This document shows positions 1 to 64,000 of a stretch of 64,000 bases of DNA, one piece after another. Under the pieces are notes generated by a model, which saw only the letters and a list, made by a program, of their open reading frames with translations, was not told the origin of the DNA and did not search any database. A program made the position numbers and the translations under genes. Position 1 is the first letter of the stretch. Each line of letters opens with the position of its first letter. Source of the stretch: Pseudanabaena sp. ABRG5-3 (lineage in GTDB: Bacteria; Cyanobacteriota; Cyanobacteriia; Pseudanabaenales; Pseudanabaenaceae); contig NZ_AP017560.1 in assembly GCF_003967015.1 (NCBI RefSeq), forward strand, positions 4,686,501 to 4,750,500. The letters run 5' to 3'.

Positions 1-18
1 GCAAGCATTCCGAGCTAC

Positions 19-522
19 TTAATACAACTTTTCAATTCTAAAGAACAATATAGGACTCCCATTCACATTTTTTTCTTCCACTTTCCTCATGCCTAGCCTT
101 TCCGCTACTTTTTGCGACGCAATGTTTGGCTGATCGCAGCTTGCTACAAGATACTCATAACCGAGTTCATCAAAACAATACTCTAGTATTTTGGTTGCAG
201 CTTCAGTAGCGTAGCCTTTTTTGATCGCTTTAGGTAGCAAGGCATAGACCAACTGGGGCTGTTCTTCTTCAAAGAAATACCACAAACCAACAAATCCAAT
301 GATTTCACTTTCACTATTTATCTTGATGAACCAAAGACCGAACTTTTCTTCTTCAAAGTGCTTTATGCTCTGTTTGAGCATTTCTTCAACCTGCTGCAAA
401 GAGAAAACTTGATCGTCACATAAATACTTCCTGACGTAGGAATCAGTAAAAATCTTATGGAGTGTGCTGAGATCACTCTCCAAAATCGGTTTTAAAATCA
501 AGTTCTGAGTTTCAAATATCAT
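19..522 (-). CDS. GNAT family N-acetyltransferase (RimJ/RimL-like)
   Basis: This 167-residue protein is a cytosolic acetyltransferase of the GNAT_3 (RimJ/RimL/SpeG-like) type, which moves an acetyl group from acetyl-CoA to an amino group. The opening 'TQNLILKPILESDLSTL' is the usual beta1-alpha1 of the family. The acetyl-CoA loop is near residues 98-112 (KAIKKGYATEAA), where an R/Q-x-x-G-x-A pattern is expected. The closing 'N-x-x-S-x-K-V-A-E-R-L-G' lies at 133-144. The length is normal and the ATG at 522 gives a complete fold. Its substrate (ribosomal protein, polyamine or small molecule) cannot be told from sequence. The upstream open frame on the same strand (512-844) overlaps its start and looks like decayed sequence rather than an operon partner. 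Confidence 0.88.
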   Translation of the reverse strand: MIFETQNLILKPILESDLSTLHKIFTDSYVRKYLCDDQVFSLQQVEEMLKQSIKHFEEEKFGLWFIKINSESEIIGFVGLWYFFEEEQPQLVYALLPKAIKKGYATEAATKILEYCFDELGYEYLVASCDQPNIASQKVAERLGMRKVEEKNVNGSPILFFRIEKLY

Positions 523-844
523 ATCGCACGACCCAATTAGAATTAAACACCAAAGAAGCTAGACATTCCTGCATTGCTTGCGCCATAGTTTCGCGATCGC
601 ATCTATAGCCTATCATTAACAATTTTGTAAAGCTTGAGCAGCCGTTAACTGAAGTTCGGGAAATATTGGCGAAGTGATCGCCGATAACTTCTTCGGACTC
701 AACATCATCGAAGCAAACTATTTTTGACTGCCCAATCTCGGCTGGGAATAGACAAACTAGTCTTATCGCTTCGGTATAACTTTCTTGCTGAGCGTCTGCC
801 AGCAACCTTTGCAACTCCACTAAAATTCCGTACATCCAATGCAA
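512..844 (-). pseudogene. Decayed sequence containing a Uma2-like C-terminal relic (copy 1)
   Basis: An open frame of 110 codons exists here, but it starts only at TTG and looks spurious. In another frame of the same strand, about 616-706, the sequence reads ...SPIFPELQLTAAQALQNC-stop, which resembles the C-terminus of Uma2 (DUF820) proteins. About 150 bases (541-690) recur at 2461-2600 on the same strand with only scattered differences, including about 70 bases beyond the stop. I read both as relics of one duplicated Uma2-type gene. The Uma2 frame is closed by a stop a little upstream, so no intact gene remains. Confidence 0.5.
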
Positions 845-852
845 TTATCAAC

Positions 853-2322
853 TCAATTGCCAGCAGCACTATCTAGTGGCAGCCTGACCACAAAATGAAC
901 GCCCAACGCATCACTTTCAACCCATAGGATGCCCCCTAAATATTCTATCTGCTTTTTGATAAGTGCTAACCCTAAGCCAGTTCCACCCTGCTTCCAGTGA
1001 TCACTCTGAGGAATTCGATAGAACTTCTCAAAGATGCGGTCTAACTGGTCTTGAGCAATCTGAACCCCACTATTGCTGACCTGTAATTGAAGATGCCCTT
1101 CTGATAAGACAATATTAACCGTAATCATTTCTTCAGGAGGGGTGTACTTACAGGCATTGGTCATCAATTCCGTGAAGATACGAGTCAAGATGTTGACATC
1201 AGAACTAAAGGGTGGGAGTTCATCGGGCAGAAACACCTGTAAGTGTTGCTGCCGTTCCTTTATCCTGATTTCAAAGGTTGCGGCAATATTGGAGACCCAC
1301 TCAATCACATCAATGGGGGCAATGCTTACCTGAATTCTTTCTGCATCCAATCGCTGTAAGTCCAGCAGGTTATTGACGAGTTCTATCTCTTGGTCACACT
1401 GTTCACTCAGAATCCCTAAACACTTTTGGAGCCTTTGTTGTTTGGCGTGACCATCTGTGCCAGAAGTCAATAGAGGGAGTAGCTCTTCAACCATCATATC
1501 AACCACCTCGATCGCCATTTTAATACTAGCTAAGGGAGAGCGTAATTCATGAGATACTGTGCTGAAAAAATCATCTTTCATCTGGCTCAGTTGATGTTGC
1601 TGTACCTCTACCGCCTTCCGTTCAGTGATATCCAGAGCAACTCCCACTAAGCGCACCACCTGATGATGTTCATTCAAGATAGGTTTGCCCTTCGCTAATA
1701 TCCATCCTGTTGAACCGTCCGCGCGAATAATCTGGAGATCGATCTCATAGGGTTCAGCCTGTTCTATTGCTCTCTTGACAAACTTATGGAGCCTTTGCCC
1801 ATCTTCAGGCGGGAAGTTTTGCGCCAAGTACGATTCATAATCGGGTTCTTGTTGCTCAGGTGTTAGCCCAAAGATTTGAAAGATCTCACCAGACCAGAAA
1901 ATTTTATTAGCAGAGATATCGTATTCCCAACTGCCAATATGGGCAACTTCTTGGGCTTCTACCAAGCGATCACTGAGGGTTTGTAGTTCCACTGTGCGCT
2001 CAACAACTCGTTGTTCTAATTGGGCATTAAGTTCCTGTAATGCCCTTTGAGTAATCTGTAGTTCCTCAAGCGCCTTTTTAAGTCTGATAGTAGCAATTCG
2101 GGCAACCCGCGTTTCCCTATTAATGAGCCAATAAAGCATTCCTGCGGTTGCCAAAACGTAAAACCAACCCTTTAGAGTTTGGAGTTGGGTCAGTACGTTA
2201 GCGGTAGGATAGGTCAGATAACTGAGTAGTTGGTCTGAGAAGAAGATCCATAGACATCCAACAATGAGATACACTCCCACTACTTTGACAGCAATGGGGA
2301 CTTTCAAAGGGTTGCGGGGCAT
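853..2322 (-). CDS. Membrane-anchored PAS sensor histidine kinase
   Basis: This is a two-component sensor kinase. I take the first ATG (2322); the frame is open upstream to a GTG at 2412, which would add 30 residues that are not clearly part of the family. Numbered from that GTG, two membrane segments lie at about 37-58 and 81-97 with a very short loop between. A coiled coil (110-150) leads into a PAS/PAC domain at about 155-268. The HisKA box (SHELRSP) has phospho-acceptor His288. The HATPase_c domain carries the N box (NACKY, Asn419) and the G box (GTGLGL, 477-482). It has no receiver, so it must signal to a separate regulator, and none is adjacent. It sits between two copies of a Uma2-like relic. 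Confidence 0.92.
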   Translation of the reverse strand: MPRNPLKVPIAVKVVGVYLIVGCLWIFFSDQLLSYLTYPTANVLTQLQTLKGWFYVLATAGMLYWLINRETRVARIATIRLKKALEELQITQRALQELNAQLEQRVVERTVELQTLSDRLVEAQEVAHIGSWEYDISANKIFWSGEIFQIFGLTPEQQEPDYESYLAQNFPPEDGQRLHKFVKRAIEQAEPYEIDLQIIRADGSTGWILAKGKPILNEHHQVVRLVGVALDITERKAVEVQQHQLSQMKDDFFSTVSHELRSPLASIKMAIEVVDMMVEELLPLLTSGTDGHAKQQRLQKCLGILSEQCDQEIELVNNLLDLQRLDAERIQVSIAPIDVIEWVSNIAATFEIRIKERQQHLQVFLPDELPPFSSDVNILTRIFTELMTNACKYTPPEEMITVNIVLSEGHLQLQVSNSGVQIAQDQLDRIFEKFYRIPQSDHWKQGGTGLGLALIKKQIEYLGGILWVESDALGVHFVVRLPLDSAAGN

Positions 2323-2533
2323 AGGAGAGAGGTTCTTTTTTGCGGAATATACGGAATTTTCTTGGGTCACATCCCATATGGATGAGTTATCAAGAAAAAA
2401 GCATGTTAGCACGACAGAGCAGCCAAAAAACTTCTAGCCCGATCGCACAACACAATTCGCATTAATCACGAAACGAAGCTAGACATTCCTGCATTGCTTT
2501 CGCCATAGTCTCGCGATCGCTGTGCGGCGACCA

Positions 2534-2768
2534 TTAACAGTTTTGTAAAACTTGAGCAGCCGTTAACTGAAGTTCAGGAAATATAGGCGAAGCGATCGCC
2601 TGATCACCCTCATAAACTCTCTCTTCATAAAATCCTTCCACCCATCCCAATACCGTTACCTTTTGGGCGATCGCATTGCCAGTTGTTGCCCTCAAAATGG
2701 TATGTTGATGAGCCTGACTCTTTTGGTTTTTAAATGCAAGTAACCCGCCAGAATTCTCTTTCAGCTAT
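2534..2768 (-). pseudogene. Uma2/DUF820-like C-terminal fragment (copy 2)
   Basis: On the minus strand an uninterrupted reading of about 77 codons ends at TAA (2534-2536). It reads in part GWVEGFYEERVYEGDQAIA and then SPIFPELQLTAAQVLQNC. The end resembles the C-terminal beta-hairpin and 'FPELQLTA' tail common in cyanobacterial Uma2 proteins. There is no start codon or N-terminal catalytic half, and a TAG closes the frame upstream, so this is a 3' remnant. It lies in the spacer before the methyltransferase gene and matches the relic at 541-690. The spacer 2413-2776 otherwise shows no gene. Confidence 0.55.
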
Positions 2769-2776
2769 GGGGCATC

Positions 2777-3556
2777 ATGGCTGATCAAAATCATCAAGTT
2801 TATATCGCTCGTGAGATTGTTCATCACTATAGCCAATTACGCCAATTACAACCTGCTGAACAAACCATTCTCGATCTGCTTCGTAATCAATGGTCAAGTA
2901 TGAAAATGCTGGATATTGGTGTCGGGGGAGGACGTACCACTCAACATTTTTCTAGAGTTGTTCAGGAATATATTGGCATTGATTATTCGGAAGAGATGAT
3001 TGCCGCTTGTCAGAAACGCTTTCATAATCAGTCAAAACTGTTTGAAGTGGTCGATGCTAGAGACATGAGCCAGTTTCCAGATAATTCCTTTGACTTTATT
3101 TTATTTAGCTTTAACGGTATTGATGTGCTTTCCCATCGCGATCGATTGAAAGTGCTACAAGAGATCAGCCGAATTGGTAAATCGGGAGGATATTTTTTCT
3201 TCTCAAGCCATAGTCTCCAAGGGCTAGAGAGAGAATTTAACTGGAAGAATAAGATTAGCTTAAATCCTCTCACAACCTATGTTAACTTGATCATGTTTGG
3301 TCTTTTGCGCTTCTTCAACCCTTCACTTTCTCGACAGCAGATCAAAGATGCTGACTATGAAATTATTCAAGATGAATCTCATAACTTCCGTTTAAAGCAA
3401 TATTATGTGAGACCACAAGAGCAATTAAATCAATTACAAGCAGATTTTGATAATGTCAAAATGTATTCTTGGCAAAGTGGATTGGAACTGGTAACAGAAC
3501 AGGATTTGAGTTCTAATACTGATATGTGGCTTTATTACCTCTGTGAGATTAAGTGA
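2777..3556 (+). CDS. Class I SAM-dependent methyltransferase
   Basis: The 259-residue protein has a Methyltransf_25/11-type Rossmann core. Motif I is MLDIGVGGG (44-52), followed by the acidic ribose-binding residue in GIDYS (Asp69), VVDARD (91-96) and the 'FDFILFSFNGIDVL' strand (105-118) that lines the active site. The C-terminal third (from about 145) is family-specific and probably forms the acceptor-binding lid. The substrate is unknown. The ATG at 2777 fits the N-terminal helix. The gene converges on the SMI1/KNR4 gene, and the two 3' ends overlap by 8 bases, so the two are not co-transcribed. Confidence 0.88.
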   Translation: MADQNHQVYIAREIVHHYSQLRQLQPAEQTILDLLRNQWSSMKMLDIGVGGGRTTQHFSRVVQEYIGIDYSEEMIAACQKRFHNQSKLFEVVDARDMSQFPDNSFDFILFSFNGIDVLSHRDRLKVLQEISRIGKSGGYFFFSSHSLQGLEREFNWKNKISLNPLTTYVNLIMFGLLRFFNPSLSRQQIKDADYEIIQDESHNFRLKQYYVRPQEQLNQLQADFDNVKMYSWQSGLELVTEQDLSSNTDMWLYYLCEIK

Positions 3557-4136
3557 AAGCCACATCATCTACATTGACTATGCCATTATATTCATCCGAG
3601 AAAACAAATTTCCCCGACTCTAATCCCTCTGCATAGCTCTGTAACCAATCTCGAAAACTAGGTGCAATAATCTTTCTCTCAGGATCATCGTGCCACATTG
3701 AGATAATCTGTCCTACTTTTCCACCTTTCGCAGGAGCTAAATCTAGGCAGTCATGATTACCACTACCGTCATAGGTTAGAGGTATCCATTTTGCGCTCCA
3801 CCAAACATTAGCCACCCCTAAATCAGGCTCACATCCTTGATCTTGTCCATCTGCGGCTTGAAAGGTTCCACTGTCTAGAAGATCTTTCCAAATTTGCCAT
3901 TCATTTTTAATCCGCTCTAGAGATAAGAATTCGCATCCATTAAATAATCCATATTCATAGGCTATTTGTCCATTATGAAGGCGATAGGAAGCCTTGACAT
4001 CTTCAGGGAGTTGGATGGAGAGATATTCTTCTAATTCACTGATTTGAGTGTCAGAAGCTCCTGATGTTAGTACATCAAGGCATTTTGGGGCATTATCTCT
4101 CAACCAATTTTCTATTTTTAACCAAATTTCCTGCAT
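3549..4136 (-). CDS. SMI1/KNR4 family protein
   Basis: This 195-residue cytosolic protein carries a SUKH/SMI1-KNR4 domain. An N-terminal helix precedes 'ISELEEYLSIQLPEDVKASYRLHNGQ', the signature region at about 32-57. The core strand has the family pattern 'WIPLTYDGSGNHDCLDLAPAKGG' at about 116-138, and the terminal 'PSFRDWLQSYAEGLESG' helix is also typical. SUKH proteins act as immunity proteins to contact-dependent toxins in many bacteria, but in cyanobacteria free-standing copies are common and of unknown role. No toxin gene is adjacent, so a house-keeping or scaffolding role is as likely. Confidence 0.85.
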   Translation of the reverse strand: MQEIWLKIENWLRDNAPKCLDVLTSGASDTQISELEEYLSIQLPEDVKASYRLHNGQIAYEYGLFNGCEFLSLERIKNEWQIWKDLLDSGTFQAADGQDQGCEPDLGVANVWWSAKWIPLTYDGSGNHDCLDLAPAKGGKVGQIISMWHDDPERKIIAPSFRDWLQSYAEGLESGKFVFSDEYNGIVNVDDVAFT

Positions 4137-4266
4137 ATTTCTCTATCAAACTTTGTCATTAGATGGAAAATTTCTGTCTAATCTGAATATATGGCATACA
4201 GGCTGAAAGTCAAGGGGATATCTGCTTGGAAAAGCCTTATTGATATTGATATTAAAAAGGTGAGTT

Positions 4267-4383
4267 ATATAGCTATCGCCAAGTGTACTAGGACATAAAA
4301 CCCAAGAATTGATTGGCGGCGCTCCGCGCCGCCAATCAATTCTTGGGTTTTGATTTGTCCTAAGACAAGTGACTGTAGCTATA
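4267..4383. repeat. Palindromic element, family C copy 1 (about 117 bp)
   Basis: The ends are TATAGCTA(T/C) and its inverted match. Inside is a subterminal conserved block (ACTTGTCTTAGGACAAATC on one side, GTACTAGGACATAAAA on the other) and a core hairpin with arms AACCCAAGAATTGATTGGCG GCG around CTCC. Near-identical copies lie at 5845-5960 and 24766-24881, with a variant at 57914-58028. The open frame that crosses it on the minus strand (4146-4397) is an artefact of the palindrome. No protein is encoded. The rest of the spacer 4137-4584 shows HIP1 sites but no gene. Confidence 0.85.
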
Positions 4384-4584
4384 TTGCAGTAAATCACCCT
4401 ACGCGATCAGCGATCGCACTGTGGATGTGATAAGAAAGTGGTGTTGATGCGATCTCGATCGCATATCACAGGTAGAAATACGCATATCCTACCAACGGCT
4501 ACACACAGCTAATAAATTTTGACTGAATTATTCGGTTAAAACGTTAGGGATGTTATTGCAATTTAATCCAAAGACCTTTTGATT

Positions 4585-5640
4585 ATGAAATTTTTGTTGT
4601 TTTCAAGCTGTCTATTGATCACCTTGTTTTCTCATTCATCAGCAAGCTTGGCAATGGACTTGTCAGCAATGAGGAGCTTTGAAGACTGGTGTAATCAGAA
4701 AAATTCTCTGCCCCTAGAAACCCAGAAAACCATTAACTACCTATTGCAAGCGGCTGACACTCCCAATTGTCGATCAGCAGATACGGTCCTTAAGCAGCGT
4801 ACTGAGCTGCTTACTTCTAGCCCTGATCCCTCCGATATTAGCGACCTAAGACCATTTTCTAGCCTGACAAACCTGCGGAAGCTGAGTTTATTTAGCCACA
4901 AAATTACCGATCTCACCCCGATCTCAAATCTCCAAAATCTAGAAGCATTGGTCATTCACAGCAACACCCTAACTGATCTTACTCCCATTGCTAGCCTCAA
5001 TAATTTGACAGATCTCGGACTAATAGGTCGCAACTTCAAGGATATTCGTCCTCTCTCCAACCTGCCCCAGTTGCAAAAGTTTACCCTGTGGTACAGCCCA
5101 ATCCAAAATATCGAAGCTTTACAGAATCTCACACAATTAACGGAAGTCAGTTTCATTAAGACTGAAATTTCTGACCTTAGCTCCTTAGCTAATCTAAAAA
5201 ATTTGGCTATTCTGGAAGTAAATTCTAGCAAAGTTAAAAATATTCAACCCTTATCAGGTTTAAGCAATTTAAGGAGGCTGGAACTTTATAACAATCAAAT
5301 TACGAATATTAAGGCGATCGCTAATTTGACCAATTTAAAAAGTTTAAAACTGAACCGCAATCAGATTTGGGATATTCGTTCTCTATCCAATCTCAAGAAA
5401 CTGACAAGTATTAGCCTCAGTCACAATCAAATTTTTGATGTCACACCTCTAGCCACTTTGACTAATTTAGAGACGATTAGTTTACAAAACAACCGCATTA
5501 CCAGTATTCAATCTTTGGTGAGCTTAACTAAGCTAGAGAGGTTAGTGGTTTCCCAAAATCCAATCCAGAATCGGGTATGTCCAGTCAATCCCTCAAGCAT
5601 CTGTTCTTTCGAGAAATCAGCATCGGATTATTTGTTTTAA
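4585..5640 (+). CDS. Secreted leucine-rich-repeat protein (internalin-like LRR_4)
   Basis: The product (351 residues from ATG 4585; TTG at 4579 is the alternative) begins with a lysine, a hydrophobic stretch (FLLFSSCLLITLFSHSSASL) and a signal-peptidase-like A-M-D, so it is exported. A short cap domain with two cysteines follows. From about residue 85 there are eleven or twelve 22-residue LRRs of the bacterial internalin type (L-x-x-L-x-x-L-x-L-x-x-N-x-I-x-D-I-x-P-L), ending in a C-terminal cap with two Cys (RVCPVNPSSIC). Such proteins bind other proteins through the concave face. No anchor is visible, so it is probably periplasmic or released. The TAA stop is part of the terminus of a palindromic element. 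Confidence 0.9.
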   Translation: MKFLLFSSCLLITLFSHSSASLAMDLSAMRSFEDWCNQKNSLPLETQKTINYLLQAADTPNCRSADTVLKQRTELLTSSPDPSDISDLRPFSSLTNLRKLSLFSHKITDLTPISNLQNLEALVIHSNTLTDLTPIASLNNLTDLGLIGRNFKDIRPLSNLPQLQKFTLWYSPIQNIEALQNLTQLTEVSFIKTEISDLSSLANLKNLAILEVNSSKVKNIQPLSGLSNLRRLELYNNQITNIKAIANLTNLKSLKLNRNQIWDIRSLSNLKKLTSISLSHNQIFDVTPLATLTNLETISLQNNRITSIQSLVSLTKLERLVVSQNPIQNRVCPVNPSSICSFEKSASDYLF

Positions 5641-5795
5641 CTAACGCGAGTTCGGGATAATTTGAAACGGGCTTTGAGAGAGGGTTTGCTACGCAAACCC
5701 TCTCTCAAAGCCCAAGAGTAAAAGCCTTGCTACGCAAGGCTTTTACTCTTGGGCTTTTAAAATTTGCCAGCTTAACCCGAACTGACGTTAACTAA
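5637..5795. repeat. Palindromic element, family D, with two stacked hairpins
   Basis: Terminal inverted repeats start TTAACTAACGCGAGTTCGGG and end with the inverted counterpart (CCCGAACTGACGTTAACTAA). Two perfect hairpins lie side by side inside: 5669-5713 (loop GCTACGC) and 5711-5753 (the same loop GCTACGC), sharing the CCC between them. The left terminus contains the stop codon of the LRR gene. It could also terminate transcription of that gene. Right after it, 5794-5810 is a lone family A terminus (TAAGTAGCTGGGCGCAA). Confidence 0.75.
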
Positions 5796-5810
5796 GTAGC
5801 TGGGCGCAAA

Positions 5811-6013
5811 TGAATACCCCCCCGCCGCAAGCGGACAGGGTATCTATAGCTACAGTCACTTGTCTTAGGACAAATCAAAACCCAAGAATTGATTGGCGGC
5901 GCGGAGCGCCGCCAATCAATTCTTGGGTTTTATGTCTTAGTACACTTGGCGATAGCTATAAATTCTTTTTTGACAGAATATACTCACACCACAGAGCGGT
6001 GGGGAATTTACCC
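5811..6013. repeat. IS605-like end pair (family F copy 1) interrupted by a family C element
   Basis: The left part (5811-5843) has an imperfect GC hairpin CCCGCCGCAAGCGGACAGGG. The right part (5983-6013) reads CACCACAGAGCGGTGGGGAA followed by TTTACCC. A second degraded copy with the same two ends lies at 54639-54745. In this copy a complete family C element (5845-5960) sits between the two halves. The subterminal hairpins recall IS200/IS605-derived elements, which is inference. No coding potential is seen in 5641-6038. Confidence 0.5.
5845..5960. repeat. Palindromic element, family C copy 2
   Basis: This is nearly identical to the copies at 4267-4383 (inverted) and 24766-24881. The ends are TATAGCTA/TAGCTATA and the core arms are the same as copy 1, with GGAG instead of CTCC at the centre, the expected result of inversion. 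It is embedded in a family F element, which shows that this family has been mobile. Confidence 0.85.
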
Positions 6014-6038
6014 TTTATCTAGATTAAATGATCTAAAA

Positions 6039-7298
6039 TCAAATGATATAGAAGGATTTTTTCTGCCCCTTCAGAGGTAAGCGGACTGTAAAACAACTTC
6101 CCTGACCAAGCTGGCTGGTGCAATCGACATAGCCCCCGTGGAGTTCTACGAGTTGATGGACTAAGGCTAATCCTAATCCTGAGCCTTCGTATTTGCGAGC
6201 GAACCCACTATCAATCTGGATAAATGGCTGAAATATTTTGTCGCGATCGCTAGGTGCAATACCAATACCTGTATCGGTAACTGAGAAATGGATCCAACTG
6301 CACAAATTCTGATCAGTTTTCAAGCTAACATCCAGACTTACCTTACCGCCAGAGGGGGTAAATTTGATGGCATTATCGAGCAAATTGATTAATATCTGTC
6401 TCCATCGCCGCTCATCAACTTCAATAACTTCTAAATCTAGAGATAGACTCATAGAAAGTTGAATTTGCTTTTTGAGAGCTTTGAGTTGAATAAATTCTAG
6501 ACAGGAGTTACATAAATCGGCGATCGCTACAGTTGTGATATCTAGCTTGAGCATACCTGCCATAATTTTGGAGGCATCAAGCATGTCAGAAATTAGTTCC
6601 AGTAGATGCTCACCACTGTTTCTAATAGTCTCGAGAGCATCCTCTTGGCTCGAATTAATTGTGCCGAATAATTCTTCATGTAAGCATTCGGTCATCCCTA
6701 GAATGGCGTTGAGTGGTGTCCGTAACTCATGGCTCATATTGGCAAGAAACTCATCTTTGAGCTTAGTAGTGCGTATGAGTTCAGCATTAGTACGTTCTAA
6801 ATTGATGTTGAGAGCTTCTAAGGTGGTATAAGCCTTGTAAGATCGCAAAGCCGTAATAATCGTTGTAAATAGCTTTTGGGAAGTAAATTCTGTTTTGGTT
6901 TTGTAATCATCGATATCATAATCGACCATTGCTTGGCGTTCAGGTACTTGCCCCGGTTGACCAGTTCGGAGAATAATCCGAATTGCCCGATTTTGAAGGT
7001 TTTCACGGATGTATTTGGCGGTGATCAATCCTGCGTCATCAGATTCCATAATCACATCAAGTAAAGTGACAGCAATGTCAGGATTCTCATCCATGATCTG
7101 ACGTGCTTCTTTACCAGAATAGGCACTGAGGAACTGGAGTTTCTTATTATCAAAGCTGAAATCTTCTAAGGCGAGTCGCGTGATGTTATGAATTTCTACT
7201 TCATCATCAACGATCAGGACTTTCCAAGCATCTATACCTTGTGACGATGCTTGATCAACTTCATCTTCATCTGCAAACTCCATCAAGTCATTAATCAT
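6039..7298 (-). CDS. Receiver-histidine kinase hybrid (N-terminal receiver)
   Basis: The 419-residue soluble protein has an N-terminal receiver (about 24-150) with acidic residues D31/D32, phospho-acceptor D81 (LLDVIMES) and a 'RIILRTGQPGQVPE' stretch. A coiled linker (150-180) and a HisKA domain follow (FLANMSHELRTP, His190), then HATPase_c with the N box DNAIKF and G box GSGLGLAL. It has no other sensor, so phosphorylation of the receiver probably sets kinase output. The receiver closely resembles that of the GGDEF protein at 60550-61779. The kinase core resembles that of the CBS-PAS kinase at 21547-23952. It lies 3' of the giant kinase on the same strand, across a 478-base repeat-filled gap, which suggests but does not prove a phosphorelay. 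Confidence 0.92.
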   Translation of the reverse strand: MINDLMEFADEDEVDQASSQGIDAWKVLIVDDEVEIHNITRLALEDFSFDNKKLQFLSAYSGKEARQIMDENPDIAVTLLDVIMESDDAGLITAKYIRENLQNRAIRIILRTGQPGQVPERQAMVDYDIDDYKTKTEFTSQKLFTTIITALRSYKAYTTLEALNINLERTNAELIRTTKLKDEFLANMSHELRTPLNAILGMTECLHEELFGTINSSQEDALETIRNSGEHLLELISDMLDASKIMAGMLKLDITTVAIADLCNSCLEFIQLKALKKQIQLSMSLSLDLEVIEVDERRWRQILINLLDNAIKFTPSGGKVSLDVSLKTDQNLCSWIHFSVTDTGIGIAPSDRDKIFQPFIQIDSGFARKYEGSGLGLALVHQLVELHGGYVDCTSQLGQGSCFTVRLPLKGQKKSFYII

Positions 7299-7391
7299 GA
7301 ACTTCTCTCCAAATCATTGGAAACACAAATATTTGCTGAGACTAGACCTAAGATTCTTGTTAAAGGTGTTGTAAAGCAATACTTTTAACAA

Positions 7392-7545
7392 TAGGACTTA
7401 CCCAATAGCCCTGTAAGAAATTACAGGCTTAGAGCTTAAATACTTTATAACAACATGTTGCCTTGAAGTATTCTTTAGTCTGCTTTAGCGGACTTTTAGC
7501 TTCGCGTCAAGAATTTTAGTTCTTGGTTTGTTTGTGTAAGTCCTA
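7392..7545. repeat. Inverted-repeat element bounded by TAGGACTTAC
   Basis: It begins TAGGACTTACCCAA and ends TGTGTAAGTCCTA, an inverted pair of at least 10 bases, with small internal hairpins (GTCTGCTTTAGCGGAC). It is a non-coding, MITE-like element in the 478-base spacer between the hybrid kinase (start 7298) and the giant kinase (stop 7777). I see no gene in that spacer; the promoter of the 6039-7298 gene must lie between this element and 7298 or inside it. Confidence 0.55.
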
Positions 7546-7608
7546 AACAAAAATCCTATAGTTCTCTTCCTTGCAAATTGCTGTAAGCACTACATAAATA
7601 ATCGGTAG

Positions 7609-7677
7609 TCCTAAAGGATTTCTTTTGGTAAGGATGGGCGGCGCTTCGCGCCGCCCATCCTTACCTATTTAGCACTA
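7609..7677. repeat. GC-rich hairpin element
   Basis: The core 7627-7665 is a perfect inverted repeat (GGTAAGGATGGGCGGCG, loop CTTCG, then its complement). A fragment of the same element (GCTAAATAGGTAAGGATGGG) occurs at 57846-57865, where only one arm is left. It is non-coding. It could act as a bidirectional terminator, although it lacks a U-run. Confidence 0.6.
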
Positions 7678-7688
7678 CCTAATAATCA

Positions 7689-7781
7689 TATAGCAGTCCT
7701 AAATCATTTGTAGAATTTTTGGTTTGTGGAAACGTCACCCCTTCGGGGTGACGTTTCCACAAACCAATTAGGATTGCTATA
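7689..7781. repeat. Palindromic element, family E, containing the kinase stop codon
   Basis: Ends TATAGCAGTCCTAAAT and (inverted) AATTAGGATTGCTATA enclose a perfect core hairpin (GGTTTGTGGAAACGTCACCC, centre CTTC). The minus-strand stop codon of the giant kinase gene (TAG, 7777-7779) lies inside the TGCTATA terminus. A related degenerate copy is nested at about 39358-39435. Confidence 0.65.
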
Positions 7782-10700
7782 GAGGAATTTGAATAATAAA
7801 TTTAGTACCCACGCCAACTTGACTTTCACAGGTAATACTACCTTGGAGCTTTTGGGTTACAAGGTTATAAACTATGTGTAGCCCCAAACCACTGCCTCCT
7901 TGCCCACGTTTGGTTGTATAAAACGGATCAAAAATTTTGCCAATGTTATCTGAGGAAATACCTTTACCATCATCACTAAATTCAAAGATAAGACGCTGGT
8001 TTTGTTCAGAAATAACGAAGAGAATTGTCCCATTGTCATTAGGATCGTAGGCATGGATTAAGGAATTCATCACTAAGTTGGTAGTGATTTGGGAAATCAA
8101 ACCCGGAAAACTGTCAAGGATGATATTATCGGCACAATCAATTTGCACATTGATTTTTGTCCGTTTGAGTTTTGGCTGGAGATTGAGTAAAACTTCTTCA
8201 AGGTAGGCTTTAAGATTAAACGATCGCCTTTCTTCGCTAGATTGATCAACGGCGACCTGCTTAAAGCTCTGAATCAGTTCGGCAGCGCGATTTAAATTAG
8301 ACAGAACGATCATGCTGCTTTGTTGGAGGCTGTCCATAAATTTTTCGAGATCCGATCGCTTCAGTGAGCCATTCTTAATCGCATTGGCAAGATCTTGAGT
8401 TTTATCGGCAATTAAGGACGCTGCGGTCACGCCAATGCCAAGGGGGGTATTAATTTCGTGGGCAATACCTGCAACTAGTCCCCCTAAGGCTGCCATTTTT
8501 TCGGATTCGACTAGTTCTGTTTGAGCTGCCTTGAGGTTGGTGAGAGCTTGGGATAGTTCTTGGGTACGATCGCTCACTAATTGTTCTAAATTTTCGTTAA
8601 AGAGCTTGAGGTTGCTATATAAACGGGCATTATTGATGGCGATCGCTGCTTGGCTAGAGAGCAGCGTAAGGACTTTGAGGCGATCAATGGTAAAGGCTTC
8701 GGTAACAAGATCATTTTCGAGATAGAGAATCCCCGCAAGTTCACCTTGATTGATTAAAGGCATACATAGTAATGATTTTGGTTGATGCAGTTGAATATAG
8801 TCATCGTTAGTAAATTTGCCTTCTTGGGTGGCATTGCCCAGCACAACACTTTCTAAGGTGCGGGCAACAAAATTGACGATTGAGACGGGGACGGCACTTT
8901 CCATAGAGCGAGACCCTAGTACTTCGATTTCATCGCTGCCTGCATTGCCGATCGCTTCAATTTTTAATCCTTCTTCCCTTTCAAGGATGAGATAGCCAAC
9001 CTGCGCCCCAGCATTTTCGATCAAGATCTTCATGAGTTTAGCGAGGAGCTTTTTTAAGTCGATTTCATCGGAAAGAATTTGGAATGTCTTCACAACCGAA
9101 GCTAAATCAATTTCCATCGATCTATTCGCCATCATTGTCGTTGTACTCAGACTAGAGTAGCGATTATCAAATAACTGTGCATCTTTATGAGAAGCAAACC
9201 TGTGACTAAAAAACTGTAAATAGGTCACTTGTAAATGCTGTACTTTGGCGATCGCACCCCAAATTTGATAGCAAGAGGAAGCATCGATAAAATAAGTTTG
9301 GGCAATTTTATCTCTACCATATTGGAGATGGAACTTACCCGCTCTCTCGTTAGCTAGAGCTTCTTCTTGAATATATTCATTTTCCCTTGCCCCTTTAATA
9401 GCGCGATCATAGTATGCCATTGCTTCAATTTGATTACCTAGTAATGCGTATCGTTCTGCTTCTACTAACTCATATTTATGTTGAAAGTTCATTGGACAAT
9501 GTTTCGCCCAGCGCCGCATTTTATTCTGGTTTTTCGCAACTTTCTTCAGATAAATTTGGCGGGAAGATTTCGGCAAACTGCTGCACAAGCCTAAACAAGC
9601 AAGGGATTGATAGAAATTATGGAGGGCAAATCCGTACGCACTGACAATTGATCGCGCGAAGGGTACAGCTTGCTCAAAAGCAGGGATTGCCTCTTTGTAG
9701 TCGTAGAAGAAATAATGCGACATCCCCTTAGCGGTGTAAGTATAGTAAATGGGAATTCCATTCTTTTCTGCCAAAAAAGTGGGAAGCATCTCGAACTCGT
9801 CTATAGCTGTACCAACAAGAAATGGCATATTTTCTCCTAATCCTACAAAATTGAGGGCTAGCTGATGCCAAGCTCGGTGCTGATCGACGATCTGGGGTTG
9901 TTTGATTTTATTTAATAGTAAACCATCATAATTTTGAAAATCTTGAATAACCAATCCTAAAGGATCACCGACAAAAAAACGATGCATAGAGTAAGCCGAT
10001 ACACTAAAGCTGATCGCTTCATATTCGCCAAATTCAATACCGATTTGGATGGCTTGGCGTAAGTTGGGTACAGAGTCTCTGAGATGCTCTTTCCAGTGCC
10101 TCAGACAAGCTTCAAAGGCTGATATAGATAAAGAAGAACCAGCCCGAACATGCTTTTGTTCGATTAATTGTAAACTCACTAAACCAATCCGATAGCTTCT
10201 TTCGATGTCCTGAAAAGCAACCCAGCGAATTAATCCATAGGCAGCACCAATAATGAGTGAATCTGGTGAGACTCCGTATTGGAGGATCAAATTGACGATA
10301 CGGAGAATTACGATTCCCACAAGTAAAGGATTCAAATTAATTGCCGATGTTGCGATGGTAGTCATAATATAGACCGCCGCAATCTTGTAGGGATCGGTCA
10401 TCGCTGGTAAAGCTGTCCAATCCTTGATCCCCCGTAAGCGAGTGCGTAGTTCTGTCCGCAGGAGTTCTATCCCAACTTGCAACTCACTTGGAAAAGGTGG
10501 AATCGGTTCACCTAAACGAATGAGGATTGAATTTACGGTTGTGGGAACTTCGTGAAATTTTCTCTGGGCGGTATAGGCATTAATCTTCACCTTGTAGGAC
10601 TTAATCGTATCAAGAATATGATTGGCATGGTGCATAATGCGATCGACTAAGCGATGACACTCATCAAAGTCAGTATTCAAGTAGGCTGATTCTGCTGCCG

Positions 10701-13119
10701 CCTCATAGAGTTTCAGTGTTAATGGGTAGTGAACTTCCCATGACATGTCTGGTAATAGACCGATACCGATCGCTAGGTAATTTTGGGCATCTGCATAGGC
10801 ATTAGAATCTTTGGCTTTTTTTCCTGCAATCAAATTTAATTCTGCTAGTTCGAGGCGTTCTTCAGGATCGCGAATCAATCCCATGCCCCTATTGAGGTGA
10901 TTGGCAATCCGAAAAGCTTCCTCTTCGATCGCTAATTTTTCGCCGTGTTCTACCTTATGATCGCGAACTTTTTTGAACAGTTGCCGACCAATTTTAAGAT
11001 GGGTAACTTGTTTCTCAGATTCGGGAATCAGCACATAGGCTGCTTGTTGGACACGATCATGGAGAAATTTGTAGTCAATGGAAAAATCCTCGGAAAACTC
11101 ATTTTCGCTATCAACGATCGCAAATTTATAGTTGTTCGTTAGCGGCAAGATCAAGCCTTCGGTTAAAACTGGCAATAGATCTTGCAGTACTAGTCGATGG
11201 GGTCTTTCGGTGGCGATCGCAAGGGTTTGAGAATCAAAATGGTTGCCAATACAGGCCGCAATTTGGATCATTTTCTGAGTGTCGGGTGTGAGCTTTTGGA
11301 TTTTGTCCGACATCAAATCAACCACATTATCGGTAAAATCTGCGGACTGGATTTGGTCTAAATTCCATTGCCAGACTCGTTTTTTTAAATCAAAATAGAT
11401 TAATCCTCCCTCGTACAATGACTTAAGAAATTCGTTAATAAAAAAAGGATTACCATCGGTTTTTTGGAAGACAATTTCGGAAAGAGGTTTAATTGTTTCG
11501 TGATCGCATTTGAGCGTATCCGCAACTAATTCATCCACATCTGATTGATCTAGGGGCAGTAGGACGATATCGTTGATAGCAGTTCCAGTGGCTGCAATCT
11601 CATTGAGCGTTAACCTTAATGGATGAATAGCATCGACTTCATTATTACGATAGGCTCCAATGATGTAGAGAAACTGGCTATCTGTGGAAGTTACTAGCAA
11701 TTCTAAAAGTTTTAAAGAGGCAGCATCAGCCCATTGGAGATCGTCTAAAAAGATCACGAGGGGATGGTTTGGTTTGGTAAAAACGCGCACGAAGTTCTGA
11801 AAAACTAAATTGAACCGATTCTGAGCTTCGGTGAGCGGAAGTTCCAAAACTGCTGCTTGCTTACCCACGATCTTCTCTACTTCGGGGATCACATCAATAA
11901 TAATTTGGGCATTTTTCCCTAAGGCATTCAATAATTGATCGCGCCATGTTTGGAGTTGGCTTTCAGTTTCAGTTAGCAATTGTGTGACGAGGTCGCGAAA
12001 GGCATTGACAACAGCGCTATAGGGAATATTGCGTTGAAACTGGTCAAACTTCCCTGAAATGAAGTAACCCCTTTGTTTGGTAATTGGCTTGTAGATTTCG
12101 TGAACGAGTGCGGATTTACCGATGCCAGAGAAACCCGTGACCATAATTACTTCAGCTTTTCCAAGGCTCAGACATTCAAATACCGCTAGTAATAGCCAAA
12201 TTTCTAGTTCTCGCCCATAGAGTTTTTGGGAAACTTGAAACTTATCGGAAATATCCTGTGTGCCTAGTACAAAATTGGTAATTTCGCCTTTAGTTTCCAA
12301 TAGTCTTGTACAAAGGGTTAAATCCGCTTTTAACCCCTGAGCACTTTGATAGCGATCTTCTACTGTTTTTGCCAATAGTTTCATGACAATATCCGAGACG
12401 GTTTGGGGAATCTCAGAATTGAGGCTGCATGGTGCTATGGGGATTTTGGCAATATGGCAATGGACTAACTCGACAGGATCGTTAGCAGTAAAAGGAAGTC
12501 GATCGGTGAGGAGTTCATATAGAGTTACACCCAAAGAATAGAGATCGCTACGGTTATCAAGGGTACGGTTCATTCGCCCTGTTTGCTCAGGTGACATATA
12601 GCTAAGTGTCCCTTCAAGTGTATGCGGATTACGGATGGTGGGATTTTCTCGCGACAAAATGTTTGAGATGCCAAAATCAATAATTTTGACTTGAGATGTC
12701 CTTGGATTAAACACGATATTAGAGGGATTGATGTCTTTATGAATGACATTTGCCCCATGAATTTCGCTAAGAATATCGGCAACTTGGGCGGCGATCTCTA
12801 AAATTTCAATCAGATTAAAACTGCGCGATTTCTTCAAGATGCGAATTGATTCTCCTCCAAAATCTTCAAAGGCGATACAGCGAAATCGTTGATATTTGAT
12901 AAAGCTGTAGGCTTTGACTACTCCCTCAATCTGGCTGAGCCGACTACAGATTTCATATTCTAATTTGTACCTCGCGATCGCCTCAGGGGTTGGGTACTCT
13001 AATTTGAGAATTTTCAGAATAATCGGTTGATAATCGTTAGTCCGATATCCTCTATACACCAGCGATAATTCGCTTTCATAAATTAACGAATTAATTTTGT
13101 ATTCAGGAATCTCAAACAT
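7777..13119 (-). CDS. HstK-type Ser/Thr kinase-AAA ATPase-GAF-histidine kinase
   Basis: This 1780-residue multidomain signalling protein has the HstK architecture known from Anabaena. A Pkn2-type Ser/Thr kinase occupies 1-270, with the ATP lysine K36, HKD (127-129), DFG (148-150) and GTLSYMSPEQ. An AAA_16 ATPase follows, with Walker A GFSGIGKS (329-336) and Walker B VIFLDDLQWAD. A long helical TPR-like region fills about 700-1330. A GAF domain covers about 1340-1500. The C-terminus is a histidine kinase with the H box AGIAHEINTP and G box GGSGLGLHI. It is cytosolic. It can in principle combine Ser/Thr and His phosphorylation; the ligand is unknown. The kinase core is strikingly like the stand-alone kinase at 59440-60420. 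The ATG at 13119 starts directly at the kinase domain. Confidence 0.95.
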   Translation of the reverse strand: MFEIPEYKINSLIYESELSLVYRGYRTNDYQPIILKILKLEYPTPEAIARYKLEYEICSRLSQIEGVVKAYSFIKYQRFRCIAFEDFGGESIRILKKSRSFNLIEILEIAAQVADILSEIHGANVIHKDINPSNIVFNPRTSQVKIIDFGISNILSRENPTIRNPHTLEGTLSYMSPEQTGRMNRTLDNRSDLYSLGVTLYELLTDRLPFTANDPVELVHCHIAKIPIAPCSLNSEIPQTVSDIVMKLLAKTVEDRYQSAQGLKADLTLCTRLLETKGEITNFVLGTQDISDKFQVSQKLYGRELEIWLLLAVFECLSLGKAEVIMVTGFSGIGKSALVHEIYKPITKQRGYFISGKFDQFQRNIPYSAVVNAFRDLVTQLLTETESQLQTWRDQLLNALGKNAQIIIDVIPEVEKIVGKQAAVLELPLTEAQNRFNLVFQNFVRVFTKPNHPLVIFLDDLQWADAASLKLLELLVTSTDSQFLYIIGAYRNNEVDAIHPLRLTLNEIAATGTAINDIVLLPLDQSDVDELVADTLKCDHETIKPLSEIVFQKTDGNPFFINEFLKSLYEGGLIYFDLKKRVWQWNLDQIQSADFTDNVVDLMSDKIQKLTPDTQKMIQIAACIGNHFDSQTLAIATERPHRLVLQDLLPVLTEGLILPLTNNYKFAIVDSENEFSEDFSIDYKFLHDRVQQAAYVLIPESEKQVTHLKIGRQLFKKVRDHKVEHGEKLAIEEEAFRIANHLNRGMGLIRDPEERLELAELNLIAGKKAKDSNAYADAQNYLAIGIGLLPDMSWEVHYPLTLKLYEAAAESAYLNTDFDECHRLVDRIMHHANHILDTIKSYKVKINAYTAQRKFHEVPTTVNSILIRLGEPIPPFPSELQVGIELLRTELRTRLRGIKDWTALPAMTDPYKIAAVYIMTTIATSAINLNPLLVGIVILRIVNLILQYGVSPDSLIIGAAYGLIRWVAFQDIERSYRIGLVSLQLIEQKHVRAGSSLSISAFEACLRHWKEHLRDSVPNLRQAIQIGIEFGEYEAISFSVSAYSMHRFFVGDPLGLVIQDFQNYDGLLLNKIKQPQIVDQHRAWHQLALNFVGLGENMPFLVGTAIDEFEMLPTFLAEKNGIPIYYTYTAKGMSHYFFYDYKEAIPAFEQAVPFARSIVSAYGFALHNFYQSLACLGLCSSLPKSSRQIYLKKVAKNQNKMRRWAKHCPMNFQHKYELVEAERYALLGNQIEAMAYYDRAIKGARENEYIQEEALANERAGKFHLQYGRDKIAQTYFIDASSCYQIWGAIAKVQHLQVTYLQFFSHRFASHKDAQLFDNRYSSLSTTTMMANRSMEIDLASVVKTFQILSDEIDLKKLLAKLMKILIENAGAQVGYLILEREEGLKIEAIGNAGSDEIEVLGSRSMESAVPVSIVNFVARTLESVVLGNATQEGKFTNDDYIQLHQPKSLLCMPLINQGELAGILYLENDLVTEAFTIDRLKVLTLLSSQAAIAINNARLYSNLKLFNENLEQLVSDRTQELSQALTNLKAAQTELVESEKMAALGGLVAGIAHEINTPLGIGVTAASLIADKTQDLANAIKNGSLKRSDLEKFMDSLQQSSMIVLSNLNRAAELIQSFKQVAVDQSSEERRSFNLKAYLEEVLLNLQPKLKRTKINVQIDCADNIILDSFPGLISQITTNLVMNSLIHAYDPNDNGTILFVISEQNQRLIFEFSDDGKGISSDNIGKIFDPFYTTKRGQGGSGLGLHIVYNLVTQKLQGSITCESQVGVGTKFIIQIPL

Positions 13120-13199
13120 GACCTTGATTACCTCTTGAGCCTTAAGGATAAATTTTATAGCAGGTTTTTAATGGATGGATGTGCGTTGGAAAACTACCG

Positions 13200-13296
13200 T
13201 AAGTAGCTGGGTGCAATTAAATATCAAACCCCAAAACCTGTAGTATATGCGCAGCGTGTGCTACAGGTTTTGGCTCTGTTTTTTTAATGGAGTAAT
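13200..13296. repeat. Palindromic element, family A copy 1
   Basis: It begins TAAGTAGCTGGGTGCAATTA like the copies at 26899 and 61787, and has a core hairpin with arms AAAACCTGTAG / CTACAGGTTTT around an imperfect centre. The right terminus is degenerate. It fills the spacer between the P450 3' end (13304) and the giant-kinase start (13119) and may terminate P450 transcription. Confidence 0.7.
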
Positions 13297-13303
13297 TCAT
13301 CAA

Positions 13304-14677
13304 TTACTTCTGTCTTTGGGTACTACGGGTTTGGACGCGAACGTAAAACCTATTGCTTGGGGAAAGAGTAGGATTGCTAATGGGTTGAATTTTGTAGTTG
13401 GGAGATTCTAAAGAAAACTCAAACCGATGTAATAACATCGCCATCGTGAGCATGATTTGTACTTCCGCCAAACCATTGCCTAGACATAAATGTGCACCTA
13501 CCCCAAAGGGAGCAAAAGCTCCATTTTGCTTATGTTCATTGCGAGGTGGATGAAAGCGATCAATATCGAAAGTATAGGGATTTGGGAAATATTGTGGTAA
13601 AAAATGCGGCACAGTCGTGGCGATGATCACATGGGTTCCTGCATCAACACGAAAGCCTTTAAATGTAAAATCGGCGATCGCATAGCGTTGAATTGCCGCC
13701 GCCACAGGATACATACGCAGTGTTTCCATCACCGCCCCATGCAAAGCACTCAGACCGCGCAATCCTTCGGCATTAGGAATGCCATCTTGAAATAGCCAAT
13801 CAACTTCCTGTATCACTTTTGCCATGATCTCAGGAGATTTAAGTAGGGCATAAAGCATAAAGGAACAGGTATTCGCCACCGTGTCCAGACCTGCGAGATA
13901 GGGACCAACGGCGGCGGCAATCATTTCCGATTCCGATAGTAAAGGATGCGGTTGCTGGGAGTCAGCTATTAAATCATCGATTAAATTCGGCTTTTGTCGT
14001 TTAGTCTGAGCCATCCGATTTTTTTTGATCGCCAGTTTTGCTAGTTCTAGTACTCTTTTTTGAGATCGCTGATAAGAGGGTAGCCATAGCAAAAAAGATG
14101 GCAATTGCTTTACCACTGTCACATTCAATGCAGTCTGTAAAAATCTAACTAGGTCTTCACGATAGTGACTTGGTGAGCAGTCAGCTAACAACATCCCCAA
14201 TTGCTCACAGATGATTTGTTGAAAAAATGGTAAAACTTGGACTCTTTGCCCCGATCGCAAATTTGCAGTCAGATCGGATATTAATTGAATTGTCTCTGGA
14301 AAAGCATGAATAATCGAGTTGCGCGAATAACTAGGCTGTAAAAAGCGGCGCTGTTGTAAATGGCGATCGCCATCTAAACTGATTAGCAAGTTATCAGTAC
14401 CTAGCTCTTTGCAAAAATCTTGCCAAAAATCTTGACCACTGAGAAACTCCGTTCCCAACTGATTGACAAATTGGTTTGCTTCAGCCCCTGCGATGACGGT
14501 GAATTGGCGATTAAGGGCGCGAACTCGAAAAATTGCACCGACTTCATGGTACTGCTTTACAAAGAAACCAAGGTTATCTTTGGCGAGTTCTAAACTACTC
14601 CCCAAAATTGGTAATCCTTTAACTAAAGGTGGAAGTGGAATATTATTAACTTCCCGTGACCATAAATTATCAATCAT
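13304..14677 (-). CDS. Cytochrome P450
   Basis: The 457-residue protein is a soluble-type P450 monooxygenase. The hallmarks are visible: proline-rich start (PLPPLVKGLPILGSS), I-helix oxygen-binding motif AGLDT (262-266), K-helix ExxR (ETLR, 318-321) and the heme-binding loop FGVGAHLCLG (391-400) with axial Cys398. There is no N-terminal membrane anchor. It needs external ferredoxin and reductase, which are not encoded nearby. No biosynthetic cluster surrounds it, so the substrate (fatty acid, terpenoid or retinoid) is open, and I do not assign a CYP family. The ATG at 14677 is the natural start. Confidence 0.95.
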   Translation of the reverse strand: MIDNLWSREVNNIPLPPLVKGLPILGSSLELAKDNLGFFVKQYHEVGAIFRVRALNRQFTVIAGAEANQFVNQLGTEFLSGQDFWQDFCKELGTDNLLISLDGDRHLQQRRFLQPSYSRNSIIHAFPETIQLISDLTANLRSGQRVQVLPFFQQIICEQLGMLLADCSPSHYREDLVRFLQTALNVTVVKQLPSFLLWLPSYQRSQKRVLELAKLAIKKNRMAQTKRQKPNLIDDLIADSQQPHPLLSESEMIAAAVGPYLAGLDTVANTCSFMLYALLKSPEIMAKVIQEVDWLFQDGIPNAEGLRGLSALHGAVMETLRMYPVAAAIQRYAIADFTFKGFRVDAGTHVIIATTVPHFLPQYFPNPYTFDIDRFHPPRNEHKQNGAFAPFGVGAHLCLGNGLAEVQIMLTMAMLLHRFEFSLESPNYKIQPISNPTLSPSNRFYVRVQTRSTQRQK

Positions 14678-14750
14678 TGTTTTGCTTCCTTAAACCTCGG
14701 TTATACAGGATTAACAACGTAGTTGCTGCTAACCCTACACTTACTTATCC

Positions 14751-16616
14751 CTAAAATAAGAATTGTGTTCGCAACACCGCTCCCCAAATGGCGGGATTAC
14801 TACTAAAGTTATTCGCATTAAATGTCCCAAATAACGAAGGTACAAGGGTCATAAATTTCGTGATGGGATAGGAATAGGTTAATTCCAAATCATATTGTGT
14901 GCCGCCATCACCATTGCCCGACACAAGGAAATTGCGCCCAGACAGTACTTGAAAGGGAATGATAAAAGTGACAGTGGCTAAAGCCCCTTCCTTGCCTAGA
15001 TCGGGAAAAGCTAAGCCTAACTGGAAGGCTTGCAGATTGACATTCCCCTCAGCGATCGCAGGATTTACAGGCGCAATCTGATAGCTACTATAGGAATAGC
15101 GACCAAATAAACCAAAGGATTGATTTAGTAACCAATCAAAGTTAAAGACAAAATTGTCACCTCTGCTGTCCTGTAGCCTACCGCCAAATCCATCATCCAC
15201 AACGCCTCTAGCTGAATAGGTTAAAAAGAAAGGAAAGTTGGGTTGCCCCAATGGAGAAGTGGGAGGTGCTTGGTTGTAGGTGCGGCTGTAGAGAAATCGC
15301 AAATTTGTGGAATCACTTGGGGAATAGGTGATCTCCGCTAGCAGTTGATTAGATCCGCCAAACAAACCGCGATTGGGGTTATTAGCACTATCGCCACCAA
15401 AGTAAAGGAAAGAAGCATCGTTACGTGCTAGATAGCCTGCTTTAAACAGCAATTGATCGGACATGCGCCAACTGGCGATCGCCCCCGCTCCTGACAAACC
15501 ACTATTGGCAAGGGTACTCTGAAAGGAATTCAATCCTCCTGCGCCATTAATGATTGTTGTAAAGCGATTAACATCAAACTGGCGAAAAGGCAGAATCTTC
15601 GGTCCCACCTGTAGCCTCACTGTATCGCTAATAGGAAAACTATAGAACAGCTCAAACAAACCAATGCTATTGGGAGCTAAAGGTACAACGGGATTGGAGT
15701 CGGCATAGGGAACCCCAAAGGTGCTAGAAAAACCTGCGGAACTATAGGCACTGGCTGGCGGATTACCATTGCCCATTGCCAAAATTAAATTCAGCGTATC
15801 TTTGCCTGTAAATGAAGAGGTCAAGATCAGATAGTTAGAATAGCTAAAAGTGGTATTTGGCTTTTCTGTAATTGTGCCAACAACAGGACTTCCTGTAAAT
15901 GGGTTGCGGGCAGCAAATCGAGCGACAGGTGTACTTCCCGCAATTGGGAATCCTTCCGCGAGGATGTTACCATTACTAAAGGCACTACTAAGATTAAAGG
16001 AACTGAGGATATTGAGTTTGGTAGTGGTGGAGAACTGCTGTGCTTCTATTTGGCTAGTTTTGGTCTCCAGTGCATCGACTCTTCCTCTTAAGATCGACAA
16101 TTCAGCCGCAAATTCTTCTTGGAGTTTTTTCAGGGTCGCCAAATCTTCTTGACTTACTTTGTCGGCTAGCCCTGCACTGATTATCTCATTAATTTTATCT
16201 AAACAGGCATTCAGTCCTGCCGCGAATTCGTAACGAGCGATCGCTTGTTTGCCCTGATAGGTTCGGTTAGGATAGCCTGCAATACATCCATAACGTTCAA
16301 CTAAACTTTGGAGGGCGCTAAAAGCCCAGTCAGTTGCCTTTACATCTGATAGTTGTGATACCGATGTAACTTCGGCGATCGCTTGCTTGGGTTCGTCTAT
16401 GTAATTGTTAATGCGATCGCGTTGCTGAGAATCTAGTGCATTAGAAATAGAAGACTCTATGGAAGTTTTGCTTTCTTTAATTTCTTTGGTTTCTTTGACT
16501 TTTTGGATAGGTTCTAATGCCAATGCTTGAGTACTCAAATCATCAAAGACAAGATCCCCAAAGATATTGAAGATGGCGGATAGTACTATCAAAGCAGCGT
16601 AAATCTTGGTATTCAT
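14751..16616 (-). CDS. SLH-OprB family outer-membrane porin
   Basis: The 621-residue protein is the typical cyanobacterial major porin. It has an N-terminal signal peptide (1 to about 33), a low-complexity charged stretch, and one SLH domain (about 88-140; VSQLSDVKATDWAFSALQSL, then RYEFAAGLNACLD) that binds the pyruvylated cell-wall polymer. A short coiled coil (155-195) links to a carbohydrate-selective OprB-type beta barrel from about 200 to the end. It closes with aromatic RTQFLF, the outer-membrane insertion signature. The homologues pass inorganic ions including iron. It is a single gene with P450 downstream across a 73-base gap. Confidence 0.93.
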   Translation of the reverse strand: MNTKIYAALIVLSAIFNIFGDLVFDDLSTQALALEPIQKVKETKEIKESKTSIESSISNALDSQQRDRINNYIDEPKQAIAEVTSVSQLSDVKATDWAFSALQSLVERYGCIAGYPNRTYQGKQAIARYEFAAGLNACLDKINEIISAGLADKVSQEDLATLKKLQEEFAAELSILRGRVDALETKTSQIEAQQFSTTTKLNILSSFNLSSAFSNGNILAEGFPIAGSTPVARFAARNPFTGSPVVGTITEKPNTTFSYSNYLILTSSFTGKDTLNLILAMGNGNPPASAYSSAGFSSTFGVPYADSNPVVPLAPNSIGLFELFYSFPISDTVRLQVGPKILPFRQFDVNRFTTIINGAGGLNSFQSTLANSGLSGAGAIASWRMSDQLLFKAGYLARNDASFLYFGGDSANNPNRGLFGGSNQLLAEITYSPSDSTNLRFLYSRTYNQAPPTSPLGQPNFPFFLTYSARGVVDDGFGGRLQDSRGDNFVFNFDWLLNQSFGLFGRYSYSSYQIAPVNPAIAEGNVNLQAFQLGLAFPDLGKEGALATVTFIIPFQVLSGRNFLVSGNGDGGTQYDLELTYSYPITKFMTLVPSLFGTFNANNFSSNPAIWGAVLRTQFLF

Positions 16617-16770
16617 GCAGTCCTCACACCCAGCACACAGTAATTTTTTAGCTATAACAAACTATTAAATAGCCTTTTCGGTTTATCGCCAAGTTATTGT
16701 TTTTCACCCTTTCTCATCATAAAATTATTACAAGTGATTAAGTCCCACGCGAGATGCAAGACTTCATCAC

Positions 16771-16877
16771 TTACAGCGCTTTGCGCTCAAACCCAAATCA
16801 AGAGAATTTTTAAAAGCGTTGCTTTGCAACGCTTTTAAAAATTCTCTTGTAGTTCTTTTGAGCAAAAGATGTTGTAG
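16771..16877. repeat. Palindromic element, family B copy 1
   Basis: Subterminal block ACAGCGCTTTGCGCTCAAAC leads to a perfect core hairpin (AAGAGAATTTTTAAAAGCG, centre TTGCTTTGCAA) and closes with TTGTAG. Copies are at 18674-18780 and, inverted, 21374-21478. The arm sequence differs between copies but stays complementary. It lies in the 317-base spacer 16617-16933, which shows no gene. Confidence 0.75.
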
Positions 16878-16933
16878 GTCGAGCAAATTATGGGCGGGGG
16901 AAGGAATAAACTCTACATTTCAAATAATTTCAA

Positions 16934-17410
16934 ATGAAAATAAATTTTACCTTTTTAATTGCGTTAATTGCGATCGCCCTTGGATATATCACTACTCCCT
17001 GTGAGATACTTCCTAAAGCCTTCGCCTCTCCGATCAATCCATCTATGCAGATCCATGAGAAAGGAGTGGAACAGACGAACAAAGATTCTGAATGCAAGGC
17101 ATTTATCACGATCACCAATAAAGCTGCGGGTGCTGCCAACACAATGGACTTAGCGGTAATCTTGCGTTATATCAATGAACTAAAACAAGATTTACTGGTG
17201 TTGAAAGTCGAAGATAGTCAACTCAAATCCTTGCAGGAACGCTACTTGCAATTTTCTGGAGATATGGGGGAGCAATTGACCAAAGCTAAGCGAGATCAAG
17301 CACAGGGAGACTACGCTGCCTTTCAGGCTGCCTCCGCCAATTTGACTGCTACTGGTAGTAGAGGCATTGATTTGGAACAAGAGTTACAGCAATATTGTGG
17401 AAAATCTTAA
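16934..17410 (+). CDS. Exported protein of unknown function
   Basis: I do not recognise this 158-residue protein. It starts with a clear signal peptide (MKINFTFLIALIAIALGY, cleavage probably after the AFA near residue 34). The mature part has a Cys near residue 55 and another three residues from the end (QQYCGKS), which could form a disulphide. From about residue 70 it is amphipathic helix (INELKQDLLVLKVEDSQLKS), predicting a helical bundle in the periplasm or lumen. A strong hairpin follows the stop. It stands alone on its strand. Confidence 0.72.
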   Translation: MKINFTFLIALIAIALGYITTPCEILPKAFASPINPSMQIHEKGVEQTNKDSECKAFITITNKAAGAANTMDLAVILRYINELKQDLLVLKVEDSQLKSLQERYLQFSGDMGEQLTKAKRDQAQGDYAAFQAASANLTATGSRGIDLEQELQQYCGKS

Positions 17411-17429
17411 TCCTTAGCTTGGCATAATT

Positions 17430-17485
17430 AAAACCCCCAAGACTGTAGCGCACGCTGCGCGTGCGCTACAGTCTTGGGTTTTGAT
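17430..17485. terminator. Long perfect hairpin between convergent genes
   Basis: The arms (AAACCCCCAAGACTGTAGC GCACGC and the complement) pair over more than 20 bases. It lies between the 3' ends of the exported protein gene and the protease gene, the right place for a bidirectional terminator. The sequence GTAGCGCACGC / GCGTGCGCTAC resembles the core of family A palindromes at 26899 and 61787, so it is probably a core of that family without its termini. Confidence 0.6.
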
Positions 17486-17518
17486 AAGAAGGATGGTGCA
17501 ACATGCCGCCTTTCTCAT

Positions 17519-18535
17519 CTAAAACTTAATCTGGTAATTGGTAATTCCTGTATTTCTAGCTACCGTCAAGAGCGCTGATGAGGGACGCTGAGCAAGGTAA
17601 CTGATAATTTGTTTGGCATCGCTAATTGGTGCGCCATTTAAACTCACAAGGCGATCGCCTTTTTGTAAACCCATGCGACTAGCCAGAGAGTTGGGGCGGA
17701 CTTCATAAACAGTGAGACTATTGGTAAGCACTACTCCTAATAGGGGGCGTTCCGTTGAGGTAGCTGTCGTAGATGCAATGGAAGCTTGAGGAGAAGTAGA
17801 AGCTGTAGTTGGTGATGGAATCTGGGGAAGACTAGCGATATTATTGGCAGCCTTGTTGGTGGGGATAAAGGCAGCACTGCGGGCAAGGAATTCCTTGGTA
17901 ATAGGAGCGCTAGTTGCAAAGCCAATACCTGTATTCGAGCGACCATCGGGACTGAGGATTGACTTGTTCACACCAATAATTTCGCCACGGGAGTTGAGCA
18001 AAGGGCCACCAGAATTCCCGGGGTTGAGGCGGGCATCGGTTTGGAGATCGCCATTGGCGGCTACACGGCTGAGAATACCTGTGGTGAGGGTTCCTGACAA
18101 ACCAAAGGGACTACCGATCGCAAATACTTTTTGACCAACGAGAATGCTGTCCCGATCTGCTAGGGATAAGCTAGGAAAGCGATCGCTGCTGATAATTTTT
18201 ACTAGGGCTAAGTCATTTTTGCGATCAATCGTGAGAACTTGTCCATCAAAGGTTTTGCCATCGATATTAATTATCTTGACATTGCCATTCTTTGCGTCGT
18301 GAATGACATGCTCGTTAGTTATGACTAGACCTTCAGGGGTAATGATGCTGCCTGAACCAGTGCTATTTATGGTTTTAATGGTGACTACCGCAGGATTAGA
18401 TGAACGATAAACTTCCATCGTGATTTTTTCTTCAGGATCAAAATCCTTGGGTGCAGCAGTAGCAGCTTTGCTAAAACTAGGAATGCTAACTAGTAATGCG
18501 GATACAAGGCTCAAGGCGATCGCTGTAGATTTCAT
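17519..18535 (-). CDS. Secreted trypsin-like serine protease with PDZ domain (Deg/HtrA-like)
   Basis: This is a periplasmic HtrA-type protease. The frame is open back to 18661, but the ATG at 18535 places a clean signal peptide (MKSTAIALSLVSALLVS) first. Counted from 18661, the catalytic triad is His118 (TNEHVIH), Asp150 (KNDLALVKI) and Ser217 (NPGNSGGP). A low-complexity Ser/Thr/Ala linker separates it from one C-terminal PDZ-like domain (RPLLGVVL...GLQKGDRLVSLNG). At 338 residues it is shorter than HhoA/HtrA, and only one PDZ domain is present. Its role is likely degradation of damaged periplasmic proteins. Confidence 0.92.
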   Translation of the reverse strand: MKSTAIALSLVSALLVSIPSFSKAATAAPKDFDPEEKITMEVYRSSNPAVVTIKTINSTGSGSIITPEGLVITNEHVIHDAKNGNVKIINIDGKTFDGQVLTIDRKNDLALVKIISSDRFPSLSLADRDSILVGQKVFAIGSPFGLSGTLTTGILSRVAANGDLQTDARLNPGNSGGPLLNSRGEIIGVNKSILSPDGRSNTGIGFATSAPITKEFLARSAAFIPTNKAANNIASLPQIPSPTTASTSPQASIASTTATSTERPLLGVVLTNSLTVYEVRPNSLASRMGLQKGDRLVSLNGAPISDAKQIISYLAQRPSSALLTVARNTGITNYQIKF

Positions 18536-18673
18536 AGTCTTCTCTGTCGTCTGCATAATTCCTGTGATAGCAAACTTGACGGGAGTAGCGATCGCGCAGT
18601 TCCGAGAAGTATCTACGCTATTTGTCGTAGATCTTGCAGTGCTACTCCTCACAGGTTGCACAAATCTAGAAAT

Positions 18674-18780
18674 CTACAGCGCTTTACGCTCAAACCCAAA
18701 CCAAGAGATTTTTTGAAAGGCTTGCGAAGCAAGCCTTTCAAAAAATCTCTTGTAGTTCGTTTGATCGGCAACTGCTGTAG
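18674..18780. repeat. Palindromic element, family B copy 2
   Basis: CTACAGCGCTTTACGCTCAA opens the element and CAACTGCTGTAG closes it. The core hairpin is AAGAGATTTTTTGAAAGGC, centre TTGCGAAGCAA. It lies between the divergent protease and amidase genes, in or next to their promoters. Confidence 0.75.
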
Positions 18781-18847
18781 GGTATGGAGCGCTGACTCAG
18801 ATTTGTAGGTTAAAATGCTGTTGTAGCAAATAAGGCTTCTCTAATCT

Positions 18848-19897
18848 ATGTATCCCAAAAGATTTGTCGCAATCGCTTTTTTTTTGTTGACCTTGGTGAG
18901 TTTTATTCTATTCGCAGAACCAGCGAAGACTAAGATCGTCGCCGATGCCAAGTTTACGGACACAAGCCCAAAAAGTACTCAGGTGAAGCGCCCCAACCCT
19001 ACAAACCTCAAAAATCTTAAACAAAAATCTCAAGATCAAAAAACTCAATATATTAATTACCAAATCATTAACTTCTCGCCAGCAGTCAATCAATTTGCCC
19101 CCGTCAAAGGCTGTGATATGCAGCCGCCAGCGAATCCACCTGAGCCATCACTACCCGCCGCACTCACCTCGAATCCCATTACCTTAGAGCGATTTCGGAA
19201 TTCCTTAACTACCACTACCACAAATTCCACTTCTGCTCAAAAAGCAATTACCTATACTCCTAGAGAGATGATTGCCTTAGCAGCATCCTCTAACTATGGC
19301 GATCGCTATCTCAAAGATCTATCAGGCAAACCTGTTAATAATCTACCCATTATCGTTCTTCATGAAACGGTTGGCTCTGCTAACAGTGTCGTTAGCTTCT
19401 TTCAGGAGTTCCATACCGATGAAGATAATCAAGCGAGTTATCACACTTTAATTGCTAGTGATGGCACGATTGTTTACTTTGTACCACCAGATAAACGGGC
19501 CTTTGGGGCAGGGAACTCCGTGTTTGTGAGTTCTTTGGGACAAGAAGCAGTTCAGACAAATCCTCGCTATCCTAGTTCCGTGAATAATTTTGCCTATCAC
19601 ATTTCCCTAGAAACACCTGAAGATGGAATGCACAATGGATATAGCCATAGTGGATATACGGAAGCTCAATATCAATCTCTGGTATGGTTAGTGGCGAAAA
19701 CCGATGTCCCATTAGAGCGCATCACAACGCATAGAATTGTTGATCGGTCTGGGTCTCGCATCGATCCGCGCAGCTTTGATTTTAATCTATTCAAAAAACT
19801 ACTTAGTAACTATCCTAGAAGTAAGGAAATTGCGATCGGCTGTGCCTTGTCTACGCCAGAGCCAAAGAAATTACCAAAGAAGTTAGGATCTAAGTAG
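18848..19897 (+). CDS. N-acetylmuramoyl-L-alanine amidase (Amidase_2)
   Basis: The 349-residue secreted enzyme cleaves the amide between N-acetylmuramic acid and L-alanine in peptidoglycan. It has an N-terminal hydrophobic signal (FVAIAFFLLTLVSFILF), a Lys/Pro/Thr-rich linker to about residue 160, and an Amidase_2 (PGRP-like) domain from about 165. The probable zinc ligands are His172 (VLHET), His295 (TTHRIVD) and Asp306 (RIDPRSF). The stop codon (TAG in AAGTAG) lies within the terminus of a family A palindromic element. It probably works in wall turnover; no regulator is adjacent. Confidence 0.9.
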   Translation: MYPKRFVAIAFFLLTLVSFILFAEPAKTKIVADAKFTDTSPKSTQVKRPNPTNLKNLKQKSQDQKTQYINYQIINFSPAVNQFAPVKGCDMQPPANPPEPSLPAALTSNPITLERFRNSLTTTTTNSTSAQKAITYTPREMIALAASSNYGDRYLKDLSGKPVNNLPIIVLHETVGSANSVVSFFQEFHTDEDNQASYHTLIASDGTIVYFVPPDKRAFGAGNSVFVSSLGQEAVQTNPRYPSSVNNFAYHISLETPEDGMHNGYSHSGYTEAQYQSLVWLVAKTDVPLERITTHRIVDRSGSRIDPRSFDFNLFKKLLSNYPRSKEIAIGCALSTPEPKKLPKKLGSK

Positions 19898-19964
19898 CTA
19901 GGTGCAATTAAATAGTTGGAGAGATTGCACCTTAAGGAGTTACACTCTCTCCAACTATGGATTA
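19891..19964. repeat. Palindromic element, family A copy 2 (diverged core)
   Basis: The left terminus TAAGTAGCTAGGTGCAATTA matches the other family A copies. The core is a different palindrome (AGTTGGAGAG ... CTCTCCAACT) around a long loop. The terminus holds the amidase stop codon. Confidence 0.65.
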
Positions 19965-20072
19965 GTTTGTAAAGTTCAGGCAAATAGCTCTCCACTTTTG
20001 GGTAGTTTATTGGTATATGTAGTTGATTGATCAGTTTCCCAGCGCATTTAATTATGGGCAAAGCTAGTAAAC

Positions 20073-21254
20073 ATGAATAAGCCCAATCAGCCAAAACACC
20101 AGTTTATTCGCTTCGATCGCGGGATTAGTCAGTACAATCATGACTACTATGCTGCCTTGGGCTTACCCATTATTAGCAACCCTATGTATATCCGCAATGT
20201 ATATTTGCGGATCGCCCGTATTCTCCATCCCGATGTGTATGGCTTTTCGGCAGACGAGAAAATCTTGGCTACACAATATCTTGCCAAACTGGTGAATCCT
20301 GCCTACAACGGTCTGATGAAGGAGCAAGATCGTAAGGCATATCAACAGATATTTAAATTACTTGCTAAGCGCTTAATGCAGAGATCTCGCAATATTCAGA
20401 TTCACTCAGAGAGTGCCTGTGAGTTGATCATGACTCCTAGTGATGATGTCTACGAGCGATTGGTTACAGAACTCGCTAAAGTCCAATATCAATCTCTTAC
20501 TCAAATTCTCGATTTTACCGCACAGATTAGTGAGCTAAATTTGGTTTACATTCTGTGTAAAGAAGGTTATCGACATGGGGCAGCGAATATGCCACCAGTA
20601 CTTGCACCAATGGTGACTCCTAAAGGCACTAAAGCCCATACTCTAAATTTTCTCCCTCCTCCCTCAAAACCTAGTTACACATATAGTCTTCAGTATTCAT
20701 CTGATCAGTCTTCTAGTAATCTGCAAGCTAAAGCTGATGAAACAGTATTGCAGTTTGGCAATGATGGCGATAACACCATACTTCAGACTAGCAATGATGG
20801 CGATAATACGGTACTTCAGACTAGAAGTGATGGTAATAATACGGTAATTCAGACTAGGGGTGAGCATCCTGATATCAAGATGATTAATGATCGCATCAAA
20901 GTCTGTGAAGTCTACATATTGCAGAGTGATTGGAAAGCAGCCATTCAAGAATTGCGAGCAATCTTGAGAATTGATGAGAACAATAGTAAGTGTCTAGCTC
21001 TACTAGGTGTGGTTTATATCAATACCAATCAACTCCAAATGGCAAAAGCAAGCTTTAAGCGATCGCTTTACATTAATCCTCAAGAGGCCCTATCCCTAAA
21101 GCATCTTTTGGAATTGAGTGAACCTGATGCGACCCAAAGTGGGGCAGCAAAACAAGGTGGAAAAAGAGTGCGCGAATCCAATTCCTCTAAGAAAACTCCT
21201 CTCAATGAAAAACAAGGTTGGTTAACTAACTTGTTCACATGGTTTTCCTCCTAA
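20073..21254 (+). CDS. J-domain protein with 11-residue tandem repeats and TPR
   Basis: The 393-residue cytosolic protein starts with a DnaJ-like domain (about 24-92; YYAALGLP...) carrying the HPD triad at 52-54, so it should stimulate an Hsp70 (DnaK). A middle helical part follows (95-170). At 231-263 an 11-residue unit (DGDNTILQTSN) is repeated three times, with a degenerate fourth before it. The C-terminal part holds about two TPR units (278-350) and a basic Ser-rich tail ending in an aromatic GWLTNLFTWF. The TPR suggests a client- or partner-specific co-chaperone. ATG 20073 is the first start. Confidence 0.82.
   Translation: MNKPNQPKHQFIRFDRGISQYNHDYYAALGLPIISNPMYIRNVYLRIARILHPDVYGFSADEKILATQYLAKLVNPAYNGLMKEQDRKAYQQIFKLLAKRLMQRSRNIQIHSESACELIMTPSDDVYERLVTELAKVQYQSLTQILDFTAQISELNLVYILCKEGYRHGAANMPPVLAPMVTPKGTKAHTLNFLPPPSKPSYTYSLQYSSDQSSSNLQAKADETVLQFGNDGDNTILQTSNDGDNTVLQTRSDGNNTVIQTRGEHPDIKMINDRIKVCEVYILQSDWKAAIQELRAILRIDENNSKCLALLGVVYINTNQLQMAKASFKRSLYINPQEALSLKHLLELSEPDATQSGAAKQGGKRVRESNSSKKTPLNEKQGWLTNLFTWFSS
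20763..20861 (+). repeat. 33-bp tandem repeat inside the J-domain gene
   Basis: Three in-frame 33-base units encode D-G-[DN]-N-T-[IV]-[LI]-Q-T-x-x. Differences between units are partly synonymous (aac/aat, acc/acg), so the protein repeat seems to be kept rather than freshly copied. A fourth, degenerate unit lies just upstream. Confidence 0.8.
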
Positions 21255-21373
21255 GTTTCTCATCCTGATTTCAGTAATCAAGATGACTCAAAAAACTATG
21301 TCATCGTTTTTCATTCATCTCTATGATGACAATTATGATTGAAATTGCAAATTAACTGCGTGAGAACTGAACA

Positions 21374-21478
21374 TTACAGCAGTTGCCAATCAAACAAACC
21401 ACAAGGGATTTTTGAAAGGCTTGCTTTGCAAGCCTTTCAAAAATCCCTTGGTTTGGGTTTGAACACAAAGCGCTGTAA
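21374..21478. repeat. Palindromic element, family B copy 3 (inverted)
   Basis: It runs opposite to copies 1 and 2: TTACAGCAGTTGCC ... AAGCGCTGTAA. The core hairpin is AAGGGATTTTTGAAAGGC, centre TTGCTTTGCAA. It occupies the spacer 21255-21546 before the CBS-PAS kinase; the frame that reads through it (21339-21542) is an artefact. Confidence 0.75.
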
Positions 21479-21546
21479 ATTAGAAATAGTAGATTATTGT
21501 AGAATTGTGGCAGAGACTGATCACTGCGTAATCCTCAAGTGAAGTG

Positions 21547-23952
21547 ATGCTAATACCAAACAGCATTTATATAGATTTGGCGATTAATCACCAACCCATC
21601 ATCGTTGCCCCCGATGTATCACTGTTTGATGTTATTTGTTTAATGAATCAATTGGTTTATGCTGTCGATTTAAGTCAGCCCATGGACTATAGATTCTTAG
21701 AATCGCGAACAAGCTGTGTTTTGGTTGTTGACGAGGACAAGCTGCTCGGTCTATTTACAAAGTGGGATGTGCTGAATCTAGTTGTAGAGCAAAAAGATAC
21801 GCAGAAATTAAAGATTGGAGATGTGATTACTCCACCTTCCATTGTAATTAAGCGATCACAGATTCAAGACTTGGAGTCAATGCTCAGTCTCCTAAAACAG
21901 TTTCGCTGTCGTCAGTTACCGATAGTCAATGACTTTGATCAAGTCTTTGGAGTTGCTACACAAGAGAGTATTCTTTTCGCTAAAGATAAACAAACTGAAG
22001 ATACTTTAAATCAAGTTGAAGCTCAAAAAAGAGCAGTTTTAATGGCAATTCCAGACTTAATCTATCGTGTAAGTGCAAATGGAACTTACTTAGAATGCTT
22101 TTCTAGTAATTATGTTACGAATTTGCTACCTTCTGACATGAATGTAATAGATAGGAATCTGTCTGAAATTTTACCAGCAGATTTAGCCGTACGTAAATTG
22201 CAGGCGATCCAAAGAGCGATCGCTACTGGTGAAATTCAGACCTTTGGGCAGCAATGGTGCATTGATGGAAAAGTGCAGTACGAAGAGGTACAAGTTGTTA
22301 GAGTTAATGATCAGGAAGCTTTAACAATTATCCGTAATATTAGCGATCGCAAACAAGCTGAAGAAGCTTTGCGAGAATCAGAAATGCGCTTTAGGAGTGT
22401 ATTTGATACCGCCGCAGTAGGTATTTCGATTGCGGCTCCCAATGGTAATCATCTTGCGGTTAATCAAGCACTATGTAATATGTTGGGGTATTCTGAAGAA
22501 GAATTACGAAAATTGACCTTTCAAGATATTACCCATCCTGATGATCTCGAAATTGATCTCTATCATCATCAAAAATTACTTAGCAATGAGATTGATAGTT
22601 TCCATATTGAAAAGCGATTTCGCCATAAAAATGGTCAATTCATTTGGGGACTGATGAGTGTTTCCCTTGTATGGGACGCACAAAATCATCCTCTGTACGA
22701 TATTGCTTTAATTCAAAATATTAATGATCTTAAAAATACTCAACAGGAATTATCGAAACTCAATCAAGAATTAGAAATTAGAATTCAGCAAAGAACTGCT
22801 GATCTAGCAGAAAGTGAAACTCGCAAACAACAGTTAATCAACGCAATTCCTGATTTGTTACTAAGACTGAAGCGCGATGGAACCTGTATCGACTGTATCT
22901 TGCCTAATACTCCCGATAAAGAAGCCTTTGTTCCTATTCATAATCATATTTCTGAACTTTTATCACCCCATGTTTTAGAAGAACTGCTGCAAGTATTTAA
23001 TCGGGCGATCGCTACAGGAGAGGTACAATTTTATGAACATCAACTCCAAAAATATAATAAATTAATTTATGAAGAAGTGCGGATCAGTCCCTGTGGTGAG
23101 GATGAGGTATTAGTCTTAGTGCGAAATATTAGTGATCGCAAGCAAGCAGAAGCGGCACTCCAGTTGAGTAACGAAAAGCTAATGGCAGCTAACCAAGAAT
23201 TGGAGAGGGTTACGCGCCTCAAAGATGAATTTCTTGCCACAATGAGCCATGAGTTGCGAACTCCCCTCAATGCTATTTTAGGAATTTCAGAAGGACTGCA
23301 AGATCAAGTTTTTGGTGAACTAAATCAAAAGCAAAAAAACTCATTAGCCACAATTCAAAAAAGTGGTCAACATCTCTTAGAACTAATTAATGATATTTTA
23401 GATGTTGCCAAAATTGAATCAGGAATGTTTATTCTAGAGCTAACGTCAGTATCACTAACCTATTTATGTGAAAGCAGTTTGAGCTTTGTTAAACATCAAG
23501 CGGCGCAGAAAAATATTCAATTAAATCTTATAATTCATCCCGATCTACCCTATGCGATCATGGTAGATGAACGCAGAATGCGTCAGTTATTGATTAATTT
23601 ATTGAGTAATGCCGTGAAATTTACGCCTAAAGATGGCAAAGTAACGTTAGAAGCTAAATTAGTCCATTCACAACAAGAGGAATCTCCCGAATACTCTATA
23701 GACCAATTGAGAACCGAGCTTTGCTTTGTTGTATCGGATACGGGGATTGGCATATCTCAGGTAGATATTGGGAAGCTATTTCAACCCTTTGTCCAAATTC
23801 ATAGTAACCTCAGTCGTCAGTATGCAGGTACGGGACTGGGGCTAAATTTAGTCAGAAAACTTGCAGAGCTGCATGGGGGCTATGTAAACGTTGAGAGCAA
23901 AGTCGGTGTAGGTAGCTCCTTCACGGTTAGTCTGCCCTATGATGCAACCTAA
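21547..23952 (+). CDS. CBS-PAS-PAS-PAS sensor histidine kinase
   Basis: The 801-residue soluble kinase (ATG 21547; a GTG lies one codon upstream) starts with a pair of CBS domains (about 10-150), which usually bind adenine nucleotides. Three PAS/PAC units follow at about 155-285, 286-410 and 430-555. The HisKA domain reads FLATMSHELRTP with the phospho-acceptor His at about 568, and HATPase_c has N box SNAVKF and G box GTGLGLNLV. There is no membrane segment and no receiver. The combination suggests integration of energy state with redox or light cues, but the ligands are unknown. The 3' end overlaps the convergent hydroxylase gene by 26 bases. Confidence 0.93.
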   Translation: MLIPNSIYIDLAINHQPIIVAPDVSLFDVICLMNQLVYAVDLSQPMDYRFLESRTSCVLVVDEDKLLGLFTKWDVLNLVVEQKDTQKLKIGDVITPPSIVIKRSQIQDLESMLSLLKQFRCRQLPIVNDFDQVFGVATQESILFAKDKQTEDTLNQVEAQKRAVLMAIPDLIYRVSANGTYLECFSSNYVTNLLPSDMNVIDRNLSEILPADLAVRKLQAIQRAIATGEIQTFGQQWCIDGKVQYEEVQVVRVNDQEALTIIRNISDRKQAEEALRESEMRFRSVFDTAAVGISIAAPNGNHLAVNQALCNMLGYSEEELRKLTFQDITHPDDLEIDLYHHQKLLSNEIDSFHIEKRFRHKNGQFIWGLMSVSLVWDAQNHPLYDIALIQNINDLKNTQQELSKLNQELEIRIQQRTADLAESETRKQQLINAIPDLLLRLKRDGTCIDCILPNTPDKEAFVPIHNHISELLSPHVLEELLQVFNRAIATGEVQFYEHQLQKYNKLIYEEVRISPCGEDEVLVLVRNISDRKQAEAALQLSNEKLMAANQELERVTRLKDEFLATMSHELRTPLNAILGISEGLQDQVFGELNQKQKNSLATIQKSGQHLLELINDILDVAKIESGMFILELTSVSLTYLCESSLSFVKHQAAQKNIQLNLIIHPDLPYAIMVDERRMRQLLINLLSNAVKFTPKDGKVTLEAKLVHSQQEESPEYSIDQLRTELCFVVSDTGIGISQVDIGKLFQPFVQIHSNLSRQYAGTGLGLNLVRKLAELHGGYVNVESKVGVGSSFTVSLPYDAT

Positions 23953-24691
23953 ATGGATAAAGCATTTGTTGCCAATAAGTATTAGGTACAGTCTCATCAA
24001 CTCCATAGGTCTGAGGCATCTTGTTTTTGGGTACATAGTAAGTGCCGAACATTAAATCGATAAGTGGAAACCCAGAGAAATTCTTATCACGGGCTTCTAA
24101 ATCGTTGCTATGATGCCAGTGATGGAAGTCAGGAGTGGCAATTATGCGATTGAGAATAGGAAATTGAAATCTGGTATTAGCATGATTCAAAATTGATAAA
24201 ACTGCACCAAATACAAGATAAGCTCCGAAGGTTTCTCTTGTGAATCCTAATAGGAATAGAGGAATACCTACGACAATATTCACAACAATTGTTTCTACAG
24301 GATGTAACCTTGCAGAAGCTAACCAGTCTAGTTCGGCACTACTATGATGAATAACATGAAAGCGCCATAGCCAAGGGACTGTATGTGCTAAGCGATGTAC
24401 TGTATAAAATGCGAGTTGAGCAATAAAAAAGGCTTCGGCAAATTGGAAGAATGCGGGTTGACTCCTGATCGCTGTTTGTAATGATGGAGAAATCCAGCCT
24501 TTAAAAAAGATATATAAAAATGCTACGACTAGATAAGTACCTACGTTAGCAAAAATGTGATTAAAGAAAAAATGGGCAACATCCGTAAGCCAACCTTGAC
24601 GAAAGTGTTTCTGCTCTTTTCTAAGAGGGAATAACCATTCAAGTGTGCCGAATACAAGCCAGAGCAATAAAAAGGCGATCGCAAATTTCAT
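23927..24691 (-). CDS. Fatty acid hydroxylase / sterol desaturase family protein
   Basis: The 254-residue integral membrane di-iron enzyme has four to five membrane segments. The histidine clusters are HRLAH (99-103), HVIHH (112-116), N-H at 169-170 and HHWHH (190-194), together the eight-His pattern of the FA_hydroxylase superfamily (which also includes CrtR-type carotenoid hydroxylases and desaturases). It hydroxylates or desaturates a lipid using O2; the substrate is not evident. A PFFQFAEAFF-type amphipathic segment lies between helices. ATG 24691 precedes a clean N-terminal membrane segment. Confidence 0.9.
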   Translation of the reverse strand: MKFAIAFLLLWLVFGTLEWLFPLRKEQKHFRQGWLTDVAHFFFNHIFANVGTYLVVAFLYIFFKGWISPSLQTAIRSQPAFFQFAEAFFIAQLAFYTVHRLAHTVPWLWRFHVIHHSSAELDWLASARLHPVETIVVNIVVGIPLFLLGFTRETFGAYLVFGAVLSILNHANTRFQFPILNRIIATPDFHHWHHSNDLEARDKNFSGFPLIDLMFGTYYVPKNKMPQTYGVDETVPNTYWQQMLYPFRLHHRAD

Positions 24692-24765
24692 GGCAATGTC
24701 TCCACATTCTCCAATCTAATTGTATAGCCCTTGTCTCAGAAATTCGGCACACTGTCTTGCTTAGA

Positions 24766-24881
24766 TATAGCTACAGTCACTTGTCTTAGGACAAATCAAA
24801 ACCCAAGAATTGATTGGCGGCGCTCCGCGCCGCCAATCAATTCTTGGGTTTTATGTCCTAGTACACTTGGCGATAGCTATA
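24766..24881. repeat. Palindromic element, family C copy 3
   Basis: TATAGCTACAGTCACTTGTC ... GGCGATAGCTATA with the same core arms as copies 1 and 2. It ends about 3 bases from the stop codon of the coiled-coil gene (24885) and fills most of the spacer 24692-24884. Confidence 0.85.
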
Positions 24882-24884
24882 TTT

Positions 24885-26060
24885 TTAGCGATGTCTGACT
24901 AAAAAAGATGGTAAATCAACCTTGGATGAGGGAAAAGGCGATCGCGCAGGTACAGGTCTTACTTCGGCTATTGGTTCTCGATCTAGTACATATTCCTGTT
25001 CAGGCTGTCGATCATGAGTTTGAGTTGATGATGTTGGCGTTAAATGCTTGACAGGTTTTTCCGCTAGCAAGCGCTCTAAAGCACCACTCAGTTGCAAGGC
25101 ATGATGTTGATGGCGCACTGACTGTTCTTTCCAATGTTGGATGGCAGCTTCATATTCGGAAGCCTTTGATGCTTGTTGGAGAACTTGGTTTTGTAATTCT
25201 TCGATTTGCTGTTCTAGGTATTGGACTCTAGTGAGATCACTAACATATTCATTTTCTAGACCACGCAAAGACTGATGCAATTGCGCTTGATTAGAGAGAT
25301 GTTTAATTAATTCTTCTTCAAATTGATCGCGTTGAGCTTGTACTTCTGATAATTTTGTTTGGGCAATTTCTAGGGTTTTGGTTGACTCCTTGAGGAGTAA
25401 TTGTGTTGATTCTAACTCTTCGGTTAAAGTTTGTTGGGAAATATCAAGGGCAGTATTTTGACATTGCAATTGATTGATTAGCTCATTTTTATCGGTAATT
25501 TCTTGTAAATATTGCTGAGTAATTTTTTGCGTTTCAATTTCTAAGGCGATCGCTAAACGATGCTGAAATTCTTCCTCAATTTGTAAAACATGAACTGCTA
25601 GGCGATCGCTTAATATTTTGTCATCAACAAGTGGATTGACACTTAGTTCGGTAACTTGTTTTTGCAGTTGTTCTAATTGCTTGGTGAGTTCGGCGACTTG
25701 GCGATCGCGATCATGAGTGACGCTAGTAATTTCCTGTTCTAGCTGATCGACATATTCACATTCAAATTGATGTTGCGATCGCAGTTCCTCTAACTCATTG
25801 TGCAGGCGATCGCGATCGGCAATTACTTCATTGATGTTTGGTTGCTGAATATCCTGAGTCCCATGACCATCCGATAGCCAATCATCGGAGAAGGCATCAA
25901 GATTATCAAGATTACCGAGCATATTAGTAATTTCAGCGATCGCTTGTGCGTCTAGCAGTCCGCCATCTAAGAGCGCATCTAGATCATCATCGTCATCCTT
26001 AACGGTTTCTGCCTTAACCAAAACTTCTCGTAGTGCTGCTTCGCGTTTCAATTCACTCAC
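24885..26060 (-). CDS. Large coiled-coil protein of unknown function
   Basis: I do not recognise the family. The N-terminal region (SELKREAALREVLVKAE, then a D5 run and 'LDALLDGGLLDAQAIAEITNML') is acidic. From about residue 70 to 330 there is almost continuous heptad-like coiled coil rich in Gln, Glu and Leu. A basic, Pro/Ser-rich tail follows, ending PSFLVRHR. The frame is open to a TTG at 26123 and contains no ATG near its 5' end. I choose GTG 26060 because GGTGAGG lies 6 bases upstream; TTG 26066 and GTG 26072 are alternatives. The shape suggests a structural or polar scaffold protein, which is inference. Confidence 0.75.
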   Translation of the reverse strand: MSELKREAALREVLVKAETVKDDDDDLDALLDGGLLDAQAIAEITNMLGNLDNLDAFSDDWLSDGHGTQDIQQPNINEVIADRDRLHNELEELRSQHQFECEYVDQLEQEITSVTHDRDRQVAELTKQLEQLQKQVTELSVNPLVDDKILSDRLAVHVLQIEEEFQHRLAIALEIETQKITQQYLQEITDKNELINQLQCQNTALDISQQTLTEELESTQLLLKESTKTLEIAQTKLSEVQAQRDQFEEELIKHLSNQAQLHQSLRGLENEYVSDLTRVQYLEQQIEELQNQVLQQASKASEYEAAIQHWKEQSVRHQHHALQLSGALERLLAEKPVKHLTPTSSTQTHDRQPEQEYVLDREPIAEVRPVPARSPFPSSKVDLPSFLVRHR

Positions 26061-26150
26061 GGACAACCTCACCGAACAATACCGAGGTATTTTTACAAGA
26101 CAAACATTAACAGACTTTGTCAAGTTTGCAAGTTTTTTTCTTAGGAATTC

Positions 26151-26771
26151 TCATGGCTTGCGGGGAAGATTACGGATAAAGGTTTGGATTTCCTTGTACG
26201 GGTTTTGAGCAACTATTTCCTTATCAGTCTTTTTGAGGACAGTTTTGTCAGGTAATTTTTTGTTCTCAAATTGCTTACTCGCAATGACTGCGGGGATCGT
26301 GTTGTCAATTACATCCACATCACATCGCACAGTAAAAGCAGGGATTTTTGCATTGGTTCTTTCATTGATATAGTCTCCCTCCCGAAAGTTAAAACAGTTG
26401 ATCTGTACAACTGTCTTTACTTCAGCAACTGAGTTGGCATAGAGTTCACCCAAGGCTGCACGATCTTCTGGGAGAAATTCACTCTTGTTGTTGGCTCGTT
26501 TATAAACAAATATCACTTTTCCTTTAATATAGGGTTGATCTACTTCTTGTACTGGTGGGGCAAGAGCGGCAAATTTGTCACTTTGGGATTCCAACTCATC
26601 TAAGGCTTTTTTCTTTGCTTGCTCTGCTTGAGCTTTTTTATCTGCAAGCTCTTTATCCAGTTTTGCCTTAGCAGTTTCTTCGGGCGATTGACATCCTGAA
26701 ACGACAATTATGCAAAATAGTGAAATTAATAGAAGCCATTGGTATGGGGTATTTTTGAGAGGCATTTTCAT
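26151..26771 (-). CDS. Putative lipoprotein of unknown function
   Basis: The 206-residue protein begins with a type II signal peptide: basic start, hydrophobic core (WLLLISLFCIIVVSGC) and lipobox VSGC, with acylated Cys27. A Lys/Ala/Glu-rich helical stalk (about 33-65) leads to a globular part (70-200), 'GKVIFVYKRANNKSEFLPED', with two further Cys (INCFN, VRCDV) that may pair. The family is not recognised. It is probably anchored in the plasma or outer membrane, facing the periplasm. Confidence 0.75.
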   Translation of the reverse strand: MKMPLKNTPYQWLLLISLFCIIVVSGCQSPEETAKAKLDKELADKKAQAEQAKKKALDELESQSDKFAALAPPVQEVDQPYIKGKVIFVYKRANNKSEFLPEDRAALGELYANSVAEVKTVVQINCFNFREGDYINERTNAKIPAFTVRCDVDVIDNTIPAVIASKQFENKKLPDKTVLKKTDKEIVAQNPYKEIQTFIRNLPRKP

Positions 26772-26898
26772 GGGTTTCTCTAAAATTGGCTTGTTGGGAT
26801 AAATTGTTTAGGTAACATGACGCGATCGCACCGACGCTTGGAAAACTAATCACCCGAATATATCAGAATAATTAACTAGATTAATATAATTACTGTGC

Positions 26899-27005
26899 TA
26901 AGTAGCTGGGTGCAATTAAATATAAAACCAGAACCAAAACCTGTGGCGCACGCTGCGCGTGCGCCACAGGTTTTGGTTCTGGTTTTTAATACGCCTAGCT
27001 ACTTA
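26899..27005. repeat. Palindromic element, family A copy 3 (best preserved)
   Basis: Both termini are intact: TAAGTAGCTGGGTGCAATTA on the left and GCCTAGCTACTTA on the right. The core is a near-perfect inverted repeat, AACCAGAACCAAAACCTGTG then GCGCACGC and the complementary arm. It lies in the 313-base spacer between the lipoprotein start and the mazF 3' end. No gene is seen there. Confidence 0.85.
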
Positions 27006-27084
27006 TCTCAGATCAATTCTTTTAGCAAATTTGATGGGTAATTATCTGATTGTTGCGATCGCATACAGTCTTGAATGTGGCAGT

Positions 27085-27423
27085 TTAATTGATGATAACG
27101 CTGAAGGTTTGGGCAACCAAATTTACAAAATCTTCTGGCAATATTTCTCCCGTTGTTTTCCACCAGCGTTGCTTGAGATCGATAGTCCGCATCTGTTCAG
27201 CAATAACTGAACCCTGAATTTTGAATCCAGCAGGAATAGGAATCATCAACTTAATTTCAGGCTTGATAGTGTTGGTAATTGGCATAACAATCACAATTCC
27301 CTGACGACTGGTGTTATATTTTGTATGACTAATTACCAGACATGGACGCGCATTTCCTGCTTGCTCTCTGCCTTGAGTGGGGTTCAAATTAACTCTGATA
27401 ATTTCCCCCCGTTGAATATTCAT
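27085..27423 (-). CDS. mazF: MazF/PemK family toxin (endoribonuclease)
   Basis: The 112-residue protein is a MazF-type mRNA interferase. The fold signature is clear: RGEIIRVNLNPTQGREQAGNARPCLVIS at the N-terminus (the conserved R-G-x-[IV] and P-x-x-G-x-E-x-x-x-x-R-P), then VMPITNTIK and a C-terminal 'AEQMRTIDLKQRW', the [ED]Q-x-R-x-[IL]-D motif of the family. It cleaves RNA at short sequences and is held inactive by its antitoxin. Its ATG overlaps the antitoxin stop in an ATGA-type overlap, the normal antitoxin-first order. Confidence 0.93.
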   Translation of the reverse strand: MNIQRGEIIRVNLNPTQGREQAGNARPCLVISHTKYNTSRQGIVIVMPITNTIKPEIKLMIPIPAGFKIQGSVIAEQMRTIDLKQRWWKTTGEILPEDFVNLVAQTFSVIIN

Positions 27424-27671
27424 AGTATTTCTTGACCAATGGGTTCACTGGCTACGAAGTCATTTACATCTTCAGGGTAACGAAAATCATTAGGAATTGT
27501 TGATAGCAACTCATCAAGAGTTAATGCTTTTTGCTTCTTCTTAATTACTAATGTTCCGTTGGACTCCGTAAGTTCAATAGTGGAGTTCTCATCAATTCCA
27601 AAGCTTTCTGCAATCTTGTGTGGAATGAGGAACCCAATACTATTTCCCCACTTTTTGAGTTGAATATCCAT
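27420..27671 (-). CDS. mazE: MazE family antitoxin (AbrB/SpoVT fold)
   Basis: The 83-residue protein has an N-terminal swapped-hairpin DNA-binding domain (MDIQLKKWGNSIGFLIPHKI, then SFGIDENSTIELTESNG) and an acidic C-terminal tail (YPEDVNDFVASEPIGQE) that should wrap and block the toxin. I start at ATG 27671; the frame stays open 10 codons upstream, but WGNSIG homologues start just here. MazE dimers normally repress their own operon, so an operator is expected within about 60 bases upstream; I do not see a long palindrome there. Confidence 0.92.
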   Translation of the reverse strand: MDIQLKKWGNSIGFLIPHKIAESFGIDENSTIELTESNGTLVIKKKQKALTLDELLSTIPNDFRYPEDVNDFVASEPIGQEIL

Positions 27672-27804
27672 AGGAGCGACGGCAATCAAATAGTTATACA
27701 ATATATAATAACATGTTAAACCCTTTGATTGTGGTTATCATGTTGTTTTGAATCGACTTAATCGACTTACTAAATAGGCGATCGCACTACAGTCCGTTGA
27801 GGGA

Positions 27805-28338
27805 TTAAGTAGTACAGTAACAACACTTAGTAAACCAATTTTTGAAGAAATCTTTTTCTAACAAGTAAGGGAAAACGTTGATTAAATGCTGAAGTAGTTT
27901 TTGAGACTGAGGTCTAAGCAATCTAATAAAATATTTGAGAACCGACCACATCATCTCAATTGGATTAAAATCAGGAGAATAGGTGGGTAAGTACAAAATC
28001 TTAGCGCCTGTCTCTGTAATTGCTTTTGCGACCCCCTCAACTTTATGGCAGTTGAGGTTATCCATGATTATCCTATGTTCAGGACGTAATTTAGGTACTA
28101 GGTCATCTTGGATAAAGGTGAGAAAATCTTCCCCTTTCATTGAACCCTGAATCTTTTTCAGGCAAACAATACCATCGACCGAAATAGCCCCAATGACTGT
28201 GTATTTCTGACCTTTGTAAAAGGGACGATGACTGAATACTCTCTTGCCACACTCACTTCTTGCCACAGAGCGTTCCATTCCCTGCCATACTCCCGTTTCA
28301 TCAATACAAATAAGATCTTCAGCTTTTACCCCCTGCAA
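27805..28338 (-). CDS. IS630 transposase, catalytic half (orfB, made by frameshift)
   Basis: This half carries the DDE catalytic domain: D in CIDETGVW, D in IIMDNLNCHK and E in DFNPIEMMWS, the IS630 DDE_3 pattern. Translation really enters this frame at the A8 run (28406-28413) at the end of orfA, giving KKTYRHEKVKSEAVQQQR before the ATG-based start shown here. The stop codon lies inside the left terminal repeat. All catalytic residues are present, so the element may be active. Confidence 0.88.
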   Translation of the reverse strand: MQGVKAEDLICIDETGVWQGMERSVARSECGKRVFSHRPFYKGQKYTVIGAISVDGIVCLKKIQGSMKGEDFLTFIQDDLVPKLRPEHRIIMDNLNCHKVEGVAKAITETGAKILYLPTYSPDFNPIEMMWSVLKYFIRLLRPQSQKLLQHLINVFPYLLEKDFFKNWFTKCCYCTT

Positions 28339-28382
28339 TGCTTCCCAAAATTCACATCTTTGCTGTTGTACTGCCTCACTTT

Positions 28383-28751
28383 TTACCTTTTCATGGCGAT
28401 AGGTCTTTTTTTTAGCGTGATGTTATGCCTCTGGAAAAATCGGCACATACTGCCCGTGGTCACTGATACTCCTGTTTGTTCTGCTACTTCCTCACAGTAC
28501 TGCCATAGTGTCCAATCTGGATGCTCTGTCGCAATTTTGAGGATTTTCTCTCGATGGGCTTCGAGCGGACTTTTGATTTGACTCCCTAATGGTTTGTGGT
28601 TTAGTTCTCCTGTCTCTCGGTATTGATTCAGCAGTGTTTGCACTGTTTTTGTCGCGACTTGAAATTGCTTAGCTACTTCACGAATCGATGTATTTCCTGC
28701 TTCGTAGGTTGCTACGATCTTTTGCCTAAGATCTAGTGAGTAAGGTGCCAT
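28383..28751 (-). CDS. IS630 transposase, DNA-binding half (orfA)
   Basis: 122 codons encode the helix-turn-helix part (MAPYSLDLRQKIVATYEAGN, then SIREVAKQFQVATKTVQTLL) that binds the element ends. Near its 3' end the codons CTA-AAA-AAA-AGA read through eight A residues. A -1 slip gives CTA-AAA-AAA-AAG-ACC and continues into the DDE half, which restores the normal family sequence (T-Y-R-H-E-K). This is the arrangement of programmed frameshifting in IS630 elements, and not necessarily decay. Confidence 0.88.
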   Translation of the reverse strand: MAPYSLDLRQKIVATYEAGNTSIREVAKQFQVATKTVQTLLNQYRETGELNHKPLGSQIKSPLEAHREKILKIATEHPDWTLWQYCEEVAEQTGVSVTTGSMCRFFQRHNITLKKRPIAMKR

Positions 28752-28860
28752 TTTTTACTCTCTTTTTTGTTCTGCTATCCTATCTTATCTTGTACTACTC
28801 TTTCCCTCAATAGGCTGTAACTAGACAACAGAAAAAAAACTTTAGCCCATAGGACTCGCA

Positions 28861-29004
28861 ATGTTTACACAATTACGCATCCAGAATTTCAAGTCATGGG
28901 CAGATACGGGGGAGTTTCGGATGGCTCCTTTGACTGGATTTTTTGGTACGAATAGTTCTGGGAAAACGGCAATTTTGAAGTTTCTAATATCTGTTAATGT
29001 TTAA
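28861..29004 (+). pseudogene. 5' fragment of an AAA (RecF/SMC-like) ATPase gene
   Basis: Forty-seven codons from ATG to TAA encode the first strand (FTQLRIQNFKSWAD) and Walker A (GTNSSGKT) of an AAA_21-type ATPase, and then the homology stops. Intact relatives are 350-450 residues, so the rest has been lost. It starts 41 bases beyond the IS630 end and is followed 92 bases later by an intact ATPase of another type. It looks like debris of an earlier ATPase module replaced at this spot. Confidence 0.75.
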
Positions 29005-29096
29005 ACTAACTGTTGTATGATTCCATTTAACCTTAACAACTATAATGAATTAGCAACGATATAGCCAATAATATTAAAAATAGTCTATACCAGTAT

Positions 29097-30206
29097 ATGT
29101 TAAACAGAATCTACATAGATAATTTTCGCTCTCTTGTAAACTTTGAGATTTCATTTGATTCTATTAACCTATTCCTAGGAGCAAACGGCTCAGGGAAATC
29201 TACAGTTTTTGATGCCATTCATAAGATTAAAGTATTAATATCAGGCGCATCAAACTTAGAGACTTTATTTGTTCTTGCTGATTGCTGTCGCTGGCAGATA
29301 TCTAAAGTTCAAAATTTTGAGATAGAAGTAAATGGGAATGGAGGTATATACAAATATGAACTTTCTGTAAAACATGATAATCAACAAAAAACAGCTATTG
29401 TTTATGAAAGACTATGGTTTAATAATAACCCTTTAATGAAGTTTGATTTAGGAGACCTTTATATATACAACGATGATTATATAGAAACATCAAAAATCAC
29501 TGAATTTACTCCACCAACATCAGTCGTGTCTATTTTTGCTCCTTTACACAAAAAGTCATCTTGGTTTCAAAAATATATATCCAAATTCATAGTCATACAG
29601 ATTGTTCCATCGTTGATGGTTAGTAGTAGTGATCAGGAAACTTTTTCTGTATCTCCAAAAATGGGAAATTATGCATCTTGGTATAGATATCTTTCACAAG
29701 ATCAAGGGAAAATATTTGAGATTACAAAAATTTTAAGAGATGTTTTAGATAAATTTCTATCATTTAAATTTGAAAGATATAGTGATACAGATTATGGTCT
29801 AAAACTAGTCTTTACAAGTGAACTAGATGACAAACAAACAATTGAATATTACTTTGATGAATTGTCTGATGGGCAAAGAGTAATTATAGCTTTATATACA
29901 TTAATTTATGGAACTCAGAATGAAGACTATACATTATTTATTGATGAGCCAGAAAACTTTTTAGCGTTACCAGAAGTACAACCTTGGCTAGATCAGTTGT
30001 ACGATCTTTGTAGTGAGAAAAAACTGCAAGCTATTCTCATTTCTCATCATCCTAAACTTATTAATTTTCTAGCCGCAGATTCAGGTTACTGGTTTGAGAG
30101 AAAGGGCAATTCTCCAGTGCGAGTTAAGAGAATTAAAGACGAGGACGATACTGGATTACCTATATCTGACCTAGTAGAGCGTGGTTGGCTTTATGACCCA
30201 GAATAG
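29097..30206 (+). CDS. AAA ATPase of the RecF/OLD type
   Basis: The 369-residue protein has a Walker A at 28-36 (GANGSGKST), an ABC-type signature (LSDGQRVIIALYTLI) and Walker B with catalytic Glu (TLFIDEPENFLAL). The switch segment is AILISHHPKLINFL. The coiled-coil arm is very short, as in AAA_15/AAA_21 ATPases of phage-defence and OLD-like systems. Codon use is AT-rich compared with the neighbouring core genes, which suggests transfer. Its last bases overlap the start of the small TOPRIM-like gene, so the two are translationally coupled and probably act together. The target is unknown. Confidence 0.87.
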   Translation: MLNRIYIDNFRSLVNFEISFDSINLFLGANGSGKSTVFDAIHKIKVLISGASNLETLFVLADCCRWQISKVQNFEIEVNGNGGIYKYELSVKHDNQQKTAIVYERLWFNNNPLMKFDLGDLYIYNDDYIETSKITEFTPPTSVVSIFAPLHKKSSWFQKYISKFIVIQIVPSLMVSSSDQETFSVSPKMGNYASWYRYLSQDQGKIFEITKILRDVLDKFLSFKFERYSDTDYGLKLVFTSELDDKQTIEYYFDELSDGQRVIIALYTLIYGTQNEDYTLFIDEPENFLALPEVQPWLDQLYDLCSEKKLQAILISHHPKLINFLAADSGYWFERKGNSPVRVKRIKDEDDTGLPISDLVERGWLYDPE

Positions 30207-30720
30207 ACAAACTATCGTAATTTTGTGTGAAGATCGTCAACAATATGTCTTTGCTCGTTACTTTCTTCAGAAAAAAGGATTAACTGGAAATTTTATTGAT
30301 AAAAGTTGTCCTAGTGGTAGGCAAGCTGGAGAGCAATATGTTCGCGAACGTTATGCAGCAGAAGTTAGAGCTCATCGGAGTAAAAACTATCTCAATATTT
30401 GCTTGATAGTAGTCATAGATGCTGATAGAAATACTGTAGCTGAACGTATAAAACAATTAGACTCTGTTCTTGAGGAAAAACGTCATCGTAAAGAAAAGAT
30501 AGCAATATTTGTTCCGAAAAGAAATATTGAGACTTGGATACATTATCTACAGTCAGGAGAACCTATTGATGAAATTGTTGCGTATAGCAAACTTACAAAC
30601 CAAGGAGAATGTAAGCCATTTGTTGAAAAGCTTGCCGACCAATGTGTACAAGGTTTACCTGCCAATGCACCGCCATCAATGCATGATGCTTGTATTGAAC
30701 TAAAGCGAATCATTGAGTAG
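30193..30720 (+). CDS. Small TOPRIM-like partner of the ATPase
   Basis: The 175-residue protein (ATG 30193; GTG 30181 is possible) overlaps the ATPase by 14 bases. The first strand ends in an acidic residue (VILCEDRQQ, Glu), a middle strand carries D-x-D (VVIDADRN) and a later segment reads FVPKRNIETWIHYL. This spacing of Glu, Asp-x-Asp and Glu fits a TOPRIM-like metal-binding fold, as in DUF4276/RloB proteins paired with ATPases. I infer a nuclease that is controlled by the ATPase. The family is not certain. Its 3' end overlaps the convergent fic gene by 21 bases. Confidence 0.7.
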   Translation: MTQNRQTIVILCEDRQQYVFARYFLQKKGLTGNFIDKSCPSGRQAGEQYVRERYAAEVRAHRSKNYLNICLIVVIDADRNTVAERIKQLDSVLEEKRHRKEKIAIFVPKRNIETWIHYLQSGEPIDEIVAYSKLTNQGECKPFVEKLADQCVQGLPANAPPSMHDACIELKRIIE

Positions 30721-31485
30721 TCGTTTAATTCTTTGGGGACTTAATATGTTTATATATCTTTCCAAAGCAAATAAAACCTTTTCAGCAATTAACAAAATAA
30801 AATCTTCTTTATTATTCTCAGATTGCACCTTTTCTAAAGCGTCATAATAGGCGATTCGACTATCATAATCACCACCAATAATTGCTAATGGAAAACCATA
30901 TTGTAACAAAATTAAATTCATAATTAAGCGCGAAGTTCTACCATTACCATCAATAAAAGGATGAATAGTGACTAACCTTTCGTGCATTTCGGCTGCTAAA
31001 GCTACTGGATGCAAATGATCTTTTGATTGAATATAAAATTGGAAATAGCCATCCATCAAATCCTGCAATAAATAGGGTTGTGGCGGTAAATGCTTACTTC
31101 CTGCGATCGCTACAGGTAACTTTCGATAAATCCCTGCATTTTCGCGATCGATTCCATAGAGGACAATTCCATGAATTTGTTTAAGAATATATTCTGACAA
31201 ATCAACCTTTTGAGAAACCAGATCATCAATAAATAAAATGGCTTCTTTATGATTAATTGCTTCTAAATGCTCTCGCATACTTTTGCCACTAATCGTCATT
31301 CCTTCATTAATGACTAGCTGAGTTTCCCGCAAAGTTAAAGTATTACCTTCGATGCGATTACTTTCGTACAAAAACTCAACTTCTAACGCTTCTTTAATCG
31401 TGGCATTGTCTAAGGATTGGCGCAAAATATCTAGCTCTGCTTTGAGTTGATCTATATCAGCAAGGATTGATTCTATTGTTCTCAT
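30700..31485 (-). CDS. Fic family AMP-transferase, class II-like
   Basis: The 261-residue protein carries the complete Fic active loop HPFIDGNGRTSR (175-186), with catalytic His175, so it can transfer AMP (or another nucleotide part) to a hydroxyl side chain of a target protein. An N-terminal inhibitory helix motif [ST]-x-x-x-E-[GN] is present at 42-47 (SNRIEG), which puts it in the self-inhibited class. There is no DNA-binding domain. No antitoxin is adjacent, in line with the built-in inhibitor. It sits between the ATPase/TOPRIM pair and menF. Confidence 0.92.
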   Translation of the reverse strand: MRTIESILADIDQLKAELDILRQSLDNATIKEALEVEFLYESNRIEGNTLTLRETQLVINEGMTISGKSMREHLEAINHKEAILFIDDLVSQKVDLSEYILKQIHGIVLYGIDRENAGIYRKLPVAIAGSKHLPPQPYLLQDLMDGYFQFYIQSKDHLHPVALAAEMHERLVTIHPFIDGNGRTSRLIMNLILLQYGFPLAIIGGDYDSRIAYYDALEKVQSENNKEDFILLIAEKVLFALERYINILSPQRIKRLLNDSL

Positions 31486-31501
31486 AAATTCAGAATGTAA
31501 A

Positions 31502-33025
31502 TTAAATTGCGCCCAAAGCCTTTAACAAGGCTGCAAACTTAATCGTGGTTTCGCTTTGTTCATTTTCCACCTGCGAATTTGCCACAATCCCTGCACCCGC
31601 AAAAATCCTCGCCCGATCGCCTTGAATATATCCCGCTCTAATCCCGACACCAAAAGTTCCTTCACCATTACCATTTAGCCAACCAATCGGAGCTGCATAC
31701 CAACCGCGATCGCAGGCTTCCCATTGCTGCATAAAACAGACGGCGCGATCCCTTGGCTCACCACCGACTGCCGCCGTTGGATGTAACTGCTGCAAAATAT
31801 CTAAGGCAATCAACCAATCAGGATCATCAATTTGAGCAGTAATCGGTGTATGTAAATGCTGCACATTCGACAGTTTCAACAGGCTGGTATTTACCTGTGG
31901 ATCGACTGAAGCGCCCATACTTTGCAAGCGATCGCAGATCGAGCGAATTACAATCTGATGTTCGCGCATATCCTTTTCACTATTAAGTAATAGCTCACCC
32001 AACATTTGATCTTCTTGCACCGACTTACCACGCTCAATCGAACCTGCGAGGGCATCACTGCGTAACCAAAGGCGATCGCTTTGGGCTTTAAATTGCAACA
32101 CCACTTCAGGAGTCGCCCCCAAAAAGGTCTTGCCTACACCATAGTCCAGTAAAAAGGAAATACATTCAGGATATTCGCACCGTAATACATGCAGTACCTG
32201 AAATGGATCAAAATCGCGATCGGCTAACACATCTAAAGCTCTAGCTAAGACCACCTTTTCAAAATGCCCTTGATGAATCAAAGTTAAGGCTCTCTCAACA
32301 ATCTCTGTCCAGATTTGTTGCCCCTGTACCTCAATGATTTTATTAACTTCATGGACTGTAGGTGATTCATAATGGGAGCTTTCGGACAAATGTGATCGCA
32401 AATTTAGAATACGCTCCATGACCTCATCAGCATGATCCCAAGGCTGAATATAGTCATTGAGAGTCAAGGTACAAGCTTGTTGCGTATACCTGACCATCCA
32501 ACGGGGAATGAAAAATAGTAGAGTCGGAAATTCGATCGCTGGCTGATAGTCCTGTTGATATTGAGATTGATAGTCACTAGGTACAGCTAAATCAACCCAC
32601 TCGTTAGGGTTGCTGCCATTGCGATAAAAAGAAAAAGCCCCAAAAATATGTATAGAAAGTTCAGAGCGCTGTAGATCAAGTTCTGGATGCTTCGCAATGA
32701 TCGCCTCACCTAAATGTGTCCTAATAAATCTTTTGGCACAATCAAAGCGATCGCTCAAATCATGATTTGGGACTGAGACTTCGGCAACCGAACCCGCCGC
32801 CGCTAATACCAAATCGGCATTCGGTTGTTCCCAATAAAACTTTGGTTGTTGGGGATCAGACTTACTTGCCAACAACAATAGAGGATTCATGCACTCCCAA
32901 CTTTGAGAGTAACTAAATAAGATCGGTGATCCCGTGATCTGCGCTTTAGCGATCGCTTTAACAATCCAATCGTGCAGAGATTTAGAATCGATGCTGCTAT
33001 AGGTGACACTCTGACGAACTTGCAT
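31502..33025 (-). CDS. menF: Isochorismate synthase (MenF)
   Basis: The 507-residue enzyme converts chorismate to isochorismate, the first step of phylloquinone (vitamin K1, photosystem I cofactor) synthesis in cyanobacteria. The C-terminal two thirds hold the chorismate-binding domain: KVVLARAL, then TAAVGGEPRDRA, then the metal-site region GWYAAPIGWLNGNGEG and FAGAGIVANSQVENE. The N-terminal part is variable, as usual. Anthranilate and aminodeoxychorismate synthases are related, but the 'AVGG-PR' and 'GWYA-P-GW' blocks favour MenF. ATG 33025 starts the conserved frame. Confidence 0.92.
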   Translation of the reverse strand: MQVRQSVTYSSIDSKSLHDWIVKAIAKAQITGSPILFSYSQSWECMNPLLLLASKSDPQQPKFYWEQPNADLVLAAAGSVAEVSVPNHDLSDRFDCAKRFIRTHLGEAIIAKHPELDLQRSELSIHIFGAFSFYRNGSNPNEWVDLAVPSDYQSQYQQDYQPAIEFPTLLFFIPRWMVRYTQQACTLTLNDYIQPWDHADEVMERILNLRSHLSESSHYESPTVHEVNKIIEVQGQQIWTEIVERALTLIHQGHFEKVVLARALDVLADRDFDPFQVLHVLRCEYPECISFLLDYGVGKTFLGATPEVVLQFKAQSDRLWLRSDALAGSIERGKSVQEDQMLGELLLNSEKDMREHQIVIRSICDRLQSMGASVDPQVNTSLLKLSNVQHLHTPITAQIDDPDWLIALDILQQLHPTAAVGGEPRDRAVCFMQQWEACDRGWYAAPIGWLNGNGEGTFGVGIRAGYIQGDRARIFAGAGIVANSQVENEQSETTIKFAALLKALGAI

Positions 33026-33103
33026 GGTTATATTTTATAGCAGTCGCCAGCACAGTTAATATCTAAAAAAGATGTAACGCTACTTCATAAATTGCTATTA
33101 GGA

Positions 33104-34210
33104 TTAGGAAACCAGATCGTCACCTGTAGCGATCGCTAATTCCTGCAAGCGCTCCTGTTGATCCTTAGAAATACAGCTTTGAATTACTTCTTCGAGATCC
33201 CCTTCTAAAATCGGCTGCAATGTAAAGTTCTGACCTAAACGATGCTCAGTTAAACGGCTATCTTTGTAGTTATAAGTCCGAATTTTTTCAGACCGTGAAC
33301 CAGTCCCAACTTGAGATCGGCGCATTGACGTAATTTCGGCTTGCTGTTCCCGCAACTTTATTTCATAGAGCTTAGCCCGTAAGATCTGCATGGCGCGCTC
33401 TTTGTTTTGGAGCTGCGATCGCTCTTCCGTACAGAAAATTCTAATCCCCGTGGGTTTGTGGAATAGGTCGGCAGCCGTCTCCACCTTGTTGACGTTCTGA
33501 CCACCAGCACCACCTGATCGTGCCGTGGACATTTCAATATCTTTCGGATCGATGTGAATTTCTACTTCATCGACCTCAGGCATGATCGCCACCGTCGCTG
33601 TTGATGTATGCACACGTCCCTGTGATTCTGTTGCAGGAACCCGTTGTACCCGATGCACGCCCGACTCAAACTTGAGTTTGCTATAAACGCGATCGCCCTG
33701 CACTTCAATGATCGCTTCCTTAAAGCCGCCCATTTCGGCAAGGGTCTCACTGACCATCTTCACGCGCCAGCCCTGACGCTCGGCATAGCGTGTGTAGAGA
33801 CGTACTAAATCTCCAGCCCAAATACCAGCTTCATCACCACCCGTACCCGCACGAATTTCCAACATGATGTTCTTGTCATCATTAGGATCTTGGGGCAGCA
33901 GTAGGATCTGTAACTTTTGCTCTAATTCTTCTAGCTTGTTGGATAACTCTTCGACCTCTAGAGATGCCATCTCCTTGAGTTCAGGGTCGTTAGACTCTTT
34001 GAGGATTTCTTGAGCTTCCTTATAATCTTGTTCTGCCTTACGAAAAGTATCGTATGTTAGAACGGTTTCCTCTAAGGACGCACGCACCTTCGCAATGCGC
34101 TGAAACTCGCCGTGATCGGTCGCCACGTCAGGATCACCCATCCGACGAGTCAGTTCATTGAAAGTCTGTTCAACAGATTCAAGTTTCTTAATTAGATAAG
34201 CAGCAGGCAT
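33104..34210 (-). CDS. prfA: Peptide chain release factor 1
   Basis: The 368-residue factor ends translation at UAA and UAG. The codon-reading tripeptide is P-A-T (192-194), the RF1 form of PxT; RF2 would have SPF. The peptidyl-tRNA hydrolysis loop is GGAGGQ with the GGQ at 236-238. The N-terminal helical domain and full length are normal. It lies 90 bases downstream of rpmE on the same strand, a pairing common in cyanobacteria, so the two are probably co-transcribed. Confidence 0.97.
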
Positions 34211-34300
34211 GGGTTTGGAAATACCACAAAAGAACGTGAAAAATTAGTAAGCCAACAAAACAATGAATTAATCCTAAAATCAATTCTAATGTGGCTATAA

Positions 34301-34528
34301 CTATGCGTCTTTAGCGTTTTCATCAAACATGCCGTATTTACGCAAGAAGCGCTCTACACGACCTTCGGTGTCAATAATCTTTTGTGTGCCTGTATAGAAG
34401 GGGTGGTTGCCCGACCATACGTCAACATTAATTTCAGGATGGGTAGAACCGATGGTGGCTACCACTTCGCCGTTGCAAATTACCTTTGCTTCGGGATACC
34501 AAGTCGGGTGAATTCCAGCTTTAGGCAT
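34301..34528 (-). CDS. rpmE: 50S ribosomal protein L31
   Basis: 75 residues from ATG 34528 (MPKAGIHPTWYPEAKV); the frame is open seven codons upstream, but this is the family start. The signature HPFYTGTQ is present. Three of the four zinc-binding cysteines of C+ L31 are replaced (only VIC remains), so this is the zinc-free type found in other cyanobacteria. The C-terminal 'EGRVERFLRKYGM' tail is typical of the cyanobacterial form. Confidence 0.95.
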   Translation of the reverse strand: MPKAGIHPTWYPEAKVICNGEVVATIGSTHPEINVDVWSGNHPFYTGTQKIIDTEGRVERFLRKYGMFDENAKDA

Positions 34529-34625
34529 AGTCTTAGCTATAAAAATCAAAAATTAAGCTTTTCTAGACTAACACAGAATTATGCAAATAAGAAAAGACGA
34601 TTTGCTCTCTCCTAATTTCATTAGT

Positions 34626-35267
34626 TTAAGCAAGACTTTCAAGGCGCTCAATCCAACTATTAAACATTTGGCATTCTTTACGAATCTTGTCTAAACCAAT
34701 ACCTAGAGAAATCAAGGAACCATGCCAAACCTTGTCGTATTGTCTCCATAACTTGAGAATACGGCGAGAAGGTGCTGTCTCATATCCATCATTGATATGT
34801 TCAGGTGAGTCAAAATCGGAATATATTTTACTCAGATTAACGACGACTTGTGGATCATCACACCAGTTTTTAAAAGCTTCGGGGTCACTGAACAATAAAC
34901 TTTCAAACTCATGAATCATCAAATTTGCAATGAAGTTAGGTTGTGCAATATCATCCTGAAAGGATTGCTGAATTAATTTTGCTTTTTTAAAGGATGATAA
35001 ACCTATAGGTATTACTGATTTAGGAAAATCCTTAGGTAATCCATAAAAATCAATCATTGTCGTTACCCATGAATTACGGTCTTCTTTACACTTTCTCTCA
35101 ATCTGGGGTTTGACCTTGCCATAGGTTGAGATACCACCCTTCTGACTGCCATTTCCCAAAATAATCGGTTCAATAAAAATATTGAGTCCTTCAAAATGGC
35201 TCCTTAAAACCTCTCCGACAAAGGTTTCTTCTGTCTGTCCCTCGCAGAAAACATAGACTCTAATCAT
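34626..35267 (-). CDS. DUF4276 (TOPRIM-like) protein paired with ATPase
   Basis: The 213-residue protein begins MIRVYVFCEGQTEETFV, the first strand of DUF4276, with the acidic residue in CEGQTE. It has the D-x-Y-G block (TTMIDFYGLPKDFP) and 'LMIHEFESLLFSD', both hallmarks of the family. The fold is thought to be TOPRIM-like with a metal-dependent phosphotransfer site. Its ATG overlaps the stop of the ATPase gene by 4 bases, so the two are strictly coupled. Such ATPase/DUF4276 pairs occur widely on mobile or defence islands; the molecular target is not known to me. Confidence 0.85.
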   Translation of the reverse strand: MIRVYVFCEGQTEETFVGEVLRSHFEGLNIFIEPIILGNGSQKGGISTYGKVKPQIERKCKEDRNSWVTTMIDFYGLPKDFPKSVIPIGLSSFKKAKLIQQSFQDDIAQPNFIANLMIHEFESLLFSDPEAFKNWCDDPQVVVNLSKIYSDFDSPEHINDGYETAPSRRILKLWRQYDKVWHGSLISLGIGLDKIRKECQMFNSWIERLESLA

Positions 35268-36343
35268 CGCGATGGTCTACCACCCAAAAGATTTTTTTGC
35301 CATAGTTCACCTAAAGAGTATTCTTCTAGCCATTCAGCTAAAGCATCTTCATCTAGTCGGTGTAAATGTGTTGCCCCTTCGATGCGATCGCACACAATCA
35401 CATCAGATGCGTCAAACTCGTTAAGTAATGCTACTGACTGTGTAGAAACTATAACTTGTTTAGATTTGGCTGTAGAGCGCAGCAATGAAGCCAGAACATT
35501 AATAGCATAGGGGTGTAAACCCAATTCTGGCTCATCAATTAAAATTATCTCGGGTTGTTTATCCTCGGGCTGCATCAATACAGTGGCAAGGCAAATAAAC
35601 CGCAAAGTCCCATCGGAGAGTTGATAAGCTTTAAATGGTACATCTTCACCTTTTTCAAACCACTCCAGTTCAATTTGGTCTTGATTATTAGGAGCAGGAC
35701 GCAAACAAAAATCTCCAAAAAATGGTGCTACTAATTGTATTGTCTTGACAATTCTTTGGTAGTGGGTTTGATATTGATTTTTAAGTAAGTAAAGATATGC
35801 GGCTAAATTTTGAGCATCTGGTCGCAAATAGATATTGTCATTAATTGCTTGAGGGGTCTTAACCGAAGCAGTCTCGCTAGTATCGTGAAAATGATATATC
35901 CGCCAACTTTTTATCACTTTAAGTACAGTCGGATTACTAATCTGTTCTGGAATGCCTAAATTAGTTTCAAAGTGTCCTGAACCAATACTCCAGTCAGGCA
36001 ATTGAGATTGCCAGTAGCTCTCTTTAGAAAATAAAACTCGATTGTCTAGGGTTGGCTCTAGCGAAAATTTATAGCCGTGATCACCAAAATAGAGCTCGCC
36101 AGTAATTTCTTTAGTCTTTTTGCGTCCAAAATGTAAATGGGCATCTATACCCCCCTGCTTTTTGACGTAGTATTGTAGATTCTTGGCAATAATTTGATGA
36201 ATTAGTCGAAAAAACGAAATAAAGTTTGACTTACCAGAGCCATTAGCCCCAATTAAGACATTTAGATCTTTTAACTCAAGATCGCACTCACGGATTGATT
36301 TGAACCCTCTCAGTACGATTCTGGATAACTGATTTTGGTTCAT
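35264..36343 (-). CDS. AAA_21 ATPase paired with DUF4276
   Basis: The 359-residue ATPase has Walker A GANGSGKS (32-39), a signature-like LSDGTLRFICLA, Walker B IILIDEPELGLHP with catalytic Glu, and a switch segment QVIVSTQSVALLNEF. The coiled-coil part is short, as in RecF-like ATPases. It is followed with a 4-base overlap by the DUF4276 gene. The acetyltransferase gene upstream ends only 9 bases before its start, so read-through transcription is likely, but that gene is a core plastid-type GNAT and probably unrelated in function. Confidence 0.9.
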   Translation of the reverse strand: MNQNQLSRIVLRGFKSIRECDLELKDLNVLIGANGSGKSNFISFFRLIHQIIAKNLQYYVKKQGGIDAHLHFGRKKTKEITGELYFGDHGYKFSLEPTLDNRVLFSKESYWQSQLPDWSIGSGHFETNLGIPEQISNPTVLKVIKSWRIYHFHDTSETASVKTPQAINDNIYLRPDAQNLAAYLYLLKNQYQTHYQRIVKTIQLVAPFFGDFCLRPAPNNQDQIELEWFEKGEDVPFKAYQLSDGTLRFICLATVLMQPEDKQPEIILIDEPELGLHPYAINVLASLLRSTAKSKQVIVSTQSVALLNEFDASDVIVCDRIEGATHLHRLDEDALAEWLEEYSLGELWQKNLLGGRPSR

Positions 36344-36352
36344 TTTTGTAGC

Positions 36353-37236
<884 letters not shown>

Positions 37237-37953
37237 ATGACATTTGGTCTAAAAACCTCAACGATTGAATTACTAAAACGTTTTAATACGAGTTTTCCAC
37301 AATTTTATGAGCAGTTTGTTAGTAGTGACATTCAACTGCAAAACTTACGCTTGGCTTATCAACTTTATCAAACGAAAGAAGCGGTCATTGAGCTCAAGTC
37401 TGAGAGTAGCAAGAGCGTCTTGTACTTTGCCTATCGGAATCAGTCGTTTCTATTAAATGATATTTTTGGAGTCCTAGCTGCCTATGGTTTAACGATCCAT
37501 AGCTTGAGCTTGTATGGACAGATCCATACGCCAATGTTGGTATTTATTAAGCTGGTGATTTCCCGTGGTGGGAAAGCTTTGCCACAGAAGACTGCTGAAA
37601 ATGTACGGAAGGCAATCAAAGAGACTCTGTTGGGGCGCTTTGAAGTGGAGGAGATGCTAGCTCTAGAGTTTAACCTCGATAGTGGACTTAAGAAAGTAGA
37701 AACGAATTTTTATGTCGATCGCGTGTTTCATTTGCCTGCATTGCTCGTCGAAGCAGATAGTCAACCAGGTTTGTTTTATAAGGTGATGAATGCGATTTGG
37801 CAGGAAGATTTATTGGTGGTGAATGCCAATTTGCTGGTGTGGCGCGGACGCACAAGGCTAATTTTGTACTTATTAGGTCCCAACGAAAATTTAATTCCTG
37901 AGTATTTAGGGGTAAAAATTGCCGAGAGTCTGAAACAGCGCTTGTCTGATTAA
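37237..37953 (+). CDS. Tandem ACT-domain-like regulatory protein
   Basis: The 238-residue protein seems to contain two ACT-like modules: one at about 50-115 (KSVLYFAYRNQSFLLNDIFG, with 'AAYGLTIHSLSLYG') and one at about 165-230 (LLVEADSQPGLFYKVMNAIW, with 'LLVVNANLLVWRGRTRLILY'). The pattern 'D-x-P-G-L-x-x-x-[IV]' is the ACT ligand loop, as in the C-terminus of GlnD. There is no catalytic domain. ACT domains bind amino acids, so it may be a free-standing amino-acid or nitrogen sensor; this is inference. The start is supported by AGGAGG six bases upstream. Confidence 0.72.
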   Translation: MTFGLKTSTIELLKRFNTSFPQFYEQFVSSDIQLQNLRLAYQLYQTKEAVIELKSESSKSVLYFAYRNQSFLLNDIFGVLAAYGLTIHSLSLYGQIHTPMLVFIKLVISRGGKALPQKTAENVRKAIKETLLGRFEVEEMLALEFNLDSGLKKVETNFYVDRVFHLPALLVEADSQPGLFYKVMNAIWQEDLLVVNANLLVWRGRTRLILYLLGPNENLIPEYLGVKIAESLKQRLSD

Positions 37954-37988
37954 TTTGAAAGCGGCGCAAAAGCGCCGCCTTCAAATTT
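37954..37988. terminator. Bidirectional terminator hairpin
   Basis: The inverted repeat TTTGAAaGCGGCGC / GCGCCGCcTTCAAA with loop AAAA lies between the 3' ends of the ACT gene and the aminotransferase gene. It is flanked by A/T tracts on both sides, as expected for a terminator working in both directions. Confidence 0.8.
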
Positions 37989-39099
37989 ATTTCAAAATAT
38001 CTTTCAAGGTGCTAACGACTTGATTCTGTTGGTCTTCGCTTAGTTCTGGAAACATGGGTAGAGATAAAACCTGATCGCAAATATCTTCAGTAACAGAAAA
38101 ATCTCCCCTGTGATAGCCCAAATTTTGGTAGACGGATTGTAAATGGAGAGGTAGGGGATAGTAGATCATCGTAATGATGTTTTGTTCGCGCAATTGAGCT
38201 TGGACATCATTGCGTTTGCCATCACCGATACAGATGGTGTATTGATTCCACACACTTCCGGGGCAATGGTGAGGTGTAACCAGATGCGGAATATTTGCAT
38301 CCTTGAGCAGATGGGTGTAGCGATCGCTAATTTCTTGACGTTGATGATTCCATTTATCGAGATAGGGCAACTTCACTTGCAATAGGGCAGCTTGTAAGCA
38401 ATCAAGGCGCGAGTTCATCCCAATATATTCATGGTAATAGCGCTGAGGACTGCCATGTTCACGCAAAATCCTGAGTTTTTTATCAATTTCTGGATTGTTG
38501 GTGGTCATCATCCCACCATCGCCACAGCCTCCCAAATTTTTGGTCGGATAAAAGCTAAAACAGCCTACATCGCCAATATTACCCACTTTTTCGCCGTTCG
38601 AGATGGCTCCCGTTGCTTGAGCGCAATCCTCAATTACATAGAGATTATGCTTTTTGGAGATCGCCATTAGCTTTGGCATATCCACAGGACGACCAAACAA
38701 ATGCACGGGCATAATTGCCTTCGTGCGATCTGTGATTGCTGATTCGATTAAATCAAGATTGAGATTAAAGCTATGCGCCTCAATATCTACAAAGACAGGC
38801 TTCGCCCCAGTCATGCTAATTGTCTCAGCACTAGCAAAAAATGTGAATGGTGACGTGATTACTTCATCACCCTCTCCAATATCTAAAGCCCGCATAGCCA
38901 AGTACAAAGCGTCAGTACCTGAGTTACAGGCGATACCATGCTGTGAGCCAATATATTTGGCAAACTCACTCTCAAACTGACCTACAGTTTGTCCGCCAAT
39001 ATATTGTCCCGATGCTAGTACGTCTAATGCAGCCTGATTTAAGAGATCGCCAATTTGTTGATACTGCTGCGATACATCAAAGGGAGGGATTTTGTTCAC
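37987..39099 (-). CDS. DegT/DnrJ/EryC1/StrS family aminotransferase
   Basis: The 370-residue PLP enzyme transaminates a keto-sugar nucleotide, usually for surface polysaccharide or glycan synthesis. Family blocks are present: GTDALYLAMRAL (cofactor phosphate site), 'EDCAQATGA', and the PLP lysine in FSFYPTKNLGGCGDGG. The C-terminal 'YYPLPLHLQ' helps to bind the sugar. The start is GTG 39099. No other polysaccharide genes are in the window, so the sugar cannot be named. Confidence 0.93.
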   Translation of the reverse strand: MNKIPPFDVSQQYQQIGDLLNQAALDVLASGQYIGGQTVGQFESEFAKYIGSQHGIACNSGTDALYLAMRALDIGEGDEVITSPFTFFASAETISMTGAKPVFVDIEAHSFNLNLDLIESAITDRTKAIMPVHLFGRPVDMPKLMAISKKHNLYVIEDCAQATGAISNGEKVGNIGDVGCFSFYPTKNLGGCGDGGMMTTNNPEIDKKLRILREHGSPQRYYHEYIGMNSRLDCLQAALLQVKLPYLDKWNHQRQEISDRYTHLLKDANIPHLVTPHHCPGSVWNQYTICIGDGKRNDVQAQLREQNIITMIYYPLPLHLQSVYQNLGYHRGDFSVTEDICDQVLSLPMFPELSEDQQNQVVSTLKDILK

Positions 39100-39294
39100 G
39101 TTGAAACGATTCTAGATTGCCTTAATCATTTTAAACGTTATCAAGCAACAATAGAAATTTCTAGAAATTTTGAGAAATCTTCGGGGCAATATGGAGTCTT
39201 CTCAGTGTTAGCGATCGCTGTTCTCTCCTTATATTGTTTAAATTCAGCATTATGACGCTTGCATCCAACGATATATTTAAACTTTATTCTTACT

Positions 39295-39537
39295 TATAGC
39301 GTTTCTCAGTCTAGGGAAATAACTCTGTACTCCACTCACTTGAAAAGTGCTATATGTTCTAAATCATTTATAGATTTTAGAATTTGTAGAAGTGATCTTT
39401 CGGATCGCTCTTCGATAGATAATTTAGGATTTTCATAGAGAGATTTCCGTTCTTTTCCATTTTGTTGAAGTACGATTTTTCTCGGTATAAGGTGAGGATA
39501 ATTAAGCTCGGCTCTCGTATAATTGAGAAATGCTATA
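39295..39537. repeat. Inverted-repeat element with a nested palindrome
   Basis: TATAGCGTTTCTCA at the left and TGAGAAATGCTATA at the right are inverted repeats with two mismatches. Inside, 39358-39435 resembles the family E element at 7689-7781 (CTAAATCATTTATAGA ... AATTTAGGATT). A further TGAGAACTGCTATA at 39734-39747 repeats the terminus. The whole spacer 39100-39771 (672 bases) has no gene that I can support. Confidence 0.5.
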
Positions 39538-39771
39538 TGAGTGAACCCGTTAGATTTATAGCCTTTACAACGCTATTAATGATGTCTATAACATCTATAT
39601 AACTTCTATATACCTTTTCAGTAACAAATTGTTCTCAAAAATGCTTTTTAAATCATTAAAACTGTGAATAATATCTATATGAGTAATCTACAGGTACTCT
39701 CTCAAACTTAACTATCTCAAAATTTTAGGTTTTGAGAACTGCTATACGATATTTGGAAGAATGAAATTACC

Positions 39772-41079
39772 ATGTTCTGGACAGCAGATCGAATTTACTC
39801 TCAAGGCATTGAACAAGCTCAGCAAAGAATTTATGAATTCTTTTTAGAAACCGTACGTCATAAATCTCCAGATGCAGTCCTTACAGACTTTAAGCACTTA
39901 TTTATCAACTTTAACGATCAACATAATCTGGAAATTGCCGCAGCATTCGATCAAATTCTAACTGCCTATAACGAAAAAGAATTTTTTTATACCTTAAAAC
40001 GCTGTTGCTATATCCTCATTAACAATTGGACTGTTAGTAATCATCGAAGTTATGTACAATCCTTGATTGATCTTTTTAATGATGATTCAATTCATAAGAA
40101 GCCGAAATCTATAAAACTGAAAACCTTGAGGATTTGGCTACAAATTTTTATTAAGAGTGAGGATTTTAAAGCGTTAAAGTTGTTTGCGATTAGTGTTAAT
40201 CCATTATCTGGTGTAGATCAAAATTGGAGTAATCGTTTTGCTTCCTACTTATTAACTGATCAATATACAAATCCTCATAGTTCTCTCGAACAAAGACAAG
40301 CTGCTAACATACTTGTCCAAGAAATGAAGGAGAAGTTTCAGTTTGACTTAGCTATGTACACAGCAAGATTAGGACATCAATCATCAACACCAAATCCCCA
40401 TAGCAATCCTACTAGCTTAAGTGATAATGTTCTCAATCTTGTCACACTGATGTTGACAAAGAACAGTATGCTCAATTGCCAAGCACAGGCAGAAAAGTTT
40501 CTAGCAAGTATTGAAAATGTAACTTACTATGAATTCAAAGTTAAGCTGTTGCAGTATCTAGATTTTGCGATCGCTGATCCAGAAGTGTCTGAAACATTAC
40601 AAACACAGATATCTGATGGTTTATTTAACTTAAAGTCAGAGCATCATGATCATCTTACTAATCCATATTTGATTTTAAAAACTTCTAAGTATTTAATCTC
40701 CCAATGTACAAGTAGTGATCATGAGCATTTAACAGAGCTATTTAACATTTTACTACACCATACAAACCCTCTGAATTTTGTAGTTTTGCTGCTAAAACTA
40801 TTACTGATTAATGGTTCTGTTCGCTCTCATCTAGAACTCAAAATTGCTTTAATTATTAAGTATTACAGTAAATATAGTGAAGCAAAATGTAAATCGGTAA
40901 TAGCATTTATCGATATGCTCAATATTGCCCTTGCCATCTATGCTGGGGAAACTAGATATAACCTTGTATGTATGTATCCCTATGCTGCTTCATCTTCGCA
41001 AGATCTAGATGTTCGGCAAGATCTACAGATTTCCCAATTTGATAAAAAAAATTATCGAATTTTTTCACAGCTTCGATAA
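39772..41079 (+). CDS. Conserved-looking all-helical protein of unknown function
   Basis: I do not recognise this 435-residue protein. It is soluble and almost entirely helical, with a regular run of amphipathic helices that suggests an alpha-solenoid. There are no catalytic motifs or signal peptide. 'MFWTADRIYSQGIEQAQQRIYEFFLETVRHKSPDAVLTDFKHLFI' at the start looks like a defined N-terminal module. A low-complexity linker (SSTPNPHSNPTSL) splits the protein near residue 205. It is a single gene with a long AT-rich leader. Confidence 0.75.
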   Translation: MFWTADRIYSQGIEQAQQRIYEFFLETVRHKSPDAVLTDFKHLFINFNDQHNLEIAAAFDQILTAYNEKEFFYTLKRCCYILINNWTVSNHRSYVQSLIDLFNDDSIHKKPKSIKLKTLRIWLQIFIKSEDFKALKLFAISVNPLSGVDQNWSNRFASYLLTDQYTNPHSSLEQRQAANILVQEMKEKFQFDLAMYTARLGHQSSTPNPHSNPTSLSDNVLNLVTLMLTKNSMLNCQAQAEKFLASIENVTYYEFKVKLLQYLDFAIADPEVSETLQTQISDGLFNLKSEHHDHLTNPYLILKTSKYLISQCTSSDHEHLTELFNILLHHTNPLNFVVLLLKLLLINGSVRSHLELKIALIIKYYSKYSEAKCKSVIAFIDMLNIALAIYAGETRYNLVCMYPYAASSSQDLDVRQDLQISQFDKKNYRIFSQLR

Positions 41080-41124
41080 GCTATAACAATGTAAGTTTTG
41101 CTTAGTACATAAAATCCAAAAGAC

Positions 41125-41152
41125 GAGTGGCAGCCGCTTTAAGCCGCCACTC
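41125..41152. repeat. Hairpin remnant of a palindromic element
   Basis: GAGTGGCAGCCGC / GCCGCCACTC forms an imperfect hairpin preceded by TTGCTTAGTACATAAAATCC, which resembles the subterminal block of family C. It is probably a decayed copy and may help to terminate the 39772-41079 gene. Confidence 0.5.
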
Positions 41153-41198
41153 ATTCTAGATTAGTAATTATTTCTGATATTACGTGAAAGTTTCTAAA

Positions 41199-41263
41199 GT
41201 AGGGGCGGGTTTAGTTGATAATTCTGGCTAAAGTAAGATTTATATGCAAAACCCGCCCCTACT
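41199..41263. repeat. Inverted repeat AGTAGGGGCGGGTTT
   Basis: AGTAGGGGCGGGTTT and its exact complement AAACCCGCCCCTACT flank a 35-base middle. It is a short non-coding element between convergent genes and may function as a terminator hairpin. Confidence 0.65.
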
Positions 41264-41308
41264 ATGTACACGATTACCTTACGGAGTGATGGTTCCACGT
41301 AACATCAA

Positions 41309-42700
41309 TTATTTGATAAATTTCTTTAAAGCATCGAGAGTCATGGTGTAGGGAGGATAGCGAAACTTGAGATCGAAGCGGAAAGAGTTTTTGAGGACAC
41401 TCTTGCGGTGAGAGAACGTGTCAAAGGTTGCTTTGCCATGATAGCTACCGATACCACTATTGCCAACGCCACCAAAGGGAAGTTCAGGATTGCCTAAGTG
41501 CATAATCGTATCGTTGAAACAGCCACCACCAAAGGATACTTCTTGGAGAATCTGTTCCTGTTTTTGTTTGTTATTGGAGAATAGATACAGAGCGAGGGGT
41601 TTGGGACGAGTGTTGATAAGGGCGATCGCTTCAGAAATTTGTTCATATTCCAAAATTGGCAAAATTGGTCCAAAGATTTCCTCTGCCATGATTTTGGAGT
41701 GGGGCGAAACTTCATCAATGATTGTGGGAGAGACAAAGAGATCGCTTTTATCGCTGTCACCACCTATCAAAATTTTACCTTCATCAAGTAAACCCACAAG
41801 GCGATCAAATTGGCGATCGTTCACGATTCTTGCTAAGTCTGGACTTTGTTGGGGATTATCTCCAAAAAAGATGTTGATATAGGCGATTAACTTCTCAATT
41901 AGCAAGGGTTTAATACTTTTCTGGACTAGGAGATAATCAGGGGCAACACAGGTCTGTCCCGCATTGTAGAATTTACCCCAAACAATACGCTTAGCTGTTA
42001 TGTCCAAATCGCATTCCACATCAACAATACAGGGGCTTTTACCTCCGAGTTCCAATGTTACAGGAGTCAGATGTTTCGCCGCAGCTTCCATCACAATTTT
42101 GCCGATCGCTGTTCCACCCGTGAAGAAGATATGATCAAATCTTTCAGCAAGTAGAGCTTGATTAGTTTCGATACCGCCTTCAATGGCAATGATAAAATTA
42201 GGATCGAAGTTATTGTTAATAAGCTTTGTGATCGCACTGGAGGTGTGGGGTGTATGCTCAGAAGGTTTAAGGATTGAGCAATTACCTGCGGCGATCGCGC
42301 CAATGAGGGGGGCAATTGTCAGGTTAAAGGGATAGTTCCAAGGAGCAATGATTAGGACTATACCTAGAGGCTCAGCATAGATATAACTAGAACTTGGAAA
42401 TAAGTTGATGGGAGTCCCTACCTTTTGCGGTTTCATCCAAGTTTTGAGATGTTTGAGCGCATATTTGATTTCTGCCAGAGTGATTAAAATTTCACTACCA
42501 TAGCTCTCGATCGCAGGTTTTCGGAGATCCACATACACAGCATCGAGAATTAACTGCTCATTCTCTTGAATTAAACCTAAGAGTTTCTGGAGTTGTGCTA
42601 TCCGAAAATCATAGCTTTTGGTCTTTCCTGTAGCAAAAAAAGCGCGTTGATTAGCGATCGCTTCTTGAATATTGATATTCCTAGTAAAGCTGGCAACCAT
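41309..42700 (-). CDS. Aldehyde dehydrogenase (ALDH3-like)
   Basis: The 463-residue NAD(P)-dependent enzyme oxidises aldehydes to acids. The catalytic set is complete: Asn122 (PWNYP), Glu217 (LELGGKSP), Cys251 (NAGQTCVAPDY) and 'FTGGTAIGK'. The length and the C-terminal 'FRFDLKFRYPPYTMTL' place it with the ALDH3-like group that acts on long-chain fatty or retinal-type aldehydes; the tail may associate with membranes. In cyanobacteria such enzymes clear fatty aldehydes and apocarotenoids. ATG 42700 is the start. Confidence 0.94.
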   Translation of the reverse strand: MVASFTRNINIQEAIANQRAFFATGKTKSYDFRIAQLQKLLGLIQENEQLILDAVYVDLRKPAIESYGSEILITLAEIKYALKHLKTWMKPQKVGTPINLFPSSSYIYAEPLGIVLIIAPWNYPFNLTIAPLIGAIAAGNCSILKPSEHTPHTSSAITKLINNNFDPNFIIAIEGGIETNQALLAERFDHIFFTGGTAIGKIVMEAAAKHLTPVTLELGGKSPCIVDVECDLDITAKRIVWGKFYNAGQTCVAPDYLLVQKSIKPLLIEKLIAYINIFFGDNPQQSPDLARIVNDRQFDRLVGLLDEGKILIGGDSDKSDLFVSPTIIDEVSPHSKIMAEEIFGPILPILEYEQISEAIALINTRPKPLALYLFSNNKQKQEQILQEVSFGGGCFNDTIMHLGNPELPFGGVGNSGIGSYHGKATFDTFSHRKSVLKNSFRFDLKFRYPPYTMTLDALKKFIK

Positions 42701-42791
42701 AAATTTGTAAATTCCGTAAAGTTGAGTTTGATCTATAAGTTTCCTATGCTAATTTTAATCCATAGCAAAAGCTTATAAGTACTGCAAACCT

Positions 42792-43592
42792 ATGGCAATT
42801 TTTGGCGGCATTCTCATTATAATTGGCATCATTCTCTTCTTTGTGCAGAAGAACTACAGCACAAAGTTACAAAGTATTCGTTTAGCAACTTCCTCAACCA
42901 TCGCGGAATTACAACGAATTGCCAGTGAAATTGCGGGGGAAATCGGGAGTGGGAATTTACGAGAATATGTGAAGGTGCGTGGCATTATTCGTAGCGATCG
43001 CCCATTGATTTCAGAATTAAAACAAGAACCCTGTGTGCATTACACCATGCGCGTTGTTAGGGAATATGAGGAACAGCAGACAGTTACAGATAGTGAAGGT
43101 AAAAGACGTACTGAGACGCGCCGTAGTTCTGAAACAGTTTCTAGTAATACTCAATCAATTCCCTTTACTTTGCAAGATTCATCAGGCGAACTTATCGTCA
43201 ATCTTGATGGCGGCAATATTGATACTGTCCAAGTGTTAGATGAGTTTCGGAAAGAGAACGCTAACGGCTCATCGATATCTTTTGGGGGCTTTAGTTTGGC
43301 AATCGGTGCAGGCATCGGTGGTGGTAGACGCACAATTGGTTATCGCTATACGGAGTCAATTTTGCCCTGCGATCGCGAGGTATTAGTAATCGGTACAGCA
43401 GCAGATGAGGGAGGTAAGTTAACGCTTCGTAAACCGATTCAATCTGACAAAAAATTTATCATTTCTCTCAAGAGTGAGGAGGAACTTGCTAAGTCCACCG
43501 CAAATGCAGCGAAAGGATTTTTCTATGGCATGGTTGGGTGCTTTGCAGTAGGTGCAGTCTTATTAATTATTGGTTTAGTTTTGAAGAAGTAA
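42792..43592 (+). CDS. GIDE-domain membrane protein
   Basis: The 266-residue protein has an N-terminal membrane segment (IFGGILIIIGIILFFVQ), a cytosolic or periplasmic central domain and a C-terminal segment (FFYGMVGCFAVGAVLLIIGLVL). The centre matches the GIDE domain: 'YVKVRGIIRSDRPLISELKQEPCVHY', a charged loop 'EEQQTVTDSEGKRRTETRR', then 'FTLQDSSGELIVNLDGGNIDTV'. In eukaryotes this fold sits next to a RING in mitochondrial E3 ligase MUL1; bacterial forms lack the RING and have no settled function. There is no ligase activity to claim here. Confidence 0.82.
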   Translation: MAIFGGILIIIGIILFFVQKNYSTKLQSIRLATSSTIAELQRIASEIAGEIGSGNLREYVKVRGIIRSDRPLISELKQEPCVHYTMRVVREYEEQQTVTDSEGKRRTETRRSSETVSSNTQSIPFTLQDSSGELIVNLDGGNIDTVQVLDEFRKENANGSSISFGGFSLAIGAGIGGGRRTIGYRYTESILPCDREVLVIGTAADEGGKLTLRKPIQSDKKFIISLKSEEELAKSTANAAKGFFYGMVGCFAVGAVLLIIGLVLKK

Positions 43593-43603
43593 TTCCTTAC
43601 TTT

Positions 43604-44956
43604 TTAGAGTTTTAATCTTGACTTTAGGTTGGCTGGAGCAATATAGATTCTGGTTTTACCTTGCTTAGATTGAGCTAAAATCAATAAATCCTTGTCTACT
43701 AAAGTTTTAAGATAACTTCTCGCCGTATTCTCTGTTACACCAAAATCGATCGCAACTTGTCTTGAGGTAAATTCTTTGCCAGGGGACTTCAGAGCTTCTT
43801 TTAATATTTCCAACTGACCTCTCATTAAGGTTTTCGCTACAGGACTTTGATCGATCCAAGTCATAAATTCATAGAAATCACGTTTTTTCCTGTCTATATA
43901 CTCATACAAAGATTTCACTGCTTTTGCGATCGTGTCAACTTGGTTATATAGAAAATAGGTAAGGTCAAAATCATCGGTTTCAGTATAGATAAATGCTTTA
44001 TCATAATCACTACGTTTTTCTTGGATAAATTTACTAATGGATATATATTCAAATAGCCAATAATTTGATCTCAGAATACTCCAATAGAAGATGGCTCTTG
44101 CTGTTCTGCCATTGCCATCACCAAATGGATGGATATAGGCAATCATAAAATGGAGAATGATCGCTTTAACAATTGGATGAATAAAGTTATTTCGATCAAT
44201 TTGTCCATGCTCACTATTAGCAAAGTCACATAAACTCTGTAATCTAGATTCAATAGTTGTCCAGTCAGGGGGATAAAAAGTATAGTCACCTTGAAAATCT
44301 GTAACAAAAACTTTGTTATCTGTTCTTAATTGCCCCGATATCGCTTGATTATCAATGGCATCGTGTGTAGCAATTTCATGTAGTTCTAAAATCAATTCAA
44401 TCGATAATTGTTCATCTTTCTTCTCAACAGCTTTTTTCATTAATCGATAATTGTTGAGGATCATTTGCTGTGATTTGTCTTTTGGAGCAAGACTTTTCTC
44501 TAGCATTTCCTTTGCAACTTCGCGAGTGGTTGAGGCTCCTTCTAACTGTGATGAAGTAATTGCTTCTTCTAGCATCAGGCTTTTAATGAGATAACGATTT
44601 TTCTCATTAGAAGAAGCCAAATCTTCATCGCTAATTTCGCGCCCCCCACCTGTCATCTTATCAATGGTATGTAATTGAGCAAAAAGCGAGTCGGGTACAC
44701 AGTAACTAAATTGCATATCTCCTTCAGCTTGCAAGAGTTGCAAATTCTTAGTCATTGCTTTTCGAGAAATTTTAGTTGCTAACCATGCGGCAGATTCATC
44801 GTCCCCTTTCTCTACTCTCCATTTAAATTCATTCCAATGTAAGTATCTTCCTTGAGTATCCGTTGCTCCATATTTCCCAAGAAGATGTATAAAGTTTTCA
44901 TATTTTATTTCCTCTAAGAGTTGTTTAAATGGCTTAGGTTGTCTAATTCTCGCCAT
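43604..44956 (-). CDS. Fic family protein with winged-helix C-terminus
   Basis: The 450-residue protein starts at ATG 44956 (frame open 10 codons upstream). It has an N-terminal Fic_N/DUF4172-type region, an inhibitory motif S-S-Q-L-E-G (135-140) and the full Fic loop HPFGDGNGRTAR (276-287), so it is a self-inhibited class II AMPylator. The last 80 residues form a winged helix (FTSRQVAIDFGVTENTARSY) that may bind DNA or regulate the enzyme. It is the second Fic protein of the window. It converges on the GIDE gene, with 11 bases between the 3' ends. Confidence 0.92.
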   Translation of the reverse strand: MARIRQPKPFKQLLEEIKYENFIHLLGKYGATDTQGRYLHWNEFKWRVEKGDDESAAWLATKISRKAMTKNLQLLQAEGDMQFSYCVPDSLFAQLHTIDKMTGGGREISDEDLASSNEKNRYLIKSLMLEEAITSSQLEGASTTREVAKEMLEKSLAPKDKSQQMILNNYRLMKKAVEKKDEQLSIELILELHEIATHDAIDNQAISGQLRTDNKVFVTDFQGDYTFYPPDWTTIESRLQSLCDFANSEHGQIDRNNFIHPIVKAIILHFMIAYIHPFGDGNGRTARAIFYWSILRSNYWLFEYISISKFIQEKRSDYDKAFIYTETDDFDLTYFLYNQVDTIAKAVKSLYEYIDRKKRDFYEFMTWIDQSPVAKTLMRGQLEILKEALKSPGKEFTSRQVAIDFGVTENTARSYLKTLVDKDLLILAQSKQGKTRIYIAPANLKSRLKL

Positions 44957-45103
44957 AGAAAATATAATTAATACAATTAAACGCAATTTTAATTTTTTTA
45001 GTTTACTTGATCTTTAGTAAGTTGTTGGAATTAAACGTAGTATTCGTTACATTGCACTAAAGCATCCTAAGTTTATTAAAACTTCCCACTTAGTTATCTA
45101 TCG

Positions 45104-46651
45104 CTAGAGTTTGCAAAATTGGCGCGATCGCGAAAAAGCTAATTCTCTAGTTTGCCACCCAAAAGAAAAATGACTAATGGAGTTAATGGCGGCAAATTCT
45201 TGATGGATTGCTTGCATTTGTAACTCTAAAGATGGGCGATCACGAAAAGATTCATTCCATTGTCCTAGCAGGATCGGAGAGATTTCTGCTCCCTCAGGGG
45301 CATATTGGAACACACGACGGATTTGAGCTACGATACATTCTGGCTTGCCACAGATCGCATATGCCATCGGTCGCCACTCATAGGTTATGGGAAATAGATG
45401 CCAAGGCTGCATCCGTGAATCAAAGCCATCCCCAACAGGCTGATTACCATCGGAGAAAAAGGCGACACTAGCAGGAATCCCTTGCTGCAAAACGGGTTTA
45501 GAGACAATGCCGAGATAATGGGTGACACCAATAAAAGCGTGACCAACTACCAGTCGCCATAGTTCATTTTGCCAATAGGCGATCGCAGGACTTTTGTCAG
45601 AGATACTTTTGCCAGTGGGTCGGCGACCTTGCCATAGGGGTTCGGATTCTTCAGGATAGAGCTTTTTCACCGCTTGGAGATCCGTCGGTGTGACATAGCC
45701 CTGTTTGAGAAAGCGATTAATCAGTTCTCTACCTTGAAAATTCTCAGCGCGATCGCGTAATGCTGCTAATGAGGCATGTCCATAAATCCACAGGTAGCGA
45801 ACATTACTGACGACTGAAGCCGCTCCTGCACCACGCTTGTAGCGCACATAGTCAAAGGCTACGCCATCAGGTTTACGTTTTGCTACTTCATAGGCAGCTA
45901 AGTACAAATCGCTCTGAGCTTGATAATTATAGGGATCGATAAATAGTTGGTTCTTTGTTGGTACTTCCCCATTAGGATTTTTGCCTAGGTTTTCAATAAT
46001 AGATATGGTGCTGTCTCCATTGCCATTACGAGCGAGCGCCTGTTGTCGCGCTACTGTTTGCCGTGATATGCCGTTGCGCTCAAAACCCTGTCCATAGCCA
46101 ATACCAACATTCATTGTAAATAGCCAAGCATGAACCTTGAGTCCTCTTTCTCTTCCCTTATCGATCGCCAATTTCAATAAATCTGCATTTTTATACTTCT
46201 CTGATTGGACAAGAGAGTTCCATGCTGTGGTATTAGCTGTCATTGGTAAGAGAATCGTGCCATTGGAAATAACTTCTACAAATACTTGGTTGTAGCCCCG
46301 ATTGACAATTCGATCCATCACTTCCTCTAGCTTGCCTGATTGTAGATCGCAGGGATAGAGACGTAGCCAGATCCCTTGAGTTTTTAGCCAAGATTTTTGA
46401 CGACAGGTATTGAGAGCTTGGTTATGTTGTGTGACAAGCGCTTGATATTCCTTCATTGCCGAGATTTTGTCACTATTCTCACTCTTATTATTTTCCTGAA
46501 AAGCCGCCATGCGTAACTTGTCTTTATGCGCGATCGCCTCCTTCTCAAATTGACAATATTCTCCCACCTGAGCAAAGGCTGACTGGGTAAAGCTTCCTGT
46601 TAAAGTAAATAGGGTGAGGGCAAAAAGACAAGAGATGCTGGTTACTGGCAT
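45104..46651 (-). CDS. GH10-like secreted family hydrolase
   Basis: The 515-residue protein from ATG 46651 has a signal peptide (MPVTSISCLFALTLFTLTG, cut after SAFAQ). The frame continues to 46948, but this would overlap the divergent TPR gene and places a poor leader first. The domain is the glycosyl hydrolase-like 10 (DUF187-type TIM barrel): 'GIWLRLYPCDLQSGKLEEVM', 'YNQVFVEVISNG', 'LKVHAWLFTMN', and 'PDGVAFDYVRYKRG'. Members may cleave cell-wall or surface glycans, but few have been assayed. No carbohydrate-binding module is seen. Confidence 0.85.
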   Translation of the reverse strand: MPVTSISCLFALTLFTLTGSFTQSAFAQVGEYCQFEKEAIAHKDKLRMAAFQENNKSENSDKISAMKEYQALVTQHNQALNTCRQKSWLKTQGIWLRLYPCDLQSGKLEEVMDRIVNRGYNQVFVEVISNGTILLPMTANTTAWNSLVQSEKYKNADLLKLAIDKGRERGLKVHAWLFTMNVGIGYGQGFERNGISRQTVARQQALARNGNGDSTISIIENLGKNPNGEVPTKNQLFIDPYNYQAQSDLYLAAYEVAKRKPDGVAFDYVRYKRGAGAASVVSNVRYLWIYGHASLAALRDRAENFQGRELINRFLKQGYVTPTDLQAVKKLYPEESEPLWQGRRPTGKSISDKSPAIAYWQNELWRLVVGHAFIGVTHYLGIVSKPVLQQGIPASVAFFSDGNQPVGDGFDSRMQPWHLFPITYEWRPMAYAICGKPECIVAQIRRVFQYAPEGAEISPILLGQWNESFRDRPSLELQMQAIHQEFAAINSISHFSFGWQTRELAFSRSRQFCKL

Positions 46652-46831
46652 AGGAAAACTTCGATAATATTGGTTGGTAATGATGTCCTGTGCGGGCTGT
46701 GGGATATCATCAATTCCTGTAGATGAAATTGCGACAGGGTTTTGGGGAAATATGGTATTAAATTTTTGACATAGCGCCAAGCACTGTAGCAGAAATCTAA
46801 CCACATATCTGAATATTTGACTGTAATTGCC

Positions 46832-47788
46832 ATGAGTGATGCTAGCCGTTCGATCAGCCCATCCGTTGATTCTCCAGAAACCTATGTGCAATTTGGCGAT
46901 CGCTATCTTGCCTCTAGCAATATTTCCCTTGCGCTGAAAAACTATCAACGGGCTTTAGCGATGAATCCAGATTTCGCGGCTGCCCATGAGCGTATTGGCT
47001 CAATCTATCACCAGCAAGGAAATTTTATGGAAGCGATCGCTAGTTTTAGTAAAGCCTTACAACTCGATCCGCAATCCTTAGAATCTCAATTAGGTTTAGG
47101 CAATGCTTATCAACAAATGGGATGGAGTGAATTAGCAATTACCCATTTCCAGAAAGCCCTCGAATTGCATCCCGATCGCTTCATCGCGGAATATCATTGC
47201 CGATTGGGGGATAGTCTCAAGGAACGGGGCAGAATTACCGATGCCATTGCTAGCTATGAAAGAGCAATTTCTACAAATCCCGATTACGTTGATGGCTATC
47301 GGGCGATCGCCCAATTATATTTCCAACAGAGCCAGCCTGAATTAGTTCATGCTATCTATGAACGGGCTGAAAACCACAATTTAGAACTATTACAAGCCAA
47401 AGATTACAATGCTCTAGGTGTAGCGTATTTACAAAAGATTACAGTCATTGATGCGGACGAGCAATCTCTAAAAGAAGATTTAGAAACTAAAGCGATCGCC
47501 TGTTTTGAAAAAGCAATTCAGAGCGATCCTACCTATGCCGATGCCCATTGCAATCTTGGTAGTACCTTCATTCGCAAAAATCAACTTAAAGATGCAATTT
47601 TAGCCTACAAAGAAGCGATCGACATTGACCCAAATTTTGCTCAACCCTACTTCAATCTTGGCATTATCTTCAATAATATTGGCAAGGTTGACGAAGCGAT
47701 CGCCTGTTTTCAATCCGCCGTTGATCTTGTTCCCAATTGGGTCGAAGCAAAACAATACCTCGGTAAGCTTCTAGAGCGTCAGCTATAA
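46832..47788 (+). CDS. TPR repeat protein
   Basis: The 318-residue protein from ATG 46832 is built of about eight 34-residue TPRs, such as NPDFAAAHERIGSIYHQQGN and DPQSLESQLGLGNAYQQMG, with the typical W/L/G/Y/A/F/A/P positions. There is no signal peptide or enzyme domain, so it acts through protein binding. Homologues in cyanobacteria occur free or fused to glycosyl transferases. It converges on the CHAT gene with a 6-base overlap of the 3' ends. Confidence 0.9.
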   Translation: MSDASRSISPSVDSPETYVQFGDRYLASSNISLALKNYQRALAMNPDFAAAHERIGSIYHQQGNFMEAIASFSKALQLDPQSLESQLGLGNAYQQMGWSELAITHFQKALELHPDRFIAEYHCRLGDSLKERGRITDAIASYERAISTNPDYVDGYRAIAQLYFQQSQPELVHAIYERAENHNLELLQAKDYNALGVAYLQKITVIDADEQSLKEDLETKAIACFEKAIQSDPTYADAHCNLGSTFIRKNQLKDAILAYKEAIDIDPNFAQPYFNLGIIFNNIGKVDEAIACFQSAVDLVPNWVEAKQYLGKLLERQL

Positions 47789-50338
47789 CCCATTGCCAAT
47801 CACCACAAAGGCAGACCAGAAATAAGGGTGATTGTAATTTATTTCACGCTCTTTCATCGGTCGGCGAATCATGCTGAGTTGGGCATCTCGCAGGGCCGCA
47901 GAAGTTGCCATATTTCCCTTTTGCACGTTCTTATAGAATTCCTGCATGAGTAGCTTTGTACCATCATCGGATACTATCCATAAAGAAGCAATAGAAGCTT
48001 TTGCCCCTGCTCGTTGGACTTGATAGCCAAAGCCTAAGATTTCTGCACCTGTACCTAATGTACCACCAAGTCCTGTCTGACAGGCACTTAGCACTACTAA
48101 CTCTGTATCCTTTAAAGGTAAGTCATTAATCTCGGCAAGGGTAATCTTGCTGCCATCACCGAATAGCACATAAGACTCAAAAGGGCTTTCAGAGTTGAAT
48201 AAAGCATGGGTGGCAAAGTGAACAATCGTGTTGCCAGCTACTTTTTCCTTAGTTGTTTTATCAGTGAAATTTTGTTCGATATATTTTTGACTATTGGGAA
48301 ATATGGAAGTTATAAGTTCAACTTCAGGAATAGAAGCAGGAAGTGTAGTTTGCCCGAATTTTCTCTCCCCCGATTTGCCACCAAATGCACCAGCATAGAT
48401 GCGGAAGTTGGAGATTACTTTTTGATTGCTGTCAAAGAGGCTATAGGCAATCAGGTTATTAATACGGTATTTCTCTACTAAGTACTGTTTGCCATCATAG
48501 AGTGCGGCAAGAGGGATATAGCGGAGAAACCTATCAGGGGCATAGAGAATAGTCATGGTATTGGACTGTTGGAGTTCAGCTTCGATAGGTTTGATCAGGA
48601 GGTCGTAGAGTTTTTTGCCTGATGTTTTGATGTCTTCAGAACCATAGTCTTGTAGAGCGCCCCGAAAGTCATTTACTAGTTGTTGGAATTCTTCTTTTTT
48701 AATGGGAATGGTGCGATTAATTGGTAAGGTGCTAGGTGTATAGATGATTAGTTCAAGACGATCATCAAGAATAAATGGATAAATTAGGGCTGTGCCTTTG
48801 GGGATATTTTGGAAGTATGGGGGGACTTTGTTGATTTCTGATTTGGATAGTTGTTGAATCTGGCTAGCTAGTTGTTGATTTAGTTCAGAAATCTGCTCCA
48901 AGCTAATAGCTAATAGCTTATTGCTAATAGCTTTTTCTGGCTCTAAAAGTCTCAATCCTTGTGCAGTGATGTCGTTACCTTTGATATTTTTGAGATAATC
49001 TTCAAGTTCTTGGATTTTTAGCAGATCTAGAACTTGTAATGCTTCTGTGATACGTCCTTTTTCGATGAGAAGATCAGCTAGATTCAGATAGGTATAGGTA
49101 ACATTACTAGTAAAAGACTGCTGACTTTCTTGAGTAAGATTCTTAATATCTTTGCGAATTGCTTCATAAGTATTGACAGATTTTTTGTAAAAGAGGATTG
49201 CGAGTTCTGGTTGTGATTGTAGAAAGAGAACAATGCTCATATTGGCTAGATTGTTAGCCTCACTATGGCGATCGCCAACTTTTTGATTAATAGCAATAGC
49301 TTGCTGATAAGACTCTATCGCCTTTTTATATTGTTTAAGATCTCTATACGCTATACCAATATTACCAAGGGTAATACCTTCACCATCAACATCACCAATT
49401 TCCTTGGAAATCACAAGAGCCTGCTGGTAAGCATTTAAAGCTTGATCAAATTTTTTAAGATTGCTGTAAGCCCAGCCAAGATTATTGAGTACTGTGCTTT
49501 CAGCAGAGCGATCGCCAATTTTCTGCGTGATTACAAGAGCTTGTTGATAAAAATTTAGAGCTTGATCATACTTTTCGAGATTACTATAAGCCGAACCTAT
49601 GTTACTGAGAGTTGAGGATTCAGCATCAAGATTTTTAACTTGTTTGTTGATTTCTAAAGCTTGTTGGTAAATAGTTAAGGCTTTAGTATACTGACCAAGG
49701 TTTTCATAAATTGAGCCAATTCCATTGAGAATTATTCCTTCAGCATTGCCATCTTTTATTTCCTTAACGATTACAAGAGCTTGCTGATAAGACTCTAAAG
49801 CTTTGGCATATTGTCCAAGTTGTTTGTAAGTTGATCCAATATTATTAAGGACAATACTTTCACCAGAGCGATCATTAACTACTTTTTTGATTACAAGAGA
49901 TTGTTGGTAGAAATCTAACGCTTTTAAATATTGTCCAATACCTTCATAAACTCCGCCAATATTGTTTAGAGTTGTCCCTTCTCCAGACTGATCACGAACC
50001 TCTTTCCTAATCCTCAGAGACTGCTGATAAAATTCTAATGCTTTGGTATATTGTCCAAGGCTGTCATAAATTAAACCAATATTGTTGAGAGATTGACCTT
50101 CTCTAAAGCGATCATTAATCTGTTTACTAATAGCCAAAGCATTCTGAAAGTTTTCTATTGCTTTCTGGAATTGCCCTTGACGATATTGTTGAATTCCTTG
50201 TTTATTTAACTTCTCAATCTCAGCCTTGAGATCGTTTACTGTTTGCGCCCAGCCATACTCTTGTTTTACTCCAAATATAGGTAAACCAGACAACAAAATC
50301 CCTAACCCTAATAAACCCAAAACTCTACGAATAAACAT
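47783..50338 (-). CDS. TPR-CHAT caspase-like protein
   Basis: The 851-residue protein has an N-terminal signal-like or membrane segment (VLGLLGLGILLSGLPIFGV), then about ten 40-residue TPRs (about 40-400; 'EGTTLNNIGGVYEGIGQYLK' type), a helical linker and a C-terminal CHAT domain (about 560-851). The cysteine-protease dyad is His711 (HFATHA) and Cys753 (LSACQTG), 42 residues apart. CHAT proteases are caspase relatives; some act as separase-like or defence effectors. The TPRs are Kinesin-light-chain like and probably sense a partner. With the hydrophobic N-terminus it is likely outside the plasma membrane or anchored to it. Confidence 0.93.
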   Translation of the reverse strand: MFIRRVLGLLGLGILLSGLPIFGVKQEYGWAQTVNDLKAEIEKLNKQGIQQYRQGQFQKAIENFQNALAISKQINDRFREGQSLNNIGLIYDSLGQYTKALEFYQQSLRIRKEVRDQSGEGTTLNNIGGVYEGIGQYLKALDFYQQSLVIKKVVNDRSGESIVLNNIGSTYKQLGQYAKALESYQQALVIVKEIKDGNAEGIILNGIGSIYENLGQYTKALTIYQQALEINKQVKNLDAESSTLSNIGSAYSNLEKYDQALNFYQQALVITQKIGDRSAESTVLNNLGWAYSNLKKFDQALNAYQQALVISKEIGDVDGEGITLGNIGIAYRDLKQYKKAIESYQQAIAINQKVGDRHSEANNLANMSIVLFLQSQPELAILFYKKSVNTYEAIRKDIKNLTQESQQSFTSNVTYTYLNLADLLIEKGRITEALQVLDLLKIQELEDYLKNIKGNDITAQGLRLLEPEKAISNKLLAISLEQISELNQQLASQIQQLSKSEINKVPPYFQNIPKGTALIYPFILDDRLELIIYTPSTLPINRTIPIKKEEFQQLVNDFRGALQDYGSEDIKTSGKKLYDLLIKPIEAELQQSNTMTILYAPDRFLRYIPLAALYDGKQYLVEKYRINNLIAYSLFDSNQKVISNFRIYAGAFGGKSGERKFGQTTLPASIPEVELITSIFPNSQKYIEQNFTDKTTKEKVAGNTIVHFATHALFNSESPFESYVLFGDGSKITLAEINDLPLKDTELVVLSACQTGLGGTLGTGAEILGFGYQVQRAGAKASIASLWIVSDDGTKLLMQEFYKNVQKGNMATSAALRDAQLSMIRRPMKEREINYNHPYFWSAFVVIGNGL
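49260..50180 (-). repeat. Tandem 120-bp TPR-coding repeats
   Basis: Within the CHAT gene, 120-base units recur seven or eight times, each carrying a form of CAAGAGCTTGTTGATAA and TTACTATAAGC-like blocks. Each encodes one 40-residue TPR. Such direct repeats allow unequal crossing over, so the repeat number may vary between strains. Confidence 0.75.
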
Positions 50339-50411
50339 GCTCTCTTAAACTAACTCAAACGGCAATTTACAATATTTTAAATTAAAAATAAATGTAAATA
50401 TCTTGAGATAA

Positions 50412-50775
50412 GGCACTGGTCAGTTAAGACGTGAGAGAAGTAAAGCCCCGTAATGATAGTAACTCCAACATAGAAATCTGTCGATGATATAGCCCCATCA
50501 CCATAGCTGGAGTCTTGTTCTTGCCCATGATGCTGGTGTGCGATTTTTCTCTCCCACTGGCTCTGATTCCCATCCCCTATGTCCTCATCTTCAGCGCATA
50601 GGAGAACAGATACTCGCTAGTGTTCTTAGCCTTGACATGGCTGTTCCTGTCCGTTCGTTGAATCTTTTGTCACATCCTTTCCATAAGTAATTCTGGATCG
50701 CTTTGTCGTCTTGGTGGTAATCTTTGCCATTCTTGACTACCTTTTCGATTTGACAGTTTTGATTCGTGATTCGTT
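50412..50775 (-). pseudogene. Relic of a zinc-finger (InsA-like) transposase
   Basis: Minus-strand frames carry pieces of one transposase. The N-terminal part reads QIEKVVKNGKDYHQ and KGCDKRFNERTGT, the zinc-finger start of InsA-type transposases, with one zinc Cys lost. After a frame change comes YALKMRT-stop-GMGIRASGREKSHTSI, then KTPAMVMGL, typical of the C-terminus, ending at TAA 50424-50426. The middle catalytic part is deleted. GGCACTGGT (50412) just after the stop looks like the element's end, since it recurs at 51544 and, inverted, at 51671. It lies in the 567-base spacer between the CHAT and Uma2 genes, which has no intact gene. Confidence 0.6.
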
Positions 50776-50776
50776 T

Positions 50777-50890
50777 TTCGAGGAGCGATCACTGTTTATA
50801 GTGATGGATAGGCTATCGCTGGATGGTTAATTTTTTGAGGGTGATCGTTATTTTTTGGAGATGAATATGCGATCGCTGTTTGATTGATTT
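50777..50890. repeat. Degenerate GGCGATCGC-TGGTTGATTTTTTGAGG repeats, left group
   Basis: Units of the form GGATAGGCGATCGCTGG, TTGATTTTTTGAGGGG and CGATCAC repeat two to three times here and again at 51710-51846, on the far side of the Uma2 gene. They are non-coding and rich in HIP1 sites. Confidence 0.5.
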
Positions 50891-50905
50891 TTTAGGGGTG
50901 GCGAT

Positions 50906-51469
50906 CTAGAAAATGTCCTCATAAATATCCGCCATCGTTAGGGATATGTTTATCGAGTTTAAGACTAATGTATTTTCACTTCTCAAAACTTCCATTGTCC
51001 AACCTCCTTGCAAATCTTGCCGATAAACTTCTACTTTAATTTTATCTTGAGAAACTAAAACATACTCCTGTAAACTACTAACCGTTTGATAATTAACTAA
51101 CTTTTCGCGGCGATCGCTAACCTCCGTACTGGGCGACAACACCTCAAAAATAACACAGGGATAGTTTACAAAATATTTATCTCGATCTTCAGGATTGTAA
51201 GTAATCAGCACATCAGGATAATAGAATATCGTCTTATTTTGATTAGCAGCCTTTAATTTGACCTTCATATCCGACATAAAAACATCGCAAGAGTTACCCC
51301 GCAAAAGAGAACGTAAACGGCTAGCAATATTTAAAGTAATGATATTGTGCGCCTTACTCCCGCCAGCCATCGCAAATACTTGACCGCCCAAATATTCATG
51401 GCGGATTTCACTCTTACACTCTGCTGCCAAATATTCCGCAACTGAAAAAATGTGAATTGGCGATCGCAT
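50906..51469 (-). CDS. Uma2 family (DUF820) putative nuclease
   Basis: The 187-residue protein is a Uma2 protein, a PD-(D/E)XK-like family greatly expanded in cyanobacteria. Typical blocks are EYLGGQVFAMAGGSKAHNII (Glu and the AGG turn), 'FYYPDVLITY' with the active-site Asp, 'VIFEVLSPSTE' (E-x-L) and 'DRREKLVNYQ'. The function is unsettled; many copies are mobile and abundant. It lies between transposase relics and two groups of similar short repeats. ATG 51469 is the start. Confidence 0.92.
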   Translation of the reverse strand: MRSPIHIFSVAEYLAAECKSEIRHEYLGGQVFAMAGGSKAHNIITLNIASRLRSLLRGNSCDVFMSDMKVKLKAANQNKTIFYYPDVLITYNPEDRDKYFVNYPCVIFEVLSPSTEVSDRREKLVNYQTVSSLQEYVLVSQDKIKVEVYRQDLQGGWTMEVLRSENTLVLNSINISLTMADIYEDIF

Positions 51470-51543
51470 AATTTTTGATTCTAAATGGCTACAGTATTAT
51501 ACAACTTTCAAATTTGTATATCTGAACTTGGGGTGGAAGACAT

Positions 51544-51679
51544 AGCACTGGACTGTTAAAGAGGGATGAGTCGCTCAAAGTATTTCTGGTCAAGCTTTTC
51601 ACGGGTTTGCAGTCAATCGCCATAAATCCTTACTGGATAAGCCTTTCAAGCATTTATTGCTTCTTTAGTAACCAGTGCC
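51544..51679. repeat. 136-bp element with GCACTGG inverted ends
   Basis: The left end AGCACTGGACTGTTAAAGAG and the right end (read inward) GGCACTGGTTACTAAAGAAG match each other and the end of the transposase relic at 50412. It has no coding region. It is probably a non-autonomous derivative of the same insertion sequence. The rest of the spacer 51470-51933 holds only the repeats at 51710-51846. Confidence 0.55.
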
Positions 51680-51709
51680 GAAGACATTGGATGGACGATC
51701 TCTGATTGG

Positions 51710-51846
51710 TTGATTCTTTTGAGGGGTGATCCGATATTTTTGTTGATGGATAGGCGATCGCTGGTTGGTTGATTTTTTGAGGGGCGATCACTGGTTGTGG
51801 GAATGGATAGGCGATCGCTAGCTGATTAATTTTTTTGGGAGACGAT
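51710..51846. repeat. Degenerate GGCGATCGC-TGGTTGATTTTTTGAGG repeats, right group
   Basis: At least three imperfect units: GATTGGTTGATTCTTTTGAG, then GATAGGCGATCGCTGGTTGG with TTGATTTTTTGAGGGGCG, then GATAGGCGATCGCTAGCTGA. They are the same type as those at 50777-50890. Confidence 0.55.
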
Positions 51847-51933
51847 TTCTTAGGTATACAAAATTGAATAATTAAGTGAAATTCAGTATAAAATCTTACT
51901 TGTAACTATTTTTTATGTCCTATTAGCTTATCT

Positions 51934-52557
51934 ATGCAATATCCAGACCCTAAAAATCCTCATCCGATGGCAGGATTTCCACAAGTTTGCTTTATTCAGA
52001 ACACAGTTAATAACCCAAATATTATCATTGGTGACTATACCTATTACGACGATCCCGAAGACTCAGAAAACTTTGAACGTAATGTCCTGTATCATTTTCC
52101 CTTCATTGGTGACAAGCTAATTATCGGTAAATTTTGCGCGATCGCTCGTGGCGTAAAATTTATCATGAACGGTGCAAACCATAGTATGTCAGGCATCTCC
52201 ACCTATCCATTTCAAATCTTTTGGAACGAATGGAAACCACAAAATCTAGAATTTCCCTACAAAGGCGATACAGTGATTGGGAATGATGTTTGGATTGGCT
52301 ATGAAGCAGTGATTATGGCAGGAGTTAAAATTGGTGATGGTGCGATTATTGCCTCCAAATCTGTAGTTACGAAAGATGTACCACCCTATGCGATTGTTGG
52401 TGGCAATCCTGCGACAGTTATCCGTCAGAGATTTGATGATCAGGCGATCGCCCAGTTACTGGAAATCGCATGGTGGAATTGGGATATGGAGAAGATCACC
52501 AGAAATCTGGATCGAATTGTACGTGCGGATATCGTGGCTTTGCAAAATTGTATTTAA
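51934..52557 (+). CDS. Hexapeptide xenobiotic acetyltransferase (CatB/Vat-like)
   Basis: The 207-residue left-handed beta-helix enzyme belongs to the xenobiotic acetyltransferases, which include chloramphenicol (CatB) and streptogramin A (Vat) inactivating enzymes. The N-terminal '[19 protein letters not shown]', the loop with catalytic His in '[14 protein letters not shown]' and the hexapeptide rungs '[32 protein letters not shown]' are all present. Chromosomal copies in environmental bacteria do not always give resistance. It lies 133 bases before an AAC(3)-I-like gene on the same strand. Confidence 0.92.
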
Positions 52558-52689
52558 GTTAGGAATTACTAAGAATCTATCTCAATGCCGATCGCGATCG
52601 CCTATAACTCACGACTCACAGTCATAGCGATCTCCGAGCATTAATGCGATTAGGTATGACTTAACACAAGATCTGGAGTGATTTTCCCA

Positions 52690-53172
52690 ATGACATGTTC
52701 TGAACCATTTAGTATTTGCCAGATTTTTGCCAAAGACCTAGCACTTATGGAAGAATTATTAGCTGTCTTTGGTGAAGCTTTTGATGAAGTTGATACCTAT
52801 AGCTCATCTCGTCCAAGCGATGCTTATCTCAAGCGCTTGCTAAGTAGTGATTATTTCATCGCACTTGCCGCTTTAAAAAATGGAGCAGTAGTTGGAGGTC
52901 TTGCCGCTTATGAACTCCAGAAGTTTGAGCAAGAGCGAAGTGAAATTTATATTTACGATCTGGCTGTTGCAGTAGAGCATCGACGCAAAGGAATTGCCAC
53001 AGCATTAATTCAGGAATTAAAGAAGATTGCGGTAGCGCGAGCAGCCTACGTTATTTTCGTACAGGCAGACATCGGCGATGATCCTGCGATCGCACTCTAT
53101 ACAAAGCTTGGTGTGCGTGAAGATGTGCTTCATTTTGACATTGCTATTGACGATAATAGCGATCGCCTTTAG
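52690..53172 (+). CDS. AAC(3)-I-like aminoglycoside N-acetyltransferase
   Basis: The 160-residue GNAT closely resembles the AAC(3)-I gentamicin acetyltransferases: '[23 protein letters not shown]' (acidic aminoglycoside-binding loop and strand), the acetyl-CoA loop '[16 protein letters not shown]' and '[23 protein letters not shown]', ending 'EDVLHFDI'. Homologues acetylate the 3-N of gentamicin-type drugs; whether this one does is untested. ATG 52690 is chosen; GTG 52678 overlaps the GGAG ribosome-binding site. There is no integron or cassette site nearby, so this is probably a resident gene. Confidence 0.92.
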
Positions 53173-53246
53173 CAGATAGATTGTTGGTGCGATCGCGTTT
53201 GACTTAGAGTATTATCAGTAGTCAAATTTTTTTGTAGGTGCAGTTT

Positions 53247-54047
53247 ATGTGTATCTTCTCTAGAGAAATTCAAGAGGTTAAAGACACAAAGATATTTGCG
53301 CGTTTGTCTGGCAAAGGAACACAATACTTGGTATATAGTATGTCTTTTGCAGTCAAACAAGAAGTCGCAATGATTCTACCTTTGCCCATTGCCTTAGAAG
53401 CAAATGAGTCGCCGATACATTTCATTTCTTTAGAGAGTTATCCTGAATTCTTCTCACACATGATTACTGAGTTGAAATTAGCTAGACCTCAAAATAAAAA
53501 TATGTCACGTTCAATTTCGGTTCTAGAAGTACATCAAGTAGGTAGTTATGAAGCCAGTTTTGTACCAAGATTAGCTGACTTTATACGTTTAGATGAAAGA
53601 TTTCAGCTACCCACAAACATCTGGGATTCATTACCCAAATATAAAGATTATGGTTTTGCTGTTTTTCAACTTCGTGGCAACCTAGGAAACAAGACCATAT
53701 CTTTCCATCCAATGGCTTTTGAGTTTGCAACGCGCTTTCCAGATCATCTTTTCTTCTCAACTCTTCACGTTCATGACAGACTAGTGCATCATCGCGCAGA
53801 ATTCGATCACTATCTATTTTATCAAAATGATTTCGACCAGTACCAACAGAAAGGTGCGCCTTTACTTTGGCTAGATGAAGAGAATGTCGATCACTCTAGT
53901 GTTGAATATGCTCACGGCTCTAATTTTCCTGCTGGCACATTTATTCATGTCGAAAAAACATCAGGAATTGTAGATGGATCGAAACCATGCCGAGGGATTC
54001 GGTTGTATGGTATGTTTCCCAATCAAGATATTACATTTACTGCTTAG
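53247..54047 (+). CDS. Protein of unknown function with Cys at position 2
   Basis: The family is not recognised by name. From ATG 53247 the 266-residue protein begins MCIFSREIQEVKDTKIFAR and reads 'YLVYSMSFAVKQEVAMILPLPIAL'. The Cys directly after Met could be an N-terminal nucleophile if Met is removed, as in Ntn hydrolases; that is only a suggestion. Later blocks include 'FHPMAFEFATRFPDHLFFSTLHVHD', rich in His and acidic residues. A GTG at 53238 is less likely. A small gene follows 45 bases later. Confidence 0.75.
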   Translation: MCIFSREIQEVKDTKIFARLSGKGTQYLVYSMSFAVKQEVAMILPLPIALEANESPIHFISLESYPEFFSHMITELKLARPQNKNMSRSISVLEVHQVGSYEASFVPRLADFIRLDERFQLPTNIWDSLPKYKDYGFAVFQLRGNLGNKTISFHPMAFEFATRFPDHLFFSTLHVHDRLVHHRAEFDHYLFYQNDFDQYQQKGAPLLWLDEENVDHSSVEYAHGSNFPAGTFIHVEKTSGIVDGSKPCRGIRLYGMFPNQDITFTA

Positions 54048-54092
54048 TTCTATAATTTATCTTTGTTAACGAAATTAAAACTCATTTGCATT

Positions 54093-54467
54093 ATGCATTC
54101 TAATCAGCTAGATTCGCGCGAGTTTGATATGCCATTAGCGACTGTTACGATGGAGCATGTTGCGCAAGAGATAATGTCATGTGGAATCTCACCTGATGAA
54201 TATGCTGCGCGGTGGGCGCATAATGTTTATTGCTTCTCTTTAGATCAATATAGATATCGCGATGTTGTTCTTCAATCGTGGATTCATTCTCTCGATGCAA
54301 TTCTTTCTCAGAAAAATGGTGCGCCTAACCTGAGTGATCTCCGAGCAAAATTTCTTACTCCTGAGGAAATTCAAGAGATTCAAGATCAAGAAAACGAGTT
54401 CCAAGCAGAATTACTTGCTGATGAAGAAATGCAAGAGATTCAAGAACAACAAGAATATAAAATATAA
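54093..54467 (+). CDS. Small acidic protein of unknown function
   Basis: 124 residues from ATG 54093 (the frame is open to 54063). The first part is 'PLATVTMEHVAQEIMSCGIS' and 'YAARWAHNVYCFSLDQYRYRD', and the tail is Glu/Gln-rich helix with two 'EEIQEIQDQE'-like repeats. No catalytic motif is seen. It follows the Cys-2 protein on the same strand and may be co-transcribed with it. The role is unknown. Confidence 0.6.
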   Translation: MHSNQLDSREFDMPLATVTMEHVAQEIMSCGISPDEYAARWAHNVYCFSLDQYRYRDVVLQSWIHSLDAILSQKNGAPNLSDLRAKFLTPEEIQEIQDQENEFQAELLADEEMQEIQEQQEYKI

Positions 54468-54638
54468 AGAGTTTTGAAACGGTGTGAGTGTCACTCAAAT
54501 AGTCTTTGCTAGCTGATAAAAAACCGACAAAGCAGGTACAAAATTGCAAAAGTAATTCAGGGGCATTGGCAAAACAGAAATAATTTATCAATGTGATCGC
54601 ATTTAGGAGATAAATTATTGATGCGATCACACGTGAAA

Positions 54639-54745
54639 TCAACTACCCCGATACAAGCAAACAGGGTATAGAAAATATTTTGCTTGCACATATTGTTTAG
54701 CATTGCAATTTCTATCTTTCACCACAGAGCGTCGGGGAATTTACC
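54639..54745. repeat. IS605-like end pair (family F copy 2)
   Basis: CTACCCCGATACAAGCAAAC AGGGTAT at the left and CACCACAGAGCGTCGGGGAA TTTACC at the right match the two halves of the interrupted copy at 5811-6013. Here the halves are about 60 bases apart with no element C between. It lies in the 302-base spacer 54468-54769, which has no gene. Confidence 0.5.
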
Positions 54746-54769
54746 TTAAGAGATTAAAATTCGCCTGTG

Positions 54770-55213
54770 TTATGTCTTCTGCCCACCTCGTCCAAGTTTA
54801 TTTTTCTGCAATTGATTTGGTTGTCTAGACCGATTTTTGCCAGCAATACGGAGAAGACGAAGAAATTTTGGACATTCAAAATGGTTTGGTGCTTTGCAAA
54901 CTGCTGCGTGACGAAGCCCATCACGCATTGAGGTCAGTTCTTTGATTTTCTTATCCAACTCATCTGCTTTAGCTAAAAGCAGGTCAATATTAATTTCAAC
55001 ACCTTCAGGAGTAAACATTTCTGCTATCTCATCCAGCGAGAAACCAGCACTCCGCCCTAAAGCTATTAAAGCAAGCCGATCCATAACATCTTCACTGAAT
55101 AGACGGCGTAGCCCACTTCGACCATTTGACTGAATCAGCCCCTTCTCTTCGTAAAAGCGTAGCGTTGAGGCTGGCAATCCTGATGCCTTTGCAACTTCAG
55201 ATATATCCATCAT
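54770..55213 (-). CDS. MerR family transcriptional regulator
   Basis: The 147-residue protein has an N-terminal MerR helix-turn-helix (ISEVAKASGLPASTLRFYEE, then KGLIQ), a wing (GRSGLRRLFSED) and a coiled coil for dimerisation (LLLAKADELDKKIKELTSMR). The effector region is a short tail with two Cys (AAVCKAPNHFECPKF), which may bind a thiol-reactive ligand or metal. The start is ATG 55213 or 55210 (TTG 55225 in the longer frame). It is divergent from a TauE/SafE transporter. Its operator, with a 19-base spacer, lies between the genes and so probably controls the transporter. Confidence 0.9.
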   Translation of the reverse strand: MMDISEVAKASGLPASTLRFYEEKGLIQSNGRSGLRRLFSEDVMDRLALIALGRSAGFSLDEIAEMFTPEGVEINIDLLLAKADELDKKIKELTSMRDGLRHAAVCKAPNHFECPKFLRLLRIAGKNRSRQPNQLQKNKLGRGGQKT

Positions 55214-55232
55214 GTTACTTTGCAATTAACAC

Positions 55233-55263
55233 TTGACTTCAAGTTAACTTGAACTTGTATTGT
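55233..55263 (+). promoter_or_regulatory. MerR-type promoter with SoxR-like operator
   Basis: -35 TTGACT (55233-55238) and -10 TATTGT (55258-55263) are separated by 19 bases, the over-long spacer typical of MerR-activated promoters. The spacer is filled by a perfect palindrome, TTCAAGTTAACTTGAA (55238-55253), whose core TCAAGTTAACTTGA equals that of the SoxR operator. It reads towards the TauE/SafE gene at 55296. Confidence 0.85.
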
Positions 55264-55295
55264 AGCCTTATACAAGATTTTCTGGGCTAGAAAAC

Positions 55296-56102
55296 ATGCT
55301 AAATATTGAATGGATATTGTTATATATCGCTTTGGGCGGCTTTGTTGGTTTTATGGGAGGCTTGCTCGGTGTTGGTGGTGGCGGAATTTTAGTTCCTCTA
55401 CTAGCATCAATTCTCGTTTACCAAGGTATCGGTGGAGATGAAGTCGTCCACTTGGCCTTGGGAACATCATTGATGTGCATGGTCATTTCTTCGATCGCTA
55501 GTATTCGCGCACATGCGTCTCGAAAGGCAGTAGTGTGGAAAGTCGTTAGCGGAATGGCTCCCGGAATTATTCTCGGCGCGTTACTAACTACCCAAATCGC
55601 GGCAAACCTCAAATCAGCTTACATTGCGCTTTTTATGGCATTTTTCATGGCACTTGTAGCAGTGCAAATGTTTGTTAATTGGAAACCGAAGCCTAGCTTA
55701 AAGCCAATTACATTTCGCGGATTACTAACATCTGGAGTTGCGATCGGATCGATATCCGCACTAGCCGCAGTGGGCGGCGGTTTTCTCACAGTTACCTACT
55801 TGAGCTATAAGAATATCGTCATGAAAAAAGCTATTGGCACTTCCGCAGCAATTGGACTTCCTATCGCGATTTCAGGAACGATTGGCTACATGATTAGCGG
55901 ATGGACTAAGACATTGAGCACTCCCTATACTATTGGATTCATTTACCTACCTGCATTTTTGGCAATATCGATTGCCAGTTCTATTGCTGCTCCCTATGGT
56001 GCTCGATGTTCGCATCGTTTGCCTGAGGCTTATTTGAAAAAGATATTTGCAGTTATCTCACTCATCTTAAGCTTAACGATGCTCAGCTCATTTGTTAAAT
56101 AA
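55296..56102 (+). CDS. TauE/SafE family anion transporter
   Basis: The 268-residue protein has about eight membrane segments. The glycine-rich opening 'FVGFMGGLLGVGGGGILVPLLA' and its internal repeat 'AAVGGGFLTVTYLS' mark the two TauE/SafE halves. Family members export or import sulfite, sulfoacetate, thiosulfate or similar organosulfur anions. The divergent MerR regulator and SoxR-like promoter suggest that it is induced by stress, perhaps by a reactive sulfur species; this is inference. Confidence 0.9.
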   Translation: MLNIEWILLYIALGGFVGFMGGLLGVGGGGILVPLLASILVYQGIGGDEVVHLALGTSLMCMVISSIASIRAHASRKAVVWKVVSGMAPGIILGALLTTQIAANLKSAYIALFMAFFMALVAVQMFVNWKPKPSLKPITFRGLLTSGVAIGSISALAAVGGGFLTVTYLSYKNIVMKKAIGTSAAIGLPIAISGTIGYMISGWTKTLSTPYTIGFIYLPAFLAISIASSIAAPYGARCSHRLPEAYLKKIFAVISLILSLTMLSSFVK

Positions 56103-56149
56103 AGCACACTGAATTAAGGCAAAGTGTCGTTCACCTTGGATATGGCATA

Positions 56150-57829
56150 ATGACGATACTGCGATCTATTGCCGAAACCTTGAATCAATCCTACTTCCAG
56201 TCCGAACATTTACTATTTGAACCCACCACACCAGAACATGATGCGGTTAATATCGTTTTTGCTTTTCCCAGCACCTACACCGTGGGAATTACGAGCTTAG
56301 GATATCAAGGAGTATGGGCAAATTTAGCAACCCGATCGCAGGTTAATGTCAGTCGATGGTTTACCGATGCCCATGAAGATTTACCGCGCCAGATTGAAAT
56401 ATTAGGCTTTTCATTTTCATGGGAATTGGATTACGTCAATATTCTCGCTGCATTAAAGAAATTCGATATTCCCATTGATAGCTGTGATCGCACTGATGAA
56501 CATCCATTAGTATTTGGTGGGGGACCAGTTCTCACCGCTAATCCTGAACCCTTTGCCGCATGGTTTGACATTGTCTTGCTCGGTGATGGCGAAGAACTAA
56601 TTGGGAACTTCCTCAATGCTTATCAAGAAGTACGTCATGCTAGTCGTGCAGTGAAATTGCGCCATTTAGCAAAATTAGAGGGAATTTATGTTCCGCAGCT
56701 ATACGCAGTTACCTACGAAGCAGCAGATGGGTCGATCGCTTCCATTCAACCCATAGATTCCGATATTCCTGCCATCATCCATAAGCAAACCTACAAAGGC
56801 AATACCCTCTCAGCTTCTACAGTCGTTACGGAAAGAGCCGCTTGGGAAAGTATCTTTATGGTGGAAGTGGTGCGGAGTTGTCCAGAGATGTGTCGCTTCT
56901 GTTTAGCGAGCTATCTTACACTTCCATTTCGGACTGCGAGTTTAGAGGCTAGTTTGATGCCTGCGATCGCTAAAGGACTAGAAGTAACCAAACGATTAGG
57001 ATTACTAGGCGCATCAATCACTCAACATCCTGAATTTGATACATTGCTGGACTATCTCGCCCAACCCCAATTTGATGATGTTCGCCTCAGCCTTGCCTCT
57101 GTCCGTACCAATACCTTAACCGAAAAATTAGCGCGAATTCTCTCTACCCGTGATAGTCGCTCCGTTACTATTGCGATCGAAAGCGGTTCTGAACGTTTAC
57201 GAGAAATCATTAATAAGAAACTACATAATGACGAAATCAGGCAAGCAGCGATCAACGCTCAGGCAGGTGGTTTAAAGTCTCTGAAACTCTATGGGATGGC
57301 AGGTGTGCCGATGGAAAATGATGACGATATCGAACAAACCATCGAGATGTTGATTTCCCTTCGCAAAATTGCGCCAAAATTAAAGATTACCTTTGGTTGC
57401 AGTACTTTCGTTCCTAAATCCCATACCCCTTGGCAATGGCAAGGAGTTAGTACGACAGCCGAAAAGAAAATGCAGTATTTTCGTAAGAAACTTTTACCGA
57501 AAGGGATTGATTTTCGTCCTGAAAGTTATAAAGATTCAATTGTGCAAGCACTTATTTCTAGAGGCGATCGCCGTCTGACGAAATTATTACGTTTGGCTTG
57601 TAGCTATAGCGATGGTGATGTGCCTAGTGATGGTTCCTACAAACGCGCCTTTAAGGAATTACGTGGACAGTTGCCGCCCTTAGCTTGGTACGTCCATGAA
57701 AATTGGGATGTCCATCAAATTCTACCTTGGCAACATCTTCGCAGTGCTTTACCTGTGGAAACCTTAATCAAACATCGTGAAACATCTTTACAAGTTGACA
57801 ACTATACTGAATTAATCACGACGAAATGA
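56150..57829 (+). CDS. B12-binding-like radical SAM protein
   Basis: The 559-residue protein has an N-terminal cobalamin-binding-like Rossmann region (FAFPSTYTVGITSLGYQGVW, 'GFSFSWELDYVNI', 'PLVFGGGPVLTANPEPFA') and a radical SAM TIM barrel with the [4Fe-4S] motif C244-x3-C248-x2-C251 (SCPEMCRFC). Further SAM-binding parts are 'GASITQHPEFDTLLDYL', 'IAIESGSERLREII' and 'YGMAGVPMEND'. The N-terminal part lacks the strict DxHxxG of true B12 domains. The reaction is unknown. The gene follows the transporter by 47 bases, perhaps on one transcript. Confidence 0.88.
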   Translation: MTILRSIAETLNQSYFQSEHLLFEPTTPEHDAVNIVFAFPSTYTVGITSLGYQGVWANLATRSQVNVSRWFTDAHEDLPRQIEILGFSFSWELDYVNILAALKKFDIPIDSCDRTDEHPLVFGGGPVLTANPEPFAAWFDIVLLGDGEELIGNFLNAYQEVRHASRAVKLRHLAKLEGIYVPQLYAVTYEAADGSIASIQPIDSDIPAIIHKQTYKGNTLSASTVVTERAAWESIFMVEVVRSCPEMCRFCLASYLTLPFRTASLEASLMPAIAKGLEVTKRLGLLGASITQHPEFDTLLDYLAQPQFDDVRLSLASVRTNTLTEKLARILSTRDSRSVTIAIESGSERLREIINKKLHNDEIRQAAINAQAGGLKSLKLYGMAGVPMENDDDIEQTIEMLISLRKIAPKLKITFGCSTFVPKSHTPWQWQGVSTTAEKKMQYFRKKLLPKGIDFRPESYKDSIVQALISRGDRRLTKLLRLACSYSDGDVPSDGSYKRAFKELRGQLPPLAWYVHENWDVHQILPWQHLRSALPVETLIKHRETSLQVDNYTELITTK

Positions 57830-57913
57830 ACATTCGTAGTAATGTGCTAAATAGGTAAGGATGGGCTGCACTTAATCTTTAGGTATTTGCCAGTCATCTC
57901 TTGCATTGCTATA

Positions 57914-58028
57914 TATAGCAGTGAAAGTTTTGCTTAGGACAAACCCAAATAAACAAAGACGGCGCTTCGCGCCGTCTTTGTTTATTTGGGTTTTGATTTG
58001 TCCTAGCTATCTCTTGCATTGCTGTATA
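57914..58028. repeat. Palindromic element, family C variant (copy 4)
   Basis: Ends TATAGCAGTG and (inverted) TGCTGTATA enclose TTAGGACAAACCC ... GGGTTTTGATTTGTCCTA and a different core hairpin (AAATAAACAAAGACGGCGC, centre TTCG). The sequence ATCTCTTGCATTGCT occurs just before the element (57896-57910) and again within its right part (58009-58023), possibly a target duplication. The spacer 57830-58120 has no gene; 57846-57865 is one arm of the hairpin element of 7609. Confidence 0.65.
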
Positions 58029-58120
58029 CCTAAAATGAGATGTACTTTATATAGGCACTCTTTTAGAATAAATTAAACGCGATCGCGTTTAATCCTTTAT
58101 CAAAATCCTAGGTAAATAAT

Positions 58121-59266
58121 ATGTTCAAAGTAGCTGTTGGTCATAGTAATGATCCTGACAGTTTGGAAGCTATTAATGAAACTTTAGAACAATGCCTCAT
58201 ATCGCTTGGTGGAGTATTACCGCAAGCAGGCATCTTATTTGCCGCGATCGATTTTGACTATAGCTTGCTTCTGCAACGCATTAATGACACATTTCCCAAC
58301 ATCGAACTGATTGGTGGCTCTACGGATGGTGAAGTCTCTTCTGTTTTGGAATTTCAGCAAGACTCGATAACCTTAATGCTTTTCTGTTCCGATGAAATCG
58401 AAATTCGAGCAGCCATTGGCAAAAATGTTTCTCAAAATCCCGTGGAAATTGCCCGTCAATCGATTGAATCAACAAAGCAGCAACTTACCTTACCAATCAA
58501 GTTTTGTATTACCATGATCGAGAGCTTGACTACGAGTGCGGTTTCGATTTTGCAAGGTTTCGATTTAGCCCTTGGGAATATCCCCATCTTTGGAGGAGCT
58601 ACTGCTGACCAATGGCGATATAAACAGACGTATCAATTTTATAAAAATGAAGTGCTTAGCGATGCTGTCGTAACATTATTATTTGCGGGGAATATTGTTT
58701 TTTCTCATGGTAGGTCTGGTGGATGGAGACCGATTGGGAAACGGAGCTTAGTTACCAAAGTTGATAAAAATATCATCTATGAAATAGACCATAAACCTGC
58801 CTTAGATTTTTATTATTATTATCTAAATATTGACGAGCCAGATTCTGTCTATCCCTTAGCAGTATTTCCACCTAATGAAGAAACCTTTTTTCTGCGCGGA
58901 GCTATTTCCTACGATAAAAATACAGGTAGCATTACTGTTTCAGGGGATATTCCTGAAAATTCGATTGTCCAAATTACTGATACCTGCCTTGAAGATGTGA
59001 TTGCCGCATCACAAACTTCTTTCGCTGAGGCAAAAGCAAATTATGCAGGTCAAGCTCCAGAAGCGGCTCTTCTTTTCTCCTGCGCTTGGCGTAGACAAAT
59101 TTTGGGTACTAGAGCCAATGAGGAATATCAAGCGATCGCAAATTTGTCTACACCAGCTCTCCCCAGTTGTGGATTTTATACCTATGGAGAAATTTCGCCG
59201 TTAAGTGAGCATGGACAAACTTTTTTCCATAACACAACTTTTTTAACTTTACTACTTGGTAATTAG
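58121..59266 (+). CDS. FIST domain sensory protein (NosP-like)
   Basis: The 381-residue protein has an N-terminal FIST domain (FKVAVGHSNDPDSLEAINET ... 'ELIGGSTDGEVSS') and a C-terminal FIST_C part (about 225-365; 'PLAVFPPNEETFFLRGAISYD', then 'ALLFSCAWRRQILG'). It is soluble. FIST proteins are sensors of small ligands; the NosP members bind heme and nitric oxide and control a partner histidine kinase. The next gene is a histidine kinase with no sensor domain, then a receiver-GGDEF protein, an arrangement like the NosP systems. Which ligand binds here, and whether heme does, cannot be told. Confidence 0.9.
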   Translation: MFKVAVGHSNDPDSLEAINETLEQCLISLGGVLPQAGILFAAIDFDYSLLLQRINDTFPNIELIGGSTDGEVSSVLEFQQDSITLMLFCSDEIEIRAAIGKNVSQNPVEIARQSIESTKQQLTLPIKFCITMIESLTTSAVSILQGFDLALGNIPIFGGATADQWRYKQTYQFYKNEVLSDAVVTLLFAGNIVFSHGRSGGWRPIGKRSLVTKVDKNIIYEIDHKPALDFYYYYLNIDEPDSVYPLAVFPPNEETFFLRGAISYDKNTGSITVSGDIPENSIVQITDTCLEDVIAASQTSFAEAKANYAGQAPEAALLFSCAWRRQILGTRANEEYQAIANLSTPALPSCGFYTYGEISPLSEHGQTFFHNTTFLTLLLGN

Positions 59267-59439
59267 TAAAGATGTTTTATAGAAGTTCGCATTTTTCCTA
59301 AGTTATTTGGCATAATTCAAATCCAGAAACTGCGTTGTAGGTTCTAGGATCAGCCTAATTGCAGCAAAATGGAAACTCAAAACCTATTATAAGAATTAGA
59401 ATTAGTTCTGCTTTGAACCACTCATTTAGAGGTGTATTA

Positions 59440-60420
59440 ATGGAAGAAGATGAAGCTAAAATCAAAAAATTAGAGAAAGAGAATCGGATTCTCAAAAAGA
59501 AATTAGAACGTTCAGAAATTGATCGCTCTAGTCTCGAAACTACTAATCGTAATAAAGAAACTTTGCTCAAAAAAGTGATTTGTGATTTACAGGAATATCA
59601 AGTCATTCTCGAAAAGAAAAGCCTTGATCTAGAACAAACCTTAAATGATTTATCACTTATGCAAAATAAATTAGTTGAGGCAGAAAAGATGGCAGCTTTG
59701 GGCAGTTTAGTTGCTGGTGTTGCCCATGAAATCAACACTCCTGTAGGAACAAGCATCACCCTTGCTTCTACCTTGAGGGATGAGACTCAGTTGTTAATCA
59801 CATTAGTAGAAACTGGTTGTCTCAAGAAGTCACTGTTAAATCATTATATAGAAGTTGCCTCAGAAGTAAGTAGTTTAATCCTGAGTAATTTAAATCGGGC
59901 TGGTGAATTAGTGCACAGTTTTAAGCAAGTTGCTGTCGATCAAGCTAATTCCGAAAAAAGAAATTTTAAAGTCAAAGAATATATAGAAGAAGTCGTAATC
60001 AGTATTTCTCCTAAATTTAAACAGAATTTATATAAAGTAGCAATTACAGGTGATGACTTAATTAATATCTATAGCTATCCCGGAGCTTTAGCCCAAGTAA
60101 TTACTAATTTAGTGGATAATTCTACTCTTCACGCCTACTTACCTGATCAGTCTGGGCATATTCATATTGAGGTTCAAAAACAAACAGATCAAGTAATTAT
60201 TAAATACAAAGATGATGGTTTGGGGATCGACCCACAGATATCTGGTCGAATATTTGAACCGTTTTTTACCACCGCTCGCGAGAAAGGTGGCACGGGCTTA
60301 GGTCTACACATTACCTACAATTTAGTTACTCAAAAATTACAAGGAAGTATTGATTGTGAAAGTGAAATCGGAAAAGGTACACTATTTACTATAGCTTTGC
60401 CAAATACTATAAATTCTTAG
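59440..60420 (+). CDS. Stand-alone histidine kinase (NahK-like context)
   Basis: The 326-residue soluble kinase has no sensor domain. I start at ATG 59440 (MEEDEAKIKKLEKENRILKK), since the earlier frame is only a weak leader. A coiled coil (1-100) leads to HisKA with the box AGVAHEINTP and HATPase_c with 'GGTGLGLHITYNLVTQKLQG'. The core is strikingly similar to that at the C-terminus of the giant kinase at 7777-13119, including 'HSFKQVAVDQ' and 'TNLV-NS--HAY'. It follows the FIST gene (173-base gap) and precedes the receiver-GGDEF gene (129-base gap), and probably signals between them. Confidence 0.9.
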   Translation: MEEDEAKIKKLEKENRILKKKLERSEIDRSSLETTNRNKETLLKKVICDLQEYQVILEKKSLDLEQTLNDLSLMQNKLVEAEKMAALGSLVAGVAHEINTPVGTSITLASTLRDETQLLITLVETGCLKKSLLNHYIEVASEVSSLILSNLNRAGELVHSFKQVAVDQANSEKRNFKVKEYIEEVVISISPKFKQNLYKVAITGDDLINIYSYPGALAQVITNLVDNSTLHAYLPDQSGHIHIEVQKQTDQVIIKYKDDGLGIDPQISGRIFEPFFTTAREKGGTGLGLHITYNLVTQKLQGSIDCESEIGKGTLFTIALPNTINS

Positions 60421-60549
60421 CTTAGATAATTTGTAGTTTTTGCTAAATATAATCCATTATTCCAATGGTAGATTCTCATATGTATTTGAAACCAAATATA
60501 CTTCATATATAAATCCCTATATATTTCTCTATATATTTTCCATATAGCT

Positions 60550-61779
60550 ATGTTATCTAATTTGACTCCAGAAAATTCTAATCCCAAAAACAACCAAATA
60601 GATACATCTAGTGATGAAGATGATAAAATCATATTTCATGATGAAGATGATCTAGTTCTAGAAGCTACCCATAATTTAGATATAAATTCTCAAGAATTAG
60701 TCATAGATAAATGGAAAGTAATAATTGCTGATGATGACCCTGATGTGCATCGGGCAACACAGATAGCCCTTAAAAATCTTATATTTGAAGGTAAGTTAGT
60801 AGTTTTCTTATCTGCCTATTCAGCCGAAGAATGTAAGCGATTAATTACAGATATTCATCCTGATGCAGCTTTGGTTTTGTTAGATGTAGTTATGGAAACC
60901 AACAATGCAGGATTAAACTTAGTAAAGTATATTCGGGAAGAATTAAATAATCATCAAATCCGTATTATTTTGCGAACAGGGCATCCGGGGGAGGCTCCTG
61001 AAGAGTCTGTGATACTTAATTACGATATTAATGATTACAAGCTAAAGATAGAATTGACTCGTCAAAATCTACTGACAACCGTACTTGCATCCCTTAGAGC
61101 TTATCGAGATATCACAATCATAGAGCAACAAAAAATCAAACTCGCACAAGCTTTTAAAAATTTGCAAAAAGTACAACTGCAACTGGAAGAATATACTTAT
61201 ACCTTAGAAAAGAAGATTGCGGATCGGACTTCAGCTCTAGAGCTAGCAAATCGAAGGCTTCAGCGACTAGCCCAAATAGATGGGTTAACTCAAGTAGCAA
61301 ATCGTCGTTGCTTTGATGAATATTGGCTCCAACAGTGGAATATGCTCCAGCAGGAGCAGCAACCTATCTCATTGATGTTAATCGATATAGACTATTTCAA
61401 GCACTATAATGATCATTATGGGCATTTAGCTGGAGATGAATGTTTACGGCAAGTTGCTCAAGGAATTAGTAACTTATTAATGCGTCCTCAAGATCTGGTG
61501 GCACGTTATGGTGGGGAAGAGTTTGTGGTGGTATTACCCCATACCCAAATCGAAGGAGCAAAGAAGGTAGCTGAGCAAATCATGACAGTAATTGAGGATC
61601 TCAATCTTACTCATGTCAAATCCTTAGTCAGCGATCGCATTACTTTGAGTATTGGTATTTCCTGTGTTGTTCCTAATTCCAATCTTTTGGTGGATATGCC
61701 GATTTCTTTGGCTGACAAAGCTCTCTATCAGGCGAAACGGGAAGGGCGCAATCGTATTGTTTTGGCGCTAGATAGCTAA
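60550..61779 (+). CDS. Response regulator with GGDEF (diguanylate cyclase) domain
   Basis: The 409-residue protein has a long acidic leader (1-50), a receiver with D61-D63 and phospho-acceptor D112 (LLDVVMET), a coiled linker (190-235) and a GGDEF domain (about 240-405). The active site is GGEEF (321-325) and the product-inhibition site RxxD is intact (RPQD, 312-315), so it should make cyclic di-GMP under feedback control. The receiver has the ILRTGHPGEAPE block also found in the receiver-kinase at 6039-7298. Phosphorylation by the adjacent kinase is likely. Confidence 0.94.
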   Translation: MLSNLTPENSNPKNNQIDTSSDEDDKIIFHDEDDLVLEATHNLDINSQELVIDKWKVIIADDDPDVHRATQIALKNLIFEGKLVVFLSAYSAEECKRLITDIHPDAALVLLDVVMETNNAGLNLVKYIREELNNHQIRIILRTGHPGEAPEESVILNYDINDYKLKIELTRQNLLTTVLASLRAYRDITIIEQQKIKLAQAFKNLQKVQLQLEEYTYTLEKKIADRTSALELANRRLQRLAQIDGLTQVANRRCFDEYWLQQWNMLQQEQQPISLMLIDIDYFKHYNDHYGHLAGDECLRQVAQGISNLLMRPQDLVARYGGEEFVVVLPHTQIEGAKKVAEQIMTVIEDLNLTHVKSLVSDRITLSIGISCVVPNSNLLVDMPISLADKALYQAKREGRNRIVLALDS

Positions 61780-61786
61780 TTTTGGA

Positions 61787-61890
61787 TAAGTAGCTGGGCG
61801 CAATTAAATATAAAACCAGAAAAGCTGTGGCGCACGCGCAGCGTGCGCCACAGCTTTTGACTCTGTTTTTTAATTATGCCCAGCTACTTA
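61787..61890. repeat. Palindromic element, family A copy 4
   Basis: TAAGTAGCTGGGCGCAATTA at the left and ATTATGCCCAGCTACTTA at the right frame a core hairpin (AAAAGCTGTGGCGCACGC, complementary arm GCGTGCGCCACAGCTTTT, with GC at the centre). The right terminus holds the stop codon of the cyclase gene. It sits between convergent genes and may serve as a terminator for both. Confidence 0.85.
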
Positions 61891-64000
61891 CTTGTTTGCC
61901 AGTTAATCCATGCGTTGAGATCGTTCGGGACTGTGGTGAAATGTAGATAAATTTGTTTGATAGGATGCGATCGCTGTTGAGAAATTGCAGAAATCGTGAG
62001 ATTGTTCTCTAAATCCAAATTATCTGATATTGCTTGATTGGGTTGATGATGCTTTAAGACTTTGGCATAGATTTCGCCTTCGATTACAACAGTTTGAGAA
62101 GGATTGAGTTGGTCAGGAGCAGAAACTTGAAGATGTAGTTTGATATTAGTTAATACAGGTAGATCCTCTTTTGCCAAGATCTCTGCTCCATAGGGCGATA
62201 GTCGTCGAATCTCACCTTCAAAGATCTCTGTACCAAGATGTTTCTCTTCTAAAATACGATAGGTAATCGCAATGGGCTTAGGCAAGATTTGCAGAGAATC
62301 ATTAATCGAAGGAAGTTCGAGATTATAAATACCGCCAATGCCGCAAATATCGTAGATTAAAATAGGATGCGACACGCCCTTAGGTTCTACTTCCATCGAA
62401 CCATTAGTTTTGACAATCGCCTGTATTTCGTTATAGGTTGTTTCCGATATCAAAATCTGACCACCAACGGTATAGGATTCAATCCTTGCTGTGAGATTGA
62501 CATGATTGCCGACAACGGCATATTTCGCGCGAGAATGGGAGCCGATATTGCCTGCAACTACTTCACCTGTATTAATGCCAATGCCCATCGCGATTTCTGG
62601 TAAGCCCAGTTGTGTAAGTTGGGCATTTACTGATCGCATAGCAAGCTGCATCGCGATCGCACTAGCGACTGCCCTTGCGGCATCATCTTCACGATGGATG
62701 GGCGCACCAAAGAGAACCAAAATGGCATCACCGATAAATTCATCAATTGTGCCTTGATAGGTAGCGATCGCCTCAGTCATCGTTCCCAAAAATACATTGA
62801 GAATTTCTACTACTTTTTCGGGAGGCATTTTCTCGGAAATAGTAGAGAAACCACGTAGATCGCACATGAGAATTGTGACTTTGCGGCGATCGCCTCCAAA
62901 TTTTAGACCTTCGGGAGTTTCTAATAAACTTTTGACGACAGCATCGGTTAAATAGCGACTAAAGTAAGCCCGAATTTGCGCTGCCGTAATTGCTAGATAG
63001 CTGGTCACGATTGCCCCACCACCTAAAAAGCCAATCATCGCAGGCACAAAGGGCAACCACCAACCATAGCCTAAGGCAATAAAACAAGCAGCAAATAGAC
63101 TGCCACCCAGTGCTAATACACTGAGCGATCGCAACATTAAAAGCTGAAATTCGCGTTCCTTTACCTTGACATTGCGCCATTGCCAAATTAAGAGAGAACC
63201 AGTCAACGACCAACCAAAAATCCATAGCCATTCCCAAGGTTTTTCCCAAGTGTGAATCCCTGAACGACCATCAAGAGAACTGCTCAGAATATGACTAACT
63301 AGTTGAGCATGAACTTCAATTCCTGATGTAAAGATGCGCGTACTGCCAATGCCGCTATCAAGGGGAGTGAAAAACCAATCTCTTAAACTGACTGCCGTTA
63401 CCCCAATCATCACCACGCGATCGCGCAGTAAATCAGGGGCAATTTTGCCTTCTAACACATCTGCCATTCGCACGGTCTGAAAACCGTTAAGAGATCGGCG
63501 ATAGTTCACAATAAATTGATGTCCACCCACATCAGCATGGCTATAGCCACCATCATTGGTGCGTAATCTAGGGGGATTGAGTGCTTGCTCAAAGGGAACT
63601 GTTTTTTCGCCATCTAGATAGAGCAAAGATAGTTGTAAGCTGAAGCTAGGAGAAACTTTGCCATCGGATGAACGTAAAGCGAGCAATCCTCTACGAACCC
63701 TGCCATCGGTATCAACTGGAAGATTGATTGCGCCAATTTGTTCTGGAGGAAGGGCAGGTGGGGGATTGATATTAGAACTAGCGATCGCAAAATTAGAGTC
63801 AACGAGATCGGCTGTTTTGGTTGCACCAACTAGATTTGGCGTACTTTTAAACAAGGCTTCTAATTGTGAATAGCCAGCACCGACAGGTTTATCACGGGCA
63901 AGATCGAGCCCGATCGCCCGTGGTTTTTGTTTGCGTACTTTGTCTAATAATTGGGTCAATAAAGCATCATCAATGGGCCAAGCATATTGACGGACATCTG
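61884..64000 (-). CDS. CHASE2-adenylate/guanylate cyclase, 5' end outside window
   Basis: The frame is open to the end of the window (the TTG at 63959 is not the start; DVRQYAWPIDDALL precedes it), so more than 700 residues are present and the N-terminus is missing. An extracellular CHASE2 sensor leads to three membrane segments, e.g. WLWIFGWSLTGSLLIW and SVLALGGSLFAACFIALG. A class III nucleotidyl cyclase domain follows with the metal-binding DLRGFSTISE and a second Asp in DAILVLFGAP, the 'EFIGD' block and the transition-state region 'NLTARIES'. A PilZ-like domain may form the C-terminus (GEIRRLSPYGAEILA). It probably makes cAMP. Its stop codon lies within a family A palindrome. Confidence 0.92.
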   Translation of the reverse strand, partial: DVRQYAWPIDDALLTQLLDKVRKQKPRAIGLDLARDKPVGAGYSQLEALFKSTPNLVGATKTADLVDSNFAIASSNINPPPALPPEQIGAINLPVDTDGRVRRGLLALRSSDGKVSPSFSLQLSLLYLDGEKTVPFEQALNPPRLRTNDGGYSHADVGGHQFIVNYRRSLNGFQTVRMADVLEGKIAPDLLRDRVVMIGVTAVSLRDWFFTPLDSGIGSTRIFTSGIEVHAQLVSHILSSSLDGRSGIHTWEKPWEWLWIFGWSLTGSLLIWQWRNVKVKEREFQLLMLRSLSVLALGGSLFAACFIALGYGWWLPFVPAMIGFLGGGAIVTSYLAITAAQIRAYFSRYLTDAVVKSLLETPEGLKFGGDRRKVTILMCDLRGFSTISEKMPPEKVVEILNVFLGTMTEAIATYQGTIDEFIGDAILVLFGAPIHREDDAARAVASAIAMQLAMRSVNAQLTQLGLPEIAMGIGINTGEVVAGNIGSHSRAKYAVVGNHVNLTARIESYTVGGQILISETTYNEIQAIVKTNGSMEVEPKGVSHPILIYDICGIGGIYNLELPSINDSLQILPKPIAITYRILEEKHLGTEIFEGEIRRLSPYGAEILAKEDLPVLTNIKLHLQVSAPDQLNPSQTVVIEGEIYAKVLKHHQPNQAISDNLDLENNLTISAISQQRSHPIKQIYLHFTTVPNDLNAWINWQTSK

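Follow-up and report, generated by a model that had tools for sequence, protein, structure and literature searches.

A FIST protein, a sensorless histidine kinase and a receiver-GGDEF protein in Pseudanabaena: a probable c-di-GMP switch with a detachable sensor

Results

Genes and proteins of the locus

The window, i.e. the whole stretch of 64,000 nucleotides of Pseudanabaena sp. ABRG5-3 DNA that was analysed, contains the genes for a FIST protein, a histidine kinase and a receiver-GGDEF protein, all three present and intact, which confirms the observation of a first-pass annotation (Table 1). They share one strand, as that annotation had also stated, but the short gaps it described did not hold. 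Since several relatives align from ATG 59440, which is residue 28 of the frame beginning at TTG 59359 and probably the kinase start, the gaps amount to about 173 bp (FIST-kinase) and about 129 bp (kinase-receiver-GGDEF), so that a single transcript for the trio is not assured. Among the fetched loci (the best 80 of 564 relatives), 76 of 80 have a FIST-kinase gap shorter than 40 bp or an overlap. The CHASE2 cyclase is indeed convergent with the trio and adjoins it in 5 of 6 genomes of the family; with its presence limited to these, it was rejected as a component of the system. A 20-base palindrome situated 40 bp upstream of the FIST gene was dropped as a regulator site; it was found at one place in the genome (allowing at most one mismatch) and was not conserved among relatives.

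Table 1. Features of the trio and related genes in the window
Feature	Position	Strand	Basis or remark
FIST protein (FIST N + FIST C), 381 aa	58121..59266	+	both Pfam domains; predicted fold
Cys321 codon, aligned with aldehyde-reactive Cys326 of FBXO22	59081..59083	+	profile alignment
Glu357 codon, aligned with FBXO22 Glu362	59189..59191	+	profile alignment
Histidine kinase, 326 aa, without sensor domain	59440..60420	+	open frame from TTG 59359
Kinase N-terminal coil, residues 1-85, putative FIST docking module	59440..59694	+	
Kinase core, residues 96-326, HEINTPVG type, apparently exchanged relative to most FIST-linked kinases	59725..60420	+	
Receiver-GGDEF protein, 409 aa	60550..61779	+	D112 codon 60883-60885; GGEEF codons 61510-61524
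CHASE2-nucleotide cyclase, convergent neighbour of the trio	61884..63959	-	
Ser/Thr kinase-AAA-GAF-histidine kinase protein, outside the trio	7777..13119	-	C-terminal end a paralogue of the trio kinase core (50% identical)
Receiver-histidine kinase protein, adjoining the core paralogue	6039..7298	-	receiver 52% identical to that of the trio

The FIST protein matched PF08495 with 156.5 bits (cut-off 23.2) and PF10442 with 102 bits (cut-off 28.5), and its structure model (mean pLDDT 91.8) has a predicted fold resembling the FIST domain of human FBXO22, chorismatase and cyanuric acid hydrolase. For the kinase, the domain search found no sensor domain, in keeping with the earlier description; HATPase_c scored 85.3 bits (cut-off 26.4) and HisKA 22.2 bits against a Pfam cut-off of 26.9, with the H-box present. 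It also carries the motifs HEINTP, NLVDN, DDGLGI, FEPFFTT and GGTGLGL, which we take to be the named boxes of histidine kinases. The third protein (GGDEF, 173 bits) has the makings of a response-regulator diguanylate cyclase, with the intact GGEEF (residue 321) and RxxD (RPQD, residue 312) previously noted, the phospho-acceptor D112 and the further receiver residues of the D61-D63 run, T143 and K164, its receiver scoring 29.9 bits, just below the Pfam threshold of 30.2. GGEEF, RxxD and D112 were intact in 7 of 7 receiver-GGDEF proteins.

A dedicated coil links the kinase to the FIST protein

Non-conservation of the trio in other cyanobacteria, which the first-pass annotation had named as an argument against its reading, fails as an objection because the trio is conserved: its genes lie together in all six family genomes that hold a FIST at least 62% identical (38 family genomes searched), a clustering that exceeds chance. 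The proposal that the FIST protein is the partner of the sensorless kinase is likewise supported. Among the best 80 of 564 relatives, the kinase lies directly downstream of FIST in 80 of 80 loci, and each of these kinases begins with a coil of about 85 residues scoring above 25 bits, a count that is partly so by construction because 18 of the 19 rows of the coil model were drawn from these or similar loci. Above the same score, the coil was absent from the other open frames of these loci (1361 in all), except for the second FIST-linked kinase of L103. Across the phylum (386 genomes, at most 13 candidates scored per genome), 34 of the 36 full-length coil matches (at least 91 bits) lay directly behind a FIST gene, starting 481-660 bp past a same-strand FIST N domain, and the next match below them reached 66 bits. 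The two coil kinases without FIST (G136 and G239) belong to the same genus.

The kinase core appears to have been exchanged

A length/one-frame filter removed 9 of the 80 kinases from the identity and tree work (L069, L075, L091, L107, L120, L129, L131, L137 and L138), and L111 was also removed by hand from the identity comparison, in which 64 rows represented the other FIST-linked kinases. The coils of the trio clade were 49.9% identical to those of the others (53.1% among themselves), whereas the cores were only 27.4% identical to theirs (54.0% among themselves); because the others include L119 and L124, with cores unlike the common one, this contrast is lowered, not raised. The trio core shares 50-52% identity with two kinases from its own genome that have a quite different architecture, and in a tree of 36 cores the trio cores cluster with these two paralogues (support 100/99). 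A single clade of all FIST-linked cores was rejected (AU test, P = 9.3e-6; 216 log units worse). In a tree of 37 FISTs, those carrying the trio-type core are monophyletic (100/100), and three changes of core type fall on the tree. The window-clade kinase therefore seems to be a chimera that retained its FIST coil while the catalytic core was exchanged. This clade comprises Pseudanabaena, Scytolyngbya, Nodosilinea and one Thermosynechococcaceae metagenome-assembled genome. Core swaps are not claimed for the NosP kinases, whose N-terminus (51%) and remainder (50-52%) are equally conserved.

The receiver-GGDEF protein accompanies the trio-type core

The suggested pairing of kinase and receiver-GGDEF protein was borne out, as the latter follows the trio-type core in every readable locus of the clade, across at least four genera. 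It was found behind 6 of 6 trio-core kinases with enough contig remaining and, within 400 bp, behind 0 of 70 kinases with a common or unread H-box. Of 8 places elsewhere with a trio-type core, 6 have a trio-type receiver no more than 1.5 kb away (L206 and L229 do not), and the Pseudanabaena genome holds four further receivers of the trio type.

The FIST protein is set apart from NosP

FIST proteins are widespread, but to our knowledge a signal has been established only for NosP and for one case of heme binding. Phage records gave one weak FIST match. The trio had been described as a NosP-like pathway, a reading whose wiring is well supported and whose NosP label is not. The NosP profile NF041558 matches the window FIST with E = 1.8e-25 and 89.8 bits, against a curated cut-off of 450 bits. 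In a quick tree (29 of the 81 A-group FISTs and 51 others), NosPs and the window FIST group fall into separate clades (SH-aLRT 99 and 100), the NosPs on a long branch of their own (support 100). The column of Gly201 in the window FIST is His in 18 of 18 NosPs over the cut-off and in 66% of the 12 NosPs just below it; all 81 relatives of the window FIST have Gly there. Judged by sequence, the window FIST is thus only a distant cousin of NosP.

Neither single FIST proteins nor profile A1 (from which the FIST fragment L044 was excluded) gave a FIST-like match among PDB sequences. With the mixed profile A2 only, FBXO22 was the best match (E = 6e-4 by sequence; 0.015 for the Cys/Glu stretch alone), and the alignment places Cys321/Glu357 in register with FBXO22 Cys326/Glu362. 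Across five FIST groups, conservation is 92-100% for Cys321 and 99-100% for Glu357, and only 10 of the 381 FIST positions attain 90% in every group.

Discussion

Taking together gene order, intact motifs, the coil-FIST linkage and the core swap, all read from sequence, we consider the trio to be probably a cytoplasmic three-protein c-di-GMP switch with FIST as a detachable sensor. FIST would dock on the N-terminal coil of the kinase and, once docked, set its autophosphorylation, in whichever direction; the core would pass phosphate to D112 of the receiver, upon which the GGEEF domain would synthesise c-di-GMP, with the RxxD site serving for product feedback. FIST and coil would together form a portable input module, which in the trio clade appears to have been joined to another kinase core along with the receiver type of that core.

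Two other accounts of this wiring have to be weighed. The core might have evolved fast in the trio lineage instead of being exchanged, and the lead-in to the H-box (residues 86-105) is indeed fairly conserved between the groups (65.7%); we nevertheless hold this to be highly improbable, given that the core is much closer to two same-genome kinases of other architecture than to the other FIST-linked kinases, and given the cost of the single-clade tree. It is also conceivable that the system consists of FIST and kinase only, with the receiver-GGDEF gene as a mere neighbour and the true target of the kinase elsewhere. The lack of such a gene within 400 bp at common-core loci and the four additional receivers of this genome speak for that account, which is still quite unlikely, as the gene follows the trio-type core at every readable locus in several genera and the same core type adjoins the same receiver type at FIST-free loci too.

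The signal is most likely a small molecule acting at the predicted FIST pocket. Whether the trio is after all a true NosP pathway, its FIST binding heme and reporting NO or heme, is doubtful. The window FIST lies upstream of and adjacent to a histidine kinase, an arrangement seen in all 13 NosP regions read; a like operon is published, the NosP profile does match, and each of the 26 proteins of alignment A2 has a counterpart of the C-terminal His370. Yet His370 occurs in FIST proteins of every kind and is therefore no marker of heme sensors; the profile score, the separate clade and the Gly in place of the NosP His all oppose this account, and the NosP-linked kinase coil is without clear similarity to that of the trio (best HMM E = 0.019; hhalign probability 7%, E-value 0.0013), a common origin of the two coils not being claimed. 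Because Cys321/Glu357 align with the aldehyde-reactive site of FBXO22, thiol chemistry competes with heme: a Cys321 activated by Glu357 could react reversibly with an aldehyde, another electrophile or NO. According to PMC13316043, aldehydes form a hemithioacetal with FBXO22 Cys326, an effect that is abolished by E362A, and the conservation of both residues fits. Against this, the conserved Cys could be structural, the aldehydes applied to FBXO22 were synthetic, the window FIST has Gly at column 66, where Cys is found in 100% of groups B, C, N and n, and the FIST domain of FBXO22 is described in PMC11185555 as heme-insensitive and without an obvious ligand pocket. Such thiol sensing is possible, if at a low probability.

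A broader and, taken as a whole, rather unlikely reading would make FIST an ancient reversible-covalent sensor fold, with one Cys/Glu site common to cyanobacterial FISTs, NosPs and FBXO22 that reads aldehydes or further electrophiles, or senses NO in the form of a thiol adduct, heme sensing by NosP having come later. Sensor and dedicated kinase coil would then be a bacterial plug-in input moved by evolution between cores and outputs, the latter being an orphan kinase, receiver-GGDEF (cyanobacteria) or receiver-HD-GYP (Firmicutes loci L129 and L137). No paper containing both words, FBXO22 and NosP, was found in open-licence PubMed Central.

The loci offer two handles for experiment. One is the short coil, which is a marker of the contact between FIST and kinase and probably also forms it; the natural core swaps would be ready-made chimeras. 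Should the coil dock FIST, the kinase partner of a FIST sensor could be read from sequence and the sensor transferred from one kinase to another. The other handle is the conserved Cys/Glu pair, matching a human site of known chemistry.

Among known systems, the FIST domain of FBXO22 aligns with the trio FIST model over 269 residues (VIA-align Z 23.6, 3.2 A), with the Cys/Glu pair in register; FBXO22 differs in being the substrate receptor of a human F-box ubiquitin ligase, which recognises BACH1 and has no kinase. In overall fold, the modelled FIST also resembles two kinds of enzyme with the YjgF-derived three-repeat fold, the chorismatases (Z 15.8) and the cyanuric acid hydrolases (Z 14.2), a likeness already pointed out for FBXO22 in PMC11185555. 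With the PleD-type response-regulator diguanylate cyclases, the third protein shares a receiver and a GGEEF with RxxD, but it has one receiver, marginal for Pfam, and an acidic N-terminal tail. Close parallels are NosP-NosK-NosR of Burkholderia and NosP-NahK-NarR of Legionella, in which, according to PMC12570481 and PMC8846402, FIST, kinase and c-di-GMP response regulator are co-encoded as in the trio; NosK, too, is without a sensor domain (PMC12570481). FIST, sensorless kinase and c-di-GMP regulator are thus found in the trio as in the NosP-NosK-NosR operon type. In contrast to the NosP systems, the trio FIST belongs to another clade and lacks the invariant NosP His, the kinase coil is different, and the output is a plain GGDEF instead of HD-GYP or GGDEF-EAL. 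The trio is, in sum, similar in kind to the known NosP-NosK-NosR system and differs from it in FIST clade and kinase coil.

Results

Composition and conservation of the trio

As the first-pass annotation had reported, a FIST protein, a histidine kinase and a receiver-GGDEF (REC-GGDEF) protein are encoded in a row on one strand, with a CHASE2 cyclase gene convergent to them; all three genes of the row are intact (Table). The genome containing the window measures 5.66 Mb, and its closest named relatives belong to Pseudanabaena. A Pfam scan of the kinase found no sensor domain, and its set of ATP-binding boxes is full; the receiver-GGDEF protein harbors D112, T143, K164, GGEEF and RPQD (the RxxD motif). 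Proteins with a receiver of this type have in common an acidic N-terminal tail ahead of it, possibly a docking feature.

Some FIST protein was found in all 38 genomes of the host's family, while one at least 62% identical to that of the window occurs in only 6. In all 6 it is followed by the kinase and REC-GGDEF genes, and in 5 the cyclase adjoins the trio. The same kinase and REC-GGDEF order was seen in genome G042, Scytolyngbya, Nodosilinea, a pond MAG and a Thermosynechococcaceae MAG (loci L190, L064-L067). The trio being conserved, the objection named in the annotation, that it might be lacking from related genomes, therefore falls away. Another FIST protein, about 400 aa long (locus L002), belongs to a separate clade, and its type also occurs in the other family genomes and in a Synechococcus elongatus search row.

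Long hairpins, with arms of 19-31 and at most one mismatch, number 13 in the window, two flanking the trio and the others at 11 more places; those at three positions are near-identical copies (Table). Because close relatives have different hairpins or none upstream of the FIST gene, these look like mobile palindromic elements.

Table. Positions of the trio and of related features
Feature	Position	Strand	State
FIST N + FIST C protein, 381 aa	within 58121-61779	plus	intact
Histidine kinase, 326 aa	likely start ATG 59440	plus	intact
Receiver-GGDEF protein, 409 aa	within 58121-61779	plus	intact
Core relative, Ser/Thr kinase-AAA-GAF-kinase protein	window 7777-13119		
Core relative, CHASE2 kinase	contig 7		
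Orphan coil kinase, no adjoining FIST gene	G136:C1:2956427 (L254)		
Orphan coil kinase, no adjoining FIST gene	G239:C106:3761 (L256)		
Acidic receiver tail	window 60550-60670; window 6039-7298; L221 85-1743; L222 4574-5836; L222 6236-7723		
Second FIST protein	L002 (G000:C1:3038761-3039354)		
Tandem FIST-kinase pairs	L103 8001-12849		
FIST relative with cyclase gene	L145 5001-6996		
Hairpins flanking the trio	57941-57993; 61820-61858		
Near-identical hairpins	4297; 5877; 24798		

FIST-kinase pairs and the N-terminal coil

The FIST-kinase pair has a broader spread than the trio. Among the best 80 of 564 FIST relatives recovered from a scan of named genomes, every locus has a same-strand kinase gene behind FIST, with a gap below 40 bp or an overlap in 76 and gaps of 106, 246, 302 and 396 bp in the remaining four (frames are broken at L075); a REC-GGDEF of the window type follows the pair in 6 of these 80. 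At the Firmicutes loci L129 and L137 the kinase is a hybrid that carries two receivers and Hpt (domain scan on L129 only), and the gene behind it has an HD-GYP motif and begins much like a receiver. An Elainella locus (L103) carries two FIST-kinase pairs in tandem, and on an Aliiroseovarius plasmid (L145) an adenylate/guanylate cyclase gene, not a kinase, stands behind a relative of this FIST type.

The first ~85 residues of the FIST-linked kinases are predicted coil sequence (alignment A3). The coil model, most rows of which were drawn from these same loci, exceeds 25 bits in 80/80 FIST-linked kinases, and the sole other such frame among the 1361 open frames of the 80 loci is the second FIST-linked kinase of L103. 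Across 386 genomes of the phylum we obtained 36 matches of at least 91 bits, the next reaching 66 bits; up to 13 candidates were scored per genome, so that weaker coil copies may be missing. Of the 36, 34 begin 481-660 bp past a same-strand FIST N domain, the other two being orphan kinases from two species of one genus, each beside a gene which we take to resemble spermidine synthase. At these two loci FIST may have been lost or be located elsewhere. The coil is most simply read as the site where FIST would dock.

Origin of the kinase core

Comparison of the trio clade (7 rows) with the other FIST-linked kinases (64 rows) gave 49.9% identity over residues 1-95 and 27.4% over residues 96-326, the corresponding values among the latter being 53.1% and 54.0%; for the FIST proteins, the same comparison gave 53.1% vs 56.4%. 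The closest own-genome relatives of the trio core are 50% and 52% identical to it (Table), the next 35%. In the core tree the trio groups with these two (support 100/99), and a tree with all FIST-linked cores in a single clade is 216 log units worse and was rejected (p-AU 9.3e-6). Judged from these alignments and trees, the trio kinase is a chimera. In the tree of FIST proteins, the eight linked to a trio-type core make up one clade (100/100), and three changes of core type occur over 33 typed rows (trio clade, L119 and the Firmicutes pair).

A trio-type receiver lies within 1.5 kb at 6 of the 8 other places with this core; none was found within that distance at L206 and L229, the L206 contig having one about 8 kb off. 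Among the best 80 of 564 relatives, REC-GGDEF stands behind 6/10 kinases with a TP-type H-box and 0/70 others, the four exceptions being L119, L129 and L137, which have a different core, and L124, where 320 bp of contig remain. As far as gene neighbourhoods indicate, the receiver type moved together with the core.

Fold of FIST and the possible signal

The best solved fold for the AlphaFold2 model of the window FIST (mean pLDDT 91.8) is the human F-box protein FBXO22 (Foldseek E 2e-12; Z 23.6 over 269 residues, 3.2 A), followed by chorismatase (Z 15.8) and cyanuric acid hydrolase (Z 14.2), a resemblance already published for the FBXO22 FIST domain (PMC11185555). A profile of 26 diverse FISTs also matches FBXO22 by sequence (E 6e-4; aligned stretch 0.015), aligning the Cys and Glu of FIST with Cys326 and Glu362, the residues by which the aldehyde of NSD2 degraders is bound and activated (PMC13316043). 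Conservation in five FIST groups is 99, 92, 100, 100 and 100% for Cys321 and 99-100% for Glu357, 10/381 positions being at least 90% conserved in all five, and an alignment-free pattern recovered the pair in 145/151 FISTs. Cys321/Glu357 is a possible site of FIST. Two findings speak against a pocket at this site: FBXO22 was described as lacking an obvious ligand pocket and as unaffected by heme (PMC11185555), and the window FIST has Gly at column 66, where groups B, C, N and n share a Cys. His8 (100%), Cys25 (94%) and Cys129 (99%), which are conserved across the 81 relatives of the window FIST and which groups B, C, N and n lack at those columns, may form a clade-specific ligand site. We consider heme/NO an unlikely signal and thiol chemistry just as doubtful a route; the remaining probability falls to another small molecule.

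Most likely, a ligand would bind FIST, the ligand-bound protein would change its grip on the kinase coil and thereby set autophosphorylation, the kinase core would phosphorylate D112 of the receiver, and the GGEEF domain would make c-di-GMP. The parts, their motifs, the linkage of coil and FIST and the core swap are established from sequence, while the FIST-coil contact, the direction and the phosphotransfer are what we infer.

Relation to NosP

The window FIST scored 89.8 bits against the NCBI NosP model (cut-off 450). Proteins above the cut-off, present in 18 of 299 Pseudomonadota genomes, form a clade apart from it in a quick tree with some long branches, and the column of Gly201 is His in 18/18 of them, Gly in 81/81 window-FIST relatives and Gly also in groups B and C. 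A kinase lies directly behind NosP in 13/13 regions read further (out of 18), with a coil of its own in the N-termini inspected. As a kinase directly follows both FIST and NosP, but score, clade and Gly201 differ, the architecture is common and the family is not: the NosP-like pathway proposed in the annotation holds for gene order, while membership of the family is not borne out.

Within open-licence papers, a weak negative, we found none on FIST domain, cyanobacteria and histidine kinase together and none joining FBXO22 and NosP, nor is a cyanobacterial NosP described in the accessible parts of those on NosP, cyanobacteria and nitric oxide. The published NosP system that pairs a NosK lacking a sensor domain with a regulator of c-di-GMP (PMC12570481) is a good functional model for the trio, as does the reviewed NosP-NahK-NarR system (PMC8846402).
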